The notes: generated by a model not told the origin, from the letters alone. 59,765 bases of DNA from Candidatus Omnitrophota bacterium (GCA_016214265.1 JACROU010000047.1:1-59765), one strand, 5' to 3'. Shown: positions 1-59,765, counted from the first letter of the stretch. Numbers and translations: made by a program.

Positions 1-1
1 C

Positions 2-3000
2 TGTCCCGGTTATGCTTTACCCGTCGTTGAACTGGCAGCGCCGTCTCCAAAAACACCCAACATTCAAATCCCTGCGAAACTGGGCAAAATCGAGCTTTTG
101 AGTATCGCCGGCCCTGATGCTCCGTCCATCATCCACATTCAAACTGCACACGGCAATTACGAGGCGCAGAAGAATATTCAGGCCATCCTGCAGCACATAT
201 CGAAAAATTACGACGTTGATTTGCTTCTCCTCGAAGGCGGCATCGGGAAGCTTGATCCGCGACTCTTTAACTTTTTCCCTGAAAATCCCGGCCTTAATGT
301 GAAGGTTGCTGACACGATGATGCAGAAATCGGAACTTACCGGAGCCGAAGCTTTTCTGGTCGAGACCATGTCGCGCGGTGAGGATGAAAATATTGCGGCG
401 TTTGGCGTCGAGAATGCAGCGCTATATCGCGAAGACCGCCGCGCGTTTCAGGAAGTTGTCCGGCAAAGAGAAAAATCGGAAACATTCTTAAAGGCGCTGG
501 AGCAGCAAATTAACCAGCAGGCGGAGCGGAGCCTGAATTCCGTGCTCAAGAGTTTCCTGAAAAGTTTTGACGCTTACGAAAATAAACAATCAGATCCAAT
601 TTCTTTCTACCGCGTTCTAAAAAAAGAAGCCGACAGAAATCTTCATCTCGATTTATCCGACACAGTCAATCAAATCCAATGGCCGATGCTGACCCGACTG
701 CTCCGGCTGGACAGCCTTAAATCAAAAATCGATTTCGAAAAGGCTGAGGCAGAGAGGCATGCATTTTTAGTCAGCATGAAGTCGCTTGGCATCTATTTTT
801 CTATCCCTAAGATAGACGTCCGACAAGCCTTCGAACGATTACTGGAATCTCTACCCGCGAATTTCTCGTTTAAACCTTACAAAAATTTCAGGCTGTTAAT
901 TCAGTCGCAGATTCTTCAAGAAGAAATTGATTCCGCTCAGCTTTTTCAGGAATCCGAACAATTGGAACGTCACATCATCGATTCGCTGACGCGCACAAAA
1001 GCGGAGAAGGAAACCATTTCCCGCCTTGAGAATTTCAGGCTACTTCGAAAACTTTTTTCTCTGACTTTGACGCGGGGCGAATTAAAAACATTGATGCGAA
1101 AACGCCGAAACATTGAGCCTTCGGTTCAGAATATACGAGCGCTTTTTGATACGGCCATTACATTTTATATCGATGCCGGCAAGCGGGAGGACGCCATGTT
1201 TCAAAATGCGCTCTCCCGGATGAAGCAACTTCATGAGCGGCGCGCCATTCTCGTTACCGGTGGATATCATTCGGAGGGGCTAACCCAGCTGGCCCAGGAG
1301 AATCATTTAAACTATCTCCGCATTAGTCCTGAAATCAACATGACTCAGAATAACCGAGACTATATCCTCGCCATGATGGAATCTCACCTCGAAGCCATTC
1401 TGAAATTACAGACCAACGCGGAAATCGATCGACAAGGCGGAAACCCGGATTATTTCCGTGAACAGATCAAGGAAGCAATTGCCCAGAGTATGGGCAGCGA
1501 TGGGACTCCCAAAACTGTTTTTTCTGAACAAAATTTTGCTCAAGCTCTTGAAACGCTCAAGCTGCTGACATTAACCGGTAAAGATATTGTTGCGGTCAGA
1601 TTCTCTCCGGACAGTAAATATTTGTTTGTTGAGGATTCAAACAGCCGTCGTGAATTATTTGACCTGTCCCTCAAAAAAAATGCTCAGTATTTCGTTGGCA
1701 ACGAGATTAAATCTGTGGCTTTTTCAAATAACGGAAAGTTCCTTTATGTCATTTACAACAATTCAATCGGGAAACTGTTTGATTTAACAACGAAGAAAGA
1801 AATTCCTATCAACCAGAACAAGAATGTTCAAGATGCACAGTTTTCTTCATCAGACAAATTCCTCATTATCAGAATTTATGAGAATACTTACGTTTTTGAT
1901 CTTGAAATGCCAACGTCTCCAGCTCAGGAGTTTCGAAGCTGGAGCGGTGATGGGGTTTCTGTAGGGTTCACTCCGAACAACAAGTTGCTAGTGCAGCAGG
2001 CTGTCAGTTACGGAGCAAACAATGTAGAAGTCAGTTATTCCTATTTTGATTTGTTTGCAAAGCAAGCCTATCATCTTCCAGTCAAATCTTATCCTAACGA
2101 GGGCGTCATCTCTCAGAATGGAAAATATCTATACATTGATGGTGGAAAAGCATATCCGCCCAAAGTCCTGGAAATAGAATCTCAAAAAGACCTGCAGCTT
2201 CCGATTGGTTCTGATGTTGGAATAGCTGCATTTTCCCCATCTGGCAGATTTTTAGTCGTTATCTATTCCGATAGCAAGCCTGCCCAAGTATTTGATCTTC
2301 TTAAAAAATCCAATCGTCAATTATCCAGCTCTTCAATTCTGCATTGGGATATAACTTTTTCTCCAAATTCGTCATATGTATTTTTAGTTTACAAAGATGG
2401 TCTCTCGAAAGTTTTAAATTTAGAAACAAATACGGAGCGTCCGTTAAAGTTTAAATCCCAACCTCAAAAAGTCATATTTTCCGGATCTACAGAGCTCGTT
2501 GCCGCGATTTACAAAGATGCTACGGCAGTTATTTTTGACTTAAATAATTGCGCTAAAATCAACATCCCGCTTGGAAATAATATCCGACGATTATCGTTCA
2601 GCCATAATGGCAGATTCTTACGGGTGGAATACGGACCCTCATACATCACAGAATCAACAAAAGTTTTTGAAGTCAAAACCAAATATGATTTAAAGAGGCT
2701 TATTGGTGGAAATACTGCAATTGTTACTTTCTCTCCAGATGCGCATCTCATTCTCGTGAAATACGAAGATGGAACCGAAAAACTGTTTGATTTGAGAGGG
2801 ATTTTTTTGAATCCAATTCTACGATCTGCGACACAGAAATGGGGTGAGAAATTTTCCGGTAATATGGCAGTACTGGCCCAAATCACTAAATCGGGAGATA
2901 TCAATAAAGTCCGCTCCATTCTACAGTCCGTGGCTTCAAGCCTTGGAGAGGATAAGCAAGAAAAAACAAATCTGATTGCCCAAACAAAAACCACCCTTGC

Positions 3001-4501
3001 GCTCAAAACCCTCGCGAGCATCACCGCAATTTCGGCAGTGGCCTTTCTGATTTATGGAACTCCGCTTAAGGCAGCTGCGGTTTTGCATATCGGCGTCAAC
3101 ATTGCGAATATTCTTATCTTTGGTTACTTCGCCGTCATGAACGATTTGCTGGGACAGTGGATGTCGGGGCGGGGGATTGTCAAAAAGCAAGTTGCGTGGG
3201 CGCTTCCGTTGGGACTGGTGCTCGGTGTTGTCACCTGGGGAGGCTTCAAAATGACGAATTGGGCGCTCCCCAAAGATGTCGCCATGCCGGTAATTGCGGC
3301 GGATGCCTTGCGCATCATTGCCATATGGGTCATGATTCGCGTTCGAACCATGCTCTACGCCAAAATGGTTAATCTCGTGCGCAAAAACGGAAAATCAAAA
3401 GAAGAACAGGAAAAACAGTTTGAATCCTTCTGGATGACTCGGTCACTGTCATTCGTAAAAAACTATTTCGTTCTGAAATTTATCCCCGCGGAATTTCAAA
3501 CCGTGGCAGAAGGCATCTTGAATCAATACTTTCAACTTTTCTACTCGTGGTCTGTGAATAAAGACGGATTTATTTTCTCCTCGAAAAAGTTTCGCGAAAG
3601 CAGGCTGGCCTTGGCCTTTTTTCCGATTACTGCTCCGATTGCAAAATTAAGACAGCAAAATTCAGAACCGCCGTCAAACGAGATTACCGCCGCGTCGTTG
3701 GGATACGCCCCGATGATTTCGCCAAAACTCCTCAAACGTGAAAGAGTGATTCCCAAATTCATCGTCTTGACCGCTCATTATTTCGCCGGAGACTTTTTCT
3801 ATTTGCCTGATACACCGGATGTTTTGAAATCGTATTTGCGCATTCTTGGTATCGTAAAACAACCAGTCAGGCTCAGTTCAAGCATCGCTGCTTTCAACCA
3901 TGACAATAATTTGAATCAATTTATGGATTATCTGAAAAAGAAACCCGGGCACGAATCATTTCCAGCGTTGGTCCACGAACGAATTCTGCGAGAAGGGGAT
4001 TCGAATCCATTAAGCAAGGCGAAATTAATCAGTGGCAGTCTGAGTGACGGTGATTTTTTGATTGCGGCTCTGAGAAGTCAAAAAGTGCCGCGCGTCATTT
4101 CCGAGCTTCACAAATTGTCACACGCACGGTTCAAAGTCCGTACCCTTCAAGAGAAACTGGCATCGGCATCCCGAATCACCTCGATGACTCGCGGGTATAA
4201 CATTCCTCTTGTCGCGGTGACAGCTTTCGAAGATCAAATTGATCTTGATTTTACGAGTGGAGACAGCATCAAATTGAATCTAAGAACTTTGGTCTCAAAA
4301 GGCGTTGATCCCATTCAAGTACTGGCCCTTATTTTCAAAATATCGGACGAACCGACGCTCAGAAATTCACTTTATTTCCAGTCGGGTTTCCGGTTTGATC
4401 CAGCTCGGGGCTTTTGGGAGGTGGGAGATGCCTTTATTGCCCTGCTCGACACAATTTACAGCAAGTATTCCGCCAGCCAGCAGTCCGCCCGGGCCGCCTA
4501 G
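2..4501 (+). CDS. Giant multidomain protein: Tiki/ChaN-like N-domain, ten-repeat beta-propeller, membrane segments (5' partial)
   Basis: The frame is open to the left edge without a stop, so the true start lies outside the window; the TTG at 98 is only the first internal start-like codon. Numbering from 98: residues about 10-440 begin with an AHGNYEAQ segment and LLLLEGG and end with GGYHSEG, a layout recalling the TraB/ChaN/Tiki superfamily (weak, from memory). Residues about 490-905 hold ten blocks of roughly 40 residues with the pattern FSP/N-G-(K/R)-F-L-x-V ... K-(L/V)-F-D-L, a WD40-like beta-propeller. Residues about 980-1100 hold several hydrophobic segments that should span a membrane. 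The last 350 residues I do not recognise. The middle block is visibly more AT-rich than both flanks. An envelope role is likely; no enzymatic function can be claimed. Confidence 0.7.
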   Translation, partial: CPGYALPVVELAAPSPKTPNIQIPAKLGKIELLSIAGPDAPSIIHIQTAHGNYEAQKNIQAILQHISKNYDVDLLLLEGGIGKLDPRLFNFFPENPGLNVKVADTMMQKSELTGAEAFLVETMSRGEDENIAAFGVENAALYREDRRAFQEVVRQREKSETFLKALEQQINQQAERSLNSVLKSFLKSFDAYENKQSDPISFYRVLKKEADRNLHLDLSDTVNQIQWPMLTRLLRLDSLKSKIDFEKAEAERHAFLVSMKSLGIYFSIPKIDVRQAFERLLESLPANFSFKPYKNFRLLIQSQILQEEIDSAQLFQESEQLERHIIDSLTRTKAEKETISRLENFRLLRKLFSLTLTRGELKTLMRKRRNIEPSVQNIRALFDTAITFYIDAGKREDAMFQNALSRMKQLHERRAILVTGGYHSEGLTQLAQENHLNYLRISPEINMTQNNRDYILAMMESHLEAILKLQTNAEIDRQGGNPDYFREQIKEAIAQSMGSDGTPKTVFSEQNFAQALETLKLLTLTGKDIVAVRFSPDSKYLFVEDSNSRRELFDLSLKKNAQYFVGNEIKSVAFSNNGKFLYVIYNNSIGKLFDLTTKKEIPINQNKNVQDAQFSSSDKFLIIRIYENTYVFDLEMPTSPAQEFRSWSGDGVSVGFTPNNKLLVQQAVSYGANNVEVSYSYFDLFAKQAYHLPVKSYPNEGVISQNGKYLYIDGGKAYPPKVLEIESQKDLQLPIGSDVGIAAFSPSGRFLVVIYSDSKPAQVFDLLKKSNRQLSSSSILHWDITFSPNSSYVFLVYKDGLSKVLNLETNTERPLKFKSQPQKVIFSGSTELVAAIYKDATAVIFDLNNCAKINIPLGNNIRRLSFSHNGRFLRVEYGPSYITESTKVFEVKTKYDLKRLIGGNTAIVTFSPDAHLILVKYEDGTEKLFDLRGIFLNPILRSATQKWGEKFSGNMAVLAQITKSGDINKVRSILQSVASSLGEDKQEKTNLIAQTKTTLALKTLASITAISAVAFLIYGTPLKAAAVLHIGVNIANILIFGYFAVMNDLLGQWMSGRGIVKKQVAWALPLGLVLGVVTWGGFKMTNWALPKDVAMPVIAADALRIIAIWVMIRVRTMLYAKMVNLVRKNGKSKEEQEKQFESFWMTRSLSFVKNYFVLKFIPAEFQTVAEGILNQYFQLFYSWSVNKDGFIFSSKKFRESRLALAFFPITAPIAKLRQQNSEPPSNEITAASLGYAPMISPKLLKRERVIPKFIVLTAHYFAGDFFYLPDTPDVLKSYLRILGIVKQPVRLSSSIAAFNHDNNLNQFMDYLKKKPGHESFPALVHERILREGDSNPLSKAKLISGSLSDGDFLIAALRSQKVPRVISELHKLSHARFKVRTLQEKLASASRITSMTRGYNIPLVAVTAFEDQIDLDFTSGDSIKLNLRTLVSKGVDPIQVLALIFKISDEPTLRNSLYFQSGFRFDPARGFWEVGDAFIALLDTIYSKYSASQQSARAA

Positions 4502-4541
4502 GCCAGCTCGATTTTCGCTTTCTTCCGGCCGATAAATGTCT

Positions 4542-4600
4542 TATAATATCTGGTTTTAAAAATCTAACCCACATCTAACCATTTGCTAGATAACGGGTTA
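4542..4600 (+). promoter_or_regulatory. Possible promoter -10 and structured leader upstream of the glycan operon
   Basis: A perfect TATAAT sits at 4542-4547, with a poor -35 (TTTCTT, 4519-4524) 17 nt upstream. The predicted leader of about 58 nt contains a two-part inverted repeat: TAACCC (4565-4570) pairs with GGGTTA (4595-4600), and inside it ATCTA (4573-4577) pairs with TAGAT (4587-4591). The hairpin ends 12 nt before the ATG at 4613, where no Shine-Dalgarno is evident. The pairing is seen; a regulatory role is inferred. Confidence 0.4.
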
Positions 4601-4612
4601 CAAATACTAAAT

Positions 4613-6160
4613 ATGCCAAAACTACCTATCGTCAGCCTGATCATTCCGCCATCGATTTTTTTGCTGGATGAGCGTGTGTTTATGAACCTTGGCATCCTGA
4701 AAGTCGCGGCTGTTTTGGAAAAAGCAGGATATCCGGTCGAGGTACTCGACTTTTCCGGTATCGAAAATTATGAAGAGGCGCTTCGCGACCACTGCCGGAC
4801 TACGGAGTCCCGGATTTTTGGCGTCACCAGCACCACGCCGCAAATGCCGGCGGCCATGAAAATTGCGCATGCCATCCGCAGGGAATTGCCGATGGCTCGG
4901 CTTGTTCTTGGCGGACCGCATGCCACTTTGGTGCACACGGCGTTTATCCGCGAACAGAAAGAAAACCGGGAAGCCCGCGCAACGCGAACTTTAAGATCTC
5001 TGGAAGAGGCGTTTGATGTTCTTGTGATCGGCGACGGGGAAGAAGCTATTTTTGAAGCGCTCCGCAATGATCCGCCAAAAATCGTTGATGCTAACTCCAA
5101 GCAATCGTCTTTATTTCTCACAAATCAAAAACTCGAAGAACTGCCTTTTCCAGCCCGTCATCTGATTGACATCGACAGTTATCACTATCAAATCGAAGGG
5201 CACCGGGCCATTAGCATTATCGCTCAGCTTGGTTGTCCGTTCGCCTGCGGATTCTGCGGTGGCCGCATGTCACCGTCACTGCGTGTGATCCGTACCCGCA
5301 GTTCCGATAATATTATTGAGGAACTCCGCATGCTGCATGAAACTTACGGATTTACCGGATTTATGTTTTATGACGATGAGCTCAATGTGAATAAAAATAT
5401 GGTTGAGCTGATGAATGGCATTTCGAAACTTCAGAAAGATCTTGGAACGGAATTCCGGCTCCGTGGTTTTGTGAAATCCGAACTGTTTAATGATGAACAG
5501 GCCGAAGCGATGTACCGGGCAGGTTTTCGCTGGCTGCTCACGGGGTTTGAATCCGGCTCGCCGCAAATTTTGACGAATATCAATAAAAAAGCGACGCGCG
5601 ATGAAAACACGCGGGCCGTCAGTATCGCGAAGCGCCACGGTCTAAAAGTTAAAGCACTGATGTCGATTGGACATCCCGGTGAATCTGAAAAAACAGTTCT
5701 TGAAACGCGTGATTGGCTGCTTGAAGTGAAGCCCGATGATTTTGATGTCACCATCATCACCACATATCCCGGAACGCCGTATTACGACGAGGCGCTTCCG
5801 CATCCGACTCAAAAAGGCATTTGGATTTACACGTATCAAAAATCCGGCGACAAACTTTACAGTTATGAAGTCGATTACAACAAAGTTGCCGATTATTACA
5901 AGGGCGACCCCGACGGTGGTTACAAGGCTTACGTCTACACTGATCATTTGAATGCCGAAGAGCTCGTCAAAGTCCGGGATTTTGTGGAACGCGATGTCCG
6001 GCAAAAACTCGGCATTCCCTTCAATCCTGGCGCGCCCGCCATTCGCTATGAGCATTCCATGGGGCAATTCGGAAAAGGATTACCGTCCAATATTTTGAGG
6101 ACCAGTGGCGTAAAAAATGAGAAATCGCAAATCAGCGTTTCCAAATACGCGACGGGATGA
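4613..6160 (+). CDS. B12-binding-domain radical SAM protein
   Basis: About 515 aa from the ATG at 4613; the frame opens at a TTG at 4583, but the first ten residues look untranslated. The N-terminal 150 residues fit a cobalamin-binding domain (LGGPHATLV near residue 100, VIGDGEEAIFEAL near 145). The radical SAM domain follows with the cluster motif CxxxCxxC at Cys208, Cys212 and Cys215 (GCPFACGFCGG). A downstream GFESGSPQIL and MSIGHPGESEKT are typical of the P-methylase-like/BchE group. These enzymes bind a 4Fe-4S cluster and SAM and often methylate or rearrange unactivated carbons in lipids or sugars. As first gene of a glycan/lipid operon it probably modifies a lipid or sugar intermediate; the substrate is unknown. 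Confidence 0.85.
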   Translation: MPKLPIVSLIIPPSIFLLDERVFMNLGILKVAAVLEKAGYPVEVLDFSGIENYEEALRDHCRTTESRIFGVTSTTPQMPAAMKIAHAIRRELPMARLVLGGPHATLVHTAFIREQKENREARATRTLRSLEEAFDVLVIGDGEEAIFEALRNDPPKIVDANSKQSSLFLTNQKLEELPFPARHLIDIDSYHYQIEGHRAISIIAQLGCPFACGFCGGRMSPSLRVIRTRSSDNIIEELRMLHETYGFTGFMFYDDELNVNKNMVELMNGISKLQKDLGTEFRLRGFVKSELFNDEQAEAMYRAGFRWLLTGFESGSPQILTNINKKATRDENTRAVSIAKRHGLKVKALMSIGHPGESEKTVLETRDWLLEVKPDDFDVTIITTYPGTPYYDEALPHPTQKGIWIYTYQKSGDKLYSYEVDYNKVADYYKGDPDGGYKAYVYTDHLNAEELVKVRDFVERDVRQKLGIPFNPGAPAIRYEHSMGQFGKGLPSNILRTSGVKNEKSQISVSKYATG

Positions 6161-6977
6161 CATTCAGGCAATGATTCCAAATCTGAAAGAACTTAACACG
6201 AAAGTCCAAAAACCGCGCTACAAAGAAGTCGGCAACTGGATGGTGCGCCACTTCGAACGAGACGCAGCGCTTTATGTTACGTGGGCACTGCTGCACACTT
6301 CGATTACAGCTCACCAAGTCACGTTCATCACGCTCTGCCTCGGACTGTTGTCTGCACTGATTTTGGCCCTGCCCGGCGCCGGAGGACTTTTTGCTGGCGC
6401 AATTTTGCTTCAGATCTGGTATTTATTTGATCACGTGGACGGACAGGTGGCCCGATACCGCGGAACCTCGTCACTCACCGGCGTTTTCTTCGACTATCTG
6501 ATGCATTACGTTGTGCATTCGTTTATTTTTCTGGGAATCGGCGTCGGCGCTTATTTTTCATCTGGCGGAAGTATTCTGATGCTCTTTTTCGGATTTATCG
6601 CCGCGCTTTTCATGGGCTTTCTTTCTATGTTTTATGACGCGAAGTGGAAGGCGTTTTACCACTGGTTTCAGTTATTAAAAATCAAAGAAGCGCAGTTCAA
6701 CTGGCCTGAAGACACACAGAAACAGGCGCCAAAGGCAACATCTTCCGTCGCAAAGCGTATTTTTTCGCTTGCTTGTAAACTAACGGAAATTCACGTGGTT
6801 ATGAATATTATTACAATTCTTTCAATCTTTGGATTGTGGCTGACATCATTCCGATTCGCTGAAATCCTCACCGTTTTTTATGCGCTTCTTTTGCCCACTA
6901 TTTTTATCATCAGAACAATTTATGCCGTCAAAGGCAATACCCTGGATCAGGAATTTAAAGATTTGGTGAGACTGTAA
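6117..6977 (+). CDS. CDP-alcohol phosphatidyltransferase-family membrane protein with altered active-site motif
   Basis: A 286-aa polytopic membrane protein with the CDP-alcohol phosphotransferase signature. In D-x2-DG-x2-AR-x8-G-x3-D-x3-D the residues are Asp105, Asp108, Gly109, Ala112, Arg113, Gly122 and Asp126, but the final aspartate is His130. That last Asp is the usual general base, so catalysis or substrate may differ. The family joins an alcohol (inositol phosphate, glycerol phosphate, ethanolamine or similar) to a CDP-activated lipid, or the reverse. The ATG at 6117 overlaps the upstream gene by 44 nt; an ATG at 6171 would remove the overlap and lose no recognisable motif, so it is an equally good start. 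The gene sits between the radical SAM protein and a GT9 enzyme, which suggests synthesis of an unusual phospholipid or lipid anchor. Confidence 0.8.
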   Translation: MRNRKSAFPNTRRDDIQAMIPNLKELNTKVQKPRYKEVGNWMVRHFERDAALYVTWALLHTSITAHQVTFITLCLGLLSALILALPGAGGLFAGAILLQIWYLFDHVDGQVARYRGTSSLTGVFFDYLMHYVVHSFIFLGIGVGAYFSSGGSILMLFFGFIAALFMGFLSMFYDAKWKAFYHWFQLLKIKEAQFNWPEDTQKQAPKATSSVAKRIFSLACKLTEIHVVMNIITILSIFGLWLTSFRFAEILTVFYALLLPTIFIIRTIYAVKGNTLDQEFKDLVRL

Positions 6978-8128
6978 TGTTCGATTATGTTTTTAAGCGT
7001 AAAAGGACATGGATCACCATCTTCATTTTGGACATTTTAGGAAGCATTCTTTTCTTTTTCCGCAACCGGGAAATTCCAAGTCAGATTCAGCGTATTCTGG
7101 TTATCCGTCTGGATCACATCGGTGATTTGGTAATGAGCACACCGTTTTTCACGAGACTCAGGGAGCAGTATCCTGCGGCGGAAATTCACCTGTTGTGCGA
7201 CGCGAATGCAGTCAATCTTTTTGATAACGATCCGCGATTTGATCAAATTATACCGATGGATGATCATTGGTTCTCACGGTCGAGGAAAGCAAACTGGTTC
7301 AGCTTGCTTCAACGTGCGCTTCAATTGCGACATTTCCATTACGATTTGGGATTTGACCTTCGGGGAGATTTTAGAACCATTTTCTTTTTTATGTTTATTC
7401 CCGGGGTCAAATACCGGGTTTCTTACGGGGTTCGGGGCGGTGGATTTATGCTGAACAAAGAACCGCTTTATCCGGCGCGAAAACACGAGGTTGAAAAAAA
7501 CATTCACCTGCTGGCCGCCAGCACAAATCGAAAAATCATGCCGGGAAATCCGAGTTTAGTCATTGATTTGGAAGTCAAAAAATTTATGGAAACCAAACTG
7601 GATCAACTAGGCAGAAACCGGAATAAAAAACTAATTGCCGCACATTTGGGAGCGGGATATCCTTCTAAGCAGTGGGGAGAAGACCATTTTCGCCGAGTTT
7701 TAGAAGTAATTTTGGATTTTGATCAATATCAGGTCTGTCTGCTTGGAAAAAAAGATGAAATTTTGCTCCCGATGGAATTTTTAGAGCAGCACGATGTGTT
7801 GAACGCGTTGGGCGCTACGTCATTGAAAGAACTTGCTGCCCTCATCAGCCTTTCGGATTTTTTCATCGGCAACGATTCCGGTCCGGCTCATATCGCCTCA
7901 GCTTTCAGCGTTCCGATTTTGTCCGTTTTCAGTGGAACGAATCGCGTCGAAGAATTCCGGCCTTGGGCCAATATTTCGGAAGTGATTTACAAAGATCTGG
8001 AATGCTCACCTTGCGAAGAAAAAAATTGCCCGCTCAAGCATCACGATTGTATGACCTTAATTACTGAGGATGAAGTTTTGGACGGCTTTAGGAAATTAGC
8101 CCGGGAAGCCGCGGAGGCGAGACGATGA
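6977..8128 (+). CDS. Glycosyltransferase family 9 (LPS heptosyltransferase-like)
   Basis: A 383-aa GT-B protein of the ADP-heptose:LPS heptosyltransferase family. The N-terminus has ILVIRLDHIGDLVMSTP after a hydrophobic stretch at residues 12-26, which could be a membrane anchor. The donor-site motif GNDSGPAHIASA lies near residue 300, and a Cys-rich CSPCEEKNCPLKHHDC segment near the C-terminus is typical of bacterial GT9 proteins. It should transfer a heptose or related sugar from a nucleotide donor onto lipid A/core or a similar acceptor at the inner membrane. The start overlaps the upstream stop (TAATG). A GmhB-type phosphatase in the same operon supports a heptose donor. Confidence 0.85.
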   Translation: MFDYVFKRKRTWITIFILDILGSILFFFRNREIPSQIQRILVIRLDHIGDLVMSTPFFTRLREQYPAAEIHLLCDANAVNLFDNDPRFDQIIPMDDHWFSRSRKANWFSLLQRALQLRHFHYDLGFDLRGDFRTIFFFMFIPGVKYRVSYGVRGGGFMLNKEPLYPARKHEVEKNIHLLAASTNRKIMPGNPSLVIDLEVKKFMETKLDQLGRNRNKKLIAAHLGAGYPSKQWGEDHFRRVLEVILDFDQYQVCLLGKKDEILLPMEFLEQHDVLNALGATSLKELAALISLSDFFIGNDSGPAHIASAFSVPILSVFSGTNRVEEFRPWANISEVIYKDLECSPCEEKNCPLKHHDCMTLITEDEVLDGFRKLAREAAEARR

Positions 8129-9228
8129 AAATCGGTTTTGACGCACGTATGATCGCGCACTCGGGAATCGGCACTTACATTCGCAGTTTGCTCGAAGAAA
8201 TGCTGCCTCTGGGTAAGAATCATGACTTTACACTTTTTGGACCGGAACATTTGCTTCAGAACTTCGGATTCCAGAACAAAAATGTGCACATCATTCACAC
8301 CGAGCAGCCAATTTACTCAATTCAAGAGCAGCTGTTTCATCCCGTTCTGAAAGAAAAATTTCATATCTTTCACGCGCCCCATTACAACATTCCAATACTG
8401 TACCGGGGGAAAATGGTGGTCACAATTCATGATGTCAACCATCTTGTCATGCCTGAGTTTCTGACAAACCGCTTGGCCTATCCGTATGCCAAATTCATGA
8501 TCAATAAAGCCTATCATCAAGCAAAAAGCGTCATCTGCGTTTCAAACGCAACCCGGAATGATCTGACGGGTTTTTTTGGCACGAACGGCAGTCATTGCCG
8601 GGTGATCCACGAATCCGTCAGGCCGGAATTTTTATACGACATTCCGTCTGAAACCCGTACGAAAATCAGGAGCCGCTACCGGTTGCCGGAACACTACATT
8701 CTTTCCGTCGGCATTTTAAAGCCGCACAAAAATATTCTGAAATTGATCCGTATTGTCCGGGAACTCAGAAAAGAAGGCTTCACCAAAGAGCATCTGGTTA
8801 TTGTGGGCAAGCCCTTCGACAAACATCCCGAAATTCTGGTCGAAATCCACAAAGGGGAGCAGGAAGGCTTTATCCGCCACCTGGAAAACATTCCAGGATC
8901 CGACTTGCCGGCAATTTATCAAATGGCCGACATCTTCGCCTTCCTATCGCTTCACGAGGGCTTCGGACTGCCGATTCTGGAGGCATTCGCTTCTGAAATT
9001 CCCGTGATCGCCTCCAACGTTTCATCGATCCCTGAAGTTGCGGGCAAGGGCGCTTTGCTTGTGGATCCAACGGATGATGTGCAGATCAAAAAATGCCTCG
9101 CCCGTTTGCTCTCGGACGAGAATTTGCGCAGAGAATTTATTGCCAAGGGCATGGCGGAATTGTCCCGATTTTCGTGGAAAATCACCGCGGAAGAAACTCT
9201 AAAAGTTTACGAAGAGGCCGCGAAATGA
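8125..9228 (+). CDS. Glycosyltransferase family 4 (GT-B)
   Basis: A 367-aa retaining glycosyltransferase. It opens with MKIGFDARMIAHSGIGTYIR, the glycine-rich N-terminal loop of GT4 enzymes, and carries the EX7E nucleotide-sugar motif in the segment HEGFGLPILEAF (around residues 275-286), followed by PVIASNVSSIPEVAG. These features place it with mannosyl- or glucosyl-transferases of polysaccharide and LPS assembly; donor and acceptor cannot be read from sequence. The start ATG shares ATGA with the stop of the GT9 gene, so the two are translationally coupled. Confidence 0.88.
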   Translation: MKIGFDARMIAHSGIGTYIRSLLEEMLPLGKNHDFTLFGPEHLLQNFGFQNKNVHIIHTEQPIYSIQEQLFHPVLKEKFHIFHAPHYNIPILYRGKMVVTIHDVNHLVMPEFLTNRLAYPYAKFMINKAYHQAKSVICVSNATRNDLTGFFGTNGSHCRVIHESVRPEFLYDIPSETRTKIRSRYRLPEHYILSVGILKPHKNILKLIRIVRELRKEGFTKEHLVIVGKPFDKHPEILVEIHKGEQEGFIRHLENIPGSDLPAIYQMADIFAFLSLHEGFGLPILEAFASEIPVIASNVSSIPEVAGKGALLVDPTDDVQIKKCLARLLSDENLRREFIAKGMAELSRFSWKITAEETLKVYEEAAK

Positions 9229-10310
9229 AAGTTGCGATTATTCATGATTGGTTGTTTACCATGCGGGGCGGGGAAAAAGTCCTCGAACACATCGCTGGAT
9301 TGTATCCGGACGCGGATATTTATACGCTTTTTTACAATAAAGAAAATTTATCGCCTCAGCTTCGAAAGCGTAATATTTACGGATCCCTCTTACAGCGAAT
9401 CCCAAAAATCGAGAAGTTTTACCGGTATTTGCTTCCCATTTTTCCGTTCCTGATCGAACGCTTCAATCTGTCGAAATACGATCTGGTGATTTCCAGCAGT
9501 CATTGTGTCGCCAAAGGCGTGCGCTTACGAAAAGACGCCACACATCTTTGTTTCTGTCATACACCGATGCGATACGCGTGGATGTTTCAGAAGGAATATC
9601 TCCACGGGAAATTTTATTCATCGTTAGCCCTTTGGTTTCTTAAACAGATTCAGCGCTGGGATTATAAAGCATCGAAACGCGTCAATTATTTTGCTGCCAA
9701 CTCCCGGGAAGTGCAGAACCGCATCGCCAAATTTTATGGACGCGATTCGGATGTGGTTTATCCGCCGCTGGATTTAGTAGCTGATACACTTTCAGAAACC
9801 CCCGGAAATTATTTTTTAATTGTCTCGGCCCTTGTCCGTTATAAACGCATCGATCTCGCCATCGCAGCTTTCAATGATTTAGGTCTTCCGCTAAAAATCA
9901 TCGGCACGGGTGAGTGCGAGAAAGAACTGAAAGCCATGGCCAAACCTAACATCGAATTTCTGGGCTGGGTGGACAGCACTAATCTAAAACGTTATTATCG
10001 CGAGTCTCTGGCTCTCATTTTTCCCGGAATCGAAGATTTTGGTATCACTCCGCTGGAAGCTCAGGCCGCGGGCCGGCCGGTTATCGCTTTCGGCGAAGGG
10101 GGAGTCAAAGAAACCGTGACTTCAGACACGGGGGTGTTTTTTTACGAGCAAACAAAAGAAGCATTAAAGAATGCCGTTCTCCGGTTTCAGGAAAAATCCT
10201 TTGATCGGGAAAAAATCCGAAGACATGCTTTGTCGTTTAATGGAGATGTTTTTGACGATCGATTTGCAAATTGGGTCGAAGAAAAACTTAATCATGCTCA
10301 CGGAAAATAA
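9225..10310 (+). CDS. Glycosyltransferase family 4 (WbaZ-like)
   Basis: About 361 aa from the ATG at 9225, which shares ATGA with the upstream stop; the longer frame from 9093 adds residues that overlap the previous gene and match nothing. MKVAIIHDW and MRGGEKVLE at the start, CFCHTPMRYAW near residue 110 and the C-terminal PGIEDFGITPLEAQAAGRPVI are characteristic of a mannosyltransferase-like GT4 subgroup found in O-antigen and exopolysaccharide loci. It should act on a lipid-linked acceptor at the cytoplasmic face of the membrane. Confidence 0.88.
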   Translation: MKVAIIHDWLFTMRGGEKVLEHIAGLYPDADIYTLFYNKENLSPQLRKRNIYGSLLQRIPKIEKFYRYLLPIFPFLIERFNLSKYDLVISSSHCVAKGVRLRKDATHLCFCHTPMRYAWMFQKEYLHGKFYSSLALWFLKQIQRWDYKASKRVNYFAANSREVQNRIAKFYGRDSDVVYPPLDLVADTLSETPGNYFLIVSALVRYKRIDLAIAAFNDLGLPLKIIGTGECEKELKAMAKPNIEFLGWVDSTNLKRYYRESLALIFPGIEDFGITPLEAQAAGRPVIAFGEGGVKETVTSDTGVFFYEQTKEALKNAVLRFQEKSFDREKIRRHALSFNGDVFDDRFANWVEEKLNHAHGK

Positions 10311-11730
10311 AGTGCCTCAAACAACGCACACGCAAAAAAAGAAAAAGCATTACGGACTCCTCATCTGGCTGTGGATTTCTGACGTCCTCTTGATTGTTGG
10401 TTCGTACGCTTTAGCCTATGCCATCCGTTTTGCGCCCGGAATGCCTCTCAGTCCGGGAAAACATGCGCCGCCTTTCTTCATTTATCTTGAAATTCTTCCT
10501 TTCGCTGTTCTGGTTTATTTTCTGGCGTTGCGTTTTTACGGTTTGTACAAACTGAACCGAATTCGATCGCTCTTGGAAGAATTTTTTCTGATTTTGAAAG
10601 CCGTTCTGGTCGGTTCGATCATTCTGATGGCCAGCTCATTCGTTTACCGGGATTACAGCTATTCCCGGACGATGTTCTTGATCAAAGCTGGATTTTTGAT
10701 TCTGTTTCTTTTCACAAACCGAGTTCTTTTTCACCGGATTGAAACCAAACTGGCCCGTTCAAAAGGATTTCAAAGAAATATTTTGTTGTGTGGGCACGGA
10801 CCCGCCATTCGCCAGCTTATCAACGGGCTCACCGATCAAAAGGGAAGCTATGCCGTCGTCGGTCTTCTGGCAAATGACAAGGAATTGATTGGAACTCACA
10901 TAAACAATGTTTCTGTGTTGGGAACCTTGGATGATTTTGAGCGAATTCTGGAAGATCATTCCATCGATGAGGTGATTCTGGGCGAGACCGAAATGCCGAG
11001 AAAAAGAATTTTTGAAATGGTGCTAAAAAGCGAAGAGAAAATGGTGAATTTTCGAATGGTTTCTGACATGCTAGGCATGGTGACCAACAAACTGGATATA
11101 GAAAATATCAACGGCGTGTCGCTTCTTGGCATCACTGAAACCCCGCTGAATCATCCCGTGAACCGCTTCATCAAACGGTTTATCGATATCTCTATTTCTT
11201 TGGTTTCTGTCATTCTTCTTTCGCCGGTCCTGATTATCACCGGACTCCTCGTTAAATTAAATGACGGAGGACCTATTTTCTATAAGCAGGAACGGGTGGG
11301 CGAGGACGGAAAAATTTTCAACATTCTCAAGTTTCGCTCGATGCAAGTGGATGCAGAATCAAAAACCGGCCCGAAATTTGCGGATGAAGATGATCCCCGG
11401 AAAACACCTCTTGGCAAATTTCTGCGGCGCACCAATCTGGATGAACTGCCCCAATTTTTCAACGTGCTTTTGGGCGATATGAGTCTTGTCGGCCCCAGAC
11501 CCGAGCGTCCGATCTTCGTCAACCAGCTGAAAACGGATATTCCGCGCTACATGGCCCGTCACCGGGTGCGTTCAGGCATCACTGGATGGGCGCAAGTAAA
11601 CGGTTTAAGAGGTGGCCCTCCGAGCGAAGAAAGGATAAAATACGACCTTTACTACATAGAAAACTGGTCGGTGTGGCTGGATCTGAAAATTCTTTTTATG
11701 ACCCCGTTTGCGTTTAAAGGAGCGAAGTAA
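10294..11730 (+). CDS. Polyprenyl-phosphate sugar-1-phosphate transferase (WcaJ-type)
   Basis: About 478 aa from the ATG at 10294, a 17-nt overlap with the upstream gene. The N-terminal half has four to five hydrophobic segments and a cytoplasmic CoA-binding-like/Rossmann segment (residues about 140-280). The C-terminal half is the bacterial sugar transferase domain: one membrane-dipping helix, then GGPIFYKQERVG, FKFRSM-type sequence ILKFRSM, RRTNLDELPQFFNVL, GDMSLVGPRPE and the terminal GITGWAQVNG. It transfers hexose-1-phosphate from a UDP-sugar to undecaprenyl phosphate, the priming step of lipid-linked heteropolysaccharide synthesis. The glycosyltransferases around it would extend that primer. 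Confidence 0.92.
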   Translation: MLTENKVPQTTHTQKKKKHYGLLIWLWISDVLLIVGSYALAYAIRFAPGMPLSPGKHAPPFFIYLEILPFAVLVYFLALRFYGLYKLNRIRSLLEEFFLILKAVLVGSIILMASSFVYRDYSYSRTMFLIKAGFLILFLFTNRVLFHRIETKLARSKGFQRNILLCGHGPAIRQLINGLTDQKGSYAVVGLLANDKELIGTHINNVSVLGTLDDFERILEDHSIDEVILGETEMPRKRIFEMVLKSEEKMVNFRMVSDMLGMVTNKLDIENINGVSLLGITETPLNHPVNRFIKRFIDISISLVSVILLSPVLIITGLLVKLNDGGPIFYKQERVGEDGKIFNILKFRSMQVDAESKTGPKFADEDDPRKTPLGKFLRRTNLDELPQFFNVLLGDMSLVGPRPERPIFVNQLKTDIPRYMARHRVRSGITGWAQVNGLRGGPPSEERIKYDLYYIENWSVWLDLKILFMTPFAFKGAK

Positions 11731-13002
11731 ATGAATCAGGTGGCTGAACCCAAATCCAACAAAATTTATCATGCGCTTTCCGGATTCGTCGAATTTGCGC
11801 TGATCGGACTATTTGTATCTCTAACATTTTCCATCGCTTTCACAGAAATTTTCATCGTTGCCAGTCTCATTGGCTGGCTCGCTAAGAAAGCCCTGGACCG
11901 CGATTTCTCGTTTCTGAAAGATCCGATGTATCTCATTCTTACATTTTTTGTTGCCTGCGTCGGACTTTCCGTCGCAAATTCCGAATTTTTCCATATGAGC
12001 TTTCGCGGCATGATCAAAGCCACGAAGGGGATCATCATCTTTTTTATTCTGATCGACACATTCCGCACCCGCGAACAAGTTATCCGTCTTACTAAACTTT
12101 TGATCGGACTTTTTCTTTTCGTTCTCCTGAACGGAGTATGGCAATATTTCACCGGACACGACATCTTGAGGGGAAAAGAAGTGGGGTATTTTAACGAAGA
12201 TTTTCGACGCAGGATCACCTCATCATTCAGCTATTACAGCCAATTTGGGGCCTTTCTGATTTTCTTCAATAGTTTTTTTCTTGGACTCTTGTTCGGTAAA
12301 GCGCCTCTAAAAACATCCGAGAAGATTCTTCTCATTGCCTTGCTGGCGTTTGGCGGTATTGAGCTTTTTTATACCGCCTCGCGGGCCTCATGGCTTGCGT
12401 TTGGCGCTGCCGTGCTTTTTTTCGGGATTATTCGAAGAAGCAAAATTATTCTGGGAGGACTGGTGATTGCCGCTATTCTCGCCATGTTTTTGGTCCCCAA
12501 ATATATGCTGATCCATTTTGATGCGGACCGGAAGGAGCAGTCGGCCAGCGAACGTCTTATGCTGTGGCGCCGGGCAGCGGATGTGATAAAGGCTCATCCA
12601 TTTTTAGGCGTTGGCATCAATACCTACAATGCCGTTCACATGAAATACGACACGGTGAAAGACACGCGGGTTAAAGGCTATTATGCCCACAACGGATATT
12701 TACAGCTTGCCGCGGAGATCGGGCTTTTCGGAATCGGATTTTTCATCCTTTTTTTAATTCTCTTTTTTGCAAAAGTTTTGCGCAAGGCGCGCGATATTCC
12801 TGTGCCGCTCTTCCAAGATATGACACTGGGGCTTCTTGCAGGCTGTTTCGGCTTTTTATGTCTGGTTATGGTCGATACTGTGCTTCAATCGGTTCAAACC
12901 AGTTTGATGTTCTGGCTGTTCATGGGACTTACGATGACCACGCTCAATATAGGTCTTCGTAGCGCCCCAAATCTAATCACGAGCAAAGGATTCCTGAAAT
13001 GA
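11731..13002 (+). CDS. O-antigen ligase/polymerase family membrane protein
   Basis: A 423-aa protein with about ten to twelve hydrophobic segments and the Wzy_C-type periplasmic loop, including RLMLWRRAADVIKAHPFLG and GYYAHNGYLQLAAEIG near residues 270-330, the hallmark of O-antigen ligases (WaaL) and related polymerases. It should act in the periplasm, either ligating the lipid-linked glycan to lipid A-core or polymerising repeat units; the two cannot be separated here. The start codon follows the previous stop directly, in keeping with one transcript. Confidence 0.87.
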   Translation: MNQVAEPKSNKIYHALSGFVEFALIGLFVSLTFSIAFTEIFIVASLIGWLAKKALDRDFSFLKDPMYLILTFFVACVGLSVANSEFFHMSFRGMIKATKGIIIFFILIDTFRTREQVIRLTKLLIGLFLFVLLNGVWQYFTGHDILRGKEVGYFNEDFRRRITSSFSYYSQFGAFLIFFNSFFLGLLFGKAPLKTSEKILLIALLAFGGIELFYTASRASWLAFGAAVLFFGIIRRSKIILGGLVIAAILAMFLVPKYMLIHFDADRKEQSASERLMLWRRAADVIKAHPFLGVGINTYNAVHMKYDTVKDTRVKGYYAHNGYLQLAAEIGLFGIGFFILFLILFFAKVLRKARDIPVPLFQDMTLGLLAGCFGFLCLVMVDTVLQSVQTSLMFWLFMGLTMTTLNIGLRSAPNLITSKGFLK

Positions 13003-13799
13003 GTCAAAACAAAGCATCTGTGAGTATCTGCATCATCGCAAAAAATGAAGAAAAGCGGCTTCCCGAATGTTTGGCCAGTGTGCGTTGGGCGGATGAAATT
13101 GTTGTCATAGACGACGAAAGTTCCGACAGAACCATTGAGGTCGCGAAAAGCTACGGCGCAAAAGTGTTTCAGCGCAAAATGGATATTGAAGGACGCCACC
13201 GGAATTTTGCCTATGCACAGGCCAAAAATCAATGGGTGCTGAGCCTGGATGCGGATGAGCGCGTCACGCCGGCCCTCGCTGAAGAAATCAAGAATACGAT
13301 TCAATCTGCCAATGGATTTGCGGCATTTTCAATTCCCATTAAAACATTTATCGGAAAACGGTGGGTGCAGGGCGCAGGATATTATCCAGCCCCTAAGGTG
13401 CGCCTGTTTTTAAAAGACAAATTTAAATATGAGGAAGCCAGCGTTCATCCCAAAATGCTGCTGGACGGCAAATGCGGAGGATTGAAAGGCGACATTCTTC
13501 ATTATTCCTGCCAAAACTTTGGAGAATTTCTGGGCAAGCTCAACCGCGAAACTCAGCTGGAAGCGCAAAAATGGGTCAGAGACGGCAGAAAAGTCACTCT
13601 ACCTAACAGCCTGCGCAAAACTTGCGATCGATTCCTTAAAAATTATTTCATGAAGGGCGGTTGGCGTTTCGGATTTCAGGGTTTTTTAATGTCTTATTTC
13701 CATGGCTTGTATCAACTTTTAAGTTACGCAAAATATTGGGAAATGCAGAATGACAAAAACACAGCCCAGCCGGGACAAGGTAATCTTCATCGATCGTGA
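12999..13799 (+). CDS. Glycosyltransferase family 2, WaaE/KdtX-like
   Basis: A 266-aa GT-A protein. SVSICIIAKNEEKRLPECL at the N-terminus, VVIDDESSDRT near residue 35 and the DxD-type metal site in LSLDADERVTP near residue 83 define GT2. The overall form, with a C-terminal basic/hydrophobic tail (KNYFMKGGWRFGFQGFLMSY), matches the lipopolysaccharide core glucosyltransferase WaaE/KdtX group. It overlaps the upstream stop by ATGA. It likely adds glucose or another hexose to the inner core. Confidence 0.88.
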   Translation: MSQNKASVSICIIAKNEEKRLPECLASVRWADEIVVIDDESSDRTIEVAKSYGAKVFQRKMDIEGRHRNFAYAQAKNQWVLSLDADERVTPALAEEIKNTIQSANGFAAFSIPIKTFIGKRWVQGAGYYPAPKVRLFLKDKFKYEEASVHPKMLLDGKCGGLKGDILHYSCQNFGEFLGKLNRETQLEAQKWVRDGRKVTLPNSLRKTCDRFLKNYFMKGGWRFGFQGFLMSYFHGLYQLLSYAKYWEMQNDKNTAQPGQGNLHRS

Positions 13800-14316
13800 T
13801 GGTGTTATTAATTGGGATCCTATCGGCAACTACATCAAACATTGGAAACATTTTCGTTTTCTGCCTGGTGTCGTTAGTTCGCTTGCGAGACTGTCTCAAC
13901 ACAACATCCGCATTATCCTCATTTCCAATCAGGCCGGTATCGGTGACAAGCAATATGCGGAATCTGCCTTAAAAGAAATTACGTTGAATATGCTCAAGAA
14001 ATTGGAAATGAGCGGCGTCACAATCGATTCTGTGTTTTACTGTCTTCACGGAAAATTGCACGGATGCGAATGCCGGAAGCCTAAAACACTGATGTTTAAA
14101 ATGGCCTCGGATGGATTATTGTATTCAAAAAATAAGACGTTTTATATCGGTGATAAAGCAACGGATGTTGAAGCGGGAAAACGGTTCGGCCTTAAAACCA
14201 TTTTGGTTCTAACAGGTCATGGCAAAATTGATCGAGCCCGTCTAAAGCCCGATTTTCAGCCCGATTATATTGTTCCAAGCCTTAAAGAAGCTGTCGCTAT
14301 CGCTATCAAGCAATGA
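13750..14316 (+). CDS. gmhB: HAD-IIIA phosphatase, D-glycero-D-manno-heptose-1,7-bisphosphate phosphatase type
   Basis: A 188-aa HAD-superfamily enzyme. Motif I is FIDRDGV with nucleophile Asp15 and acid/base Asp17; motif II is ISNQAGIG; motif IV is YIGDKATDVEAG. The Zn-binding Cys/His loop CLHGKLHGCECRKP is diagnostic of GmhB and histidinol-phosphate phosphatases. It should remove the 7-phosphate from heptose bisphosphate during ADP-heptose synthesis. The 50-nt overlap with the GT2 gene is long, but no later start keeps motif I. No gmhA or hldE is visible in the window, so the rest of the heptose pathway must be elsewhere. Confidence 0.83.
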   Translation: MTKTQPSRDKVIFIDRDGVINWDPIGNYIKHWKHFRFLPGVVSSLARLSQHNIRIILISNQAGIGDKQYAESALKEITLNMLKKLEMSGVTIDSVFYCLHGKLHGCECRKPKTLMFKMASDGLLYSKNKTFYIGDKATDVEAGKRFGLKTILVLTGHGKIDRARLKPDFQPDYIVPSLKEAVAIAIKQ

Positions 14317-15425
14317 TCCTTATTATTTATGGAAGCGCAGGTCAAGGGCATAAAAGCGCAGCCATTGCCATCGAGGAAGAACTAAAGCAAAGGCAACAGC
14401 TAGATTCCATCGAAATTCTTGATTCGCTTTCTGTCACCACTCCTTTTTTTGCGAAATTTTATCCCTGGCTTTACCAATTTTCAGTACATTACTTGTCACC
14501 ACTGTGGTCATTGTGTTTCAAACTGTTCAATTTAAAAATAGCTCATCGCCTCGATCATTTTTTAAAACGCTTTCCCACGAAATATCTTCGCAATTTCAGT
14601 GATTTTCTTCGCAATAAACAGCCCAGAACAATTGTCTTCACGCATTTCCTTGGCGTTTTTAACGCTATCCAGCTCCGGAAACATGGGGAGCTGAATTGCA
14701 AAATAATTTCTGTCGTCACCGATTTTTATGCACATGCGCTTTGGATTCATCGGGATGTGGATGAATATTGCGTCATGGCTGAAGAAACCAAAGAAGATAT
14801 GATTCGCAATTGGCAGATTAAGCCGGATAAGATTAAAATAACGGGAATACCGGTTTCGAAAAAATTCACTGATCTTTCTATCAGAAAAGATAAATCCTAT
14901 CTGGAAACTCTCGGTCTGGAAAAGAACCGTTTGACGCTATTGTTTTCCAGTGGTTCGTTTGGGTTGGGACCCACTGAAGAGTATCTCTCGAGCCTCAAAC
15001 CGCTGGCTGACAAAATCCAGGCTATTATCGTTTGCGGAAATAACACAAAAATGAAAATACGGCTCGACCAGAATACATTTTCGTTTCCTGTTACTATTCT
15101 CGGGTTTGTTAATTACATGCAGGACTTGATGGATGTTTCAGACCTTCTTGTCGCAAAGCCTGGGGGCATAACAACGTGTGAGGCGCTCATAAAAGGCGTA
15201 CCGATGATCATTTCATCCGTGATACCCGGTCAGGAAGAGGGAAATCTCAAGCTTCTTGAGCATCGCGATGCTTGCTGGCATTTGTCGAATTCCAAACAAT
15301 TCTTCGAAATTATCAAAAGCATTCTGGCTAATCCTGAAATTCTTTCGGACAAAAAAAAACATTTAGCGTTAATCGCCAAGCCCAACGCAACCAACGACAT
15401 CGCTGACATAATTTTAAAATCATGA
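14313..15425 (+). CDS. MGDG synthase / processive diacylglycerol glycosyltransferase-like GT28
   Basis: A 370-aa GT-B enzyme starting MILIIYGSAGQGHKSAA, the MGDG-synthase N-terminal glycine loop. The GT28 C-terminal domain has LFSSGSFGLGPTEEYL (residues about 211-226) and LLVAKPGGITTCEALIKGVPMI (about 285-306). Family members (UgtP, MGD1) transfer glucose or galactose to diacylglycerol to give glycolipids. In an LPS-type operon it may instead glycosylate another lipid. It shares an ATGA overlap with gmhB and its own stop overlaps the next ATG. Confidence 0.85.
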   Translation: MILIIYGSAGQGHKSAAIAIEEELKQRQQLDSIEILDSLSVTTPFFAKFYPWLYQFSVHYLSPLWSLCFKLFNLKIAHRLDHFLKRFPTKYLRNFSDFLRNKQPRTIVFTHFLGVFNAIQLRKHGELNCKIISVVTDFYAHALWIHRDVDEYCVMAEETKEDMIRNWQIKPDKIKITGIPVSKKFTDLSIRKDKSYLETLGLEKNRLTLLFSSGSFGLGPTEEYLSSLKPLADKIQAIIVCGNNTKMKIRLDQNTFSFPVTILGFVNYMQDLMDVSDLLVAKPGGITTCEALIKGVPMIISSVIPGQEEGNLKLLEHRDACWHLSNSKQFFEIIKSILANPEILSDKKKHLALIAKPNATNDIADIILKS

Positions 15426-16087
15426 AATCACTGAAGAAAGCAGAAGCCTATTTAAACAGCCTGATTTCACGGGGCATCAAGAACATTCCAACAGTGAAGC
15501 CGGCGACGGAACCGAAGCAAGTGCCATCCAATAATCCGCTAAATGAACTCAAACAACAAGTCCTTCCATGCAAGCTCTGCGCGGAATTGGCTCAAACCCG
15601 AAAAACTGTTGTGTTTGGATCTGGCGATGCCCAAGCTAAATTGATGTTTGTGGGAGAAGCACCTGGTTTCGATGAAGACCAGCAGGGGCTACCTTTTGTG
15701 GGAAAAGCAGGACAACTTCTGACCAAAATCATCGAATCCATTGGTCTGAAACGGGAAGATGTTTATATCGCAAATGTGTTGAAATGCCGTCCACCGGGAA
15801 ATCGAAATCCGCTTCCGGAAGAAGTGATAAATTGTCAGCCGTATCTTAAAAAACAGATTGCTCTGATTCAGCCAAAAGTGATCTGCGCGCTTGGCAATTT
15901 TGCGGCACAAACACTGCTTCAAACCAGTTCATCGATCACACGGCTTCGCGGAAAATGGTATCAATATGAAGGGGTCAAAGTGATGCCGACTTTTCATCCC
16001 GCCTATTTACTTCGCAATCCGGAAGACAAACGAAAAACCTGGGAAGATATGAAGATGATTCGTGAGGAACTGAAGTGCTTGAGCTAG
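15422..16087 (+). CDS. Family 4 uracil-DNA glycosylase (4Fe-4S)
   Basis: A 221-aa type-4 uracil-DNA glycosylase. The cluster cysteines are visible as CKLC near residue 43 and as the Cys of KCRPPGNRNP and of NCQPYL. Motif 1 is GEAPGFDEDQQGLPFVGKAG and motif 2 is the terminal TFHPAYLLRNP. It removes uracil from DNA arising by cytosine deamination. The first 35 residues are a variable, basic leader. The ATGA overlap ties it to the glycan operon, although its role is genome maintenance and it pairs functionally with priA downstream. Confidence 0.92.
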   Translation: MKSLKKAEAYLNSLISRGIKNIPTVKPATEPKQVPSNNPLNELKQQVLPCKLCAELAQTRKTVVFGSGDAQAKLMFVGEAPGFDEDQQGLPFVGKAGQLLTKIIESIGLKREDVYIANVLKCRPPGNRNPLPEEVINCQPYLKKQIALIQPKVICALGNFAAQTLLQTSSSITRLRGKWYQYEGVKVMPTFHPAYLLRNPEDKRKTWEDMKMIREELKCLS

Positions 16088-18129
16088 ACCTTTCCATTGA
16101 AGCGGCCAAACCCATTCTTCGCGCCCAAGTTGCCCTGCCAATCCCGTTTTCTGAGCCCTACGATTATGAAGTCACGGGGGAGTCACTCGACAAGATTCAA
16201 GTCGGAATGCGAGTTCGAGTCCCATTCAGGTCGCAAACAACTATCGGTATCGTGGTCGGAATTTCGAAAGGCTCCCGATTCAGAGGCATTCGTCCGATTG
16301 ACCGCGTGCTGGACCAGGAACCGATCGTCCGGCCTTTCGATCTTGAACTGGCCCGCTGGATCGCTGAGTTTTACTTCTGCTCGTGGGGAGAGGCGATAGA
16401 TCAGGTTTTACCGCATTTTCTCTTTTCACGGGAAATGGCGCTTGAAGATTTGCTCGAAAGGTATTCGTCTCCTCGCGACTCTCAACAACCCGTTATTTCC
16501 AAATCACCGCATTCGCTCACCGAGGAGCAGGAGATCGCCTTCAATCGCATTCTTGAAAAAATGAAATCTCATCCCGATAAACCGGTTCTCCTGCACGGAA
16601 TTACCGGAAGCGGGAAAACTGAAATTTACCTTCGCCTCATCGAAGAAAACTTGCGCGACGGGAAAACCAGTATTTGCTTGTTTCCCGAAATTGCCCTGAG
16701 CGAGCAAATCAAACACGGATTCATTGAACGTTTCGCCGATCAGCTTGAAATTTTTCACAGCCGCCTGACCGGCGTCGAGCAGCTCAAGGCCTGGCTTCGG
16801 GTCAAATCCGGACAAGCGAAAGTCGTGCTGGGCCCGCGCTCCGCGCTTTTCGCGCCGCTTGAAAATCTGGGCCTCATCATCATGGATGAAGAACAGGAAT
16901 TCACGTACAAGCAGGACCAGGTTCCTCGTTATCACGCGCGCGAAGCTGCCAAAAAACTGGCGGAACTGTCAAAATGTGTTTTTTTGATGGGGACAGCAAC
17001 CCCCACGCTTGAAACGCGCTGGGCTTGCGAGCAGGGAACCGCCGAACGCCTCGTGCTCTCGAAACGCGTCGTCGACCGGAAACTTCCGGAAGTCGAAATC
17101 GTGGACTTAGCCGAAGAGTTTAAACGCAAAAAACGCCCCGTCATTTTTTCGGATCGTCTTAAAGAAGAAATCGCGAAGAATCTCGAGCTCAAACAAGGCG
17201 TGCTCATTTTTCTGAACCGCCGCGGTTTTTCCACCTTCGTTCACTGCTTGAAATGCGGAACCATTCTGTCGTGCAAACATTGCCAGGTATCGCTCACGTT
17301 CCACATGGAAACCGGAAAACTGATTTGCCATTACTGCAATTATCAATCCGCCGTCGTCTTGAATTGCCCCTCATGCAATGCACCCAATTTGAAATATGGA
17401 GGCATGGGCACCGAAAAAACCGAGAGCGAACTGGGAAAGGCATTTCCCCGGGCAAAAATCGCGCGCGTGGATTCTGACGTCGCTCGGAAGCGCGGAAAGG
17501 TGGATCAAATCCTCGCGGAATTCAAAGCCGGGAAAATCGATATTGTCGTCGGCACACAAATGATCGCGAAAGGTTTTGATTTTCCGCAAGTGACTTTGGT
17601 CGGCGTGGTCCTGGCAGATATCAGCTTAAGTTTGCCAGATTTCAGGTCGAGTGAAAAAACATTTCAGCTTCTGACACAAGTCGCTGGACGCGCGGGGCGC
17701 GGTGAAGTTCCCGGACGGGTGATCGTTCAAAGTTATCTGGCGCATCATCACGTTCTTAAAGCGGCGCAGACTCAAGATTATGAACTCTTCTACAATTCCG
17801 AACGCGACACTCGAAAAGAATTGCTGTATCCGCCATTCGCCCATTTGATCAATATTATCTTCAAATCCAAATCCGAGAAAAGTCTGTACGATTTTTCGCG
17901 CGAGCTAAAGGCAGCGCTTGAGGCGGTTCGAACCGGGGATGAATTCAAGATTATGGGCCCTTCGCCTCTGCCGCTCTACAAACTCAAAGGCTTTTTCCGC
18001 TGGCATTTGATGCTAAAAGGTGAGTCCGTTGAGTCGATGAATAGAGACATACGGCAGGCGCTTGGCAAGGTCAAAAAACCGTCCTCCATTCAGCTCCTGG
18101 TTGATGTGGATCCCGTGAGCGTGCTATAA
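16075..18129 (+). CDS. priA: Primosomal protein N' (replication restart helicase PriA)
   Basis: A 684-aa superfamily-2 helicase. The N-terminal DNA-binding domain (residues 15-110) precedes Walker A GITGSGKTE near residue 176 and the DEEQ box near residue 270. Two zinc-binding knuckles interrupt the helicase core: CLKCGTILSCKHC, CHYC and CPSC between residues about 391 and 440. Motifs V/VI include GTQMIAKGFDFP and QVAGRAGRG. PriA reloads the replisome at stalled forks. The proposed GTG start overlaps the upstream gene by 13 nt and is the only start that leaves the N-terminal domain intact. Confidence 0.95.
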   Translation: MLELDLSIEAAKPILRAQVALPIPFSEPYDYEVTGESLDKIQVGMRVRVPFRSQTTIGIVVGISKGSRFRGIRPIDRVLDQEPIVRPFDLELARWIAEFYFCSWGEAIDQVLPHFLFSREMALEDLLERYSSPRDSQQPVISKSPHSLTEEQEIAFNRILEKMKSHPDKPVLLHGITGSGKTEIYLRLIEENLRDGKTSICLFPEIALSEQIKHGFIERFADQLEIFHSRLTGVEQLKAWLRVKSGQAKVVLGPRSALFAPLENLGLIIMDEEQEFTYKQDQVPRYHAREAAKKLAELSKCVFLMGTATPTLETRWACEQGTAERLVLSKRVVDRKLPEVEIVDLAEEFKRKKRPVIFSDRLKEEIAKNLELKQGVLIFLNRRGFSTFVHCLKCGTILSCKHCQVSLTFHMETGKLICHYCNYQSAVVLNCPSCNAPNLKYGGMGTEKTESELGKAFPRAKIARVDSDVARKRGKVDQILAEFKAGKIDIVVGTQMIAKGFDFPQVTLVGVVLADISLSLPDFRSSEKTFQLLTQVAGRAGRGEVPGRVIVQSYLAHHHVLKAAQTQDYELFYNSERDTRKELLYPPFAHLINIIFKSKSEKSLYDFSRELKAALEAVRTGDEFKIMGPSPLPLYKLKGFFRWHLMLKGESVESMNRDIRQALGKVKKPSSIQLLVDVDPVSVL

Positions 18130-18139
18130 AAGGAAGCCT

Positions 18140-18640
18140 ATGAGCATTCTGAGAGTAGAAACATATCCCAGCGAAATTCTTCGAAAAGTCGCCAAACCGG
18201 TCGACGAAGTGACGCCCGATCTTGTCCGGCTGATTCAGGACATGATTGAAACCATGTATAAGGAAGAAGGCGTCGGCTTGGCGGCTCCGCAAATTGGTGT
18301 TTCCAAACGCATCATCATTGCCTCGCCGCAAGCCAAGCCCGGCACGGAGAAAGTTTATTTGAACCCCGAAATCACGAAAAAAGAGGGCAAGACACTGGGA
18401 TTGGAAGGATGCCTGAGCCTGCCCGGTATCGCCGCGGAAGTCAATCGGGCAACCAAAATCACGTTCACCGCATTAGATCTTCAGGGCAATAAAATTACCG
18501 TCAAAGCCGAAGATTTTTTCGCGCGAATTATTCAGCACGAAATCGATCATCTGGATGGAAAATTATTTATCGACCACGTCGCTTTCTCCGAACGCAAAGA
18601 ACTTTTGGATTCCCTTAAAAAGAATTTGATGATTGGTTAG
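18140..18640 (+). CDS. def: Peptide deformylase
   Basis: A 166-aa enzyme with all three family motifs: GVGLAAPQIG (residues 44-53), EGCLSLPG with metal ligand Cys91, and QHEIDHLDG with the two His ligands and catalytic Glu around residue 133. It removes the formyl group from nascent N-terminal methionine. AGGAAG precedes the ATG at a good spacing. It is followed at once by fmt, the enzyme that adds the formyl group, the common def-fmt pair. Confidence 0.97.
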   Translation: MSILRVETYPSEILRKVAKPVDEVTPDLVRLIQDMIETMYKEEGVGLAAPQIGVSKRIIIASPQAKPGTEKVYLNPEITKKEGKTLGLEGCLSLPGIAAEVNRATKITFTALDLQGNKITVKAEDFFARIIQHEIDHLDGKLFIDHVAFSERKELLDSLKKNLMIG

Positions 18641-18641
18641 C

Positions 18642-19580
18642 ATGCGCGTCCTTTTCTTTGGTTCCAGCAATTTCTCCATTCCCGTTCTGGAAGCTCTTCA
18701 CAAAGCACATCAAGTCATCGCGGTCATTAGCACACCGGATGAAAAAAAGGGAAGAGGTCAGATCGAAGGCCCAACACCGGTCAAAGCCTGGGCACTTCAA
18801 CATGGTCTCGAATGTCTGACTCCGGAGAAACTCAAAGCCGAAGATTTTCTTGCCGCGATAAAATTACTAAAACCTGAATTAGGTGTCATCGCTTCTTACG
18901 GAAAATTGGTTCCAGATTCATTACTCGCGATTTCTTCCGTTGCCAATTTGAATGTGCATCCTTCATTACTTCCACAGTACCGTGGAGCCTCCCCAATTCA
19001 ATCGGCAATTTTGCACGGCGATACCGTAACCGGTGTCAGTATTATGCGTCCCGTGGCAAAAATGGACGCGGGCGATGTACTGATTCAAAAATCCTTAGCG
19101 ATAGGCCCCGATGAAAATGCCGAAGAATTATCCGTTCGCCTGTCACAGCTAGGCGCCGAATTACTTCTGGAAGGAATCCAGGTCCTCGAAAAAAATCCAA
19201 ATTCCAATTTCCATATCCAGGATGACAAACTGGCCACTCTCTGTGGAAAGATCACGAAAGAAGACGGCCTCTTCACCTGGAATGACCCCGCTTCATTAAT
19301 ACACCGCAAAATAAGAGCCTTCGTCCCCTGGCCCGTCGCCCACACCCACTTCGCGAACCAGCCCTTGAGAATTTTCAAATCCGAACTGGGCGACCCAACC
19401 CCGAGCGAAAAACCTCCCGGAACCCTATTAGCCACCAGCAAACACCGCGGTTTCCTCATCCAAACCGGAGAAGGAAGCCTGTGGATCCTTCAAGTCCAGC
19501 AAGCCGGCAAAAACATCGTAAACGGCTTCCAATTTCTAATGGGGCAGAGGTTGAAGGAAGGGATGAGTCTTACGGCGTAG
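18642..19580 (+). CDS. fmt: Methionyl-tRNA formyltransferase, with a compositionally distinct 3' end
   Basis: About 312 aa from the ATG at 18642 (MRVLFFGSSNFSIPVL). The formyl-THF domain has NVHPSLLPQYRGASPIQSAI and GVSIM; the C-terminal OB-like domain starts near residue 205 and ends FLMGQRLKEGMSL. It formylates Met-tRNAi. The last roughly 250-300 nt are strikingly C-rich at third positions compared with the rest of the gene. A second, diverged copy of the last 31 codons lies 1.7 kb downstream at 21195-21290, after the AbiE pair. I infer that the 3' end was replaced by an incoming cassette and the old end displaced. Confidence 0.95.
   Translation: MRVLFFGSSNFSIPVLEALHKAHQVIAVISTPDEKKGRGQIEGPTPVKAWALQHGLECLTPEKLKAEDFLAAIKLLKPELGVIASYGKLVPDSLLAISSVANLNVHPSLLPQYRGASPIQSAILHGDTVTGVSIMRPVAKMDAGDVLIQKSLAIGPDENAEELSVRLSQLGAELLLEGIQVLEKNPNSNFHIQDDKLATLCGKITKEDGLFTWNDPASLIHRKIRAFVPWPVAHTHFANQPLRIFKSELGDPTPSEKPPGTLLATSKHRGFLIQTGEGSLWILQVQQAGKNIVNGFQFLMGQRLKEGMSLTA
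19539..19554 (+). repeat. Left copy of 16-bp direct repeat (fmt tail)
   Basis: ATGGGGCAGAGGTTGA occurs here inside the intact fmt 3' end and again at 21255-21270 in the displaced fmt tail. It is the longest identical stretch between two otherwise diverged tails and brackets the AbiE pair. It may mark the recombination site; alternatively it is only the best conserved piece of the Fmt C-terminus. Confidence 0.55.
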
Positions 19581-19601
19581 TTGTCATTCCCGCGCTTGTC
19601 C

Positions 19602-19647
19602 TTGACTATCCCGAATATACTGTATATACTTATTAATAAGTATATAC
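19602..19647 (+). promoter_or_regulatory. AbiE promoter with 26-bp perfect palindromic operator
   Basis: TTGACT (19602-19607), 17-nt spacer, TATACT (19625-19630). A perfect palindrome with half-site GTATATACTTATT covers 19622-19647, spanning the -10 and the predicted start of transcription; a related ATATACTG lies just upstream. AbiEi-type antitoxins are known to autorepress through inverted repeats at their promoter, so this is the likely operator. The leader to the ATG at 19665 is about 28 nt and lacks a clear Shine-Dalgarno. Confidence 0.75.
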
Positions 19648-19664
19648 GAAATATACGGATTCCT

Positions 19665-20267
19665 ATGAAACCCAAAAATATAGATCTGATCAAATTTTTC
19701 AAGCAGCGGCACGGAGTAGCCCGATTTTCAGATATTCTGAAAGAAGGCTTTCATCCCGACACACTCCGCATGCGGGTAAAAGAGGGCGAGATTAAAAAAA
19801 TTGGACACGGCCTTTATCAACAAACCAGTTTTTCTGAGCCCACCAATCCCGACCTGGTAACCGCAGTGCTTCAAGCTCCTAAAGCGGTTGTGTGCCTCAT
19901 TTCAGCGCTTTCTTTTCATGAAGTCACGAACGAAATTCCACATTCTGTAGATCTGGCTATTCCCGCAGGCTCGCGTGCGAACAAAATTGATTATCCGCCA
20001 GTCAAGTTTCATCGTTTCTCGTCAGCCGCCTGGAAAGCGGGAATTGAAGAACATAAAATGAGCGGTCATGTTGTAAAAATTTACAATCTCGCAAAGACGG
20101 TGGCCGATTGCTTTAAATTTAGAAACAAAATCGGCATGGATGTCGCCCGCTCCGCGCTTAAAGAAGCCGTTCTTGAAAGAAAAATTTCTCCGGAAGAAAT
20201 CATGCGCTTCGCGAAAATCTGCAGGGTGCATAACGTTATTAAACCTATTCTGGAATCAATCCTGTGA
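19665..20267 (+). CDS. AbiEi-family antitoxin / transcriptional regulator
   Basis: About 200 aa from the ATG at 19665; an upstream in-frame start at 19581 would run through the promoter palindrome and is rejected. Residues 1-55 form a winged helix-turn-helix (FFKQRHGVARFSDILKEGF, then KKIGHGLYQ), and the rest is the AbiEi C-terminal antitoxin domain (LISALSFHEVTNEIP, YNLAKTVADCFKFRNKIG). It should bind its own promoter and counteract the downstream nucleotidyltransferase, as in type IV AbiE systems. It overlaps the toxin gene by GTGA. Confidence 0.85.
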   Translation: MKPKNIDLIKFFKQRHGVARFSDILKEGFHPDTLRMRVKEGEIKKIGHGLYQQTSFSEPTNPDLVTAVLQAPKAVVCLISALSFHEVTNEIPHSVDLAIPAGSRANKIDYPPVKFHRFSSAAWKAGIEEHKMSGHVVKIYNLAKTVADCFKFRNKIGMDVARSALKEAVLERKISPEEIMRFAKICRVHNVIKPILESIL

Positions 20268-21178
20268 AAACAGAAATCAAAAATATCGAAGCTTCGGTGC
20301 GGGCACGGCTTCAGAATAAAGCCCGCGAAACAAACCGGCCTTTCGCGGAAATTATGCGGTATTACGCGATGGAGCGCTTTCTTTACCGTTTTGGCCAATC
20401 AGAATCTGCCGACCAATTCATTCTGAAAGGTGCTTTGATGTTTACCGTTTGGCAGGTGCCCGAGCGGCGGGCGACACTCGACATTGATTTTTTGGCTCGT
20501 TATGACAATGAAATCACGAAGATCGAACACGTAATGCGTAATGTCTGCAAGGTAAGAGTGGTGCCAGACGGTCTTGTGTTCGATCCGGACTCCGTTGAGG
20601 GCAAAAGAATCAAAGAAAACGCAGATTATCAAGGCGTAAGAATCAATTTCAGGGCGATGCTTGAGCGCTCGCGCGTTCCCATGCAAATCGATATAGGTTT
20701 CGGCGATATTATTTATCCGAAGCCAAAAGTGGTTGATTATCCCGTGATTCTAGAATTCCCTAAACCCCACTTGAAGGGATATACCATTGAAAGCGTAGTC
20801 GCTGAAAAGTTTGAAGCCATGATTAAACTAGGTTCGTTGAACAGCCGAATGAAAGATTTTTATGACGTTTGGCTAATGACTCGGCAATTTGATTTCAAAG
20901 GCGCTGACTTGGCGGAAGCACTAAAGCGCACATTTCATCATCGAAAGAGAGAATTGCCTCAAAAGAAGCCCTTATTTGTTGAGGATATTTACGATCCGAA
21001 GTCAGACCGGCAGACATTGTGGAAAGCTTTTCTGACCAAAGGTGGCATCAAACACGCGCCCGAGAGTTTGAAAGAAACAGCTGAGCGAATAGAAAAATTT
21101 CTCATAACTCCCTTGGCGGCAATTTCTAAAAACCACCCATTTAAATTGGAGTGGAACGCACCAGGGCCGTGGAAGTAG
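20264..21178 (+). CDS. AbiEii-family nucleotidyltransferase toxin
   Basis: A 304-aa protein with GTG start overlapping the antitoxin stop. The nucleotidyltransferase-fold motif is FILKGALMF followed after about a dozen residues by TLDIDFLAR, giving the Asp-x-Asp metal pair; a third acidic position lies in QIDIGFGD, and the motif with Lys/Asp in RMKDFYDVWLM is typical of the AbiEii (DUF1814) family. Characterised members are GTP-binding nucleotidyltransferases that arrest growth, some by modifying tRNA, and in lactococci abort phage infection. The pair is bounded by fmt sequence on both sides, so it appears as a self-contained 1.7-kb insertion. Confidence 0.87.
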   Translation: MKTEIKNIEASVRARLQNKARETNRPFAEIMRYYAMERFLYRFGQSESADQFILKGALMFTVWQVPERRATLDIDFLARYDNEITKIEHVMRNVCKVRVVPDGLVFDPDSVEGKRIKENADYQGVRINFRAMLERSRVPMQIDIGFGDIIYPKPKVVDYPVILEFPKPHLKGYTIESVVAEKFEAMIKLGSLNSRMKDFYDVWLMTRQFDFKGADLAEALKRTFHHRKRELPQKKPLFVEDIYDPKSDRQTLWKAFLTKGGIKHAPESLKETAERIEKFLITPLAAISKNHPFKLEWNAPGPWK

Positions 21179-21194
21179 AATTAAAAAAGAAACG

Positions 21195-21290
21195 CTATGG
21201 ATTCTCGAAGTGCAGCAAGCCGGGAAGAATATTGTGAATGGGTTTCAGTTTTTGATGGGGCAGAGGTTGACAGCGGGGAAGAGTCTTTAG
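21195..21290 (+). pseudogene. Displaced 3' fragment of fmt
   Basis: In frame, these 31 codons read LWILEVQQAGKNIVNG then FQFLMGQRLTAGKSL and a TAG stop. They match the last residues of the intact Fmt at 27 of 31 positions, but most third codon positions differ, so this is not a recent tandem copy. No start or upstream fmt sequence is present. It is best read as the former 3' end of the host gene, left behind when the AbiE cassette arrived with its own fmt end. Confidence 0.82.
21255..21270 (+). repeat. Right copy of 16-bp direct repeat (displaced fmt tail)
   Basis: ATGGGGCAGAGGTTGA, identical to 19539-19554 and 1716 bp from it. Together the two copies delimit the AbiE cassette. Confidence 0.55.
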
Positions 21291-21300
21291 GGTTGATTAT

Positions 21301-21338
21301 AGGAAAATATTGACTTTCCTAGGTTTTCCTATTATCAC
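21301..21338 (+). promoter_or_regulatory. Promoter with inverted repeat upstream of the RHH gene
   Basis: TTGACT (21310-21315) with TATCAC (21333-21338) 17 nt downstream. AGGAAAA (21301-21307) and TTTTCCT (21324-21330) form an inverted repeat around the -35 region, a plausible operator for the ribbon-helix-helix protein that follows. Confidence 0.45.
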
Positions 21339-21358
21339 TGTAATAGTCTTGGGGGAAA

Positions 21359-21610
21359 ATGATGAAATCGAATACGCAACAGTTAAACATAGAAATTGAT
21401 GCAAAGCTCCTTAGCGATCTCGAAGATCTTAAGAAGCGAACCAAAGTTTCCAAAAGGGCACTTGTGGAGCAATCGATTCGTCTTCTTATCGAGCAACATC
21501 GAACGATGGCTGCGGTTTACAAAAATGGAGTTGTAGATAATCAGTTTGTTATGATGGTTAATGAAACCATGAAGCAATATGGTCAGGCTATGAAAAAATT
21601 AGCGCCCTAA
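21359..21610 (+). CDS. Ribbon-helix-helix (CopG/Arc-type) small protein
   Basis: An 83-aa protein. Residues 8-50 fit an RHH fold: the strand QLNIEIDAKLL, then helix DLEDLKKRT, then VSKRALVEQSIRLLIEQH. Such proteins are dimeric DNA binders and frequent antitoxins. GGGGGAA at 21351-21357 precedes two adjacent ATGs, at 21359 and 21362; either could be used. No intact toxin follows. Directly after the stop lies a fragment of a ClpP-like protease, so the original partner may have decayed. Confidence 0.7.
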   Translation: MMKSNTQQLNIEIDAKLLSDLEDLKKRTKVSKRALVEQSIRLLIEQHRTMAAVYKNGVVDNQFVMMVNETMKQYGQAMKKLAP

Positions 21611-21784
21611 GATGTCATCTTATATTCTACAAAATGGACAGATCCCAGCGGAGTTAATCCAGATATAATTAGTATTACTGAAGAAGACATTCAAGGATTT
21701 ATGGAAGTCGTGCATGGCTTACGCGGAACTGATTTAGATATTATTCCTCATAGCCCTGGAGGTTCTCCTGTTGCGAATGTGTGA
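21611..21784 (+). pseudogene. Fragment of a serine dehydrogenase proteinase (SDH_sah/ClpP-like) gene
   Basis: In the same frame as the RHH gene and immediately after its stop, the sequence reads through STKWTDP, ISITEEDIQGFMEVVHGL and LDIIPHSPGGSP before a TGA at 21782. The SPGG oxyanion-hole segment and the DIQGFMEVVHGL helix are typical of the SDH_sah family of ClpP-fold proteases, membrane-associated in some members. No start codon is available and the catalytic half is missing, so this is an internal remnant. Family assignment is from memory. Confidence 0.55.
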
Positions 21785-22004
21785 CCCCTGCAGAGATTCA
21801 CTTTCTGGAAATGATTTGCATTCGAATACAAAATTAATTGGTTCAACGGTTACGCTTAATCCGCCCGAGGTGAGTGGGGAAAAGTCTTCCGATTTTAACT
21901 TCAGTCAATGCCTTCAGTGCGGCTCGCTGTGGGCGATTGGACGCGACGGAGCGACTGAAGACCGTTCCTTATTTATTAAATGCCTCACTCTGGGTTTATT
22001 CTAA
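21777..22004 (+). CDS. Small protein with two Cys pairs (possible zinc ribbon)
   Basis: A 75-aa reading frame from the ATG at 21777. It has MCDPC at the N-terminus and CLQCGSLW near residue 46, so two CxxC pairs separated by about 40 residues, as in small zinc ribbons. I do not recognise it. It overlaps the last codons of the protease fragment and has no good Shine-Dalgarno, so it may be non-functional or chance; the Cys pattern argues mildly for a real gene. Confidence 0.45.
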   Translation: MCDPCRDSLSGNDLHSNTKLIGSTVTLNPPEVSGEKSSDFNFSQCLQCGSLWAIGRDGATEDRSLFIKCLTLGLF

Positions 22005-22022
22005 ACCTCGAAAGGAGTCCCA

Positions 22023-22106
22023 ATGCCAATTCCTCAATCTCGAATTTTGATGCCCCTTTTAGATTTAGAATTGCAACCAGAGGAGGAGCTTGTTGATGAG
22101 GAATAA
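22023..22106 (+). CDS. 27-codon ORF with strong ribosome-binding site, coupled to the next gene
   Basis: AAAGGAG at 22011-22017 precedes the ATG at 22023 and a 27-residue frame (MPIPQSRILMPLLDL, then an acidic tail) ending at TAA 22104-22106. The start resembles the N-terminus of Mrr-type restriction proteins, so it could be a decayed gene start. It could also be a short leader peptide: its end overlaps the ATG of the nuclease gene at 22096. Confidence 0.4.
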   Translation: MPIPQSRILMPLLDLELQPEEELVDEE

Positions 22107-23187
22107 CACAAATAAAAGACACTGGATTCCCGCCTTCGCGGGAATGACAACACTCATTCTCGCATTCGTCACTCCCGCTTTTTCAGCTCCTGAAGTTCAA
22201 ACCTACGATCAACTCCTAAACGCAATTCGTGATGTTCGAGTAGAAACTCAAAACAGAATTGAAAAGGCTGTTGATCAAGAGAAAGTGCGAGAGGCTTGGG
22301 AGACGGGGAAGCTAATTGATGAGCATGTGCTTCAGCATAAGGATCGGGCAGACTATGGTGAGAAAGTACTTCAGCGTCTTGCCGTCGATATTGGTTCGAG
22401 TGAGACCGAATTAAGATTCATGCTCCAATTTTTCCGCACCTACCCAATTCATCGGCCGGCCGATGAATTGAGTTGGTCTCATCATCAGGCGCTTCTTGCT
22501 ATTAATGATGACAAGGAAAGACAACAAATGACGGAAAAAGCAGTGCGTGAACATTGGAACAGGGATCAAGTCCGTGAAGAAGTTCAAAGACATAACCGAC
22601 GCGTAGAAACCGAAAAATTTCCCGCCGCCACGCCCGGAAAAGTTTATACGTATCGTGTGGTGAAGGCGACTGCAGGTCCTTACCTGGGCCAGTTAGGCGT
22701 GGATTTGGGATTTTCGAATTATTTTCAGCCGGACGGAATCAATCAATTTAAAGAAGGGGATGTGGTCACTCTTCTTAACGGAAAGCTTCAATCTGCGGCT
22801 AACAGTGAACGTTTTACTTACACGGCCTATGTCACGGAAGTGATTGATGGAGATACGTTTCACGCGCTCGTGGATTTGGGATTTAAGATTGTGACGGATC
22901 AGAAGCTGAGGCTCCGGGGACTGGACGCTCCTGAAATTGACAGCGCGGACGGGCGTGAGGCGAAAGAATTCTTGGAGAAGCACGGCGTTCGTCCAGGTGC
23001 GCGAATTTTGGTGAAGACGGTGAAGTCCGACAAATACGATCGCTACTTGGCGGATGTCTGGACGCTACGAAGCGACCAAGCTTCGAGCGGCAGTGCTCGG
23101 ACCCCGGGGGACGAGCGCTTCGTTGACGGTAACTATATCAATCAACAGCTCTTCGATGAGGGGCTGGCGGTGAAGGTAAACGAGTAA
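22096..23187 (+). CDS. Secreted DUF1016-N / staphylococcal-nuclease fusion
   Basis: About 363 aa from the ATG at 22096, with AGGAGGAG at 22081 upstream. Residues 1-32 form a signal peptide (basic n-region, hydrophobic core, FSA cleavage site) whose core WIPAFAGMT is the translation of a palindromic repeat. Residues about 35-170 match the DUF1016/YhcG N-terminal domain (WETGKLIDEH, LSWSHHQALLAI). A linker follows, then an SNase domain from about 240: GDT at 252-254, LRLRGLDAPE and YDRYLADVW give the Asp, Arg, Asp, Glu and Arg expected in the active site. Usual DUF1016 proteins carry a cytoplasmic PD-(D/E)XK domain, so this is an exported variant with a swapped nuclease. A segment with an inverted repeat interrupts the end of the SNase domain. 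Confidence 0.82.
   Translation: MRNNTNKRHWIPAFAGMTTLILAFVTPAFSAPEVQTYDQLLNAIRDVRVETQNRIEKAVDQEKVREAWETGKLIDEHVLQHKDRADYGEKVLQRLAVDIGSSETELRFMLQFFRTYPIHRPADELSWSHHQALLAINDDKERQQMTEKAVREHWNRDQVREEVQRHNRRVETEKFPAATPGKVYTYRVVKATAGPYLGQLGVDLGFSNYFQPDGINQFKEGDVVTLLNGKLQSAANSERFTYTAYVTEVIDGDTFHALVDLGFKIVTDQKLRLRGLDAPEIDSADGREAKEFLEKHGVRPGARILVKTVKSDKYDRYLADVWTLRSDQASSGSARTPGDERFVDGNYINQQLFDEGLAVKVNE
22126..22145. repeat. Palindromic repeat ('WIPAFAGMT' element) inside the signal peptide
   Basis: ATTCCCGC (22126-22133) and GCGGGAAT (22138-22145) form a perfect 8-bp stem with a 4-nt loop. This is the core of a widespread bacterial dispersed repeat whose translation is WIPAFAGMT. A half copy, GTCATTCCCGCG, lies at 19583-19594 just after fmt, inverted relative to 22137-22148. 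Confidence 0.75.
23067..23123. repeat. Inverted-repeat insertion within the SNase coding region
   Basis: ACGAAGCG (23067-23074) pairs with CGCTTCGT (23116-23123), and an inner CGAGC (23084-23088) pairs with GCTCG (23095-23099). The segment is in frame and adds about 18 Ser/Gly/Asp-rich residues between the SNase DVWTL strand and the conserved INQQLFDEGLA helix. It looks like a small mobile palindrome tolerated as a loop. Confidence 0.5.
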
Positions 23188-23198
23188 ACACATCAAAA

Positions 23199-23267
23199 TA
23201 CTAGTCCTAGCTAGTAAATAGTTGACATTTATCCAAAATAGTGTAAATTACTAGTTATGGCTAGTAA
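23199..23267 (+). promoter_or_regulatory. Promoter flanked by two TACTAG-N6-CTAGTA operators
   Basis: Site 1: TACTAG (23199-23204), 6 nt, CTAGTA (23211-23216). Site 2: TTACTAG (23248-23254), 6 nt, CTAGTAA (23261-23267). Between them TTGACA (23222-23227) and TAAATT (23244-23249) form a promoter with a 16-nt spacer. Site 2 contains the ATG of the next gene (23257). The two sites are likely bound by the XRE protein of this operon, with looping or occlusion of RNA polymerase. Confidence 0.75.
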
Positions 23268-23970
23268 TTACATAACTCAATATCCTCTCTATAAAGTACA
23301 AAAGCAGATCTTAGATCTGGTGGCTAAGCAATTCCCTCAGGTTTATCTTGTCGGAGGCACCGCCCTTAGTCTGACTTGCAATCACCGCATTTCTGAAGAT
23401 CTGGATTTTTTCACTCAATCCTATTCTTCCAAACTGCATCGTGACATTGCCGCATTTATCAAAAATGAAACAGGATTCCGGTTTCAATTGGAGGAGGAGG
23501 AAAAGCGCAAAAAGTATGTTCCTATGGCGGTTTATGAATTTGAGGTGGGTGAAGGATTGGTTCTAAAAATTGATTTTGTCAGCGACTTCGCGGAGCTTTT
23601 AAAACCGCGTGAGAAAAATGGCATTGCTTCAATGGCAGATATTTATTATCGGAAAATGTTAGCTGTCATTGGGTGGAAAGCCGGCGCGTCAGAAACGGGA
23701 CGAATGCTAGCCGGAGGCAGACAGAAAACGAAAGACCTTTACGATATTTACTTTCTGTCCATGAAAACCGAGAGACTAAGCGAATGGTTTCCTCAAAATT
23801 TTGATTTGAATGCTTACGAGCGGCTCACGGCCTGGTATTTGGGTGTTTCCAGACAGAGAACTGTGCTCGAACTTTTAGAATTGGCCACCGGCTGTGACAC
23901 AAAAGAAATTTTCAAACATTTTGATAAAGAAATTATTCAAAAATTAAACCAAAGGTATTTTAATATATGA
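23257..23970 (+). CDS. AbiEii/AbiGii-type nucleotidyltransferase toxin (second system)
   Basis: A 237-aa nucleotidyltransferase-fold protein. YLVGGTALSLTC then RISEDLDFFTQ carries the Gly-Gly and the Asp-x-Asp metal pair, LKIDFVSD supplies the third acidic position, and KTKDLYDIYFLS is the conserved C-terminal motif of the family. It differs from the AbiEii protein at 20264 in length and sequence, so it is a separate acquisition. The -10 predicts transcription starting within a nucleotide or two of the ATG, so the mRNA is probably leaderless; no Shine-Dalgarno is present. The downstream XRE protein, overlapping by ATGA, should be its antitoxin. Confidence 0.82.
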   Translation: MASNYITQYPLYKVQKQILDLVAKQFPQVYLVGGTALSLTCNHRISEDLDFFTQSYSSKLHRDIAAFIKNETGFRFQLEEEEKRKKYVPMAVYEFEVGEGLVLKIDFVSDFAELLKPREKNGIASMADIYYRKMLAVIGWKAGASETGRMLAGGRQKTKDLYDIYFLSMKTERLSEWFPQNFDLNAYERLTAWYLGVSRQRTVLELLELATGCDTKEIFKHFDKEIIQKLNQRYFNI

Positions 23971-24578
23971 CACGCAAAAATTGGCATTGGGATATTCGCA
24001 TTCCTTATTCAAAAATAGAACAAATTCTGAAACTGGAAAATGACCCTCGCTTTCCAAGAATTGCGGGGGCTTTGCTTTCACGAGTAGAGGATCCGAAACA
24101 AGTTTTTCAGTTGATTTCTCCTGCTTCTTTTTGCCGCCGCTGGCGCGCAATAGAACGAGAAATTCAGTCAGATGAATGGACACGGGAAAAAGCTTCGTTC
24201 TGGAAAGCTACTTATCTTCGCCTATCGAAAGAACTGCAAGAGAAAGGCGAGAAAATCCGACAGCCTGAGGTAATTGAACTGGATGATTTCACACGTGAGG
24301 TCATCAAGAAAATTCGTGACTGTCGAAAAAAAGCCTTAATGTCTCAGGGGGAATTAGCCCATTTTATGGGATGCTCTCAGCAATTCATTTCGGGACTCGA
24401 GAAAGGCAGAGAAAAGGTGACTTTGGAATTCTTAAAAAAACTCTCACAAGTCACTCGACAGCCAATTGAGTTTGATATTTTGCCAGAGGAAAACAAACCC
24501 GTTCAACAGAACTTCCTGCGTGCCGCGGAAGAAGAGCAGGATTCGTATGGGGTTAAGAAAAAGAAGAAAGAGTCCTAG
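23967..24578 (+). CDS. XRE-family helix-turn-helix antitoxin/regulator
   Basis: A 203-aa protein. The N-terminal 100 residues (WDIRIPYSKIEQILKLEND, FCRRWRAIEREIQ) are unfamiliar and may bind the toxin. Residues about 115-170 are an XRE helix-turn-helix: MSQGELAHFMGCSQQFISGLEKG, then VTLEFLKKLSQVT. The C-terminus is a lysine-rich tail. Gene order is toxin then antitoxin, the reverse of the AbiE pair upstream. It is the best candidate to bind the twin operators around 23199-23267. Confidence 0.78.
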   Translation: MTRKNWHWDIRIPYSKIEQILKLENDPRFPRIAGALLSRVEDPKQVFQLISPASFCRRWRAIEREIQSDEWTREKASFWKATYLRLSKELQEKGEKIRQPEVIELDDFTREVIKKIRDCRKKALMSQGELAHFMGCSQQFISGLEKGREKVTLEFLKKLSQVTRQPIEFDILPEENKPVQQNFLRAAEEEQDSYGVKKKKKES

Positions 24579-24638
24579 TCCCATCTTTACGGGGGACAAC
24601 GTCTTACGGAAAGCACGAGTTTCTCCTCTGGTTTGTAA

Positions 24639-25835
<1,197 letters not shown>

Positions 25836-25858
25836 ATCAGCAAATTATTTAAGCTTAT

Positions 25859-25901
25859 CTATGCCGGAAAGGGGATTTCTCTTTTCCGGCGTAGCTTTTT
25901 T
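25859..25901 (+). terminator. Rho-independent terminator after gapA
   Basis: A stem around GCCGGAAA (25863-25870) and TTTCCGGC (25883-25890), extended by CTAT with GTAG on the outside, is followed by a run of six T starting at 25896. Confidence 0.85.
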
Positions 25902-26007
25902 ATTTTTAGTTTTAATACCATCCCTCTTTCTTGATTTCGCTTTCTAATTGAGTTCCTGGGTTGGAGGTTACTGTTGCAAAAATTTCTTTTCCGGACGGAT
26001 TTGGAAA

Positions 26008-28725
26008 ATGAGCAAATACTCGCTTCGTTTATTCTTGGCAATTCTCATCTCGGTGGGATTATGCGCCAAGCCAATGATTATTTGGGCCGCAACGGAAAAG
26101 ACTGAATCAGCAAAACAGACCGTCACTGAGGCTGCCAGCAGCCTTGTTTCAGGCGAAAACAAAAATCTGGTCCCTGCCGAAGCAAACGCATCTGCTACTA
26201 ATAAAATCACTGAGCCAAGCAAAGACATTAAAAAAATTGACAAAAAAACGAATGCTTCGGAATCGGTAACAATACCTCATTCAGAAAATTCTGTTACAAA
26301 CACCTCTGATTCAAAAACCATACAAAAAGCGGCTGACAAAACGCACCCGCCTAATAATGTTTCTGACACCGAAACGCTTGTTCAAGTGAAAAAAGACTCT
26401 GCCAGTATCCCGTTAGAATATTCCGCAAAAAAGATTGATAGCAGCAACACATCCCCAGCGGCAACAGAACAAAAACCCGCTCAATTGCCCGAAGAAATTT
26501 CCGCCTTAAAATTCGAACCCCTTCAAACATTTGACGTGAATTCATTTTTTCTGATCGCAGAGTTGCAAAAAATTCCGAACAGGAAAGAGGAAGAAAAGAC
26601 AGCTCTGGAAAAACCCAAGGAAGCCTCGGCAGTAAAAGCAGAACCTTCGAAAAACAATGAGGCGACAGCAGAAAAATCCATCAAAGTGGCTTCTGATGAA
26701 AAATCGATAGAAAAGAAAGAACCCCCTAAAAAAATTAAGCCGGGTGAAAGATTCAATAAAATTGTCAGATACATTCCTGAGGGACGCTACGCAGGACGTT
26801 TTATTTCCGTTGACGGCGACAATCAAAAATTCCGCGCTCATCAGTGGACAAAAGAGGGGTATGGCCAGAATGTGAACGATTTCACAATCAAATACGGAAA
26901 ACCGGAAAAAACATCCGCTTCCGTGACAGGACGCGCTTCCATTTTGGACGAAAAATACCGGGGTAACGCCAGCGTGCGGAAAAACAATTTGGGTTATGTC
27001 AGCGCTGATTATCAACAATTTCCTAAATACTACGACAACGTCGGTGGCGTCTATTATCCGTTCAGCCGTTATTCCGGAATGACCCTGGACAGGGATTTGA
27101 AATTGAATGTCGGAAGACTTTATGTAGAAGCCGGCCTTGAGAAAAAACACTGGCCCAATCTGACCGCGGCGTACGGACTTGATTTCAAAGATGGGGAGAA
27201 ATCCCGGCTTGCTTGGGGTGCCGTGCGCGAAAACAGCATCAGGCGTAACATCAGTCCCAGTTGGCAGGAAATTAATGAAATTTCACAAAGTTTCTCGCTT
27301 AAAGACAAATTCAAACTCCTGGGCTTCGACATGAAAGCCGAACAGCGTGTTGAGTTGTTTGATTCTAATCTAAAATTACACGAACAGGATTTCTCCACCA
27401 GCAACCAAGCGGACGAAAAGAAAATCATTGAGCAAATTCAGAATCCCACTACGATTTCACTGATATCAAAAATTGAAGCAGATAAATGGTTTTGGAAAGA
27501 CAAGGGCCATACTTCCACGAGTTATAAATTCAAAACCACCCGGGGAGAAGAGGATGAAAGCATAAACATATTCGACAGCACGCTTAGGCCAAGATCGTTC
27601 TCACAGTATCCAAATTATTGGAATGCCACAAGCAGCAGTGATTCCAATTCACACACGCTAACCACTCATCTTACTTTTTTCCCTAAACCCTGGCTGGATG
27701 TGGACACAAAAATCTCGGGCGAGCTTTCTGATAATTCTAATGACGCCACATATCCCATTGAGGCCTCTGATCCGCCAAACCAGATTATTGACCGAACTAC
27801 TTTAATTTCTTCGGATAGAAATACAAAGCGGCTCGGGGAAAGTATTGGTGTTACATTCAAAAAAATTCCGAACACCTCTATTTACGGGGAATTCGGTTTT
27901 GAACAGGGTCTGATCAATTTAAGCGAAAAAAGCAACAGCACCCCCGGTCAAACAGCTTCAGATATCCGGGACATTTTCTTCAGAGATACCGACATGGCCA
28001 CTATTGCCACAGTCTGGACAGCGGGCGCTAATTGCTCCCCGGTCAAGTTTTTGAATCTGAATTCACAATTTAAATTCCGGCAGGAAATTAATGATTTCAC
28101 TAACACCAAAACGACCCCGATAGCTGGCACGGCTTATTCTGCGTTTTTTGATTCGATGAACGTCAACACAATATCGCTCAGCAATCGGGCTACGATTCCA
28201 ATCTTCAGCTGGTTACAACCGTCTCTGCGGCACGAAATGCTCAACTCGGATTATTTCACTGCTGCCCAGGGATTTTCGGATGTGGAGTCGAATTATTTTG
28301 TCAATATCTACACCGTCGATTTAATGCTTCGTCCTCTTAAAAATCTTTATGTGATGGGCTTTTATTCAAAACAAAATTCTATCGGCAAAACACCCACCAT
28401 CACGCTATTTCAAAATTCATTCGCTTCGGATATTGATACCTGGTCGGCAAACTGCACCTATTCACCTCTGCCTTACTTAGCCATTAAACCGGAGTTTACT
28501 TATTCGATCGCCAAAAATTATAACGATTTTGTTTCAACCGGACTCCCTCTGGGGTCCGCATTCGAACGATTAGGCTGGAAACTCGGAATAAAATGGTCGC
28601 TAAACAAAACTATTTCCATTGAACCTAGATACGTTTTTTACCGATATTTGCCAAACGCACATGCCGAGGCAGGGGATTACACCGTAAATGCTATTGAATG
28701 TGCGGTGAATATTGCCTGGGCATAA
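26008..28725 (+). CDS. MtrB/PioB-like outer-membrane beta-barrel of a porin-cytochrome conduit
   Basis: About 905 aa from the ATG at 26008. Residues 1-31 are a signal peptide (LRLFLAILISVGLC ... IIWA). Residues about 32-240 are low complexity and rich in Lys, Glu, Ser, Thr and Ala. From about 246 the sequence has the alternating aromatic/polar strands of a large barrel (RYAGRF, GYVSADYQQFPKYYDNVGG, TAAYGLDFKDGEKS) as in MtrB/PioB proteins. These barrels sheath a multihaem cytochrome across the outer membrane; the next gene, 12 nt downstream, encodes exactly such a cytochrome. The N-terminal CxxC of Shewanella MtrB is absent. Assignment rests on context plus fold pattern. Confidence 0.75.
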   Translation: MSKYSLRLFLAILISVGLCAKPMIIWAATEKTESAKQTVTEAASSLVSGENKNLVPAEANASATNKITEPSKDIKKIDKKTNASESVTIPHSENSVTNTSDSKTIQKAADKTHPPNNVSDTETLVQVKKDSASIPLEYSAKKIDSSNTSPAATEQKPAQLPEEISALKFEPLQTFDVNSFFLIAELQKIPNRKEEEKTALEKPKEASAVKAEPSKNNEATAEKSIKVASDEKSIEKKEPPKKIKPGERFNKIVRYIPEGRYAGRFISVDGDNQKFRAHQWTKEGYGQNVNDFTIKYGKPEKTSASVTGRASILDEKYRGNASVRKNNLGYVSADYQQFPKYYDNVGGVYYPFSRYSGMTLDRDLKLNVGRLYVEAGLEKKHWPNLTAAYGLDFKDGEKSRLAWGAVRENSIRRNISPSWQEINEISQSFSLKDKFKLLGFDMKAEQRVELFDSNLKLHEQDFSTSNQADEKKIIEQIQNPTTISLISKIEADKWFWKDKGHTSTSYKFKTTRGEEDESINIFDSTLRPRSFSQYPNYWNATSSSDSNSHTLTTHLTFFPKPWLDVDTKISGELSDNSNDATYPIEASDPPNQIIDRTTLISSDRNTKRLGESIGVTFKKIPNTSIYGEFGFEQGLINLSEKSNSTPGQTASDIRDIFFRDTDMATIATVWTAGANCSPVKFLNLNSQFKFRQEINDFTNTKTTPIAGTAYSAFFDSMNVNTISLSNRATIPIFSWLQPSLRHEMLNSDYFTAAQGFSDVESNYFVNIYTVDLMLRPLKNLYVMGFYSKQNSIGKTPTITLFQNSFASDIDTWSANCTYSPLPYLAIKPEFTYSIAKNYNDFVSTGLPLGSAFERLGWKLGIKWSLNKTISIEPRYVFYRYLPNAHAEAGDYTVNAIECAVNIAWA

Positions 28726-28737
28726 ATAAGGACTGTT

Positions 28738-29715
28738 ATGAAAAATAAAATTTTGTACTTTTTTGCTCTAATTGCCGGAATGCTTTTCTGTTTGAGTGAT
28801 GCCAAATGGGCTTCGGCTGAAACGATTGAAGAAGTCTTGAAGGCAAATGATATTGAAGATGCCCAATATGTCGGCACCGAAACCTGCGAAATGTGTCATT
28901 CAGACGTCGTGAAAAATTTCAAACTTACATCACACCGGAGAGTCACCATCGCGGGGAAAAACACCAAAATCGAAGGCTGTGAAACCTGTCACGGGCCGGG
29001 AAGTTTACACGCGGACGCCGGGGGCGGTGTCGGAGTTAAAATTATCAACCCCAAAAAAGATTCTTCGATCTGCTTTACCTGTCACACAGAAAAGCGGACA
29101 GAATTTCAATATCCTTTTCACCATCCCGTTCTGGAAGGTGAGATGAGTTGTATGGACTGCCATGACATTCACGGTGAAAAAGGAAAAGAGCGCATGTCGC
29201 CCTCACCGGAAAGCATTAATGAAGTCTGCTTCAAATGTCACAAAGATAAGAACGGGCCATTCACTTTTGAACACGAAGCGATGCGACAGGGGTGTAACAG
29301 CTGCCATCAGGTGCACGGCTCGGTGAATGATAAAATGCTCACAGTCCGTGATAACATGCTTTGCCTGCGTTGTCACACTCAAACCAATTTTCCAACAATC
29401 GGGGGATTCAATCATGGAGGTTTCACTCAAACCAATTGTTCCGCGTCTGGCTGTCATCCAACTAATATCAGCACAGTTCATCACGGGAAAGGAATCTCGT
29501 GTGACAATTGCCACTCAGTACACGGTTCCAGTTTTGGAGGGGGCGGAGCACTCTTCGGCGGCGGTTTAACCAGCGGAACCACTACGCCATGTTTAAGTTG
29601 TCATACCAATCTGAGCGGACAGGCACATAATTTTCTTTCTTCGGGAACCTGCTTCAGCTCGGGCTGTCACACGGCAGTTCACGGCTCAAACTTTGACAAG
29701 CATCTGCGCTCATAG
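28738..29715 (+). CDS. MtrA/DmsE-like multihaem c-type cytochrome (11 haem motifs)
   Basis: A 325-aa periplasmic cytochrome with signal peptide (residues 1-27, cleavage after ASA). Nine CxxCH motifs start at Cys50, 81, 112, 138, 164, 186, 209, 255 and 285, and two CX4CH motifs start at Cys234 (CSASGCH) and Cys305 (CFSSGCH). Many further His residues (HHP, HRR, VHG) can serve as distal ligands. Decahaem MtrA and DmsE proteins carry electrons from periplasm to cell surface inside an MtrB barrel. Here up to eleven haems are possible, and a Gly-rich loop (about 265-280) separates the last two sites. The two genes form one operon. Confidence 0.88.
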   Translation: MKNKILYFFALIAGMLFCLSDAKWASAETIEEVLKANDIEDAQYVGTETCEMCHSDVVKNFKLTSHRRVTIAGKNTKIEGCETCHGPGSLHADAGGGVGVKIINPKKDSSICFTCHTEKRTEFQYPFHHPVLEGEMSCMDCHDIHGEKGKERMSPSPESINEVCFKCHKDKNGPFTFEHEAMRQGCNSCHQVHGSVNDKMLTVRDNMLCLRCHTQTNFPTIGGFNHGGFTQTNCSASGCHPTNISTVHHGKGISCDNCHSVHGSSFGGGGALFGGGLTSGTTTPCLSCHTNLSGQAHNFLSSGTCFSSGCHTAVHGSNFDKHLRS

Positions 29716-29719
29716 CATG

Positions 29720-29725
29720 TATAAT
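29720..29725 (+). promoter_or_regulatory. Possible malQ -10 element
   Basis: A perfect TATAAT lies 23 nt before the malQ ATG. A perfect TTGACA (29693-29698) is present, but 21 nt away, too far for a strong promoter. Weak call; malQ may also be read from the cytochrome operon. Confidence 0.35.
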
Positions 29726-29747
29726 GCCGCTTTCACTGGGAGGGTAA

Positions 29748-31574
29748 ATGTCAAACGAATATGAATTTCTTCTGGGCGGCGGATGTCAAAATCATTGGAA
29801 AAAAATCGGTATTAAAAAACGCTCAGGTCTCATCGCTCCTCTTTTTTCAATTTACTCAAAACAAACTATTGGTATTGGCGAAATCCCAGATCTAAAACTT
29901 CTTGTCGACTGGTGCAGACAAACTAATCAGTCTATCATTCAACTTCTCCCCATGAATGATGTCGGATTCGAATTCCGGCCGTACGATGCCCAAAGCACGT
30001 TCGCGCTCGATCCAATGTATCTTTCGCTTGAGCAGCTGGCCCATTTTGAAATTAAACCATTCCAAAATCAGATTCAAACTCTCAGAAAGAAATTCCCCAC
30101 TCAGGGCATTCGCGTCGATTACGGAATCAAAAAGGCCAAGCTGGAACTTCTCTGGACCATGTTTCAAAAGGGAGGACAAAAAAATTCCACTCGGCTCAGA
30201 AAATTTGTGAGCGCCAATGCCTATTGGCTAAATGATTATGCGCTATTTAAAGTCCTGAAAGAAACTCACGAGAACGCCGGCTGGCAAGATTGGCCGGAAC
30301 CTTTCAAATATCGCGAGACGAATGCGCTAAAAGAATTTGAGGGAGAAAACGCGGACCGGATCGAATTCCATGAATGGCTTCAGTGGCAGCTTTTCGAACA
30401 GTTTAAAGAAACCAAACAATTTGCGGCAAGCCAGGGCGTGCTGTTACTAGGCGATTTGCCATTTTTGGTTTCTCGCGACAGCGCCGATGTTTGGGCTCAT
30501 CAGAATTATTTTAAATTGGATTTGTCTAGCGGCGCGCCGCCCGATCTCTATTTCTCGCAGGGTCAGCGGTGGGGAATGCCACCATACCGTTGGGATGAAA
30601 TTGAAGCACACGGATTTGACTATCTGATTCAAAAACTTAAATACGCAGAAAATTTTTATGACCTTTTCCGCATTGATCATTTTGTCGGCATCTTCCGCCT
30701 TTGGACCATCGCGCTTTCCGAACCTGCTGAAAGCGGGGGGCTAAACGGGTCATTTGACCCTCAGGACGAAAAACTATGGGAAGATCATGGGCGAAAATTG
30801 GTTAACGTCATGAAATCCAACACCACAATGCTTCCCTGCGCAGAAGACCTGGGCGTCATCCCTGAATGTTCATTTCGTGTGCTTGCAGAATTCGGAATTC
30901 CCGGCATTGACATTCAGCGCTGGGTTCGGGATTGGGGAAAAACCTACAATTTCAAATCGGGAAGCGAATACCGCAAAAATTCCGTAACAACCGTTTCGAC
31001 GCATGACATGCTTCCACTCGTGGGATGGTGGATTCATGAGGCGGGAACTGTTGATGAAGCGTTGATTGAGCGACTGTGCACGTCAAAAGGAATTCATTTC
31101 GAAACTGTTAAACCGCAGCTCTTCGACCTGGAAAAATCCGGATACAAACGCCTTCGCTGGAAATCCGAGATTTCGAACATAGATGTTTTGCTTGGCATAC
31201 TTGGCAAGCGATCAGAAGAAGTTTGGGAAATCATTGATCTGCACAAGAGCTCTTTCGATGAGCGCGAAAAATTCTGGCAGTTCCTCGGATTCAAAAATGC
31301 GCCGTCGAACGATTATATGGCGCTACTCGCGAAGCAGGCTCTGCAAAATGCGCAGGCAAGCGCTTCTATCTTTAGCATCCAGCTCCTGCAAGACTGGCTT
31401 TCCCTTGGCGACAGCCTTGCCAATATTTCCCCTTGTGACCTGCGTATCAATTACCCCGGGACGATGACCGACACAAACTGGAGCTTTCGCATCCCCATCG
31501 CTTTGGAAGATTTGAAGAAACTGAAGGTAAGTAACGCCATTAGGGACATAAACTTACAGTCAGGCAGGTGTTGA
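29748..31574 (+). CDS. malQ: 4-alpha-glucanotransferase (GH77, amylomaltase)
   Basis: A 608-aa GH77 enzyme; GGGAGGG precedes the ATG. SGLIAPLFSIYSKQTIGIG at the N-terminus, LLGDLPFLVSRDSADVWAH, the FRIDHFVGIFRLW segment with the catalytic Asp, the CAEDLGVIP segment with the acid/base Glu, and TVSTHDMLPL define the active site. It moves glucan segments between alpha-1,4-glucans, recycling short oligosaccharides during glycogen or maltodextrin use. The neighbouring GH57 and galT genes support a stored-glucan role. Confidence 0.95.
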   Translation: MSNEYEFLLGGGCQNHWKKIGIKKRSGLIAPLFSIYSKQTIGIGEIPDLKLLVDWCRQTNQSIIQLLPMNDVGFEFRPYDAQSTFALDPMYLSLEQLAHFEIKPFQNQIQTLRKKFPTQGIRVDYGIKKAKLELLWTMFQKGGQKNSTRLRKFVSANAYWLNDYALFKVLKETHENAGWQDWPEPFKYRETNALKEFEGENADRIEFHEWLQWQLFEQFKETKQFAASQGVLLLGDLPFLVSRDSADVWAHQNYFKLDLSSGAPPDLYFSQGQRWGMPPYRWDEIEAHGFDYLIQKLKYAENFYDLFRIDHFVGIFRLWTIALSEPAESGGLNGSFDPQDEKLWEDHGRKLVNVMKSNTTMLPCAEDLGVIPECSFRVLAEFGIPGIDIQRWVRDWGKTYNFKSGSEYRKNSVTTVSTHDMLPLVGWWIHEAGTVDEALIERLCTSKGIHFETVKPQLFDLEKSGYKRLRWKSEISNIDVLLGILGKRSEEVWEIIDLHKSSFDEREKFWQFLGFKNAPSNDYMALLAKQALQNAQASASIFSIQLLQDWLSLGDSLANISPCDLRINYPGTMTDTNWSFRIPIALEDLKKLKVSNAIRDINLQSGRC

Positions 31575-31598
31575 CACGCCCTTGGAATCCGATAAAAT
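31571..31598 (+). promoter_or_regulatory. pgk-tpiA-secG promoter
   Basis: TTGACA (31571-31576), 16-nt spacer, TAAAAT (31593-31598). The -35 overlaps the malQ stop codon. CAAGGAAAA upstream of the pgk ATG is a usable ribosome-binding site. Confidence 0.75.
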
Positions 31599-31634
31599 GC
31601 ACTGCTTACTTAACCACTAACAAGGAAAACACCC

Positions 31635-32843
31635 ATGAAAGTAAATACCATCAAAGATCTTCCGATTAAAAATTCCCGTGTCATTATCCGCGTTGATTTC
31701 AACGTACCCATCAAAGGGGGCAAAATCAAGGACGACGCCCGTATCGTCAAGTCTCTCCCAACGATTCAATATGCTATCGAGCAAAAGGCCAAAGTCATTT
31801 TGATGTCGCACCTGGGGCGTCCTGATGGCAAGAAAAATTTGGAATACACCTTAAAACCCGTTGCCGAGCACCTTTCAGGACTTTTAAAGCAGTCCGTAAA
31901 ATTCATTGAAGACAACATTGGCCCGAACGTTGAAAAAGAAATCAACACGCTTCAGCCGGGACAAGTCGCCTTGCTCGAAAATCTTCGTTTCTACGCGCAG
32001 GAAGAAAAAAACGATTCCAAATTTGCCGAATCGCTTTCGCATTTGGCGGATTTTTACATTGATGATGCATTCGGAGCAGCCCACCGGGCGCATGCTTCGG
32101 TTGAAGGGATCACAAAATATCTTCCTTCAGCAGCTGGATTTTTGCTCGCGAAAGAAGTGGAATATTTCGAAAAAGCTCTTACGAATCCGGACCGGCCTTT
32201 TGCCGCAATTCTGGGCGGCGCTAAAGTTTCGGACAAAATCAAACTCATCGATAATCTCCTCAACAAAGTGGATCTTCTTGTTATTGGCGGAGGCATGTCC
32301 TATACATTCCAAAAAGCATTGGGATTAAACATCGGCTCATCGCTTCTGGATCAAGCGGGCATTGAAATCGCGAAGCAGGCGATGCAAAAAGCGAAAGAAA
32401 AAAACATCAAATTGCTTCTTCCGGTGGATTATGTCATCGCAAAAGAATTTAACGAAATTTCAGAATCGAAAACCACCACCGATGCCAATGTTCCCGACGG
32501 CTGGCAGGGACTCGACATTGGACCCAAAACCATAAAGCTTTTCACGGAAGCGCTGGCTCCGGCGAAAACCATTATCTGGAATGGCCCTCTAGGCGTTTTC
32601 GAAATGAAAAAATTCGAGAAGGGCTCGAAAGACGTCGCGGAATTTATCGCGAAATTAAGCGGCGTTACTAGCATCATTGGCGGTGGCGATTCAGCCAGCG
32701 CGATCAAACAATTTCATCTTGAAGACAAAATGACTCACATCTCCACGGGCGGCGGTGCATCACTGGAATATCTGGAAGGTCGTATTCTTCCCGGAGTGAA
32801 AGCGCTGGAAGTCACGGGAACTAAAAAACTATCGAAGGTATAA
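31635..32843 (+). CDS. pgk: Phosphoglycerate kinase
   Basis: A 402-aa enzyme of normal length. RVIIRVDFNVPI near the N-terminus, MSHLGRPDGKKN, DDAFGAAHRAHAS and the nucleotide-site segments ILGGAKVSDKI and IIGGGDSASAI are all present. It transfers phosphate from 1,3-bisphosphoglycerate to ADP in glycolysis. First gene of a tight operon with tpiA (4-nt gap) and secG. Confidence 0.97.
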   Translation: MKVNTIKDLPIKNSRVIIRVDFNVPIKGGKIKDDARIVKSLPTIQYAIEQKAKVILMSHLGRPDGKKNLEYTLKPVAEHLSGLLKQSVKFIEDNIGPNVEKEINTLQPGQVALLENLRFYAQEEKNDSKFAESLSHLADFYIDDAFGAAHRAHASVEGITKYLPSAAGFLLAKEVEYFEKALTNPDRPFAAILGGAKVSDKIKLIDNLLNKVDLLVIGGGMSYTFQKALGLNIGSSLLDQAGIEIAKQAMQKAKEKNIKLLLPVDYVIAKEFNEISESKTTTDANVPDGWQGLDIGPKTIKLFTEALAPAKTIIWNGPLGVFEMKKFEKGSKDVAEFIAKLSGVTSIIGGGDSASAIKQFHLEDKMTHISTGGGASLEYLEGRILPGVKALEVTGTKKLSKV

Positions 32844-32847
32844 CAAC

Positions 32848-33618
32848 ATGCGCAAACCCATGATTGCAGGCAACTGGAAGATGTATAAAACCACCCAAGA
32901 GGCAATGAATCTTGTCAACACGATCAAGGCCGGAGTCCACGCCATTTCCGATTGTGATATTGTGGTGTGTCCGCCATTCACCGCGCTGTCCAACGTCAGC
33001 CATTTACTTAACGGAAGCGGTATTTATCTTGGGGCGCAAAATATGCATTTCGAACGCGAGGGTGCTTTTACCGGAGAAATTTCGCCGGTCATGATTAAAG
33101 ACCTTGGCTGCCGCTACGTTATTCTTGGACATTCCGAAAGACGGCAATATTTCGGCGAAACCGATGAACTCATCAATAAAAAGGTAAAAGCTGCGTTAGC
33201 CTACAGTCTCATCCCGATCGTCTGCGTCGGTGAAACTTTAGCGGAGAGGGAATCGGGCAGCGCGAAAGAAACCGTCAGAAAACAATTCGAGGGTACTTTC
33301 AAAGATTTAACTTCCGATCAATTTGAAAAATTCGTGATTGCCTACGAGCCCGTCTGGGCCATCGGCACCGGAAAAACAGCGTCTCCGGAACAGGCGCAGG
33401 AAATGCACGAATTTATCCGCGACCTGATTTCTAAAAGAACCAATAAAGATATTTCTTCAAAAATCCGTATTCTTTATGGCGGCAGTGTGAAGCCCGAAAA
33501 CATTTCGGGTATTATGGCTCAACCGGATGTCGACGGAGGTTTGGTTGGGGGCGCCTGTTTAAAAGGCGAGTCCTTCATTCAAATTATTCAGGGAACTAGT
33601 CCCGTAAAAACAAAGTGA
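32848..33618 (+). CDS. tpiA: Triosephosphate isomerase
   Basis: A 256-aa TIM barrel. AGNWKMYKT gives the catalytic Lys, GHSERRQYFGE the electrophilic His, and AYEPVWAIGTGKTA the catalytic Glu and mobile loop 6; LYGGSVKPEN binds phosphate. Interconverts dihydroxyacetone phosphate and glyceraldehyde-3-phosphate. pgk-tpiA-secG is a common bacterial order. Confidence 0.97.
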   Translation: MRKPMIAGNWKMYKTTQEAMNLVNTIKAGVHAISDCDIVVCPPFTALSNVSHLLNGSGIYLGAQNMHFEREGAFTGEISPVMIKDLGCRYVILGHSERRQYFGETDELINKKVKAALAYSLIPIVCVGETLAERESGSAKETVRKQFEGTFKDLTSDQFEKFVIAYEPVWAIGTGKTASPEQAQEMHEFIRDLISKRTNKDISSKIRILYGGSVKPENISGIMAQPDVDGGLVGGACLKGESFIQIIQGTSPVKTK

Positions 33619-33628
33619 GAAAACACCA

Positions 33629-34099
33629 ATGACCATTTTATTAATCGTTTTACATATCATCGTTTGCTTAGTTCTTGTTCTCGTCATTCTTCTTCAGGCG
33701 GGAAGGGGTCAGGGTATGGGGGGCACCAGCCTGGGATTTGGAGGAAGCGTTCAAACCTTATTCGGCACCAAAGCCGGTGATTTCTTAACCAAAGCTACAT
33801 CCGTTTCCGCAATTGTCTTTTTGATCACATGCATTTCGCTGGATATTATTGAAGCCCGCAAGGCCCGCTCCATCATTCAGGCGCCGGGTGAGAAAGCCGT
33901 GTCGAAAGAAGATATCGCAAAAATTAAAGAAGCTCTCGAAAAATTAAAACTGGAAGCGGCCCAGCAGAAAACTCAAAACCCAGCCGCGGCACCGGCAACC
34001 ACTGCCGTATCTTCAGCAGCCGCGCCGACAACAACACAAGCTCCTCCGGCCGCAGCACCAATAGCAACCCCGGAAACATCTAAGCCTCAAGCAAAATAA
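33629..34099 (+). CDS. secG: Preprotein translocase subunit SecG with long Ala/Pro tail
   Basis: A 156-aa protein. Two transmembrane helices (residues 2-22 and about 52-72) surround the cytoplasmic loop GRGQGMGGTSLGFGGSVQTLFG, the SecG hallmark. It assists SecYE in protein export. SecG is usually 70-110 residues; the extra C-terminal half here is a short helix rich in Lys/Glu followed by an Ala/Pro/Thr-rich low-complexity tail. Confidence 0.93.
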   Translation: MTILLIVLHIIVCLVLVLVILLQAGRGQGMGGTSLGFGGSVQTLFGTKAGDFLTKATSVSAIVFLITCISLDIIEARKARSIIQAPGEKAVSKEDIAKIKEALEKLKLEAAQQKTQNPAAAPATTAVSSAAAPTTTQAPPAAAPIATPETSKPQAK

Positions 34100-34101
34100 C
34101 C

Positions 34102-35268
34102 GTGCTTGATAAATCAACCGCACGTTTAGCCAGTCTTGTTTATTTTGTACAGGGGGCGCTTGGTATCACTGCAGTTGCGTTGCCGCTGTATCTTAAACAT
34201 CTGGGATTTTCAATCACTCAAATCGCTTATCTGAGTTCGTTCAGCGCGTTCCCCTGGTTTTTGAAAATTATTTATGGCGCTATTTCAGACAGTCTTCCAA
34301 TCTTCGGACTTCGTCGAAAACCATACCTCGTAATTAGTTCACTGATTGCCGCATCCGGATGGCTCATTCTGGCATTAAAACCCACTGGATTTTATAGTCT
34401 TCTGGCTATCTTAAGTCTGGTCAATGTCGGATTTGCTGCAACGGACGTCATTACTGACGGACTGATCGTTGAAAAATCAGACAAGGAAACTGTCGGCAAG
34501 TATCAAAGTCTTTGTTGGGGCTTTCGAAGTCTAGGGTCAATCATCAGCGGAATTGGAGGAGGACTGCTCGCCAGAGCACTCCCATATCATGAGGTATTCG
34601 CCATTGCTGCACTACTGCCTTTCATCACTATGATTTTTTCAATATTCATCCATGAAGAAAAACCCGTGGAAAAGGAAAAATTGATTTGGGAACCTATTTG
34701 GAGAAGTTTGAAACTTTTAGTAGGCAATCAAATCCTGATTTTTTCATTCGTGCTAATTATCGTTGCATTTTCTGCCAGCTTTGGAACACCCTATTTTTTT
34801 TATTTGAAAGAGCAGTTGAAATTTTCCGAAGATTCGCTGGGACTCTTGACCAGTATCAGTTGGATGGGGACAATTCTGGGTGCTTATATTTACGGGAAAT
34901 TCCTGTCTCAGATCAATCTGGCCACGTTGATGCTAATTGGCATCATCATCAATCTGATCAACACTCTGGCATGTTTGTGGGTGTTTAATTTCACAAGTGC
35001 CGCAATTATTTTTTCCATCAGCGGAGTATTTGCCTATATCACCTTTCTTCCTCTACTATCAGCCTGCGCAAAATTAACGCACGGCACGGGAGTGGAAGGG
35101 TGCCTTTTTGCTGTATTGATGAGCATTCACAATTTCGGAAATATTTTATCGGGTATCATTGGAGGCGCTATTTACCCCCAAATCGGTTTAACCGCACTAA
35201 TCATTGGAACCGGTATTTTGGGGCTTACCGCAATTCCTTTTATTCTCAAATTGAAAAGTCTGGCTTAA
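34102..35268 (+). CDS. MFS transporter of the BT1 (folate/biopterin) type
   Basis: A 388-aa protein with about eleven to twelve hydrophobic helices, starting at a GTG 2 nt after secG. FLKIIYGAISDSLPIFGLRRKPYL between helices 2 and 3 and ATDVITDGLIVEKS are typical of the BT1 branch of the major facilitator superfamily, whose known members carry folates or pterins in eukaryotes and cyanobacteria. The bacterial substrate here is unknown; AmpG-like carriers are an alternative. Confidence 0.75.
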   Translation: MLDKSTARLASLVYFVQGALGITAVALPLYLKHLGFSITQIAYLSSFSAFPWFLKIIYGAISDSLPIFGLRRKPYLVISSLIAASGWLILALKPTGFYSLLAILSLVNVGFAATDVITDGLIVEKSDKETVGKYQSLCWGFRSLGSIISGIGGGLLARALPYHEVFAIAALLPFITMIFSIFIHEEKPVEKEKLIWEPIWRSLKLLVGNQILIFSFVLIIVAFSASFGTPYFFYLKEQLKFSEDSLGLLTSISWMGTILGAYIYGKFLSQINLATLMLIGIIINLINTLACLWVFNFTSAAIIFSISGVFAYITFLPLLSACAKLTHGTGVEGCLFAVLMSIHNFGNILSGIIGGAIYPQIGLTALIIGTGILGLTAIPFILKLKSLA

Positions 35269-35300
35269 AGAGTAGAATTATTCATTCACCAGGAGGACAT

Positions 35301-36326
35301 ATGGCAGAACTTAGAAAAGATCCAATCACCGGCAGATGGGTTATTATTTCCACATCGCGCGGAAAACGTCCCACCGATTTTGTTCCAGAAACCAGAGATG
35401 TGGGAGATCCGGCCAATTGTCCATTCTGTTACGGAAACGAGAACAAGACTCCACCGGAAATTGTCGCTCTTCGAAAAGATCAATCCGCACCAAATTCACC
35501 GAACTGGAAAGTCCGTGTCATTCCCAACAAATACCCTGCTCTCGGTATTGATGAGCCCTTGGCTAAAAAGGGCGTAGGGATGTATGACATGATGACTGGT
35601 TTCGGCGCTCATGAAGTCGTAATCGAAACCCCAGATCACTACAGACCGATTCATGAACTGTCGTCTGGAGAAATCAAAGATGTTTTGACACTTTGCCAAA
35701 ACCGCGTGGAAGACCTTCACCGGGATATTCGTTTTCGATACGTGCTTGTTTTCAAGAACGAAGGTCCCCAAGCTGGTGCGACACTCAGTCATTCTCACTC
35801 ACAAATTATCGCCACACCGGTAACCCCCATACGAGTAAAAGAAGAGCTGGCGGGCACAGAAAATTATTTTCGTGCGAAAGAGCGGTGCCTGTTCTGCGAT
35901 ATGATTAATCAAGAAAAAGACGCGGGCACACGCATCGTTTATGAAAACGATCATTACATTTCGTTCTGCCCGTTTGCTTCACGTTTTCCTTTTGAGATGA
36001 TTTTGCTTCCCAAATATCATCAAATGGACTTTTATGGAAGCCGTTCGCACGTTGAGGATATGGCCAAAGCGCTTAAAATCACACTGAGCAAATTATCCAT
36101 CGCGCTCAATAAACCGCAATACAATTATCTAATTCACACAGCGCCCAATCGTTTCAGCCGTCGTGGATACTGGCATACCATTGCAGAAGATTTTCACTGG
36201 CATTTTGAAATCATGCCTCGCCTGACCAAAGCCGCCGGATTTGAGTGGGGAACCGGATTTTATATCAATCCAACCCCGCCTGAAGACGCCGCAAAATACT
36301 TACGGGAAATTTCCGTAACAGATTGA
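35301..36326 (+). CDS. galT: Galactose-1-phosphate uridylyltransferase-family enzyme
   Basis: About 341 aa from the ATG at 35301, which has AGGAGGAC 8 nt upstream; the longer frame from 35100 overlaps the transporter. CPFCYGNE and the later CLFCDM supply zinc ligands. The active-site triad region is GATLSHSHSQIIATPV with nucleophilic His, the HxHxQ form of bacterial GalT and ADP-glucose phosphorylase-like proteins. It exchanges UMP between UDP-glucose and a hexose-1-phosphate. Next to a GH57 amylase it may serve sugar-nucleotide supply for glucan metabolism rather than galactose catabolism. Confidence 0.88.
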   Translation: MAELRKDPITGRWVIISTSRGKRPTDFVPETRDVGDPANCPFCYGNENKTPPEIVALRKDQSAPNSPNWKVRVIPNKYPALGIDEPLAKKGVGMYDMMTGFGAHEVVIETPDHYRPIHELSSGEIKDVLTLCQNRVEDLHRDIRFRYVLVFKNEGPQAGATLSHSHSQIIATPVTPIRVKEELAGTENYFRAKERCLFCDMINQEKDAGTRIVYENDHYISFCPFASRFPFEMILLPKYHQMDFYGSRSHVEDMAKALKITLSKLSIALNKPQYNYLIHTAPNRFSRRGYWHTIAEDFHWHFEIMPRLTKAAGFEWGTGFYINPTPPEDAAKYLREISVTD

Positions 36327-36339
36327 AGAAGAACTTCCG

Positions 36340-38466
36340 ATGAAACCTCTTTCTGTAGCCTTTCTCTGGCATATGCATCAACCCATCTACAAAGAGGGTG
36401 CGTCCGGAAAATATCTGCTGCCGTGGGTACGGCTTCATTCCCTAAAGGGATATACGGATCTTCCGGTACTTTCGGAAAAAAATCAGGGATTTCGTCAGAC
36501 CATTAATTTCACACCCAGTCTTCTGGTCCAACTGGATGAGTATGTAAATAATCCCGCGATCAAGGATGATTTTCTGGAAATCACCAAGAAGCCCGCGGAC
36601 AAGCTTACCGAAGAAGACAAGCAATTCATCCTCAAGAATTTCTTCATGAATAATCTGGAGCGCATCATTCATCCGCATCTGCGCTACAATGAATTATTTC
36701 AAAAAAGGGGGCACCGTTTCATTCCTCAAGAGGCCCAGACATACCTAAAGCGCTTTTCAACTCAGGATTTTTTGGATCTTCAAGTTCTTTTCAATCTCAT
36801 GTGGTTTGGCTTTAGCGCCCGAAAAATTTATCCACGCCTCGAAGTGTTGATCAAAAAAAACAGAAATTACTCGGAAGAGGAAAAACTCGAGGTTATAGAA
36901 CTTCAATGGCAGGTAATGCGGGATATTATTCCCCGGCTGAAACGGTTACAGGAATCTGGAAAACTGGAACTAACTTGCTCTCCTTTTTATCATCCTATAC
37001 TTCCGCTAATTTCCAAACACAGTGAGAAAGATCAGGGGTTCGGCTGGCAGGAAGATGCAAAATGGCAAATCACGAAGGCACGGGATTTGTTTGAAAATTT
37101 TTTCGGTGTAAAACCTCAAGGCATGTGGCCGTCAGAAGGCAGTGTCTCAGAAAGCGCTGTATCGTTGATTGCCGAATCAGGATTTCGCTGGATTGCCACC
37201 GACGAGGAGATTCTTCTGCATTCCCTGGCAAACCCTAAACGCGAACAGGAAATTTACGAGCCGCATCAGATCAGCTTTTCAGCAAATCCGCTCAACATGT
37301 TTTTTCGCGACAAAGTTCTTTCGGACTTGATCGGTTTTGGCTATCACCGAAGCTCGCACGTCGATGCTGTTGAAGATTTAATCCGCCGCCTCCACAACAT
37401 TCAAGAACAGGTCTCAACCTTCACGGGCAATCATGTTGTCTCAATCGTTCTTGATGGAGAAAATCCGTGGGAGTTTTATCCGGAAGGCGGAGAGCCGTTC
37501 CTGAACTTGTTAATCGAACGCCTGGCTCAGGAACCGCGCCTGAAAACAGTGACTTTTTCCGATTATCTCGATGACAATCCTCAATCTAAACGGCTTGAAA
37601 AATTGTACGCCGGCTCCTGGATTAATCATAATTTCAATATCTGGTACAAACATTCCGAAGATTTGGCTGCGTGGAAAATTGTGGATGAGACCAGAAAATT
37701 CGTCAAGCACGAGGAAACAGCTTTAGCTCCGGAAATCAGAGAGAAAGTCTGGAATGAAATTTACATGGCCGAAGCCAGCGATTGGTATTGGTGGTTCGGT
37801 GATGAATTTTTTACTGAAACGGGTGATATTTTCGATCATCTATTCCGCAGTCATTTAATTCAGGCTTACCACTTGCTTGGCAAGCGCACCCCTGGTTTCC
37901 TTCGGGATCCGATCAAAAGCGTTTCAAAACCCCATCTACGTTTTGAACCGCAAGGACTGATTCAACCCGTGCTGGATGGAAAAGTGACTCATTATTACGA
38001 ATGGGCCAACGCAGGATTGTATCAACGCGAGCATTTGGGCGGGGCAATGTATGAATCGTCGCAAATTCTGGATTCGATTTATTACGGTTTCAATCTCACC
38101 GATTTGTTCCTCAGGCTGGAACTACGAGAAAAACCGGACGCGGAACACAATGTCGTAATTCACATTCAAGGCCGGCAGGATTTTGATGTTCAATTTCCGG
38201 TTTTGAATCCTAAAAGTCTGGAGGTCTTCAAAGTTGATGAGCACAGCCGCGCAAAAATATCGACCTTAACCGATTCGATTGCAACGGAAAAAATCATTGA
38301 ACTCAAAATTCCTTTCGAAGTATTAAATGGTCGTCCGGGAGACACTCTGAATTTCTCCGTAGCCGTCTACAAAAATGATGTCAAACTAGAAGAATGTCCT
38401 CGAAATGGAATGATTCAAACACCGATACCCGGCAAGGACTATGAGGCACAAATGTGGTCGGTGTAA
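36340..38466 (+). CDS. Glycoside hydrolase family 57 (alpha-amylase/amylopullulanase-like)
   Basis: A 708-aa GH57 protein. SVAFLWHMHQPIYK is conserved region 1, GMWPSEGSVSESAV near residue 265 holds the catalytic nucleophile region, and IVLDGENPWEFYPEGG near residue 370 holds the acid/base Asp. The C-terminal part beyond residue 550 has beta-rich segments that may bind glucan. Family members hydrolyse or rearrange alpha-1,4/1,6-glucans. The galT-GH57 neighbourhood recurs in glycogen loci. Cytoplasmic, as no signal peptide is visible. Confidence 0.9.
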   Translation: MKPLSVAFLWHMHQPIYKEGASGKYLLPWVRLHSLKGYTDLPVLSEKNQGFRQTINFTPSLLVQLDEYVNNPAIKDDFLEITKKPADKLTEEDKQFILKNFFMNNLERIIHPHLRYNELFQKRGHRFIPQEAQTYLKRFSTQDFLDLQVLFNLMWFGFSARKIYPRLEVLIKKNRNYSEEEKLEVIELQWQVMRDIIPRLKRLQESGKLELTCSPFYHPILPLISKHSEKDQGFGWQEDAKWQITKARDLFENFFGVKPQGMWPSEGSVSESAVSLIAESGFRWIATDEEILLHSLANPKREQEIYEPHQISFSANPLNMFFRDKVLSDLIGFGYHRSSHVDAVEDLIRRLHNIQEQVSTFTGNHVVSIVLDGENPWEFYPEGGEPFLNLLIERLAQEPRLKTVTFSDYLDDNPQSKRLEKLYAGSWINHNFNIWYKHSEDLAAWKIVDETRKFVKHEETALAPEIREKVWNEIYMAEASDWYWWFGDEFFTETGDIFDHLFRSHLIQAYHLLGKRTPGFLRDPIKSVSKPHLRFEPQGLIQPVLDGKVTHYYEWANAGLYQREHLGGAMYESSQILDSIYYGFNLTDLFLRLELREKPDAEHNVVIHIQGRQDFDVQFPVLNPKSLEVFKVDEHSRAKISTLTDSIATEKIIELKIPFEVLNGRPGDTLNFSVAVYKNDVKLEECPRNGMIQTPIPGKDYEAQMWSV

Positions 38467-40520
38467 GTGTGCATCCCGAAACATCCATTCAATATTTAAA
38501 AGGTATTGGGCCAAAACGTTTCGAAGCATTAAAACGATTAGGCTATGAAACCATCAGTGAACTGTTTTACTTTTTTCCTCGCCGTTACGAAGATCGTAGC
38601 CATTTCCGTCCGATTCGAAGTGCCCGTATTAGTGAATTCATCACGATCAAAGGTGAAATACTGGATTTAAAAGTCCGCCCCGTAAAACGGCTGGAAATTT
38701 TCGAAATGCTGGTAGGGGATTCAAGCGGCACAATTCACGCGTCATGGTTCAATCAGGGATATTTGAAGAAAAATTTTGAAATTGGCGAGCAGATTATTTT
38801 AAGCGGCAAAGTTGAATTTTATAACCGGCTTCAGCTCAATTCACCGGAATACGAAGTGCTGATTTCTGATGAGGAAGAAACCATTCACACCGGACGTATC
38901 ACACCGATTTACCCGCTCACCGAAGGCTTGTGGCAACGAACACTCAGAACCGCCATGAAACAGCTGGTGGATCAACACGCCGGGGAGTTGCTACACGAAT
39001 ATCTACCGTCTAGCATTCGAATGCGCCACGACTTGATCGAATTAACACCCGCCATTCAAAATATTCATTTCCCCGAAAGTTCCGGGACGCTCGCTCAAGC
39101 GAGGAAGCGGCTGATTTTCGACGAGTTTTTCCTTTTTGAACTGGCCTTGCTTGAAAAACGCACGAAAGAAAAACGCGAAGGCACTGCAATCCCGATTCCG
39201 GTCGAAAAAGATTTCCTCGAACAATTCACAAAATCTCTGCCCTTTGCCCTGACAGGCTCGCAGAAAAAAGTGATTCGCGAAATTCTGGCTGACATCTCAA
39301 AAGACATTCCGATGAGAAGATTGTTGCAGGGCGATGTTGGATCCGGAAAAACTCTCGTCGCTCTTAGCGCAGTACTTCAAACCGTTCGCGCGGGATATCA
39401 AGGGGCATTTCTTGCGCCCACCGAAATTCTTGCCGAGCAGCATTACAAAACCATGACAAAAATTTTTGGGCCTCTTGGCATAAACACTCGATTACTGACA
39501 GGCTCAACCGACGAAATCAGCAAGAACGACATTCGAAATAATCTCCGTACGAATAAAAACGAAGTCGTGGTAGGCACTCATGCCATTCTGCAAGACAATG
39601 TAAAATTTTCTAATCTAGGTCTTGTCATCATCGACGAGCAGCACAAATTTGGTGTCAAGCAACGCGGCCATCTCTTGAAAGGAACCCTTTCCCCGCATTT
39701 GCTCGTGATGACGGCCACTCCGATTCCGAGAACTTTGGGCCTGACTCTGTACGGCGATTTGGAGCTGTCAACCATCACGGAATTGCCCGCAGGCCGAGAA
39801 CCCATTAAAACTTACTGGATTACTCAAAAAAAAGAAAAAGAGGTTTTTGAATTCATCATCAAAAAACTAAAAGCTGGGGATCAGGCTTATATCGTTTTTC
39901 CAACAATTGAAGAGACTGAAAAAGTAGATGTTCAGGCCGCCACGAAAGAATATGAGAAACTGAAAAAGGGCGCATTCAAAGATTTCACCGTTGGGCTGGT
40001 TCACGGTCGAATGGATTCCAAAGAAAAAGATTACGTGATGCGCCGATTTCATGCCGGAGAGATTCATCTGCTCATCGCCACGTCCGTTATCGAGGTCGGG
40101 ATCGATAATCCTCAAGCCTCGATCATGGTCATCGAAAATGCGGAACGGTTCGGTTTGTCACAGCTTCATCAGCTGCGAGGACGCGTGGGAAGAGGAAGCA
40201 AGGCATCTTACTGCTTTCTTTTTGGTAACCCCAAAACAGATGACGGAAAACGGCGGTTGCGCGTTTTGACGAAAACGGGTGATGGTTTTAAAATCGCGGA
40301 GGAAGATCTTCTGATTCGGGGTCCTGGAGATTTTCTGGGTACTCGTCAACATGGGGTGCCGCAATTTGCTCTTGCCAATTTGGTCACCGATTACGAGATT
40401 CTAAAAACAGCGCGGGAGGAAGCAATACACTTACTTGAAAAAGATTCGTGTCTTAAACACCCTGAACTTTCCAGGCTTAATGAACGTCTCAAACAATACA
40501 CAACTTATTTTCAGGACTAA
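38454..40520 (+). CDS. recG: ATP-dependent DNA helicase RecG
   Basis: A 688-aa helicase. The N-terminal wedge has YLKGIGPKRFEAL and FFPRRYEDRS; Walker A is GDVGSGKT near residue 292, DEQH near residue 394, and the C-terminal motifs include VIEVGIDNPQAS, QLRGRVGRG and IRGPGDFLGTRQHG. It remodels stalled forks and branched recombination intermediates. The listed GTG overlaps the GH57 gene by 13 nt; a GTG at 38469 would avoid the overlap. Confidence 0.96.
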   Translation: MVGVSVHPETSIQYLKGIGPKRFEALKRLGYETISELFYFFPRRYEDRSHFRPIRSARISEFITIKGEILDLKVRPVKRLEIFEMLVGDSSGTIHASWFNQGYLKKNFEIGEQIILSGKVEFYNRLQLNSPEYEVLISDEEETIHTGRITPIYPLTEGLWQRTLRTAMKQLVDQHAGELLHEYLPSSIRMRHDLIELTPAIQNIHFPESSGTLAQARKRLIFDEFFLFELALLEKRTKEKREGTAIPIPVEKDFLEQFTKSLPFALTGSQKKVIREILADISKDIPMRRLLQGDVGSGKTLVALSAVLQTVRAGYQGAFLAPTEILAEQHYKTMTKIFGPLGINTRLLTGSTDEISKNDIRNNLRTNKNEVVVGTHAILQDNVKFSNLGLVIIDEQHKFGVKQRGHLLKGTLSPHLLVMTATPIPRTLGLTLYGDLELSTITELPAGREPIKTYWITQKKEKEVFEFIIKKLKAGDQAYIVFPTIEETEKVDVQAATKEYEKLKKGAFKDFTVGLVHGRMDSKEKDYVMRRFHAGEIHLLIATSVIEVGIDNPQASIMVIENAERFGLSQLHQLRGRVGRGSKASYCFLFGNPKTDDGKRRLRVLTKTGDGFKIAEEDLLIRGPGDFLGTRQHGVPQFALANLVTDYEILKTAREEAIHLLEKDSCLKHPELSRLNERLKQYTTYFQD

Positions 40521-40522
40521 AA

Positions 40523-41074
40523 ATGCGCATTATTGCAGGAGAATTTAAAGGCAGAACACTGGCATTCCCAAAAACAAGGGATGTGCGCCCTGCCATGGAT
40601 AAAGTGCGCGGCAGTATTTTTAACGTGCTGGGAGAGGTTGTTAACAACGCGGACGTGCTTGATCTTTTTGCGGGATGCGGAAGCCTTGGCTTCGAAGCGC
40701 TAAGCCGGGGCGCACACTCAGTCACTTTTGTGGATACAAACCATTTAGCCTTGGATTCCATCAGTACGAACGCTTCGAAGCTTCGCGTCATTGAAAAGGT
40801 TAAAATTTTCGCTAAACCTGCCATTTCAGCCTTGCCCATTCTCAAACACACGGGAAAACAGTTTCACCTCATCTTCATAGATCCGCCATATGACTTGGGT
40901 TATCTTAGAAAGACCTTGAGCCAAATATACGATTTTGATATACTCCGGCCCTTTGGCTGGATCGTAATCGAACATTCTAAGAGGGAATTACCCGAAGAAA
41001 TGGGCGACTACAAAATAGTGAAACAAACCCACTTCGGAGCAACGTATTTAACCTATTTGTTTAGAAGGGCTTAA
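40523..41074 (+). CDS. rsmD: 16S rRNA (guanine966-N2)-methyltransferase RsmD
   Basis: A 183-aa Rossmann methyltransferase. MRIIAGEFKGRTL at the start, LDLFAGCGSLGFEALSRGA for SAM binding and IDPPYDLG as the NPPY-type catalytic motif match RsmD. It methylates G966 of 16S rRNA. The usual partner coaD follows 7 nt downstream. Confidence 0.95.
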   Translation: MRIIAGEFKGRTLAFPKTRDVRPAMDKVRGSIFNVLGEVVNNADVLDLFAGCGSLGFEALSRGAHSVTFVDTNHLALDSISTNASKLRVIEKVKIFAKPAISALPILKHTGKQFHLIFIDPPYDLGYLRKTLSQIYDFDILRPFGWIVIEHSKRELPEEMGDYKIVKQTHFGATYLTYLFRRA

Positions 41075-41081
41075 GGCGATT

Positions 41082-41573
41082 ATGAAGAGCCTGCAAAAGA
41101 GAATTGCGATCTATCCCGGCAGTTTTGACCCTGTCACGTTTGGACATATCGACATTATTAGGACCGCGGCCAAAATGTTTGATAAAGTATATGTTGCCAT
41201 CGCAAACAATACAGGGAAAAAGCCCCTATTTAACTCACAGGAACGACTCGCCTTCATGAAGCAGGCCACCAAGTCGATTTCCGGGGTCAAAGTAGAAATG
41301 TTCAATGGTTTAATTGTGAACTTTGCCCGAAAAAAATCGGCCCGGGCAATGATTCGCGGAATTCGCGCGGTGTCTGATTTTGATTATGAATTTCAAATGG
41401 CTTTGGCCAATCAGAAGTTAGAAGGGGAAATTCACACCGTTTTTGTGATGCCTTCGGAAGATCACTTCTATATCTCTTCGCGACTTATCAAAGAAATTGC
41501 CCAATTTGGGGGAGATGTAAGCCGTTTTGTACCGCCATTTGTTGAAAGCAAATTGCGGAAAAAACTTTCTTGA
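41082..41573 (+). CDS. coaD: Phosphopantetheine adenylyltransferase
   Basis: A 163-aa nucleotidyltransferase: YPGSFDPVTFGHIDII carries the HxGH motif, and the segment MPSEDHFYISSRLIKEIAQFGG is the conserved C-terminal signature. It makes dephospho-CoA from phosphopantetheine and ATP. CoA supply fits the fatty-acid genes that follow. Confidence 0.96.
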   Translation: MKSLQKRIAIYPGSFDPVTFGHIDIIRTAAKMFDKVYVAIANNTGKKPLFNSQERLAFMKQATKSISGVKVEMFNGLIVNFARKKSARAMIRGIRAVSDFDYEFQMALANQKLEGEIHTVFVMPSEDHFYISSRLIKEIAQFGGDVSRFVPPFVESKLRKKLS

Positions 41574-41585
41574 GAATGCAAAACA

Positions 41586-42008
41586 ATGTCTTCCAAATTA
41601 ATAATCGATCTGACCAAACTGCACGAGGACGAAACAACAGAAATTAATTCGGAACTTGACCCGAAAAAAATTGAAGTTGAGTTTGACGATCTGCACTACA
41701 AGTCGCCGCTTCGAGTGCATGGTTATCTTGAGAAAATGCCGGAAGTTTTGATTTTTAAGGGGGAATTATCAGGCGTTGCTGATAAGATATGCGGCAGATG
41801 CCTGGAAGAGTTACCCTACGATATCAAAGAGCGTTTTGATTTTGCCTTTGAAATCAAGGGAAAAACAGAAATTGATGTTACGGATGATTTACGCGAAATG
41901 ATGATTTTAGCCCATCCGTTTACATTTTTGTGTCGGGAAGATTGCAAAGGACTTTGTGCCGGTTGCGGAGTGAACTTGAATTTAGAAGCATGCAAATGTA
42001 ACAAATAA
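41586..42008 (+). CDS. YceD/DUF177-family protein
   Basis: A 140-aa protein with the family's Cys motif CGRCLEELPYDI near residue 75 and a C-terminal CREDCKGLCAGCGVNLN segment that looks metal-binding. Members are encoded just before rpmF in most bacteria and are implicated in 23S rRNA or ribosome biogenesis. The same order occurs here. Confidence 0.9.
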   Translation: MSSKLIIDLTKLHEDETTEINSELDPKKIEVEFDDLHYKSPLRVHGYLEKMPEVLIFKGELSGVADKICGRCLEELPYDIKERFDFAFEIKGKTEIDVTDDLREMMILAHPFTFLCREDCKGLCAGCGVNLNLEACKCNK

Positions 42009-42031
42009 AATACTAAAGAGAGAGAAAAACA

Positions 42032-42235
42032 ATGCCAAATCCAAAACGCAGACATTCAAACAGCCGTACACGGCTAAGACGCACACACGACGTACTCAAG
42101 TTAAGATCCCTCGCGACGTGCTCTAATTGCAACGCATCCATTCTTCCTCACAGAATTTGTCCGGAATGTGGTTATTACAAAGGCCGCCAAGTTGTCACTA
42201 TCAAGGCAAAAGCAAAGAAAGAGGATCAAAAATGA
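42032..42235 (+). CDS. rpmF: 50S ribosomal protein L32
   Basis: A 67-aa basic protein starting MPNPKRRHSNSRTRLRR, with zinc-binding CSNC and CPECGYYKGR. AGAGAGA lies upstream of the ATG. Its stop overlaps plsX by ATGA, so ribosomal protein and lipid synthesis are translationally coupled. Confidence 0.97.
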   Translation: MPNPKRRHSNSRTRLRRTHDVLKLRSLATCSNCNASILPHRICPECGYYKGRQVVTIKAKAKKEDQK

Positions 42236-43242
42236 CGCGAATCGCAATCGATGGCATGGGGGGCGATCACGCACCTCAAGTAATCGTTGACGGGGTAGTT
42301 CAAGCCGCAAACTTTTTTGATTATGAATTGGTCCTTGTCGGGGATGAGGCCCAGCTCAAGAAGGAATTGAACAATTACAAGGTCCCTGGCGGACGGATTT
42401 TTATTCATCACGCTTCGGAAGTTGTTTCGATGAGTGAATCTCCAGTTCATGCGGTTAAACGAAAAAAAGATTCTTCGGTCAATGTCGCGATTGATCTTCT
42501 GAAACGAAAAGAAGTCGACGCCGTAGTTACGGCCGGAAATACCGGTGCCGCTGTTGCATCCGCCATGTTAAATCTTGGCCTCTTGAGCGGCATTAAACGG
42601 CCCGGAATTGCCATTACCTATCCTTCAGCTCACGGAATTTCGTTAGCGCTGGACGTGGGCGCCAACGTCGACCCGACACCTGAACACCTACTGCAATACG
42701 CCATTATGGCTGACATTTATTCACGCTGCATACTGAAAAAACGCAATCCTTCTATCGGACTTCTAAATATCGGCGAAGAAGAAAGCAAAGGAACCGAAGT
42801 CACGAAAGAAGCCTACAAACTTTTGCGTGAATCCAAGCTCAATTTTGTTGGGAATGTGGAAGGCCGTGACTTTTTCTCGGGAAAATGTGACTGCATCGTA
42901 ACGGACGGATTTGTCGGCAATGTCGTGTTAAAAATCATCGAGGGCGTTGTTGACGTCGCTGGAACGCTGTTTAAACGAGAAATCGAAAAAAATCCGATCG
43001 CAAAAATCGGCGCGCTTTTGTGCAAACCCGCACTTGAAGCCATTCGTAAAGACACCAATTATGAGGAAGCGGGCGGAGCACCGCTCTTGGGCATCAACGG
43101 AGTCGTGATCATCAGTCATGGCGGGTCAACCCCCACCGCAATCCGAAACGCGATTCGTGCTGCGGCTTCGAGCGTACAATATAAAATCAACGATCAAATT
43201 GTAAGTGAAATTCAGCATCGAGAAAAGAGCGAAAAAGCTTAA
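42232..43242 (+). CDS. plsX: Phosphate acyltransferase PlsX
   Basis: About 336 aa from the ATG at 42232 (TRIAIDGMGGDHAP); the longer frame from 42127 overlaps rpmF and is rejected. GNTGAAVASA, LDVGANVDPTPEHLLQYA and NYEEAGGAPLLGINGV are family signatures. It converts acyl-ACP to acyl-phosphate, the substrate of PlsY encoded 10 kb downstream. Confidence 0.96.
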   Translation: MTRIAIDGMGGDHAPQVIVDGVVQAANFFDYELVLVGDEAQLKKELNNYKVPGGRIFIHHASEVVSMSESPVHAVKRKKDSSVNVAIDLLKRKEVDAVVTAGNTGAAVASAMLNLGLLSGIKRPGIAITYPSAHGISLALDVGANVDPTPEHLLQYAIMADIYSRCILKKRNPSIGLLNIGEEESKGTEVTKEAYKLLRESKLNFVGNVEGRDFFSGKCDCIVTDGFVGNVVLKIIEGVVDVAGTLFKREIEKNPIAKIGALLCKPALEAIRKDTNYEEAGGAPLLGINGVVIISHGGSTPTAIRNAIRAAASSVQYKINDQIVSEIQHREKSEKA

Positions 43243-43263
43243 TTCTAACCAATCTTATCCAAT

Positions 43264-44244
43264 ATGAAAAAACGCGCCGGCATTGCGGGATTAGGCTTGT
43301 ATATTCCCGAAAAAATTCTGACAAACTACGATCTTGAAAAAATGGTGGATACCACTGATGAGTGGATTCAATCCCGCACTGGTATCAAAGAACGGCACAT
43401 CGCCAAAAAGGGCGAAAGCACAAGCGATCTCGCCGCCGCAGCGGGTTTGGAAGCGTTAAAAGACGCAGGCCTTAAATCTTCCGATCTTGATTTAATCATC
43501 GTCGCCACTATTTCAGGCGACATGCTTTTCCCATCAACAGCTTGCTTAGTTCAAAAAAAAATTGGCGCTACGTGCCCTTCTTTTGATCTGGGCGCAGCCT
43601 GTTCTGGTTTTCCTTACGCAATGTCTGTCGCTCAGGGACTAATCCTTTCGGGCTTGTACAAAAACATTTTGGTTATCGGAGCGGAAGTTCTTTCGGGATT
43701 CGTCGATTGGACAGACCGCTCGACCTGCGTGCTTTTTGGTGACGGTGCAGGAGCTGCCGTCATTTCTGAGGCCAGGGACGGACATGGCATTCTGTCAACG
43801 TATCTTGCTGCTGACGGAAATTATGCGGACCTTCTCAAAGTTCCTGCGGGAGGATCAGCAATTCCACCCACCTTGGAAACAATTCAGCAAAAACTTCACA
43901 CTCTAAAAATGAATGGCAGTGAAGTCTTCAAGCTAGCGGTACGCAGTATGGGGGATGCCGTGCTGAAGGCTATTCAATTGGCGGGAATCAAACTCGAGCA
44001 GGTGGATATCTTGATTCCGCACCAGGCCAATCTTCGTATTATTCAGGCAGTTGCCGAGAGAGTAAATATTCCCATTGAAAAAATTTTTATCAATCTGGAC
44101 AAATATGGAAACATGTCAAGCGCATCAACCATCGTGGCACTGTACGAAGCGGTAAAAACCGGCCGTGTAAAACCAGGCTCACATATCGCAATGGTCGCAT
44201 TCGGAAGCGGGCTCACATGGGCCTCCACGGTGATGAAATGGTAA
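43264..44244 (+). CDS. fabH: Beta-ketoacyl-ACP synthase III
   Basis: A 326-aa thiolase-fold enzyme with catalytic Cys113 (DLGAACSGF), His in PHQANLRI and Asn in NLDKYGNMSSAST. It starts fatty-acid synthesis by condensing acetyl-CoA with malonyl-ACP. It sits between plsX and fabD, the classical order. Confidence 0.97.
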   Translation: MKKRAGIAGLGLYIPEKILTNYDLEKMVDTTDEWIQSRTGIKERHIAKKGESTSDLAAAAGLEALKDAGLKSSDLDLIIVATISGDMLFPSTACLVQKKIGATCPSFDLGAACSGFPYAMSVAQGLILSGLYKNILVIGAEVLSGFVDWTDRSTCVLFGDGAGAAVISEARDGHGILSTYLAADGNYADLLKVPAGGSAIPPTLETIQQKLHTLKMNGSEVFKLAVRSMGDAVLKAIQLAGIKLEQVDILIPHQANLRIIQAVAERVNIPIEKIFINLDKYGNMSSASTIVALYEAVKTGRVKPGSHIAMVAFGSGLTWASTVMKW

Positions 44245-45179
44245 AGCGTGCGTTTTTATTTGCAGGACAGGGGGCACAATTCGTCGGTATGGGAAAAGAC
44301 TTATACGAAACTTTTCCGATTTGCAAAAAAATTTATGATGATGCGGATAAACATCTAGGGTTTTCAATTTCGCAAGTTTCTTTTAACGGGCCGGAAGAAC
44401 AACTTACTCGAACCGAGATTTCCCAGCCTGCAATTTTTGTCATGAGCGCCGCAATCACAGAGTTGTTGAAATCAGAATGCCCTGATTTGATTCCCGCCGT
44501 CGTCGCCGGATTAAGTTTGGGAGAATATAACGCTCTTTTTGCCGCGAGAGTTATTACCTTTGAAGAAGGGGTGAAACTGGTAAAACGTAGAGGTGCACTC
44601 ATGGAAGAAGCCGGTCTCAAACATCCAGGAACCATGGCTTCCATCATCGGGCTTGCCCAAAACATTCTTGAATCCATTTGCCACGAAAGCGGATGTCAGA
44701 TCGCCAATATCAATTCTCCGGATCAAATTGTGATCTCGGGACCTATTCAAGCCGTTGAGAAAGCTTGCGCCTTGGCAAAGGAAAAAGGCGCAAAAAGAGT
44801 TATTCCGTTGAAGGTGAGCGGGGCGTTTCATTCTTACCTGATGACTGAAGCCAGCCAGGGACTTGCTAAAGAATTGGATCGATTTGAGTTCAGCAAGCCT
44901 CATATTCCGTTTATTGCAAACGTAACCGCATCCGGAGAGCATAATCCGGGCACAATAAAAAAATTGCTTAGCGAACAAGTGATTTCGCCTGTAAGATGGG
45001 TGGAGTCGATTGAGAAAATCACCGCAATGGGAATCCGGGAGGCTTTTGAAATTGGTCCTGGCACGGTGTTGAAGGGTTTGGTTCGAAAAATTAATCCTGA
45101 AATTTCAGTATTGAATTTAGGAACAGCGGTCGATATTCAGGCTTATCTTAATTCAGTGATATCGAAAAAGGAGTCATGA
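44238..45179 (+). CDS. fabD: Malonyl-CoA:ACP transacylase
   Basis: About 313 aa from the ATG at 44238, overlapping the fabH stop by 7 nt. FAGQGAQFVGMG at the N-terminus, catalytic Ser93 in GLSLGEY, and SGAFHSYLM with the catalytic His. Loads malonyl onto ACP. Confidence 0.96.
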   Translation: MVKRAFLFAGQGAQFVGMGKDLYETFPICKKIYDDADKHLGFSISQVSFNGPEEQLTRTEISQPAIFVMSAAITELLKSECPDLIPAVVAGLSLGEYNALFAARVITFEEGVKLVKRRGALMEEAGLKHPGTMASIIGLAQNILESICHESGCQIANINSPDQIVISGPIQAVEKACALAKEKGAKRVIPLKVSGAFHSYLMTEASQGLAKELDRFEFSKPHIPFIANVTASGEHNPGTIKKLLSEQVISPVRWVESIEKITAMGIREAFEIGPGTVLKGLVRKINPEISVLNLGTAVDIQAYLNSVISKKES

Positions 45180-45237
45180 AATGGTTGAAACTCTCGAGGG
45201 CCATCAAAACAAAATTCAAGGTAAGGGGGACTCAAAG

Positions 45238-45978
45238 ATGCTTTTGAAAGATCAGGTGGCGTTAATTACTGGGGGAGCGCAGGGAATCGGCCGTGAAATC
45301 GCGCTAAAGTTTGCGGAAGAAGGCGCGCATGTCGTTATCGTGGATTTAAACAAAGAAAATCTCTCAAAAACAAAATCGGAAATTGAATCTAAGGGCGTGA
45401 AATGCCTCGAGATAGAAGCGAACGTCACTCAATCAGCTCAAGTTGAAGAAGCTGTCAAAAAATGTGTTGACTCTATGGGTCGCATCGATATACTCGTCAA
45501 CAACGCAGGCATTACGCGAGATACGTTGCTCATTCGCATGTCGGAAGAAGATTGGGACTTGGTTCTTACGATTAATCTTAAAGGCACTTTTTTATTCACC
45601 AAAGCAGCCGCAAAGATTATGATGAAGCAGCGTACAGGCCGCATCATAAACATCGCTTCAATCATCGGATTGATGGGTAACGCGGGTCAGGCCAATTACG
45701 GGGCTTCGAAAGCAGGCGTTATTGGGCTGACCAAATCAGCGGCAAAAGAGCTTTGCAAACGAGGCATTAACGTTAATGCCATCGCACCGGGATTCATCAA
45801 AACGGCGATGACAGATAAACTACCAGAAGATATCCGCAATTTGATGCTAACACAGATACCCCTCGAACGATTTGGGCTACCCGAAGATGTCGCAAATGTT
45901 GCTTTGTTCTTAGCTTCAAAGTATTCTAGTTATCTAACTGGACAAGTAATTCAAGTAGATGGCGGTATGTTGATGTAG
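45238..45978 (+). CDS. fabG: 3-oxoacyl-ACP reductase
   Basis: A 246-aa short-chain dehydrogenase from the ATG at 45238, preceded by AAGGGGGA; the frame starts 57 nt earlier but the extra residues are non-conserved. TGGAQGIGREIA binds NADPH; NNAGITRD, the Ser of ASIIG and the YGASK motif form the active site. Reduces beta-ketoacyl-ACP. Confidence 0.96.
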   Translation: MLLKDQVALITGGAQGIGREIALKFAEEGAHVVIVDLNKENLSKTKSEIESKGVKCLEIEANVTQSAQVEEAVKKCVDSMGRIDILVNNAGITRDTLLIRMSEEDWDLVLTINLKGTFLFTKAAAKIMMKQRTGRIINIASIIGLMGNAGQANYGASKAGVIGLTKSAAKELCKRGINVNAIAPGFIKTAMTDKLPEDIRNLMLTQIPLERFGLPEDVANVALFLASKYSSYLTGQVIQVDGGMLM

Positions 45979-46024
45979 TTTTTCGTTGTAATCCTTTTTA
46001 ACACAACCAAGGAGGAATCAAGCA

Positions 46025-46267
46025 ATGGCAGTTAACGATAAAATTACAGAAATCATCGTAGAACAACTTGGCGTTAAACCTGAAGAAGTCACCCCCGAAG
46101 CTTCTTTTGTCGATGATTTGGGTGCTGATTCTTTGGATACTGTAGAACTTGTTATGGCACTTGAAGAAGAGTTCGGAATTGAAATTCCGGATGAAGACGC
46201 CGAAAAGATTCAAACTGTCGGCGATGCCATTAAATACATTGAAGAAAAAGCGAAGAACAAAAAATAA
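46025..46267 (+). CDS. acpP: Acyl carrier protein
   Basis: An 80-aa acidic four-helix protein with phosphopantetheine attachment Ser36 in [19 protein letters not shown] is ideally placed upstream, in keeping with high expression. Carries the growing acyl chain for all neighbouring fab enzymes and PlsX. Confidence 0.97.
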
Positions 46268-46290
46268 ATCCTCCTAATTCTAATTTCCTT

Positions 46291-47535
46291 ATGAAACGCA
46301 GGGTCGTCGTCACAGGAATTGGAGTCATCAGTCCTGTTGGCAATACAACGAATGAGTTCTGGGATTCACTGATCCACGGACGGAGCGGAACCGGAAGAGT
46401 CACGCAAGTTGATCCGGATAAATTCCCTTCAAAAGTGGCCGCTGAAGTTAAGAACTTTGATCCGTCAATGTGGATGAGCCCTAAGGAAAAAAAGAAAACC
46501 GACCGTTTCGTCCAATTCGCCCTCGCCGCCAGTGAAATGGCGGTTAAAGATTCTAAAATCGATTTTTCCAAAGAAGACCCGCAAGTATGCGGTGTCTTCA
46601 TTGGATCGGGCATCGGCGGTCTACACACCATCGAAGAACAACATCAGGTCATGCTTGAAAAGGGACCTGACCGTATCTCTCCATTTTTTATCCCGATGTT
46701 AATCGTCAACATGGCCTCCGGAAAGGTTTCCATTCAGTTTGGCTTGAAGGGGCCTAATTCCTGTGTCGCAACGGCCTGTGCGACTGGGGCTCATGCTTCG
46801 GGCGATGCCTATAAAATTATTCAGCGGGGAGAAGCTGACGTCATGATTGCTGGCGGCTCTGAGGCTTGTATTACGCCATTGGGTTTTGGCGGATTCGCCG
46901 CTCTAAAAGCACTTTCATGCTTAAATGATACGCCCGAAAGCGCCTCGAGACCTTTTGACGCAACTCGTGACGGTTTTGTGATGGGAGAGGGATGCGGCAT
47001 TATGGTGCTTGAAGAGCTTGAGCATGCAAAAAAGCGTGGCGCTCATATTTATGCTGAAATCGTTGGTTATGGAATGACTTCAGACGCCAGCCACATCACG
47101 GCACCCGATCCGAAAGGCGAGGGGGGAACCCAATGTATGATTCGCGCCATGAGAGATGCCGGCGTTAAGCCAGAGCAGGTCAACTATATTAACGCGCACG
47201 GAACAGCAACTCCGATGAATGACCGAGTTGAAACTCTGGCAATTAAAGGAGCTTTTGGGGATGCGCTTGCAAGAAAAGTTCAGATCAGTTCGACCAAGTC
47301 GATGACCGGACATCTTTTGGGTGCCGCTGGCAGTATTGAAACCATTGTTTGCTGCAAAGTCATTGAAACCGGTATCATCCCCCCAACCATCAATCTCCAT
47401 CACCCAGATCCTGATTGTGATTTGGACTATGTTCCAAATCAAGCACGGCAAGCGAAAGTGGATATCTGCCTCACGAATTCCCTTGGTTTTGGCGGTCACA
47501 ACGCTACTCTTTGCGTCCGAAAATTCAAAGAATAA
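46291..47535 (+). CDS. fabF: Beta-ketoacyl-ACP synthase II
   Basis: A 414-aa condensing enzyme. Catalytic Cys163 in [11 protein letters not shown], the two His in [11 protein letters not shown] and [12 protein letters not shown]. It elongates acyl-ACP and closes the fab cluster. No clear terminator follows; the 130-nt gap to smc shows only an AT-rich stretch. Confidence 0.97.
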
Positions 47536-47665
47536 TCTTTCAAAAACATCCTTTATTTCCCAATAAAAACTGTTAAAATCTCTCGTCTTAAGTGTTTTTT
47601 CTGCCTCAACTTATCAACCCAAAATGAGCCTATCCGAAAGGATTTGGCTAGAAATCGCTAAAAGA

Positions 47666-50600
47666 ATGAGCCTGAAAAAAATAGAAATTTTCGGATTTAA
47701 ATCTTTTGCGGATAGAACCGAAGTTGTCTTCGAACCCGGCGTAACTTGTGTTGTAGGACCAAACGGCTGTGGAAAAAGCAATATTTCGGACTCAATCCGT
47801 TGGGTTTTGGGGGAACGAAGCGCAAAATTGCTGCGTGGTTCCAAGATGGAAGACGTCATTTTTAATGGAACCGATTATCGAAAGCCACTGGGGTTCTCCG
47901 AAGTTCATCTGACCATAGATAATCGCAACAAAATCCTGCCGATCGAGTACGAAGAAGTGGTGATCAGCCGAAAAATTTACCGCTCCGGTGAAAGCGAATA
48001 TTCCATCAACAAAACCATCTGCCGTTACAAAGACATTCAAGATCTGATTTTGGATACAGGCATCGGGTCAAACTCGTATTCCATGATCGAACAAGGCCGG
48101 ATTGATTACATCCTATCAGCAGATCCGGACGAGCGCCGGTTTTTGATTGAGGAAGCCGCGGGAATTTCCAAATTCAAAACTAAAAAAGAAGAGGCGATCA
48201 AGAAACTGGAGCGCACTGAAGAAAATCTTCTGCGTCTCGGGGACATCATTGCTGAAGTTGAGAAAAATATTAAATACGCAGAAAGACAGGCGAAACGGGC
48301 AGAAAAATACCGCGAGCAATTCGACACTCTAAAAAAACTGGAGATCAAAAAAGCCAGCTGGGAGTTAAACAATCTTGATTCAATCAAAACTGAATTGGAA
48401 ACAAAAAAATTAGAGATGTTAAAGCGGCAAACTGAGCTTCAGACAAATTTCGCCGAGAAGGAATCGTCACTGAAAGAGAACCGAAACAAAATCCAGAATC
48501 TCGAGTCCGACCTGAGCTTTGGCGAACTGAAAAAAATCGAACTTGTATCAAAAATCAATTCGCTCCGCGACAAAATATATTTTAATGTCGAACGCATCGG
48601 CTCGCTTAAAAATCAGTGGCTGGAAGCAGAAGGTGAAATTGCGTCGAGTGAGGAACAGATCAAATCGCTACGGCAGGAAATTGAAAAAACCGAAAAGGAA
48701 GTGATCGTCAAGGAAACGGAACTTGCCGCGAGGGAGCGGGAGCTTGATATTATCCGTCAAACTCTCGAAAAAGAAAAAGAAAAATATTTTTCAATCAAGA
48801 AATCTCTTGAGGAGTTGCGCTCCAAACAGCTGGTTATTGCTCGGGAAAAGAGCGAACATCATAATGAAAAAGTCAGGCTCGAATCCAGCATTTCCGGTAA
48901 CCGAGCAAGAACGGAACAAAAATCCCGTGAACTTGAATCCCTCAATCAGGACGGCCAAAGTCTGCAAACACAAATTTCCAAGATCAGGGAGAACGAAAAA
49001 CAATTAGCCGAACAAAAATCGATTTTGGAGGAATCCTTAGGCGTCGTTCAAGAGAATTTAAGAATTAAAGAGACGGAAATTGATGGCGTACTTTCCCGCA
49101 TGCTGAAGGCTGAAGACCGTCGAAAAGAAATCCGGGCGCACATAGATGTTCTGACGGGAAAAATCTCGCTTCAAAACACCGGAGGGGTTTTCAAAGAATT
49201 TGACGAGCGCCGCAAAGATGTCTCCTCAAAACTTTTTGGCAAAGCATGGTTCTTGAAAGAATCCGTAAAGCCAAAATCGGGACGGGAAGAAATATTCCAT
49301 CAACTTCTCTCGGTCTTTTCAGAGGACGTGCTTATATTTAACATTCACGATGCTTTTTCTGAAATCAAGACATTAACTCAAAAGTCATCAGCGTTTCCTA
49401 TTGTTTCCCTTCTTACAAACGACTTGAACGTCACCCCTGCAACTTTTTGCTGGAGCGGGCTTGAATTTGTTCCAATCTCCGAACACATCGACTTTAACAA
49501 TTCATCAAAACTTTTCACAAACACCTACTCATCATCAAAACTGGGCGAGGAGCTGATCGCTCTTGACATTCAACAAATTACGAGCGACAAGCAGATTCTT
49601 TCCTCCGACGGTATTCTGATTGGCCCGGGAGCGTTTATCACGTTTCCAAAAGGAAAAGATAGCGGGTTTTCAACGGACCAGATCTCAGAATTGACACCTG
49701 AAAAGGAAATGTTAGAGCATCAACTCGCTGAATACGAAGAGCGCGAGAAACGTCTAAAGCGGGAGAAGGCAGAGATGAGTGAAGGCGGTTCCAGGGTTCA
49801 GGAAGATTTACAGAAAATCCGCACTGAGCTGGAATCAGAATTCAAACTGGGAACCTCTCTGGTTGCTACCATGGATCGCATTCAGGAGAAAATTAGCTTT
49901 TTAAGCAAAGAGCTTGAGACATCCAATCTTGAGACGCTTAATTTCGAAAAATTGATCCAAGAGCACACACTCAAAACCGCCGAGTTGGACGGTGAAGAAA
50001 ACACTCTTCAGCAAGAACTGACAAGATTGAACCAATTTGAGCAAGAACAATCGTCGGTACTCGAAGCGGAAAAAATGAAACAGGTTCGTCACGAAACCGA
50101 AGTAACCAGTCTACGTGAAAGGTTTATTCTGCTTTCATCACATCTGAAACAATCTCGTGATGCCGTACAGACTGAAACCAATACTTATTCCACCGAAATT
50201 GATGAGATGGTTAAGACTCAGTCAGAAACAGATATTAGTCTGGCGAATGTTAAAGAACATCTGGAATCTGAGCGCAGGCTTACTGAAACCTTCGAGCAAG
50301 AAGTTGATTCACTGCGTTCAGCTCTTGAAACATTAAAGGAAGAATTACACCAAGCAGATTACAAAGCAATGGAATCCGGATATGCTAAAAATTCCATTCT
50401 TGATCGTGTACGCCAGGCATACAAAATTGATTTAGAAAGTGAAACCAATCACATTCCGTTATCCGAAAGTGAAAATATTGACGAAATCAGCACCCAGATC
50501 ACGGCTTTGAAAGAGAAGCTGGAATCTTACGGAGCGGTCAATCTGTTGGCTGTTGACGAATTTAATGAACTTAAAACCCGCTTTGATTTTCTCGTCACTC

Positions 50601-51166
50601 AAAAAACAGACTTGGTGAATGCGCGTGATGCGCTTCTCGACGCGATCCGGAAAATAAACAGAACCACCAAACAGTTATTTGAGGACACTTTTAAAGCCGT
50701 TCAAATTAATTTTCAGGGCTTTTTTGAGACTCTCTTCAAGGGGGGGCATGCACAGCTAACGCTTTTGGATGAAGACAATCCGCTGGAGTCGGGAATCGAA
50801 ATTATGGTTCGTCCTCCTGGGAAAAAGTTGCAGCAAATTTCTCTGCTTTCCGGCGGCGAGAAAGCTCTAACCGCTATTGCGCTTTTATTCTCTCTGTTCA
50901 AAATCAAACCCTCGCCATTTTGTGTTTTGGACGAAGTGGATGCTCCACTCGACGAGGCCAATATTGACAGGTTTTTAACAGTCCTTCGAAGCTTTTTAGA
51001 TTCAACTCAATTTATTATCATCACCCATAATCGTAAAACCATTTCAATGGGAGACGCGCTTTACGGCGTAACAATGGAAGAGACAGGCGTTTCAAAAATT
51101 GTTTCGGTCCGTGTGAGCCAAAGCGAAAAATCAACTCAACTGTTGAGCCCCGCTGAAATCGCTTAG
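47666..51166 (+). CDS. smc: Chromosome segregation protein SMC
   Basis: About 1166 aa from the ATG at 47666 (SLKKIEIFGFKSFADRTE), the usual SMC start; an upstream ATG at 47624 adds 14 unlikely residues. Walker A GPNGCGKSN lies near residue 31, two long coiled coils flank a hinge at about 505-660, and the C-terminal head has LSGGEKALTA near 1060 and Walker B CVLDEVDAPLDEAN near 1087. With ScpA and ScpB (not in the window) it condenses and segregates the chromosome. Full length is normal. Confidence 0.97.
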   Translation: MSLKKIEIFGFKSFADRTEVVFEPGVTCVVGPNGCGKSNISDSIRWVLGERSAKLLRGSKMEDVIFNGTDYRKPLGFSEVHLTIDNRNKILPIEYEEVVISRKIYRSGESEYSINKTICRYKDIQDLILDTGIGSNSYSMIEQGRIDYILSADPDERRFLIEEAAGISKFKTKKEEAIKKLERTEENLLRLGDIIAEVEKNIKYAERQAKRAEKYREQFDTLKKLEIKKASWELNNLDSIKTELETKKLEMLKRQTELQTNFAEKESSLKENRNKIQNLESDLSFGELKKIELVSKINSLRDKIYFNVERIGSLKNQWLEAEGEIASSEEQIKSLRQEIEKTEKEVIVKETELAARERELDIIRQTLEKEKEKYFSIKKSLEELRSKQLVIAREKSEHHNEKVRLESSISGNRARTEQKSRELESLNQDGQSLQTQISKIRENEKQLAEQKSILEESLGVVQENLRIKETEIDGVLSRMLKAEDRRKEIRAHIDVLTGKISLQNTGGVFKEFDERRKDVSSKLFGKAWFLKESVKPKSGREEIFHQLLSVFSEDVLIFNIHDAFSEIKTLTQKSSAFPIVSLLTNDLNVTPATFCWSGLEFVPISEHIDFNNSSKLFTNTYSSSKLGEELIALDIQQITSDKQILSSDGILIGPGAFITFPKGKDSGFSTDQISELTPEKEMLEHQLAEYEEREKRLKREKAEMSEGGSRVQEDLQKIRTELESEFKLGTSLVATMDRIQEKISFLSKELETSNLETLNFEKLIQEHTLKTAELDGEENTLQQELTRLNQFEQEQSSVLEAEKMKQVRHETEVTSLRERFILLSSHLKQSRDAVQTETNTYSTEIDEMVKTQSETDISLANVKEHLESERRLTETFEQEVDSLRSALETLKEELHQADYKAMESGYAKNSILDRVRQAYKIDLESETNHIPLSESENIDEISTQITALKEKLESYGAVNLLAVDEFNELKTRFDFLVTQKTDLVNARDALLDAIRKINRTTKQLFEDTFKAVQINFQGFFETLFKGGHAQLTLLDEDNPLESGIEIMVRPPGKKLQQISLLSGGEKALTAIALLFSLFKIKPSPFCVLDEVDAPLDEANIDRFLTVLRSFLDSTQFIIITHNRKTISMGDALYGVTMEETGVSKIVSVRVSQSEKSTQLLSPAEIA

Positions 51167-51190
51167 CAAACAAGGAGGCATAATAAACAC

Positions 51191-51646
51191 ATGAAGATCA
51201 GAAAAGAGATTGCAGGATTAATGTTACTGATATTCGCTATTTCAGGATGCGAAACGACACTGAACGAACCTGCTACAGGCGCACTTGCTGGCGGTGCCGC
51301 TGGCGCTGGACTCGGGGCACTTATCGGCAGTCAATCAGGCCACGCTGGTGTCGGAACCGCTATTGGAGCGGGATCGGGAGCGCTTTTAGGTGCCATGGTA
51401 GGTGAGGGCATGCGACGTTCCAAAGAGTCCGCAAAACGTGAAATTCGCGAAGAAATGCAGCAGCAGCAAGCTCAAGGGCAATATCCGCCGGCTCAATATG
51501 CCCCTCAACAGGGATATCAACAGCCTGCAGCTCAGGGACAGGTTCAGGAAGTTCACACCAAATATAATCCTAAAACAGGTCAAACATTTCCGGAACGTTT
51601 CAAATATGATCCCGTTACCGGTGATGAATTGAAGTATTTACAGTAA
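51191..51646 (+). CDS. Glycine-zipper lipoprotein
   Basis: A 151-aa exported lipoprotein: signal peptide with lipobox ISGC (Cys20), then a glycine zipper (GALAGGAAGAGLGALIG ... GAGSGALLGAMVGEGM) that packs two membrane helices, a charged coiled segment, a Gln/Pro/Tyr-rich linker and a C-terminal YNPKTGQTFPERFKYDP motif. Likely outer-membrane anchored; function unknown. AAGGAGG precedes the ATG by 12 nt. Confidence 0.85.
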   Translation: MKIRKEIAGLMLLIFAISGCETTLNEPATGALAGGAAGAGLGALIGSQSGHAGVGTAIGAGSGALLGAMVGEGMRRSKESAKREIREEMQQQQAQGQYPPAQYAPQQGYQQPAAQGQVQEVHTKYNPKTGQTFPERFKYDPVTGDELKYLQ

Positions 51647-51662
51647 CTAGCCATCAGCGATC

Positions 51663-51710
51663 AGCTGTCAGCCATCAGCAAGATTTTAGTTTTGCAGAGA
51701 GCTGACAGCT
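51663..51710. repeat. Inverted repeat between lipoprotein gene and pgsA
   Basis: AGCTGTCAGC (51663-51672) pairs with GCTGACAGCT (51701-51710), a 10-bp stem with a 28-nt loop. The segment is built from short units such as ATCAGC and TAGCTGA that recur from 51653 to 51723, a style common to dispersed intergenic repeats. No T-run follows, so it is not a standard terminator. Confidence 0.6.
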
Positions 51711-51730
51711 AATAGCTGAAAGCTAACTTT

Positions 51731-52282
51731 ATGAATCTTGCAAATTCTCTGACACTCTCACGCATTCTATTAGTACCCGTTTTTATCACGCTGATTGCAT
51801 ATTACGATGGGACGAATGAGTTCTTCCGTTATGCGGCTCTGGGGGTGTTTTCATTGTGCTGTTTAACGGATGCCATCGATGGTTATGTGGCCCGAGTGTT
51901 TCATCAAAGAACAGCGATCGGAACGCTTCTGGATCCTGTTGCTGACAAATTACTTCTCGTCAGTGCCTTCATCAGCATTTTTCTTCAAGGAACTTTTTAT
52001 TTAAAACCGCCTATTTGGGTGGTTATCGTTATCACATCGCGGGACGCACTAATCATCTTGGGGCTTTTGATTCTTTTTTTTACGACAGGGAAAATTACTG
52101 CAATGCCAAATCTTCTGGGAAAAGCCACAACGGTCTGTCAAATGTTAACCGTGATTCTTCTATTATTTCAGAACTCCATCGTCCCAATTTTCTGGTATCT
52201 CACCGCCACATTAACCATCCTTTCCGGCGCTGTTTATATCATCCGTGAGGGGAGGCGGCTTCGTGAAATCACCCTCTCTTAA
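51731..52282 (+). CDS. pgsA: CDP-diacylglycerol-glycerol-3-phosphate 3-phosphatidyltransferase
   Basis: A 183-aa membrane protein starting MNLANSLTLSRILLVP. The CDP-alcohol motif is complete: Asp47, Asp50, Gly51, Ala54, Arg55, Gly64, Asp68 and Asp72 (DAIDGYVAR ... GTLLDPVADKLL). Makes phosphatidylglycerol phosphate. It is a useful contrast to the variant at 6117, where the last Asp is His. Confidence 0.93.
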   Translation: MNLANSLTLSRILLVPVFITLIAYYDGTNEFFRYAALGVFSLCCLTDAIDGYVARVFHQRTAIGTLLDPVADKLLLVSAFISIFLQGTFYLKPPIWVVIVITSRDALIILGLLILFFTTGKITAMPNLLGKATTVCQMLTVILLLFQNSIVPIFWYLTATLTILSGAVYIIREGRRLREITLS

Positions 52283-53576
52283 ACTGCCTCTTGTCGCGAT
52301 TGCCGGTCGGCCTAATGTCGGAAAATCCACACTCTTCAATCGGCTTGCAGAAAAAAGAAAATCAATCGTCCAGCGTGAAAGCGGTACCACGCGCGACCGG
52401 ATTTATGAAAACATTTCCTGGTGCGGCAAGAATTTCCGAATCGTCGACACCGGCGGATTCCAATTCGCGAAAGAAAACACACTGGAATCCAAAGTGGACC
52501 GGGAAGTAGTCAAAGCGCTCGAAGAATCGGCTTTAATTCTTTTAATCGTTGATGGTGAAGCCGGACTCACTACTGTCGATGAACGTTTCGCCGACACGTT
52601 GCGTAGAGTGAACCGCAAAGTCATTGTCGTCGTCAACAAATTAGACGTGAAAGAAGTTTCGGTTAAATTTTCCGAATTCTTCCACCTCGGCTTTGACAAA
52701 ATCTTGAAAATTTCAGCAACGCACGGCATGGGGATCGGAGAACTTCTGGATGAGATTGTCGATGACCTTCCTGATCACGCAGAAGAAATGAAAGAAGACC
52801 CTTTTCTTTTCAGCCTTTCAATTGTTGGTGAACCCAACGTGGGAAAATCCACGTACTTAAACCGCCTCCTCAATCAAGAACGTGTGATCGTTTCTCCCAT
52901 TCCCGGTACCACGCGCGACACTGTGGAAGAATTGTTCAGTATTGATGGAAAACTGATTCGCCTCGTGGATACCGCTGGAATTCGACAGGGCAAAAAAATC
53001 AAATCGGCCACGGAACTTTTCAGTTTTTCACGTACCCGCGAAGCCATTTCTATGGCCGATGTGGTGGTGCTGCTCTTTGATGCAACCCACGGAATTCGCC
53101 GAGATTCCAAAATGGTAGTTGATCAAATTCTTGCGGAAAAAAAAGGGCTCATCCTTGTTGCCAATAAATGGGACTTGGCCAAAGAAAGAAACTGGGCACA
53201 ATATCAGTCCGATTTTTACCGTGAAATTAATTACCTTGAGAACTATCCGCTTTTTTGCATGTCCGGCCTCGTGGGCAAAAATGTCCTGAAGCCGATTCAG
53301 GAATCTTTCAAAGTTTTTAACAATTATTCTCGTAAATTTACGACACACGAACTCAACGTTTTCCTCGAAAAAATAAAAAAAACATCACCGCCTCAGGGGA
53401 CCAGGCTCAAATATCTGGTTCAGACCGGATTCCGGCCGCTCAGATTCAATCTGTTCGTGCGGCACAAAGAAAAATCACCCAAACATTATTGGAATTTCTT
53501 CGAGCATCAATTTCTAGAATATTTTAAGATGTCGGGTGTAGGTATCCGTCTCCATCTTATGGAGGAAAAGGAATGA
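52263..53576 (+). CDS. der: Ribosome-assembly GTPase Der (EngA)
   Basis: About 437 aa from the GTG at 52263, with GAGGGGAGG 8 nt upstream; a GTG at 52245 is possible. Two tandem GTPase domains: GRPNVGKST near residue 16, DTGG and NKLD; then GEPNVGKST near residue 190, DTAGIR and NKWD. A C-terminal KH-like domain follows. Acts in 50S subunit assembly. Overlaps pgsA by 20 nt. Confidence 0.96.
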   Translation: MKSPSLKLPLVAIAGRPNVGKSTLFNRLAEKRKSIVQRESGTTRDRIYENISWCGKNFRIVDTGGFQFAKENTLESKVDREVVKALEESALILLIVDGEAGLTTVDERFADTLRRVNRKVIVVVNKLDVKEVSVKFSEFFHLGFDKILKISATHGMGIGELLDEIVDDLPDHAEEMKEDPFLFSLSIVGEPNVGKSTYLNRLLNQERVIVSPIPGTTRDTVEELFSIDGKLIRLVDTAGIRQGKKIKSATELFSFSRTREAISMADVVVLLFDATHGIRRDSKMVVDQILAEKKGLILVANKWDLAKERNWAQYQSDFYREINYLENYPLFCMSGLVGKNVLKPIQESFKVFNNYSRKFTTHELNVFLEKIKKTSPPQGTRLKYLVQTGFRPLRFNLFVRHKEKSPKHYWNFFEHQFLEYFKMSGVGIRLHLMEEKE

Positions 53577-54187
53577 TTCCTTTTATCCTGTTTCTTGCCG
53601 CAAGTTATCTCATCGGAGCCATTCCAACCGCTTTTATCGCCGGCAAACTGGCAAAAGGAATCGACATCCGCGATCATGGAAGCGGCAACGTGGGAGCTTC
53701 TAACGTATTTCGCGTTATCGGCAAGGGATGGGGAAGCGCTGTGCTCACATTCGATATGCTAAAAGGATTCGTCCCTGCTTTTTTCTTCCCGCTTTATTAT
53801 CACACTGACTCAAAACTGCTCGGCCTTTTATTTGGCATCGCCGCCGTCGTGGGCCACAATTGGACAGTTTTTCTGAAATTCAAAGGCGGAAAAGGCGTCG
53901 CTACCTCGGCGGGTGTCTTTTTGGGTATTCTGCCAAAAGCCGTGCTTGGCGCAGCTATCGTCTGGATTGTTACCGTCGCCGTCACGAATTACATCGCAGT
54001 AGGATCCATGACCGCGGCATTTTCGCTCATTCTTTTTATCGCTCTGTTCTACCGGAACATCCCCGAATTCTGGCTCCTCGATACTGTCAGCTTTCTGATG
54101 GCTTGTTTGACCGTGTATATGCACCGGTCCAATATTGACCGTCTGCGTAAAGGTGCGGAACATAAAGTCTTCAAGCGCAAAAGCTAA
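53573..54187 (+). CDS. plsY: Acyl-phosphate glycerol-3-phosphate acyltransferase PlsY
   Basis: A 204-aa membrane protein with five or so helices and the motifs SYLIGAIPTAFIAGK, DHGSGNVGASNVFR and FKGGKGVATSAGVFLG. It acylates glycerol-3-phosphate using the acyl-phosphate made by PlsX. ATGA overlap with der, as in many bacteria. Confidence 0.96.
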   Translation: MIPFILFLAASYLIGAIPTAFIAGKLAKGIDIRDHGSGNVGASNVFRVIGKGWGSAVLTFDMLKGFVPAFFFPLYYHTDSKLLGLLFGIAAVVGHNWTVFLKFKGGKGVATSAGVFLGILPKAVLGAAIVWIVTVAVTNYIAVGSMTAAFSLILFIALFYRNIPEFWLLDTVSFLMACLTVYMHRSNIDRLRKGAEHKVFKRKS

Positions 54188-54190
54188 CAA

Positions 54191-54219
54191 TTGCCTTAAC
54201 CCCTTAACCCCTCTATAAT
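54191..54219 (+). promoter_or_regulatory. recA promoter
   Basis: TTGCCT (54191-54196), 17-nt spacer, TATAAT (54214-54219). TAGGAGAAAG precedes the ATG at 54269. I see no LexA box of the E. coli or Bacillus type. Confidence 0.7.
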
Positions 54220-54268
54220 ATCGAGTTCCCGGAAACCCTATTTTCGAACGCTTAATAGGAGAAAGAAA

Positions 54269-55393
54269 ATGTCTGAAAAAGCAAAAACCGTAGAAAAGAA
54301 GTTCAAAGTCGACGAAGTCAAAGTGAAAGTCTCTGAGGTTCAGAGCAAGAAGGAAAGCGCTGAAAAGCAGAAGTTCCTTCAGGCCGCTTTGGCAAATATC
54401 GAAAAACAGTTCGGAAAAGGGTCTATCATGAAACTCGGCGACGGCCGGCTTTCGATGGATCAAATTGATTCCATCCCGACAGGGTCTGTGATGCTGGATA
54501 TGTGCATCGGAATCGGCGGCGTCCCTCGCGGACGTATCGTCGAAATTTTCGGACCGGAATCCAGCGGCAAAACCACTCTGACACTTTCCATCGTGTCCCA
54601 ATTGCAGCGTATGGGAGGAACCGCCGCGTTTATCGACGTGGAATACGCCATGGATCCCATTTACGCCGAGAAGCTTGGGGTGAAAGTGGATGATCTGATC
54701 ATTTCTCAGCCCGATAACGGGGAGCAAGCCCTCCAAATCGTGGAGGCCCTCGTAAAGTCCAACGCGGTGGATTTGGTTGTCATCGACTCCGTCGCCGCAC
54801 TTGTTCCGAAGGCGGAAATCGAGGGAGACATCGGTGACTCGTTTATGGGCACACAAGCGCGTTTGATGTCGCAGGCGCTTCGCAAATTGACCGCCATTAT
54901 TTCAAAGTCAAAAACCTGCGTCATTTTCATCAATCAAATCCGCGAAAAAATCGGTGTGATGTTCGGAAACCCCGAGACCACACCGGGCGGAAAAGCGCTG
55001 AAGTTTTATTCGTCACTTCGATTAGACATCCGCCGCATCGGCGCCATTAAAAAAGGCGAGGACAATGTCGGCAATCGAGTCCGCGTGAAAGTGGTGAAGA
55101 ATAAGTGCGCACCTCCATTCCGCAGCGCTGAGTTCGATATCTATTTTGACGAAGGGATTTCGCGCTCTTCCAGCATCATTGACCTTGCGGTTGATACCAA
55201 TGTCTTTGAGAAATCCGGCACGTGGCTGTCCTACAACGGCGAGCGTATCGGACAAGGCCGTGACAATGTCAGAGCCTGGCTAAGGCAAAACCCGAAAGTA
55301 CTTGAGGAAGTCGAAGCCAAAGTGAAAGATGAGCTTCGCAAAAAAGAAGCTTCCGGAGTCGCGATCGCAGTAGGCGCTGGCGCAGCTGACTAA
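54269..55393 (+). CDS. recA: Recombinase RecA
   Basis: A 374-aa recombinase. The family core starts near residue 35 ([20 protein letters not shown]); Walker [10 protein letters not shown] is at about 95, and [26 protein letters not shown] and [17 protein letters not shown] follow. The N-terminus has about 25 extra Lys/Glu/Val-rich residues compared with most RecA. Drives homologous recombination and the SOS response. Confidence 0.97.
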
Positions 55394-55423
55394 TATTTAG
55401 CAGTCACTTTTAACCGATAACCA

Positions 55424-55467
55424 AAACGGCTCCCTTAGCAAATCATTTCGGGAGCCGTTTCTTTTTT
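55424..55467 (+). terminator. Rho-independent terminator between recA and recX
   Basis: AAACGGCTCCC (55424-55434) pairs perfectly with GGGAGCCGTTT (55450-55460), 11 bp with a 15-nt loop, followed by C and six T (55462-55467). It ends 5 nt before the recX ATG, so recX is expressed only by readthrough, a known way to keep RecX low relative to RecA. Confidence 0.9.
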
Positions 55468-55472
55468 CACTC

Positions 55473-55955
55473 ATGACGACTAAAGAAAAAAATCAGGCTC
55501 TGGTTTACGCGCTGAAACTTCTCGGGATGCGCATGCATTCGGAAAAAGAGCTGCTGAAAAAGCTTTACGCCAAGAAATTTCCGCCGGCTGAAATTTATGC
55601 CCTGATTGAAAAGCTCAAAGAGCGAAAGCTGATTGACGACTCCGTATTTACCCGGGCCTATGTGGATCAGCTCCGGAATAAAGCGACTGGGGATGTGCGC
55701 ATTCGGTTTCAGCTTAAGAAAAAAGGGCTCGGCGAAAAAATCATCGAAGAATGTTTCGATAAAGAAAATCGCGAAGATCAACGAAAGCGGGCGCTGGATT
55801 TGGCCAGTCTGAAGATTAAGCCAGACAAGAGTGCGGATCCAAAAGAGCGAAAACGCATTTACGATTACCTGACGCGAAAAGGTTTCGATTATGAAATCTG
55901 CCGCGACGTGATGGGACAATTGATGAAAACGAAGGATGATTTGGCATGGGATTAA
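55473..55955 (+). CDS. recX: Regulatory protein RecX
   Basis: A 160-aa protein of three-helix repeats: [41 protein letters not shown] and [16 protein letters not shown] are RecX signatures. It caps or inhibits RecA filaments. There is no Shine-Dalgarno, only terminator T-tract, in front of the ATG. Confidence 0.93.
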
Positions 55956-56590
55956 TGACAACGGACGAGATTCGGGACAGGTTCCTGAAATTTTTTGAGG
56001 GGAAAGCGCATAAAATCGTTTCTTCTGACTCTTTGATTCCTCAGAATGATCCGACGCTCCTTTTTTCCGGAGCGGGTATGAATCAGTTTAAGGATTATTT
56101 TCTCGGCCTCAAAAAAGACATGAAGCGCGCCGCCAGCTCGCAAAAATGCCTTCGTACCGGCGACCTCGACAATGTCGGAAAGACGCCGTATCACCATTCA
56201 TTTTTTGAAATGCTCGGCAATTTCTCGTTCGGCGATTATTTCAAAAAAGAGGCGATTCAGTGGGCCTGGGAATTTCTGACGGACGAAATGAACATCTCGA
56301 AAGAGCGCCTGCGCGTCAGCGTCCACGAGAAAGACGAAGAGGCTTACGCCATTTGGAAAGATGCTATCAAGCTGCGTCCCGAATGGATTGTTAAACTTGG
56401 CGATAAGGGTAATTTCTGGCCATCCAACGCACCGAAGGACGGACCGAATGGTCCCTGCGGACCTTGCTCGGAAATTTATTTTGACCAGGGCGAGCAGGTT
56501 GGATGCGGCAAGAAACATTGCAATATTGACTGTGATTGCGGCCGTTTTGCAGAAATCTGGAATCTGGTGTTCACACAATTTGACAGGTAA
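55955..56590 (+). CDS. alaS: Alanyl-tRNA synthetase, N-terminal part (ends at in-frame TAA)
   Basis: About 211 aa from the ATG at 55955 ([13 protein letters not shown]); an ATG at 55946 adds three residues. Class II motif 1/2 region: [53 protein letters not shown], and [21 protein letters not shown]. It ends [10 protein letters not shown] then TAA (56588-56590). The next codon continues in the same frame as the second half, DGGVLTPLAAKNIDTGMGLERL, exactly the expected AlaRS sequence. A CAA-to-TAA change would explain it, since Gln is common at this position. Confidence 0.85.
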
Positions 56591-56599
56591 GACGGCGGC

Positions 56600-58519
56600 G
56601 TGCTGACACCGCTCGCCGCAAAAAACATTGACACCGGGATGGGGCTTGAGCGCCTCGCTTGCGTGATGCAGGGCAAACGCACAAATTACGAAATCGATAC
56701 GCTCGCAAAGCTCGGGAATTCGGTAAAGTCGATTCTCAAATTGAAGACCCCGGTTCCGGATGACAAAATCCGTTCCGTCTACGCGATTGTTGATCACGCC
56801 CGGGCCGTGGTGTTCTCAATTCACGACGGCGCGATTCCGTCCAACGAAGGCCGCGGATACGTCATTCGCAAGCTGATTCGCCGGGCCGTGTGGCATGGCC
56901 GGCAGCTGGGAGCACGTCAGGCATTTTTGTATGAACTCGTAAATCCGGTTATCGAAGTCATGAAAAAACCGTATCCGGAGCTCAAAAACGCGGAGAAGAA
57001 TTTGGTTCTTACGATTCGCTCAGAGGAAGAGCGGTTCCTGGAAACGATCGAGCAAGGGACGCAAATCCTTGAAAAAATGATCGCCCAGACGAAACACCGA
57101 AAGTCCAACATCCTTTCCGGCGAAGACATATTTAAGCTTTATGACACGTACGGATTTCCGGATGAGCTGACCGAGATGATTGTCCTGAAGCACGGGCTGC
57201 ACGTCGACCTGGAAGGTTTTGAAAAGTTAATGGACGAACAGCGCGAACGTTCGAAAAAAGGTAGCGATATTTCGAGTGAAATTTTTGCGGTGTCTGATTT
57301 CGCGAAAAAACTTGCCGATATCCCAAAAACTAAATTTTTGGGCTACGAAACATTGTCGACAAAGGGAAAAGTCCTATTCGCGGAACACGCCGGCGATAAA
57401 TATCTGGTGATTCTGGACCAGAGTCCGTTTTATGGGGAGGGCGGCGGACAGGTGGGGGACCGGGGAATTTTTGAAAACGCGAAATTCAAAGGCGTTGTCA
57501 TCGATACTCAGAAAGAAGAAGACCGGATTCTTCATTACGTCCGGATTGAAAAAGGAATATTGTCCGAGGGCGATACGGTTCATGCGGAAGTAAACCGCGA
57601 AATCCGTGACGCGACCCGCCGCAATCACACGGCAACGCATATTTTACAGGCCGTTCTGCGCAAGCAATTGGGTTCACACGTTCGTCAGCTGGGCTCGCTC
57701 GTGAATGAAGACAAACTGCGATTTGACTTTTCGCATCCGAAAGCGCTGACTCAGCAAGAAATTAAACATGCTGAGAATGCCGTGAACGAGATTATCCGTT
57801 CAAAAATCCAAGTTTGCCCGGAAGAAAAGTCGATTGAAGATGCGCGCAAGGAAGGGGCCTTGGCGTTTTTCGGTGATAAGTACGGCGATCGGGTTCGATT
57901 ACTCCGTATCGGAGACACCAGTCTTGAATTCTGCGGTGGCACGCACTGCTCAAATGTAGGCGATATTCAGGCTTTCATGATCACGAAAGAAACCTCGGTG
58001 GGGGCCGGAGTGCGGCGAATTGAGGCGATTACGGGAACGGATACGATTCAAAATTTTGTGAAGCAATTAGAGCAAAGCTCTCAGGAACAAGCAGAAAAAC
58101 TTCAGGCAAAGAAAAAAGAATCGGAAGCTAGGAAAGTCACAAAATTATCTGACGCGCAAATTGCTTCCATGAAAATTGAATGGAAAGGATTGTTTTTAAT
58201 CCCACGAATTTGCAATGACTATACTCGGACCATTAACGAACTAAGAAATGAAGCGGACCATATTATTAACGTAATGAAAGAAAAAACTATAGCCGTTGTA
58301 GTGACATCTGATGACAAAAAAGTCAGCATCATAGTGGCGCTAACAAAGGATTTAGAAAATCGCGAAGATTTGAGCGCGAAAGATATGGTCAGTAAAATCG
58401 CGGCCCAGTTTGAGGGAACCGGCGGCGGCAACAAACTGTTTGCGCAAGGCGGCGGGAAGAATCCAGAAAAAATAGAATCAATAATTAACATCAACAAATT
58501 ACCTCAAATTTTAGGTTAA
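56600..58519 (+). CDS. alaS: Alanyl-tRNA synthetase, C-terminal part (from GTG after the TAA)
   Basis: About 639 aa from a GTG 10 nt after the TAA. It holds motif 3 (IDTGMGLERL), the tRNA-binding helical region, the editing domain (HTATHILQAVLR, CGGTHCSNVGDI) and the C-Ala domain (FEGTGGGNKLFAQGGG). The two halves together are about 855 codons, normal for AlaRS, with no loss or gain of residues. The GTG has only a weak ribosome-binding site, so expression would need reinitiation or readthrough. Otherwise the gene is a recent nonsense mutant or the TAA is a sequence error. Confidence 0.85.
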   Translation: MLTPLAAKNIDTGMGLERLACVMQGKRTNYEIDTLAKLGNSVKSILKLKTPVPDDKIRSVYAIVDHARAVVFSIHDGAIPSNEGRGYVIRKLIRRAVWHGRQLGARQAFLYELVNPVIEVMKKPYPELKNAEKNLVLTIRSEEERFLETIEQGTQILEKMIAQTKHRKSNILSGEDIFKLYDTYGFPDELTEMIVLKHGLHVDLEGFEKLMDEQRERSKKGSDISSEIFAVSDFAKKLADIPKTKFLGYETLSTKGKVLFAEHAGDKYLVILDQSPFYGEGGGQVGDRGIFENAKFKGVVIDTQKEEDRILHYVRIEKGILSEGDTVHAEVNREIRDATRRNHTATHILQAVLRKQLGSHVRQLGSLVNEDKLRFDFSHPKALTQQEIKHAENAVNEIIRSKIQVCPEEKSIEDARKEGALAFFGDKYGDRVRLLRIGDTSLEFCGGTHCSNVGDIQAFMITKETSVGAGVRRIEAITGTDTIQNFVKQLEQSSQEQAEKLQAKKKESEARKVTKLSDAQIASMKIEWKGLFLIPRICNDYTRTINELRNEADHIINVMKEKTIAVVVTSDDKKVSIIVALTKDLENREDLSAKDMVSKIAAQFEGTGGGNKLFAQGGGKNPEKIESIININKLPQILG

Positions 58520-58523
58520 AAAT

Positions 58524-59765
58524 ATGCAAGTAATTACTTGGGACAAAAGCGCACTCAAAAAACTGAATCGTTCGAAAGAACAGGACTTTGACGACGATTT
58601 GTTCAAAAAGGTGCACAAAATCTTACAGGAAGTGCGCACTGACGGGGATCTTGCCCTGCGCCGCTTCACCAAAGAATTCGATGGCATTGACATTCCACTC
58701 AAGCGCCTGCAAGTTACCGAGGGGGATATCAACAAGGCGTACGAAAAAGTGGGCTACGATTTTGTTCCGCTTTTGAAAGAATTTCAGGAAAACGCGTCAC
58801 AGTTTTACGAAAAGGAAATTCGCAAAAACTATAAAATCAAAGCCAAAGAGGGCGCGCTACTTTCACGAAATTACATTCCGCTCGAGCGAATCGGGATTTA
58901 CGTTCCGGGTGGACAGGCACCGCTAGTCTCGACGGTATTTATGTCGGCACTGCCCGCGAAAATCGCGGGGGTGAAAGAAATAGTGCTGGTGACGCCGCCT
59001 CAGCGCGAGACCGGGGAAATCAATCCGCAGATTCTGGTCGTCGCAAATCTGCTTGGCATCAAAGAAATTTATCGAGTCGGGGGCGCGCAGGCAATTGCCG
59101 CCATGGCCTTTGGCACGCGCACGATCAAAAAAGTCGATAAAATTGTCGGTCCGGGGAACACCTACGTCACCGAAGCGAAGCGGCAGGTGTACGGATTTGT
59201 CGATATTGACATGGTGGCCGGCCCGAGCGAAGTCTGCATTCTTGCCGACTCTTCGGCCGTGCCGAATTATGTGACCTGCGATTTGCTGGCGCAGACCGAG
59301 CACAACGGCGGACTCGGCATTCTGGTTACCAATTCGAAGAAGCTCGTCGAGGCGATCAAAAAGCGCGTGGAGCCAGGCTACATTATTTTCGTTGATTCCC
59401 TCGAGGAGGGCTGCGACATCGTCAACGAAATCGCGCCGGAACACTTGGAAATTATGACTAAATCGCCGAATAAATATTTGAAACGGATTCAACATGCGGG
59501 TGCCATTTTTGTAGGCCCGTATTCACCGGCGGTTGTCGGTGATTACATGGCTGGCCCCAGCCACGTATTGCCGACCAGCGGAACCGCGCGGTTTTTCTCG
59601 CCGCTCAGTGCCGCGACATTTTTGAAAAACTTGCAGGTAATTCATTACACCAAAGAATCGCTGACGCGCGTCAGGGAATATGTTCAGAAACTCACCGAGA
59701 TTGAGGGACTGGTCCTTCACCGGATTTCACTGGAAGCACGTTTTGTCGATGGAGAGAAAAAGAGC
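58524..59765 (+). CDS. hisD: Histidinol dehydrogenase (3' partial)
   Basis: 414 codons are open from the ATG at 58524 to the right edge, just short of the normal length. YVPGGQAPLVSTVFM, VGGAQAIAAMAFGT, IVGPGNTYVTEAKRQV, DMVAGPSEV and DLLAQTEHN (catalytic Glu/His region) are all present, as is AGPSHVLPTSGTARF. It oxidises L-histidinol to L-histidine in two NAD-dependent steps. It is missing perhaps 10-20 residues beyond the edge. No other his gene is in the window. Confidence 0.95.
   Translation, partial: MQVITWDKSALKKLNRSKEQDFDDDLFKKVHKILQEVRTDGDLALRRFTKEFDGIDIPLKRLQVTEGDINKAYEKVGYDFVPLLKEFQENASQFYEKEIRKNYKIKAKEGALLSRNYIPLERIGIYVPGGQAPLVSTVFMSALPAKIAGVKEIVLVTPPQRETGEINPQILVVANLLGIKEIYRVGGAQAIAAMAFGTRTIKKVDKIVGPGNTYVTEAKRQVYGFVDIDMVAGPSEVCILADSSAVPNYVTCDLLAQTEHNGGLGILVTNSKKLVEAIKKRVEPGYIIFVDSLEEGCDIVNEIAPEHLEIMTKSPNKYLKRIQHAGAIFVGPYSPAVVGDYMAGPSHVLPTSGTARFFSPLSAATFLKNLQVIHYTKESLTRVREYVQKLTEIEGLVLHRISLEARFVDGEKKS

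Follow-up and report, generated by a model that had tools for sequence, protein, structure and literature searches.

How did an AbiE toxin-antitoxin pair come to lie between the intact end of a housekeeping gene, fmt, and a second, displaced version of that same end? The question is raised by a window of 59,765 nucleotides, the whole stretch of DNA that was analysed, which is contig 34 of the 2.3-Mb draft genome (102 contigs) of a Candidatus Omnitrophota bacterium; genome-wide comparisons cover 881 kb of the 2.3 Mb (38%), read as stretches. The gene order is priA, def, fmt, abiEi, abiEii, the second fmt end, older cargo and gapA, with about 5.1 kb of accessory genes separating fmt from gapA. 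The features of the locus are:

18642..19580, + strand: fmt, methionyl-tRNA formyltransferase, intact (Pfam PF00551, Formyl_trans_N, E 2.8e-37; PF02911, Formyl_trans_C, E 7.4e-27)
19257..19538, + strand: A+C-rich 3' segment of fmt (A+C3 0.81-0.82)
19471..19580, + strand: tail 1, the functional 3' end of fmt (direct-repeat family D1)
19539..19554, + strand: 16-bp common sequence, copy 1
19611..19658, no strand assigned: palindrome with 24-nt arms, 83% complementary (a self-match, inverted repeat I3)
19665..20267, + strand: abiEi, antitoxin and transcriptional regulator (Pfam AbiEi_4 E 2.7e-9; PADLOC AbiEi E 8.9e-70)
20264..21178, + strand: abiEii, nucleotidyltransferase toxin, complete (Pfam AbiEii E 5.8e-42; PADLOC AbiEii E 1.9e-100, 298/299 profile positions)
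21187..21290, + strand: tail 2, the displaced fmt 3' end, one open frame
21255..21270, + strand: 16-bp common sequence, copy 2
21359..21610, + strand: ribbon-helix-helix-like small protein, the first older-cargo gene behind tail 2 (weak RHH_1 match, E 0.0016, under the curated cut-off)
22096..23187, + strand: DUF1016_N and SNase-like accessory gene (Pfam)
23257..24578, + strand: second AbiEii-like nucleotidyltransferase with a downstream HTH partner (Pfam AbiEii E 9.1e-13, HTH_3 E 4e-10)
24720..25835, + strand: gapA (Pfam Gp_dh_N and Gp_dh_C)

By Pfam and PADLOC profiles, the two genes behind fmt have the organisation of a type IV AbiE system, an AbiEi antitoxin with a wHTH followed by an AbiEii nucleotidyltransferase, in frames that overlap by 4 bp. 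Judged by its sequence, the cassette is presumably a type IV AbiE toxin-antitoxin, or abortive-infection, pair in function. Because AbiEi autoregulates its operon, the palindrome at 19611..19658 is likely to be the abiE operator/promoter, and this predicted promoter-operator presumably begins directly behind the restored fmt stop. Further downstream, the AbiEii-like and HTH genes are probably another toxin-antitoxin pair; no relative of the RHH-like gene was found in 55 genomes. The earlier note had remarked that the locus carries no integrase, and Pfam indeed recognised no integrase or transposase domain in those ORFs of the fmt-gapA interval that were searched. As a separate observation, a 15-bp inverted match, GTTGTCATTCCCGCG, occurs at 19580-19594, just 3' of the fmt stop, and at 22137-22151, near the SNase gene; it resembles a dispersed repeat, 'ATTCCCGC', that is also present at the end of L114 in genome G002.

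The displaced end is readily recognised as fmt (tblastn E 6e-16 in a search of the 7 kb downstream). Its homology starts abruptly about 10 bp past the abiEii stop, with no fmt sequence ahead of that point, and relative to 19471-19571 it is 76% identical over 101 nt, with 27/31 amino acids conserved. The earlier note had drawn attention to many silent differences behind this protein identity, and the codons bear it out: the first 20 codons of the tails comprise 14 synonymous changes, one non-synonymous change and five identical codons, and a pattern in which 14 of 15 changed codons are synonymous has P ~6e-9 under neutrality or random change. Selection does not act on a start-less fragment of 31 codons, so the differences arose inside two working fmt genes. 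The codon pattern requires that both tails diverged as the ends of two functional fmt genes, which would derive them from two sister lineages, or from paralogues. A simple tandem or tail duplication, the outcome that the earlier note had named in advance as fatal to its reading, is ruled out by this pattern, as neutral drift of a non-coding copy does not produce it, though the tails do group together against every available fmt (27/31 identical, against at most ~47%, less than half, for any other). This grouping shows merely that no congener was among the sequences compared; scans of genome contigs and viral contigs with Fmt returned no close relative of either tail. Among 705 ORFs in the 881 kb of the same genome, no gene besides fmt has a displaced end, the remaining matches in that scan being intact paralogues or repeats.

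The two tails also differ sharply in composition. The earlier note described the intact fmt as ending in a C-rich segment unlike the remainder of the gene, and it does: over codons at ~19257-19538, A+C3 is 0.81-0.82 relative to a genome mean of 0.434 (SD 0.073), which places the segment first among 37,729 ninety-codon windows in the 881 kb, the next ORF reaching 0.72. The fmt 3' segment is thus compositionally foreign, and it was probably imported. The left edge of the segment falls at a change point at ~19257 (support interval 19086-19305), upstream of the tail homology; in strength this change point is only about the 70th of 605 genes, so the left edge itself is weak. Genome-wide A/C patchiness was considered as the source of the segment and rejected, the within-gene dispersion of 1.15 being like that of other genomes. 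The description of the displaced tail as written in the host style failed: its A+C3 is 0.19, a value as low in only 1% of 31-codon windows and in none of 267 gene ends, so that the tails are skewed in opposite directions. Elsewhere in the same genome, genes at 17929-19500 of L056, 12830-13639 of L138 and 10326-11450 of L058 end in 30-60 codons with A+C3 >0.75; no displaced tail was found downstream of these three.

We regard homology-facilitated illegitimate recombination with the DNA of a relative, anchored in fmt, as the best explanation, and give it about an even chance of being right. The incoming molecule would have been a linear fragment from a related lineage, on which the 3' portion of that lineage's fmt was followed by its abiEi-abiEii. 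On the left side, a homologous crossover with the resident fmt would have taken place at or close to the point where the A+C-rich segment begins; on the right side, an illegitimate joint would have formed within the resident fmt, about 100 bp ahead of the stop codon. The product would be a chimeric but complete fmt followed by the new toxin-antitoxin cassette, with the last ~100 bp of the resident's fmt stranded beside the older cargo (the RHH-like, DUF1016-SNase and AbiEii-like/HTH genes) before gapA. We infer that this was a single event rather than two, that tail 1 was incoming and tail 2 resident, and that the exchange proceeded without a dedicated recombinase. Several observations are consistent with this reading. 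That the top-ranking A+C segment and the sole displaced end among the 705 ORFs fall in the same gene argues for one cause; a composition shift upstream of the tail homology is what would be expected if a left crossover in fmt had brought in the 3' segment; and the abrupt start of tail 2 is a non-homologous junction, as at an illegitimate joint. The genome encodes ComEC, and DNA uptake and transformation are therefore possible. The earlier note's proposal of a swapped fmt end stands insofar as there are two separately evolved functional fmt genes with the cassette entered between their tails; its assignment of tail 1 to a donor and tail 2 to the recipient is unproven, since phylogeny does not assign these roles when the searched collections contain no congeners, and this counts against the preferred reading, as do a change point in fmt that is ordinary among genes and a composition of tail 2 that is itself odd.

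A further observation against a single event is a break at 19539. The tails share the 16-mer ATGGGGCAGAGGTTGA, identical at 19539-19554 and 21255-21270 as the earlier note had pointed out, and this is their longest common run. From the ATG at 19539 rightward, all 7 comparable codons are identical, whereas leftward only 4 of 18 are; the other 14 differ synonymously, as compared to 0/7 on the right (permutation p 0.0025 for a similarity break point at 19539). At exactly the same point, the third-position style of fmt turns from A/C-rich to G, or G/T-rich. The homology of the tails reaches 68 bp to the left of the 16-mer, in coding-conserved form, and in the right-hand last 27 bp about a quarter of the positions differ, mostly at non-synonymous sites, and the right part is therefore no recent copy. 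One event does not explain the break at 19539, and a two-step history, or one crossover within the 16 identical bases, may be considered instead.

In the two-step account, an insertion with a long (~100 bp) target duplication of the fmt end would have been followed by gene conversion, in which a diverged, A+C-rich fmt of another lineage replaced the upstream copy as far as 19539. This would accommodate the break at 19539, the 16-bp identity and the unique composition patch together, and long target duplications around restriction-modification (RM) genes are documented as far as the citing papers relate (Nobusato et al., 2000, as cited in PMC1643837 and PMC3031569). It demands, however, two independent rare events in one gene end, and it sits poorly with the non-synonymous differences in the last 27 bp. 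As they stand, with 14 of 15 changed codons synonymous, the flanking copies do not have the look of a single target, and could come from one only if tail 1 was later converted. We consider this account unlikely. The alternative of one crossover would have a circular molecule, bearing an fmt tail and abiE, integrate through the 16 identical bases in the manner proposed by Campbell, such that the left part of tail 1 and the right part of tail 2 are resident, and the left part of tail 2 and the right part of tail 1 incoming. The two parts assigned to the incoming molecule do have the same G/T style, and the sole long identical stretch falls exactly at the style switch; yet the A+C-rich segment, the most atypical of the 881 kb, would then have to be resident, none of the searched ORFs was recognisable as a plasmid gene, and a RecA crossover within 16 bp is inefficient. 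We consider such an integration distinctly improbable.

Comparison with related genomes provides an insert-free version of the locus. The family comparison comprised three genomes, one without a detectable fmt; in G001, the family member that does have one, fmt is 56% identical to the gene studied here, and gapA lies directly behind it with no insert. The relative's junction is empty, and therefore the sequence from 19581 to ~24700 is extra in the studied genome. Thus, of the comparison of fmt loci that the earlier note called for, the empty site was found; no other displaced fmt end was detected in the same-phylum genomes searched, contig splits having been checked. An apparent second case in G007 was rejected, as two contigs overlap there by 201 bp at 96% identity at their edges, most likely an assembly split. 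The searched relatives also bear on a possible origin of tail 2 from a former tandem paralogue of fmt, the remainder of which was deleted as cassettes accumulated. Such an origin would explain purifying selection on both tails with no need of a donor, but none of these relatives has an intact tandem fmt, and tail 2 abuts abiEii with the rest of the gene entirely gone, which makes it very unlikely. An assembly chimera of two strains is barely credible: the genome is a draft in 102 contigs, and in other genomes contig ends do fall within fmt, but the joint at ~21180-21190 has no long word in common with tail 1 (the longest run being the 16 bp) and offers no overlap to a short-read assembler, and the contig runs on for 38 kb past the joint.

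We further analyzed the surroundings of AbiE in a phylum-wide draw of 384 genomes, 27 of which encode a related AbiEii, and compared upstream with downstream sequence at about 28 AbiE loci, several of which end at contig edges. One of these loci, L118 in G376, resembles the fmt pattern, at a contig edge. Here an intact tetrapyrrole methylase gene (Pfam), which we take to be cobJ, is followed by a pair that we read as MNT-HEPN-like, a truncated abiEii and then a piece of the cobJ end; this piece is 39 bp long, begins about 10 bp past the abiEii stop, has two synonymous and two conservative changes and is cut by the contig end, and its continuation was not found on another contig. The same geometry at cobJ fits a general recombination route rather than a site specific to fmt. 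Other loci look different. In G075 (L101), repeats of 45 bp, located where a truncated recombinase gene ends, flank AbiE and then a MazF-like pair; in G249 (L119), 40-bp direct repeats surround MNT-HEPN-like genes and an abiEii remnant; in G335 (L100), a MITE-like repeat lies on either side of AbiE; and an integrase-like gene is immediately upstream of AbiE in G125. Most surveyed loci have neither repeats nor mobility features, and tRNA and Rfam searches of the other repeat-flanked loci gave no matches. AbiE pairs thus move by several routes, of which the gene-tail pattern is a minority route.

Some details of these loci deserve record in their own right. The L101 repeat occurs three times (~3976-4018, 5783-5830 and 6546-6588 in abiE orientation) and includes the end of a large serine-recombinase-like gene; with AbiE followed by an RHH/MazF-like pair between the copies, it looks like a stacked array of toxin-antitoxin cassettes at the site of one recombinase. 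The MITE-like repeat of L100 is 129 bp long and 92% identical between its copies (-316..-188 and +85..+211 around abiE), has the terminal inverted repeats AAGACGCT/AGCGTCTT, and in its downstream copy breaks a phosphoesterase gene after ~28 codons. A gene for a calcineurin-like metallophosphoesterase lies immediately behind abiEii, or overlaps it, in L096 (5764-6489), L098, L104, L105, L111 and L112, is shortened in L100 and L110, and is absent from the studied window, which suggests a conserved AbiEi-AbiEii-phosphoesterase module in the phylum. L118 and L119, from one family, both have an MNT-HEPN-like pair ahead of an abiEii that lacks its 5' part, as if one toxin-antitoxin pair had overwritten another.

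The survey speaks to a site-specific origin, in which an integrative element would have entered at the fmt 3' end with the 16-mer as its core and a recombinase acting in trans or since lost. The cassette is flanked by 16-bp identical direct repeats, the fmt frame is restored, and related AbiE pairs do ride such islands, as seen from the recombinase-tail repeats of L101 and the integrase-like gene of L106. Against this, the ORFs searched in the insert included no recombinase, coding-conserved homology reaches 68 bp to the left of the 16-mer, which is not expected of a simple attachment core, and the other same-phylum genomes searched provided no second integration at fmt; the 16-bp identity is unusual, but lies within longer, diverged homology and is at most a candidate recombinase core. 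We give such an element only a small chance. With a single look-alike at cobJ, and with the other AbiE loci lying in integrase islands, between MITE copies or in repeat-free surroundings, a dedicated fmt-targeting element is unsupported. The earlier note's suggestion of a new type of mobile cassette, or of a site-specific exchange at fmt, is likewise unsupported, as relatives of this AbiE occupy many unrelated contexts and only the cobJ case repeats the pattern. A broader proposal is that integrase-free units of tail plus cassette carry AbiE or other toxin-antitoxin pairs in the phylum, each with a homologue of a housekeeping-gene 3' end (fmt, cobJ) that would recombine into the new host's gene, restore it and displace the old end, so that cassettes stack. 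It is doubtful at best: the phylum has provided two cases, one of which lies at a contig edge, and these are too few to show that toxin-antitoxin pairs carry such tails as a rule.

Taken together, the cassette most likely arrived with a relative's fmt end by ordinary one-sided recombination, which is a known way of swapping bacterial genes and not a new kind of mobile element, and the AbiE cassette and its arrival route both have published counterparts. Less usual is a housekeeping gene that keeps its function through an orthologous end of another lineage, with its former end surviving as a fossil. It is the fossil of a toxin-antitoxin pair entering a chromosome without a mobility gene, in which the displaced end marks the insertion point and reveals two lineages; a scan of many genomes for displaced housekeeping-gene ends could gauge how often one-sided recombination moves toxin-antitoxin and defence genes.

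Homology-facilitated illegitimate recombination has been proposed as the source of both the orphan Rhs/CDI tips and the 3' ends displaced in effector-immunity arrays of the Vibrio T6SS (PMC5361080). Like the fmt locus, the T6SS/Rhs arrays have a one-sided anchor in a conserved gene, a module that brings its own gene end and moves the old 3' end downstream, and no integrase; the fmt locus differs in being anchored in a housekeeping gene whose protein is unchanged, and in having received an AbiE pair where those arrays receive a toxin tip of the anchoring gene itself. In Helicobacter pylori, RM genes have inserted with long target duplication (Nobusato et al., 2000, as cited in PMC1643837 and PMC3031569). 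In the outline given by these citing papers, an addiction-type gene pair, a long direct target duplication on both sides and the absence of a transposase are shared with the locus described here; there, one target is duplicated, whereas here the copies are largely replaced at synonymous sites and must be from two lineages. With this mechanism already proposed for the T6SS/Rhs arrays, and with RM genes known to leave a similar footprint, the surprise of this locus is moderate. Integrase-driven islands enter and restore the 3' ends of housekeeping genes, as SGI1 does at trmE and related islands at dusA (PMC8409611). They likewise carry cargo behind a restored gene end with a direct repeat at the far side, but no integrase or mobility gene was found in the ORFs searched here, and the homology is long and diverged instead of a short identical core. 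Finally, hotspots without mobile genetic elements turn over through recombination in flanking core genes (PMC5635113), and, as between fmt and gapA, their accessory cargo is bounded by two core genes and includes no mobility genes; in those hotspots both flanks provide homology, whereas the right joint at fmt looks illegitimate.
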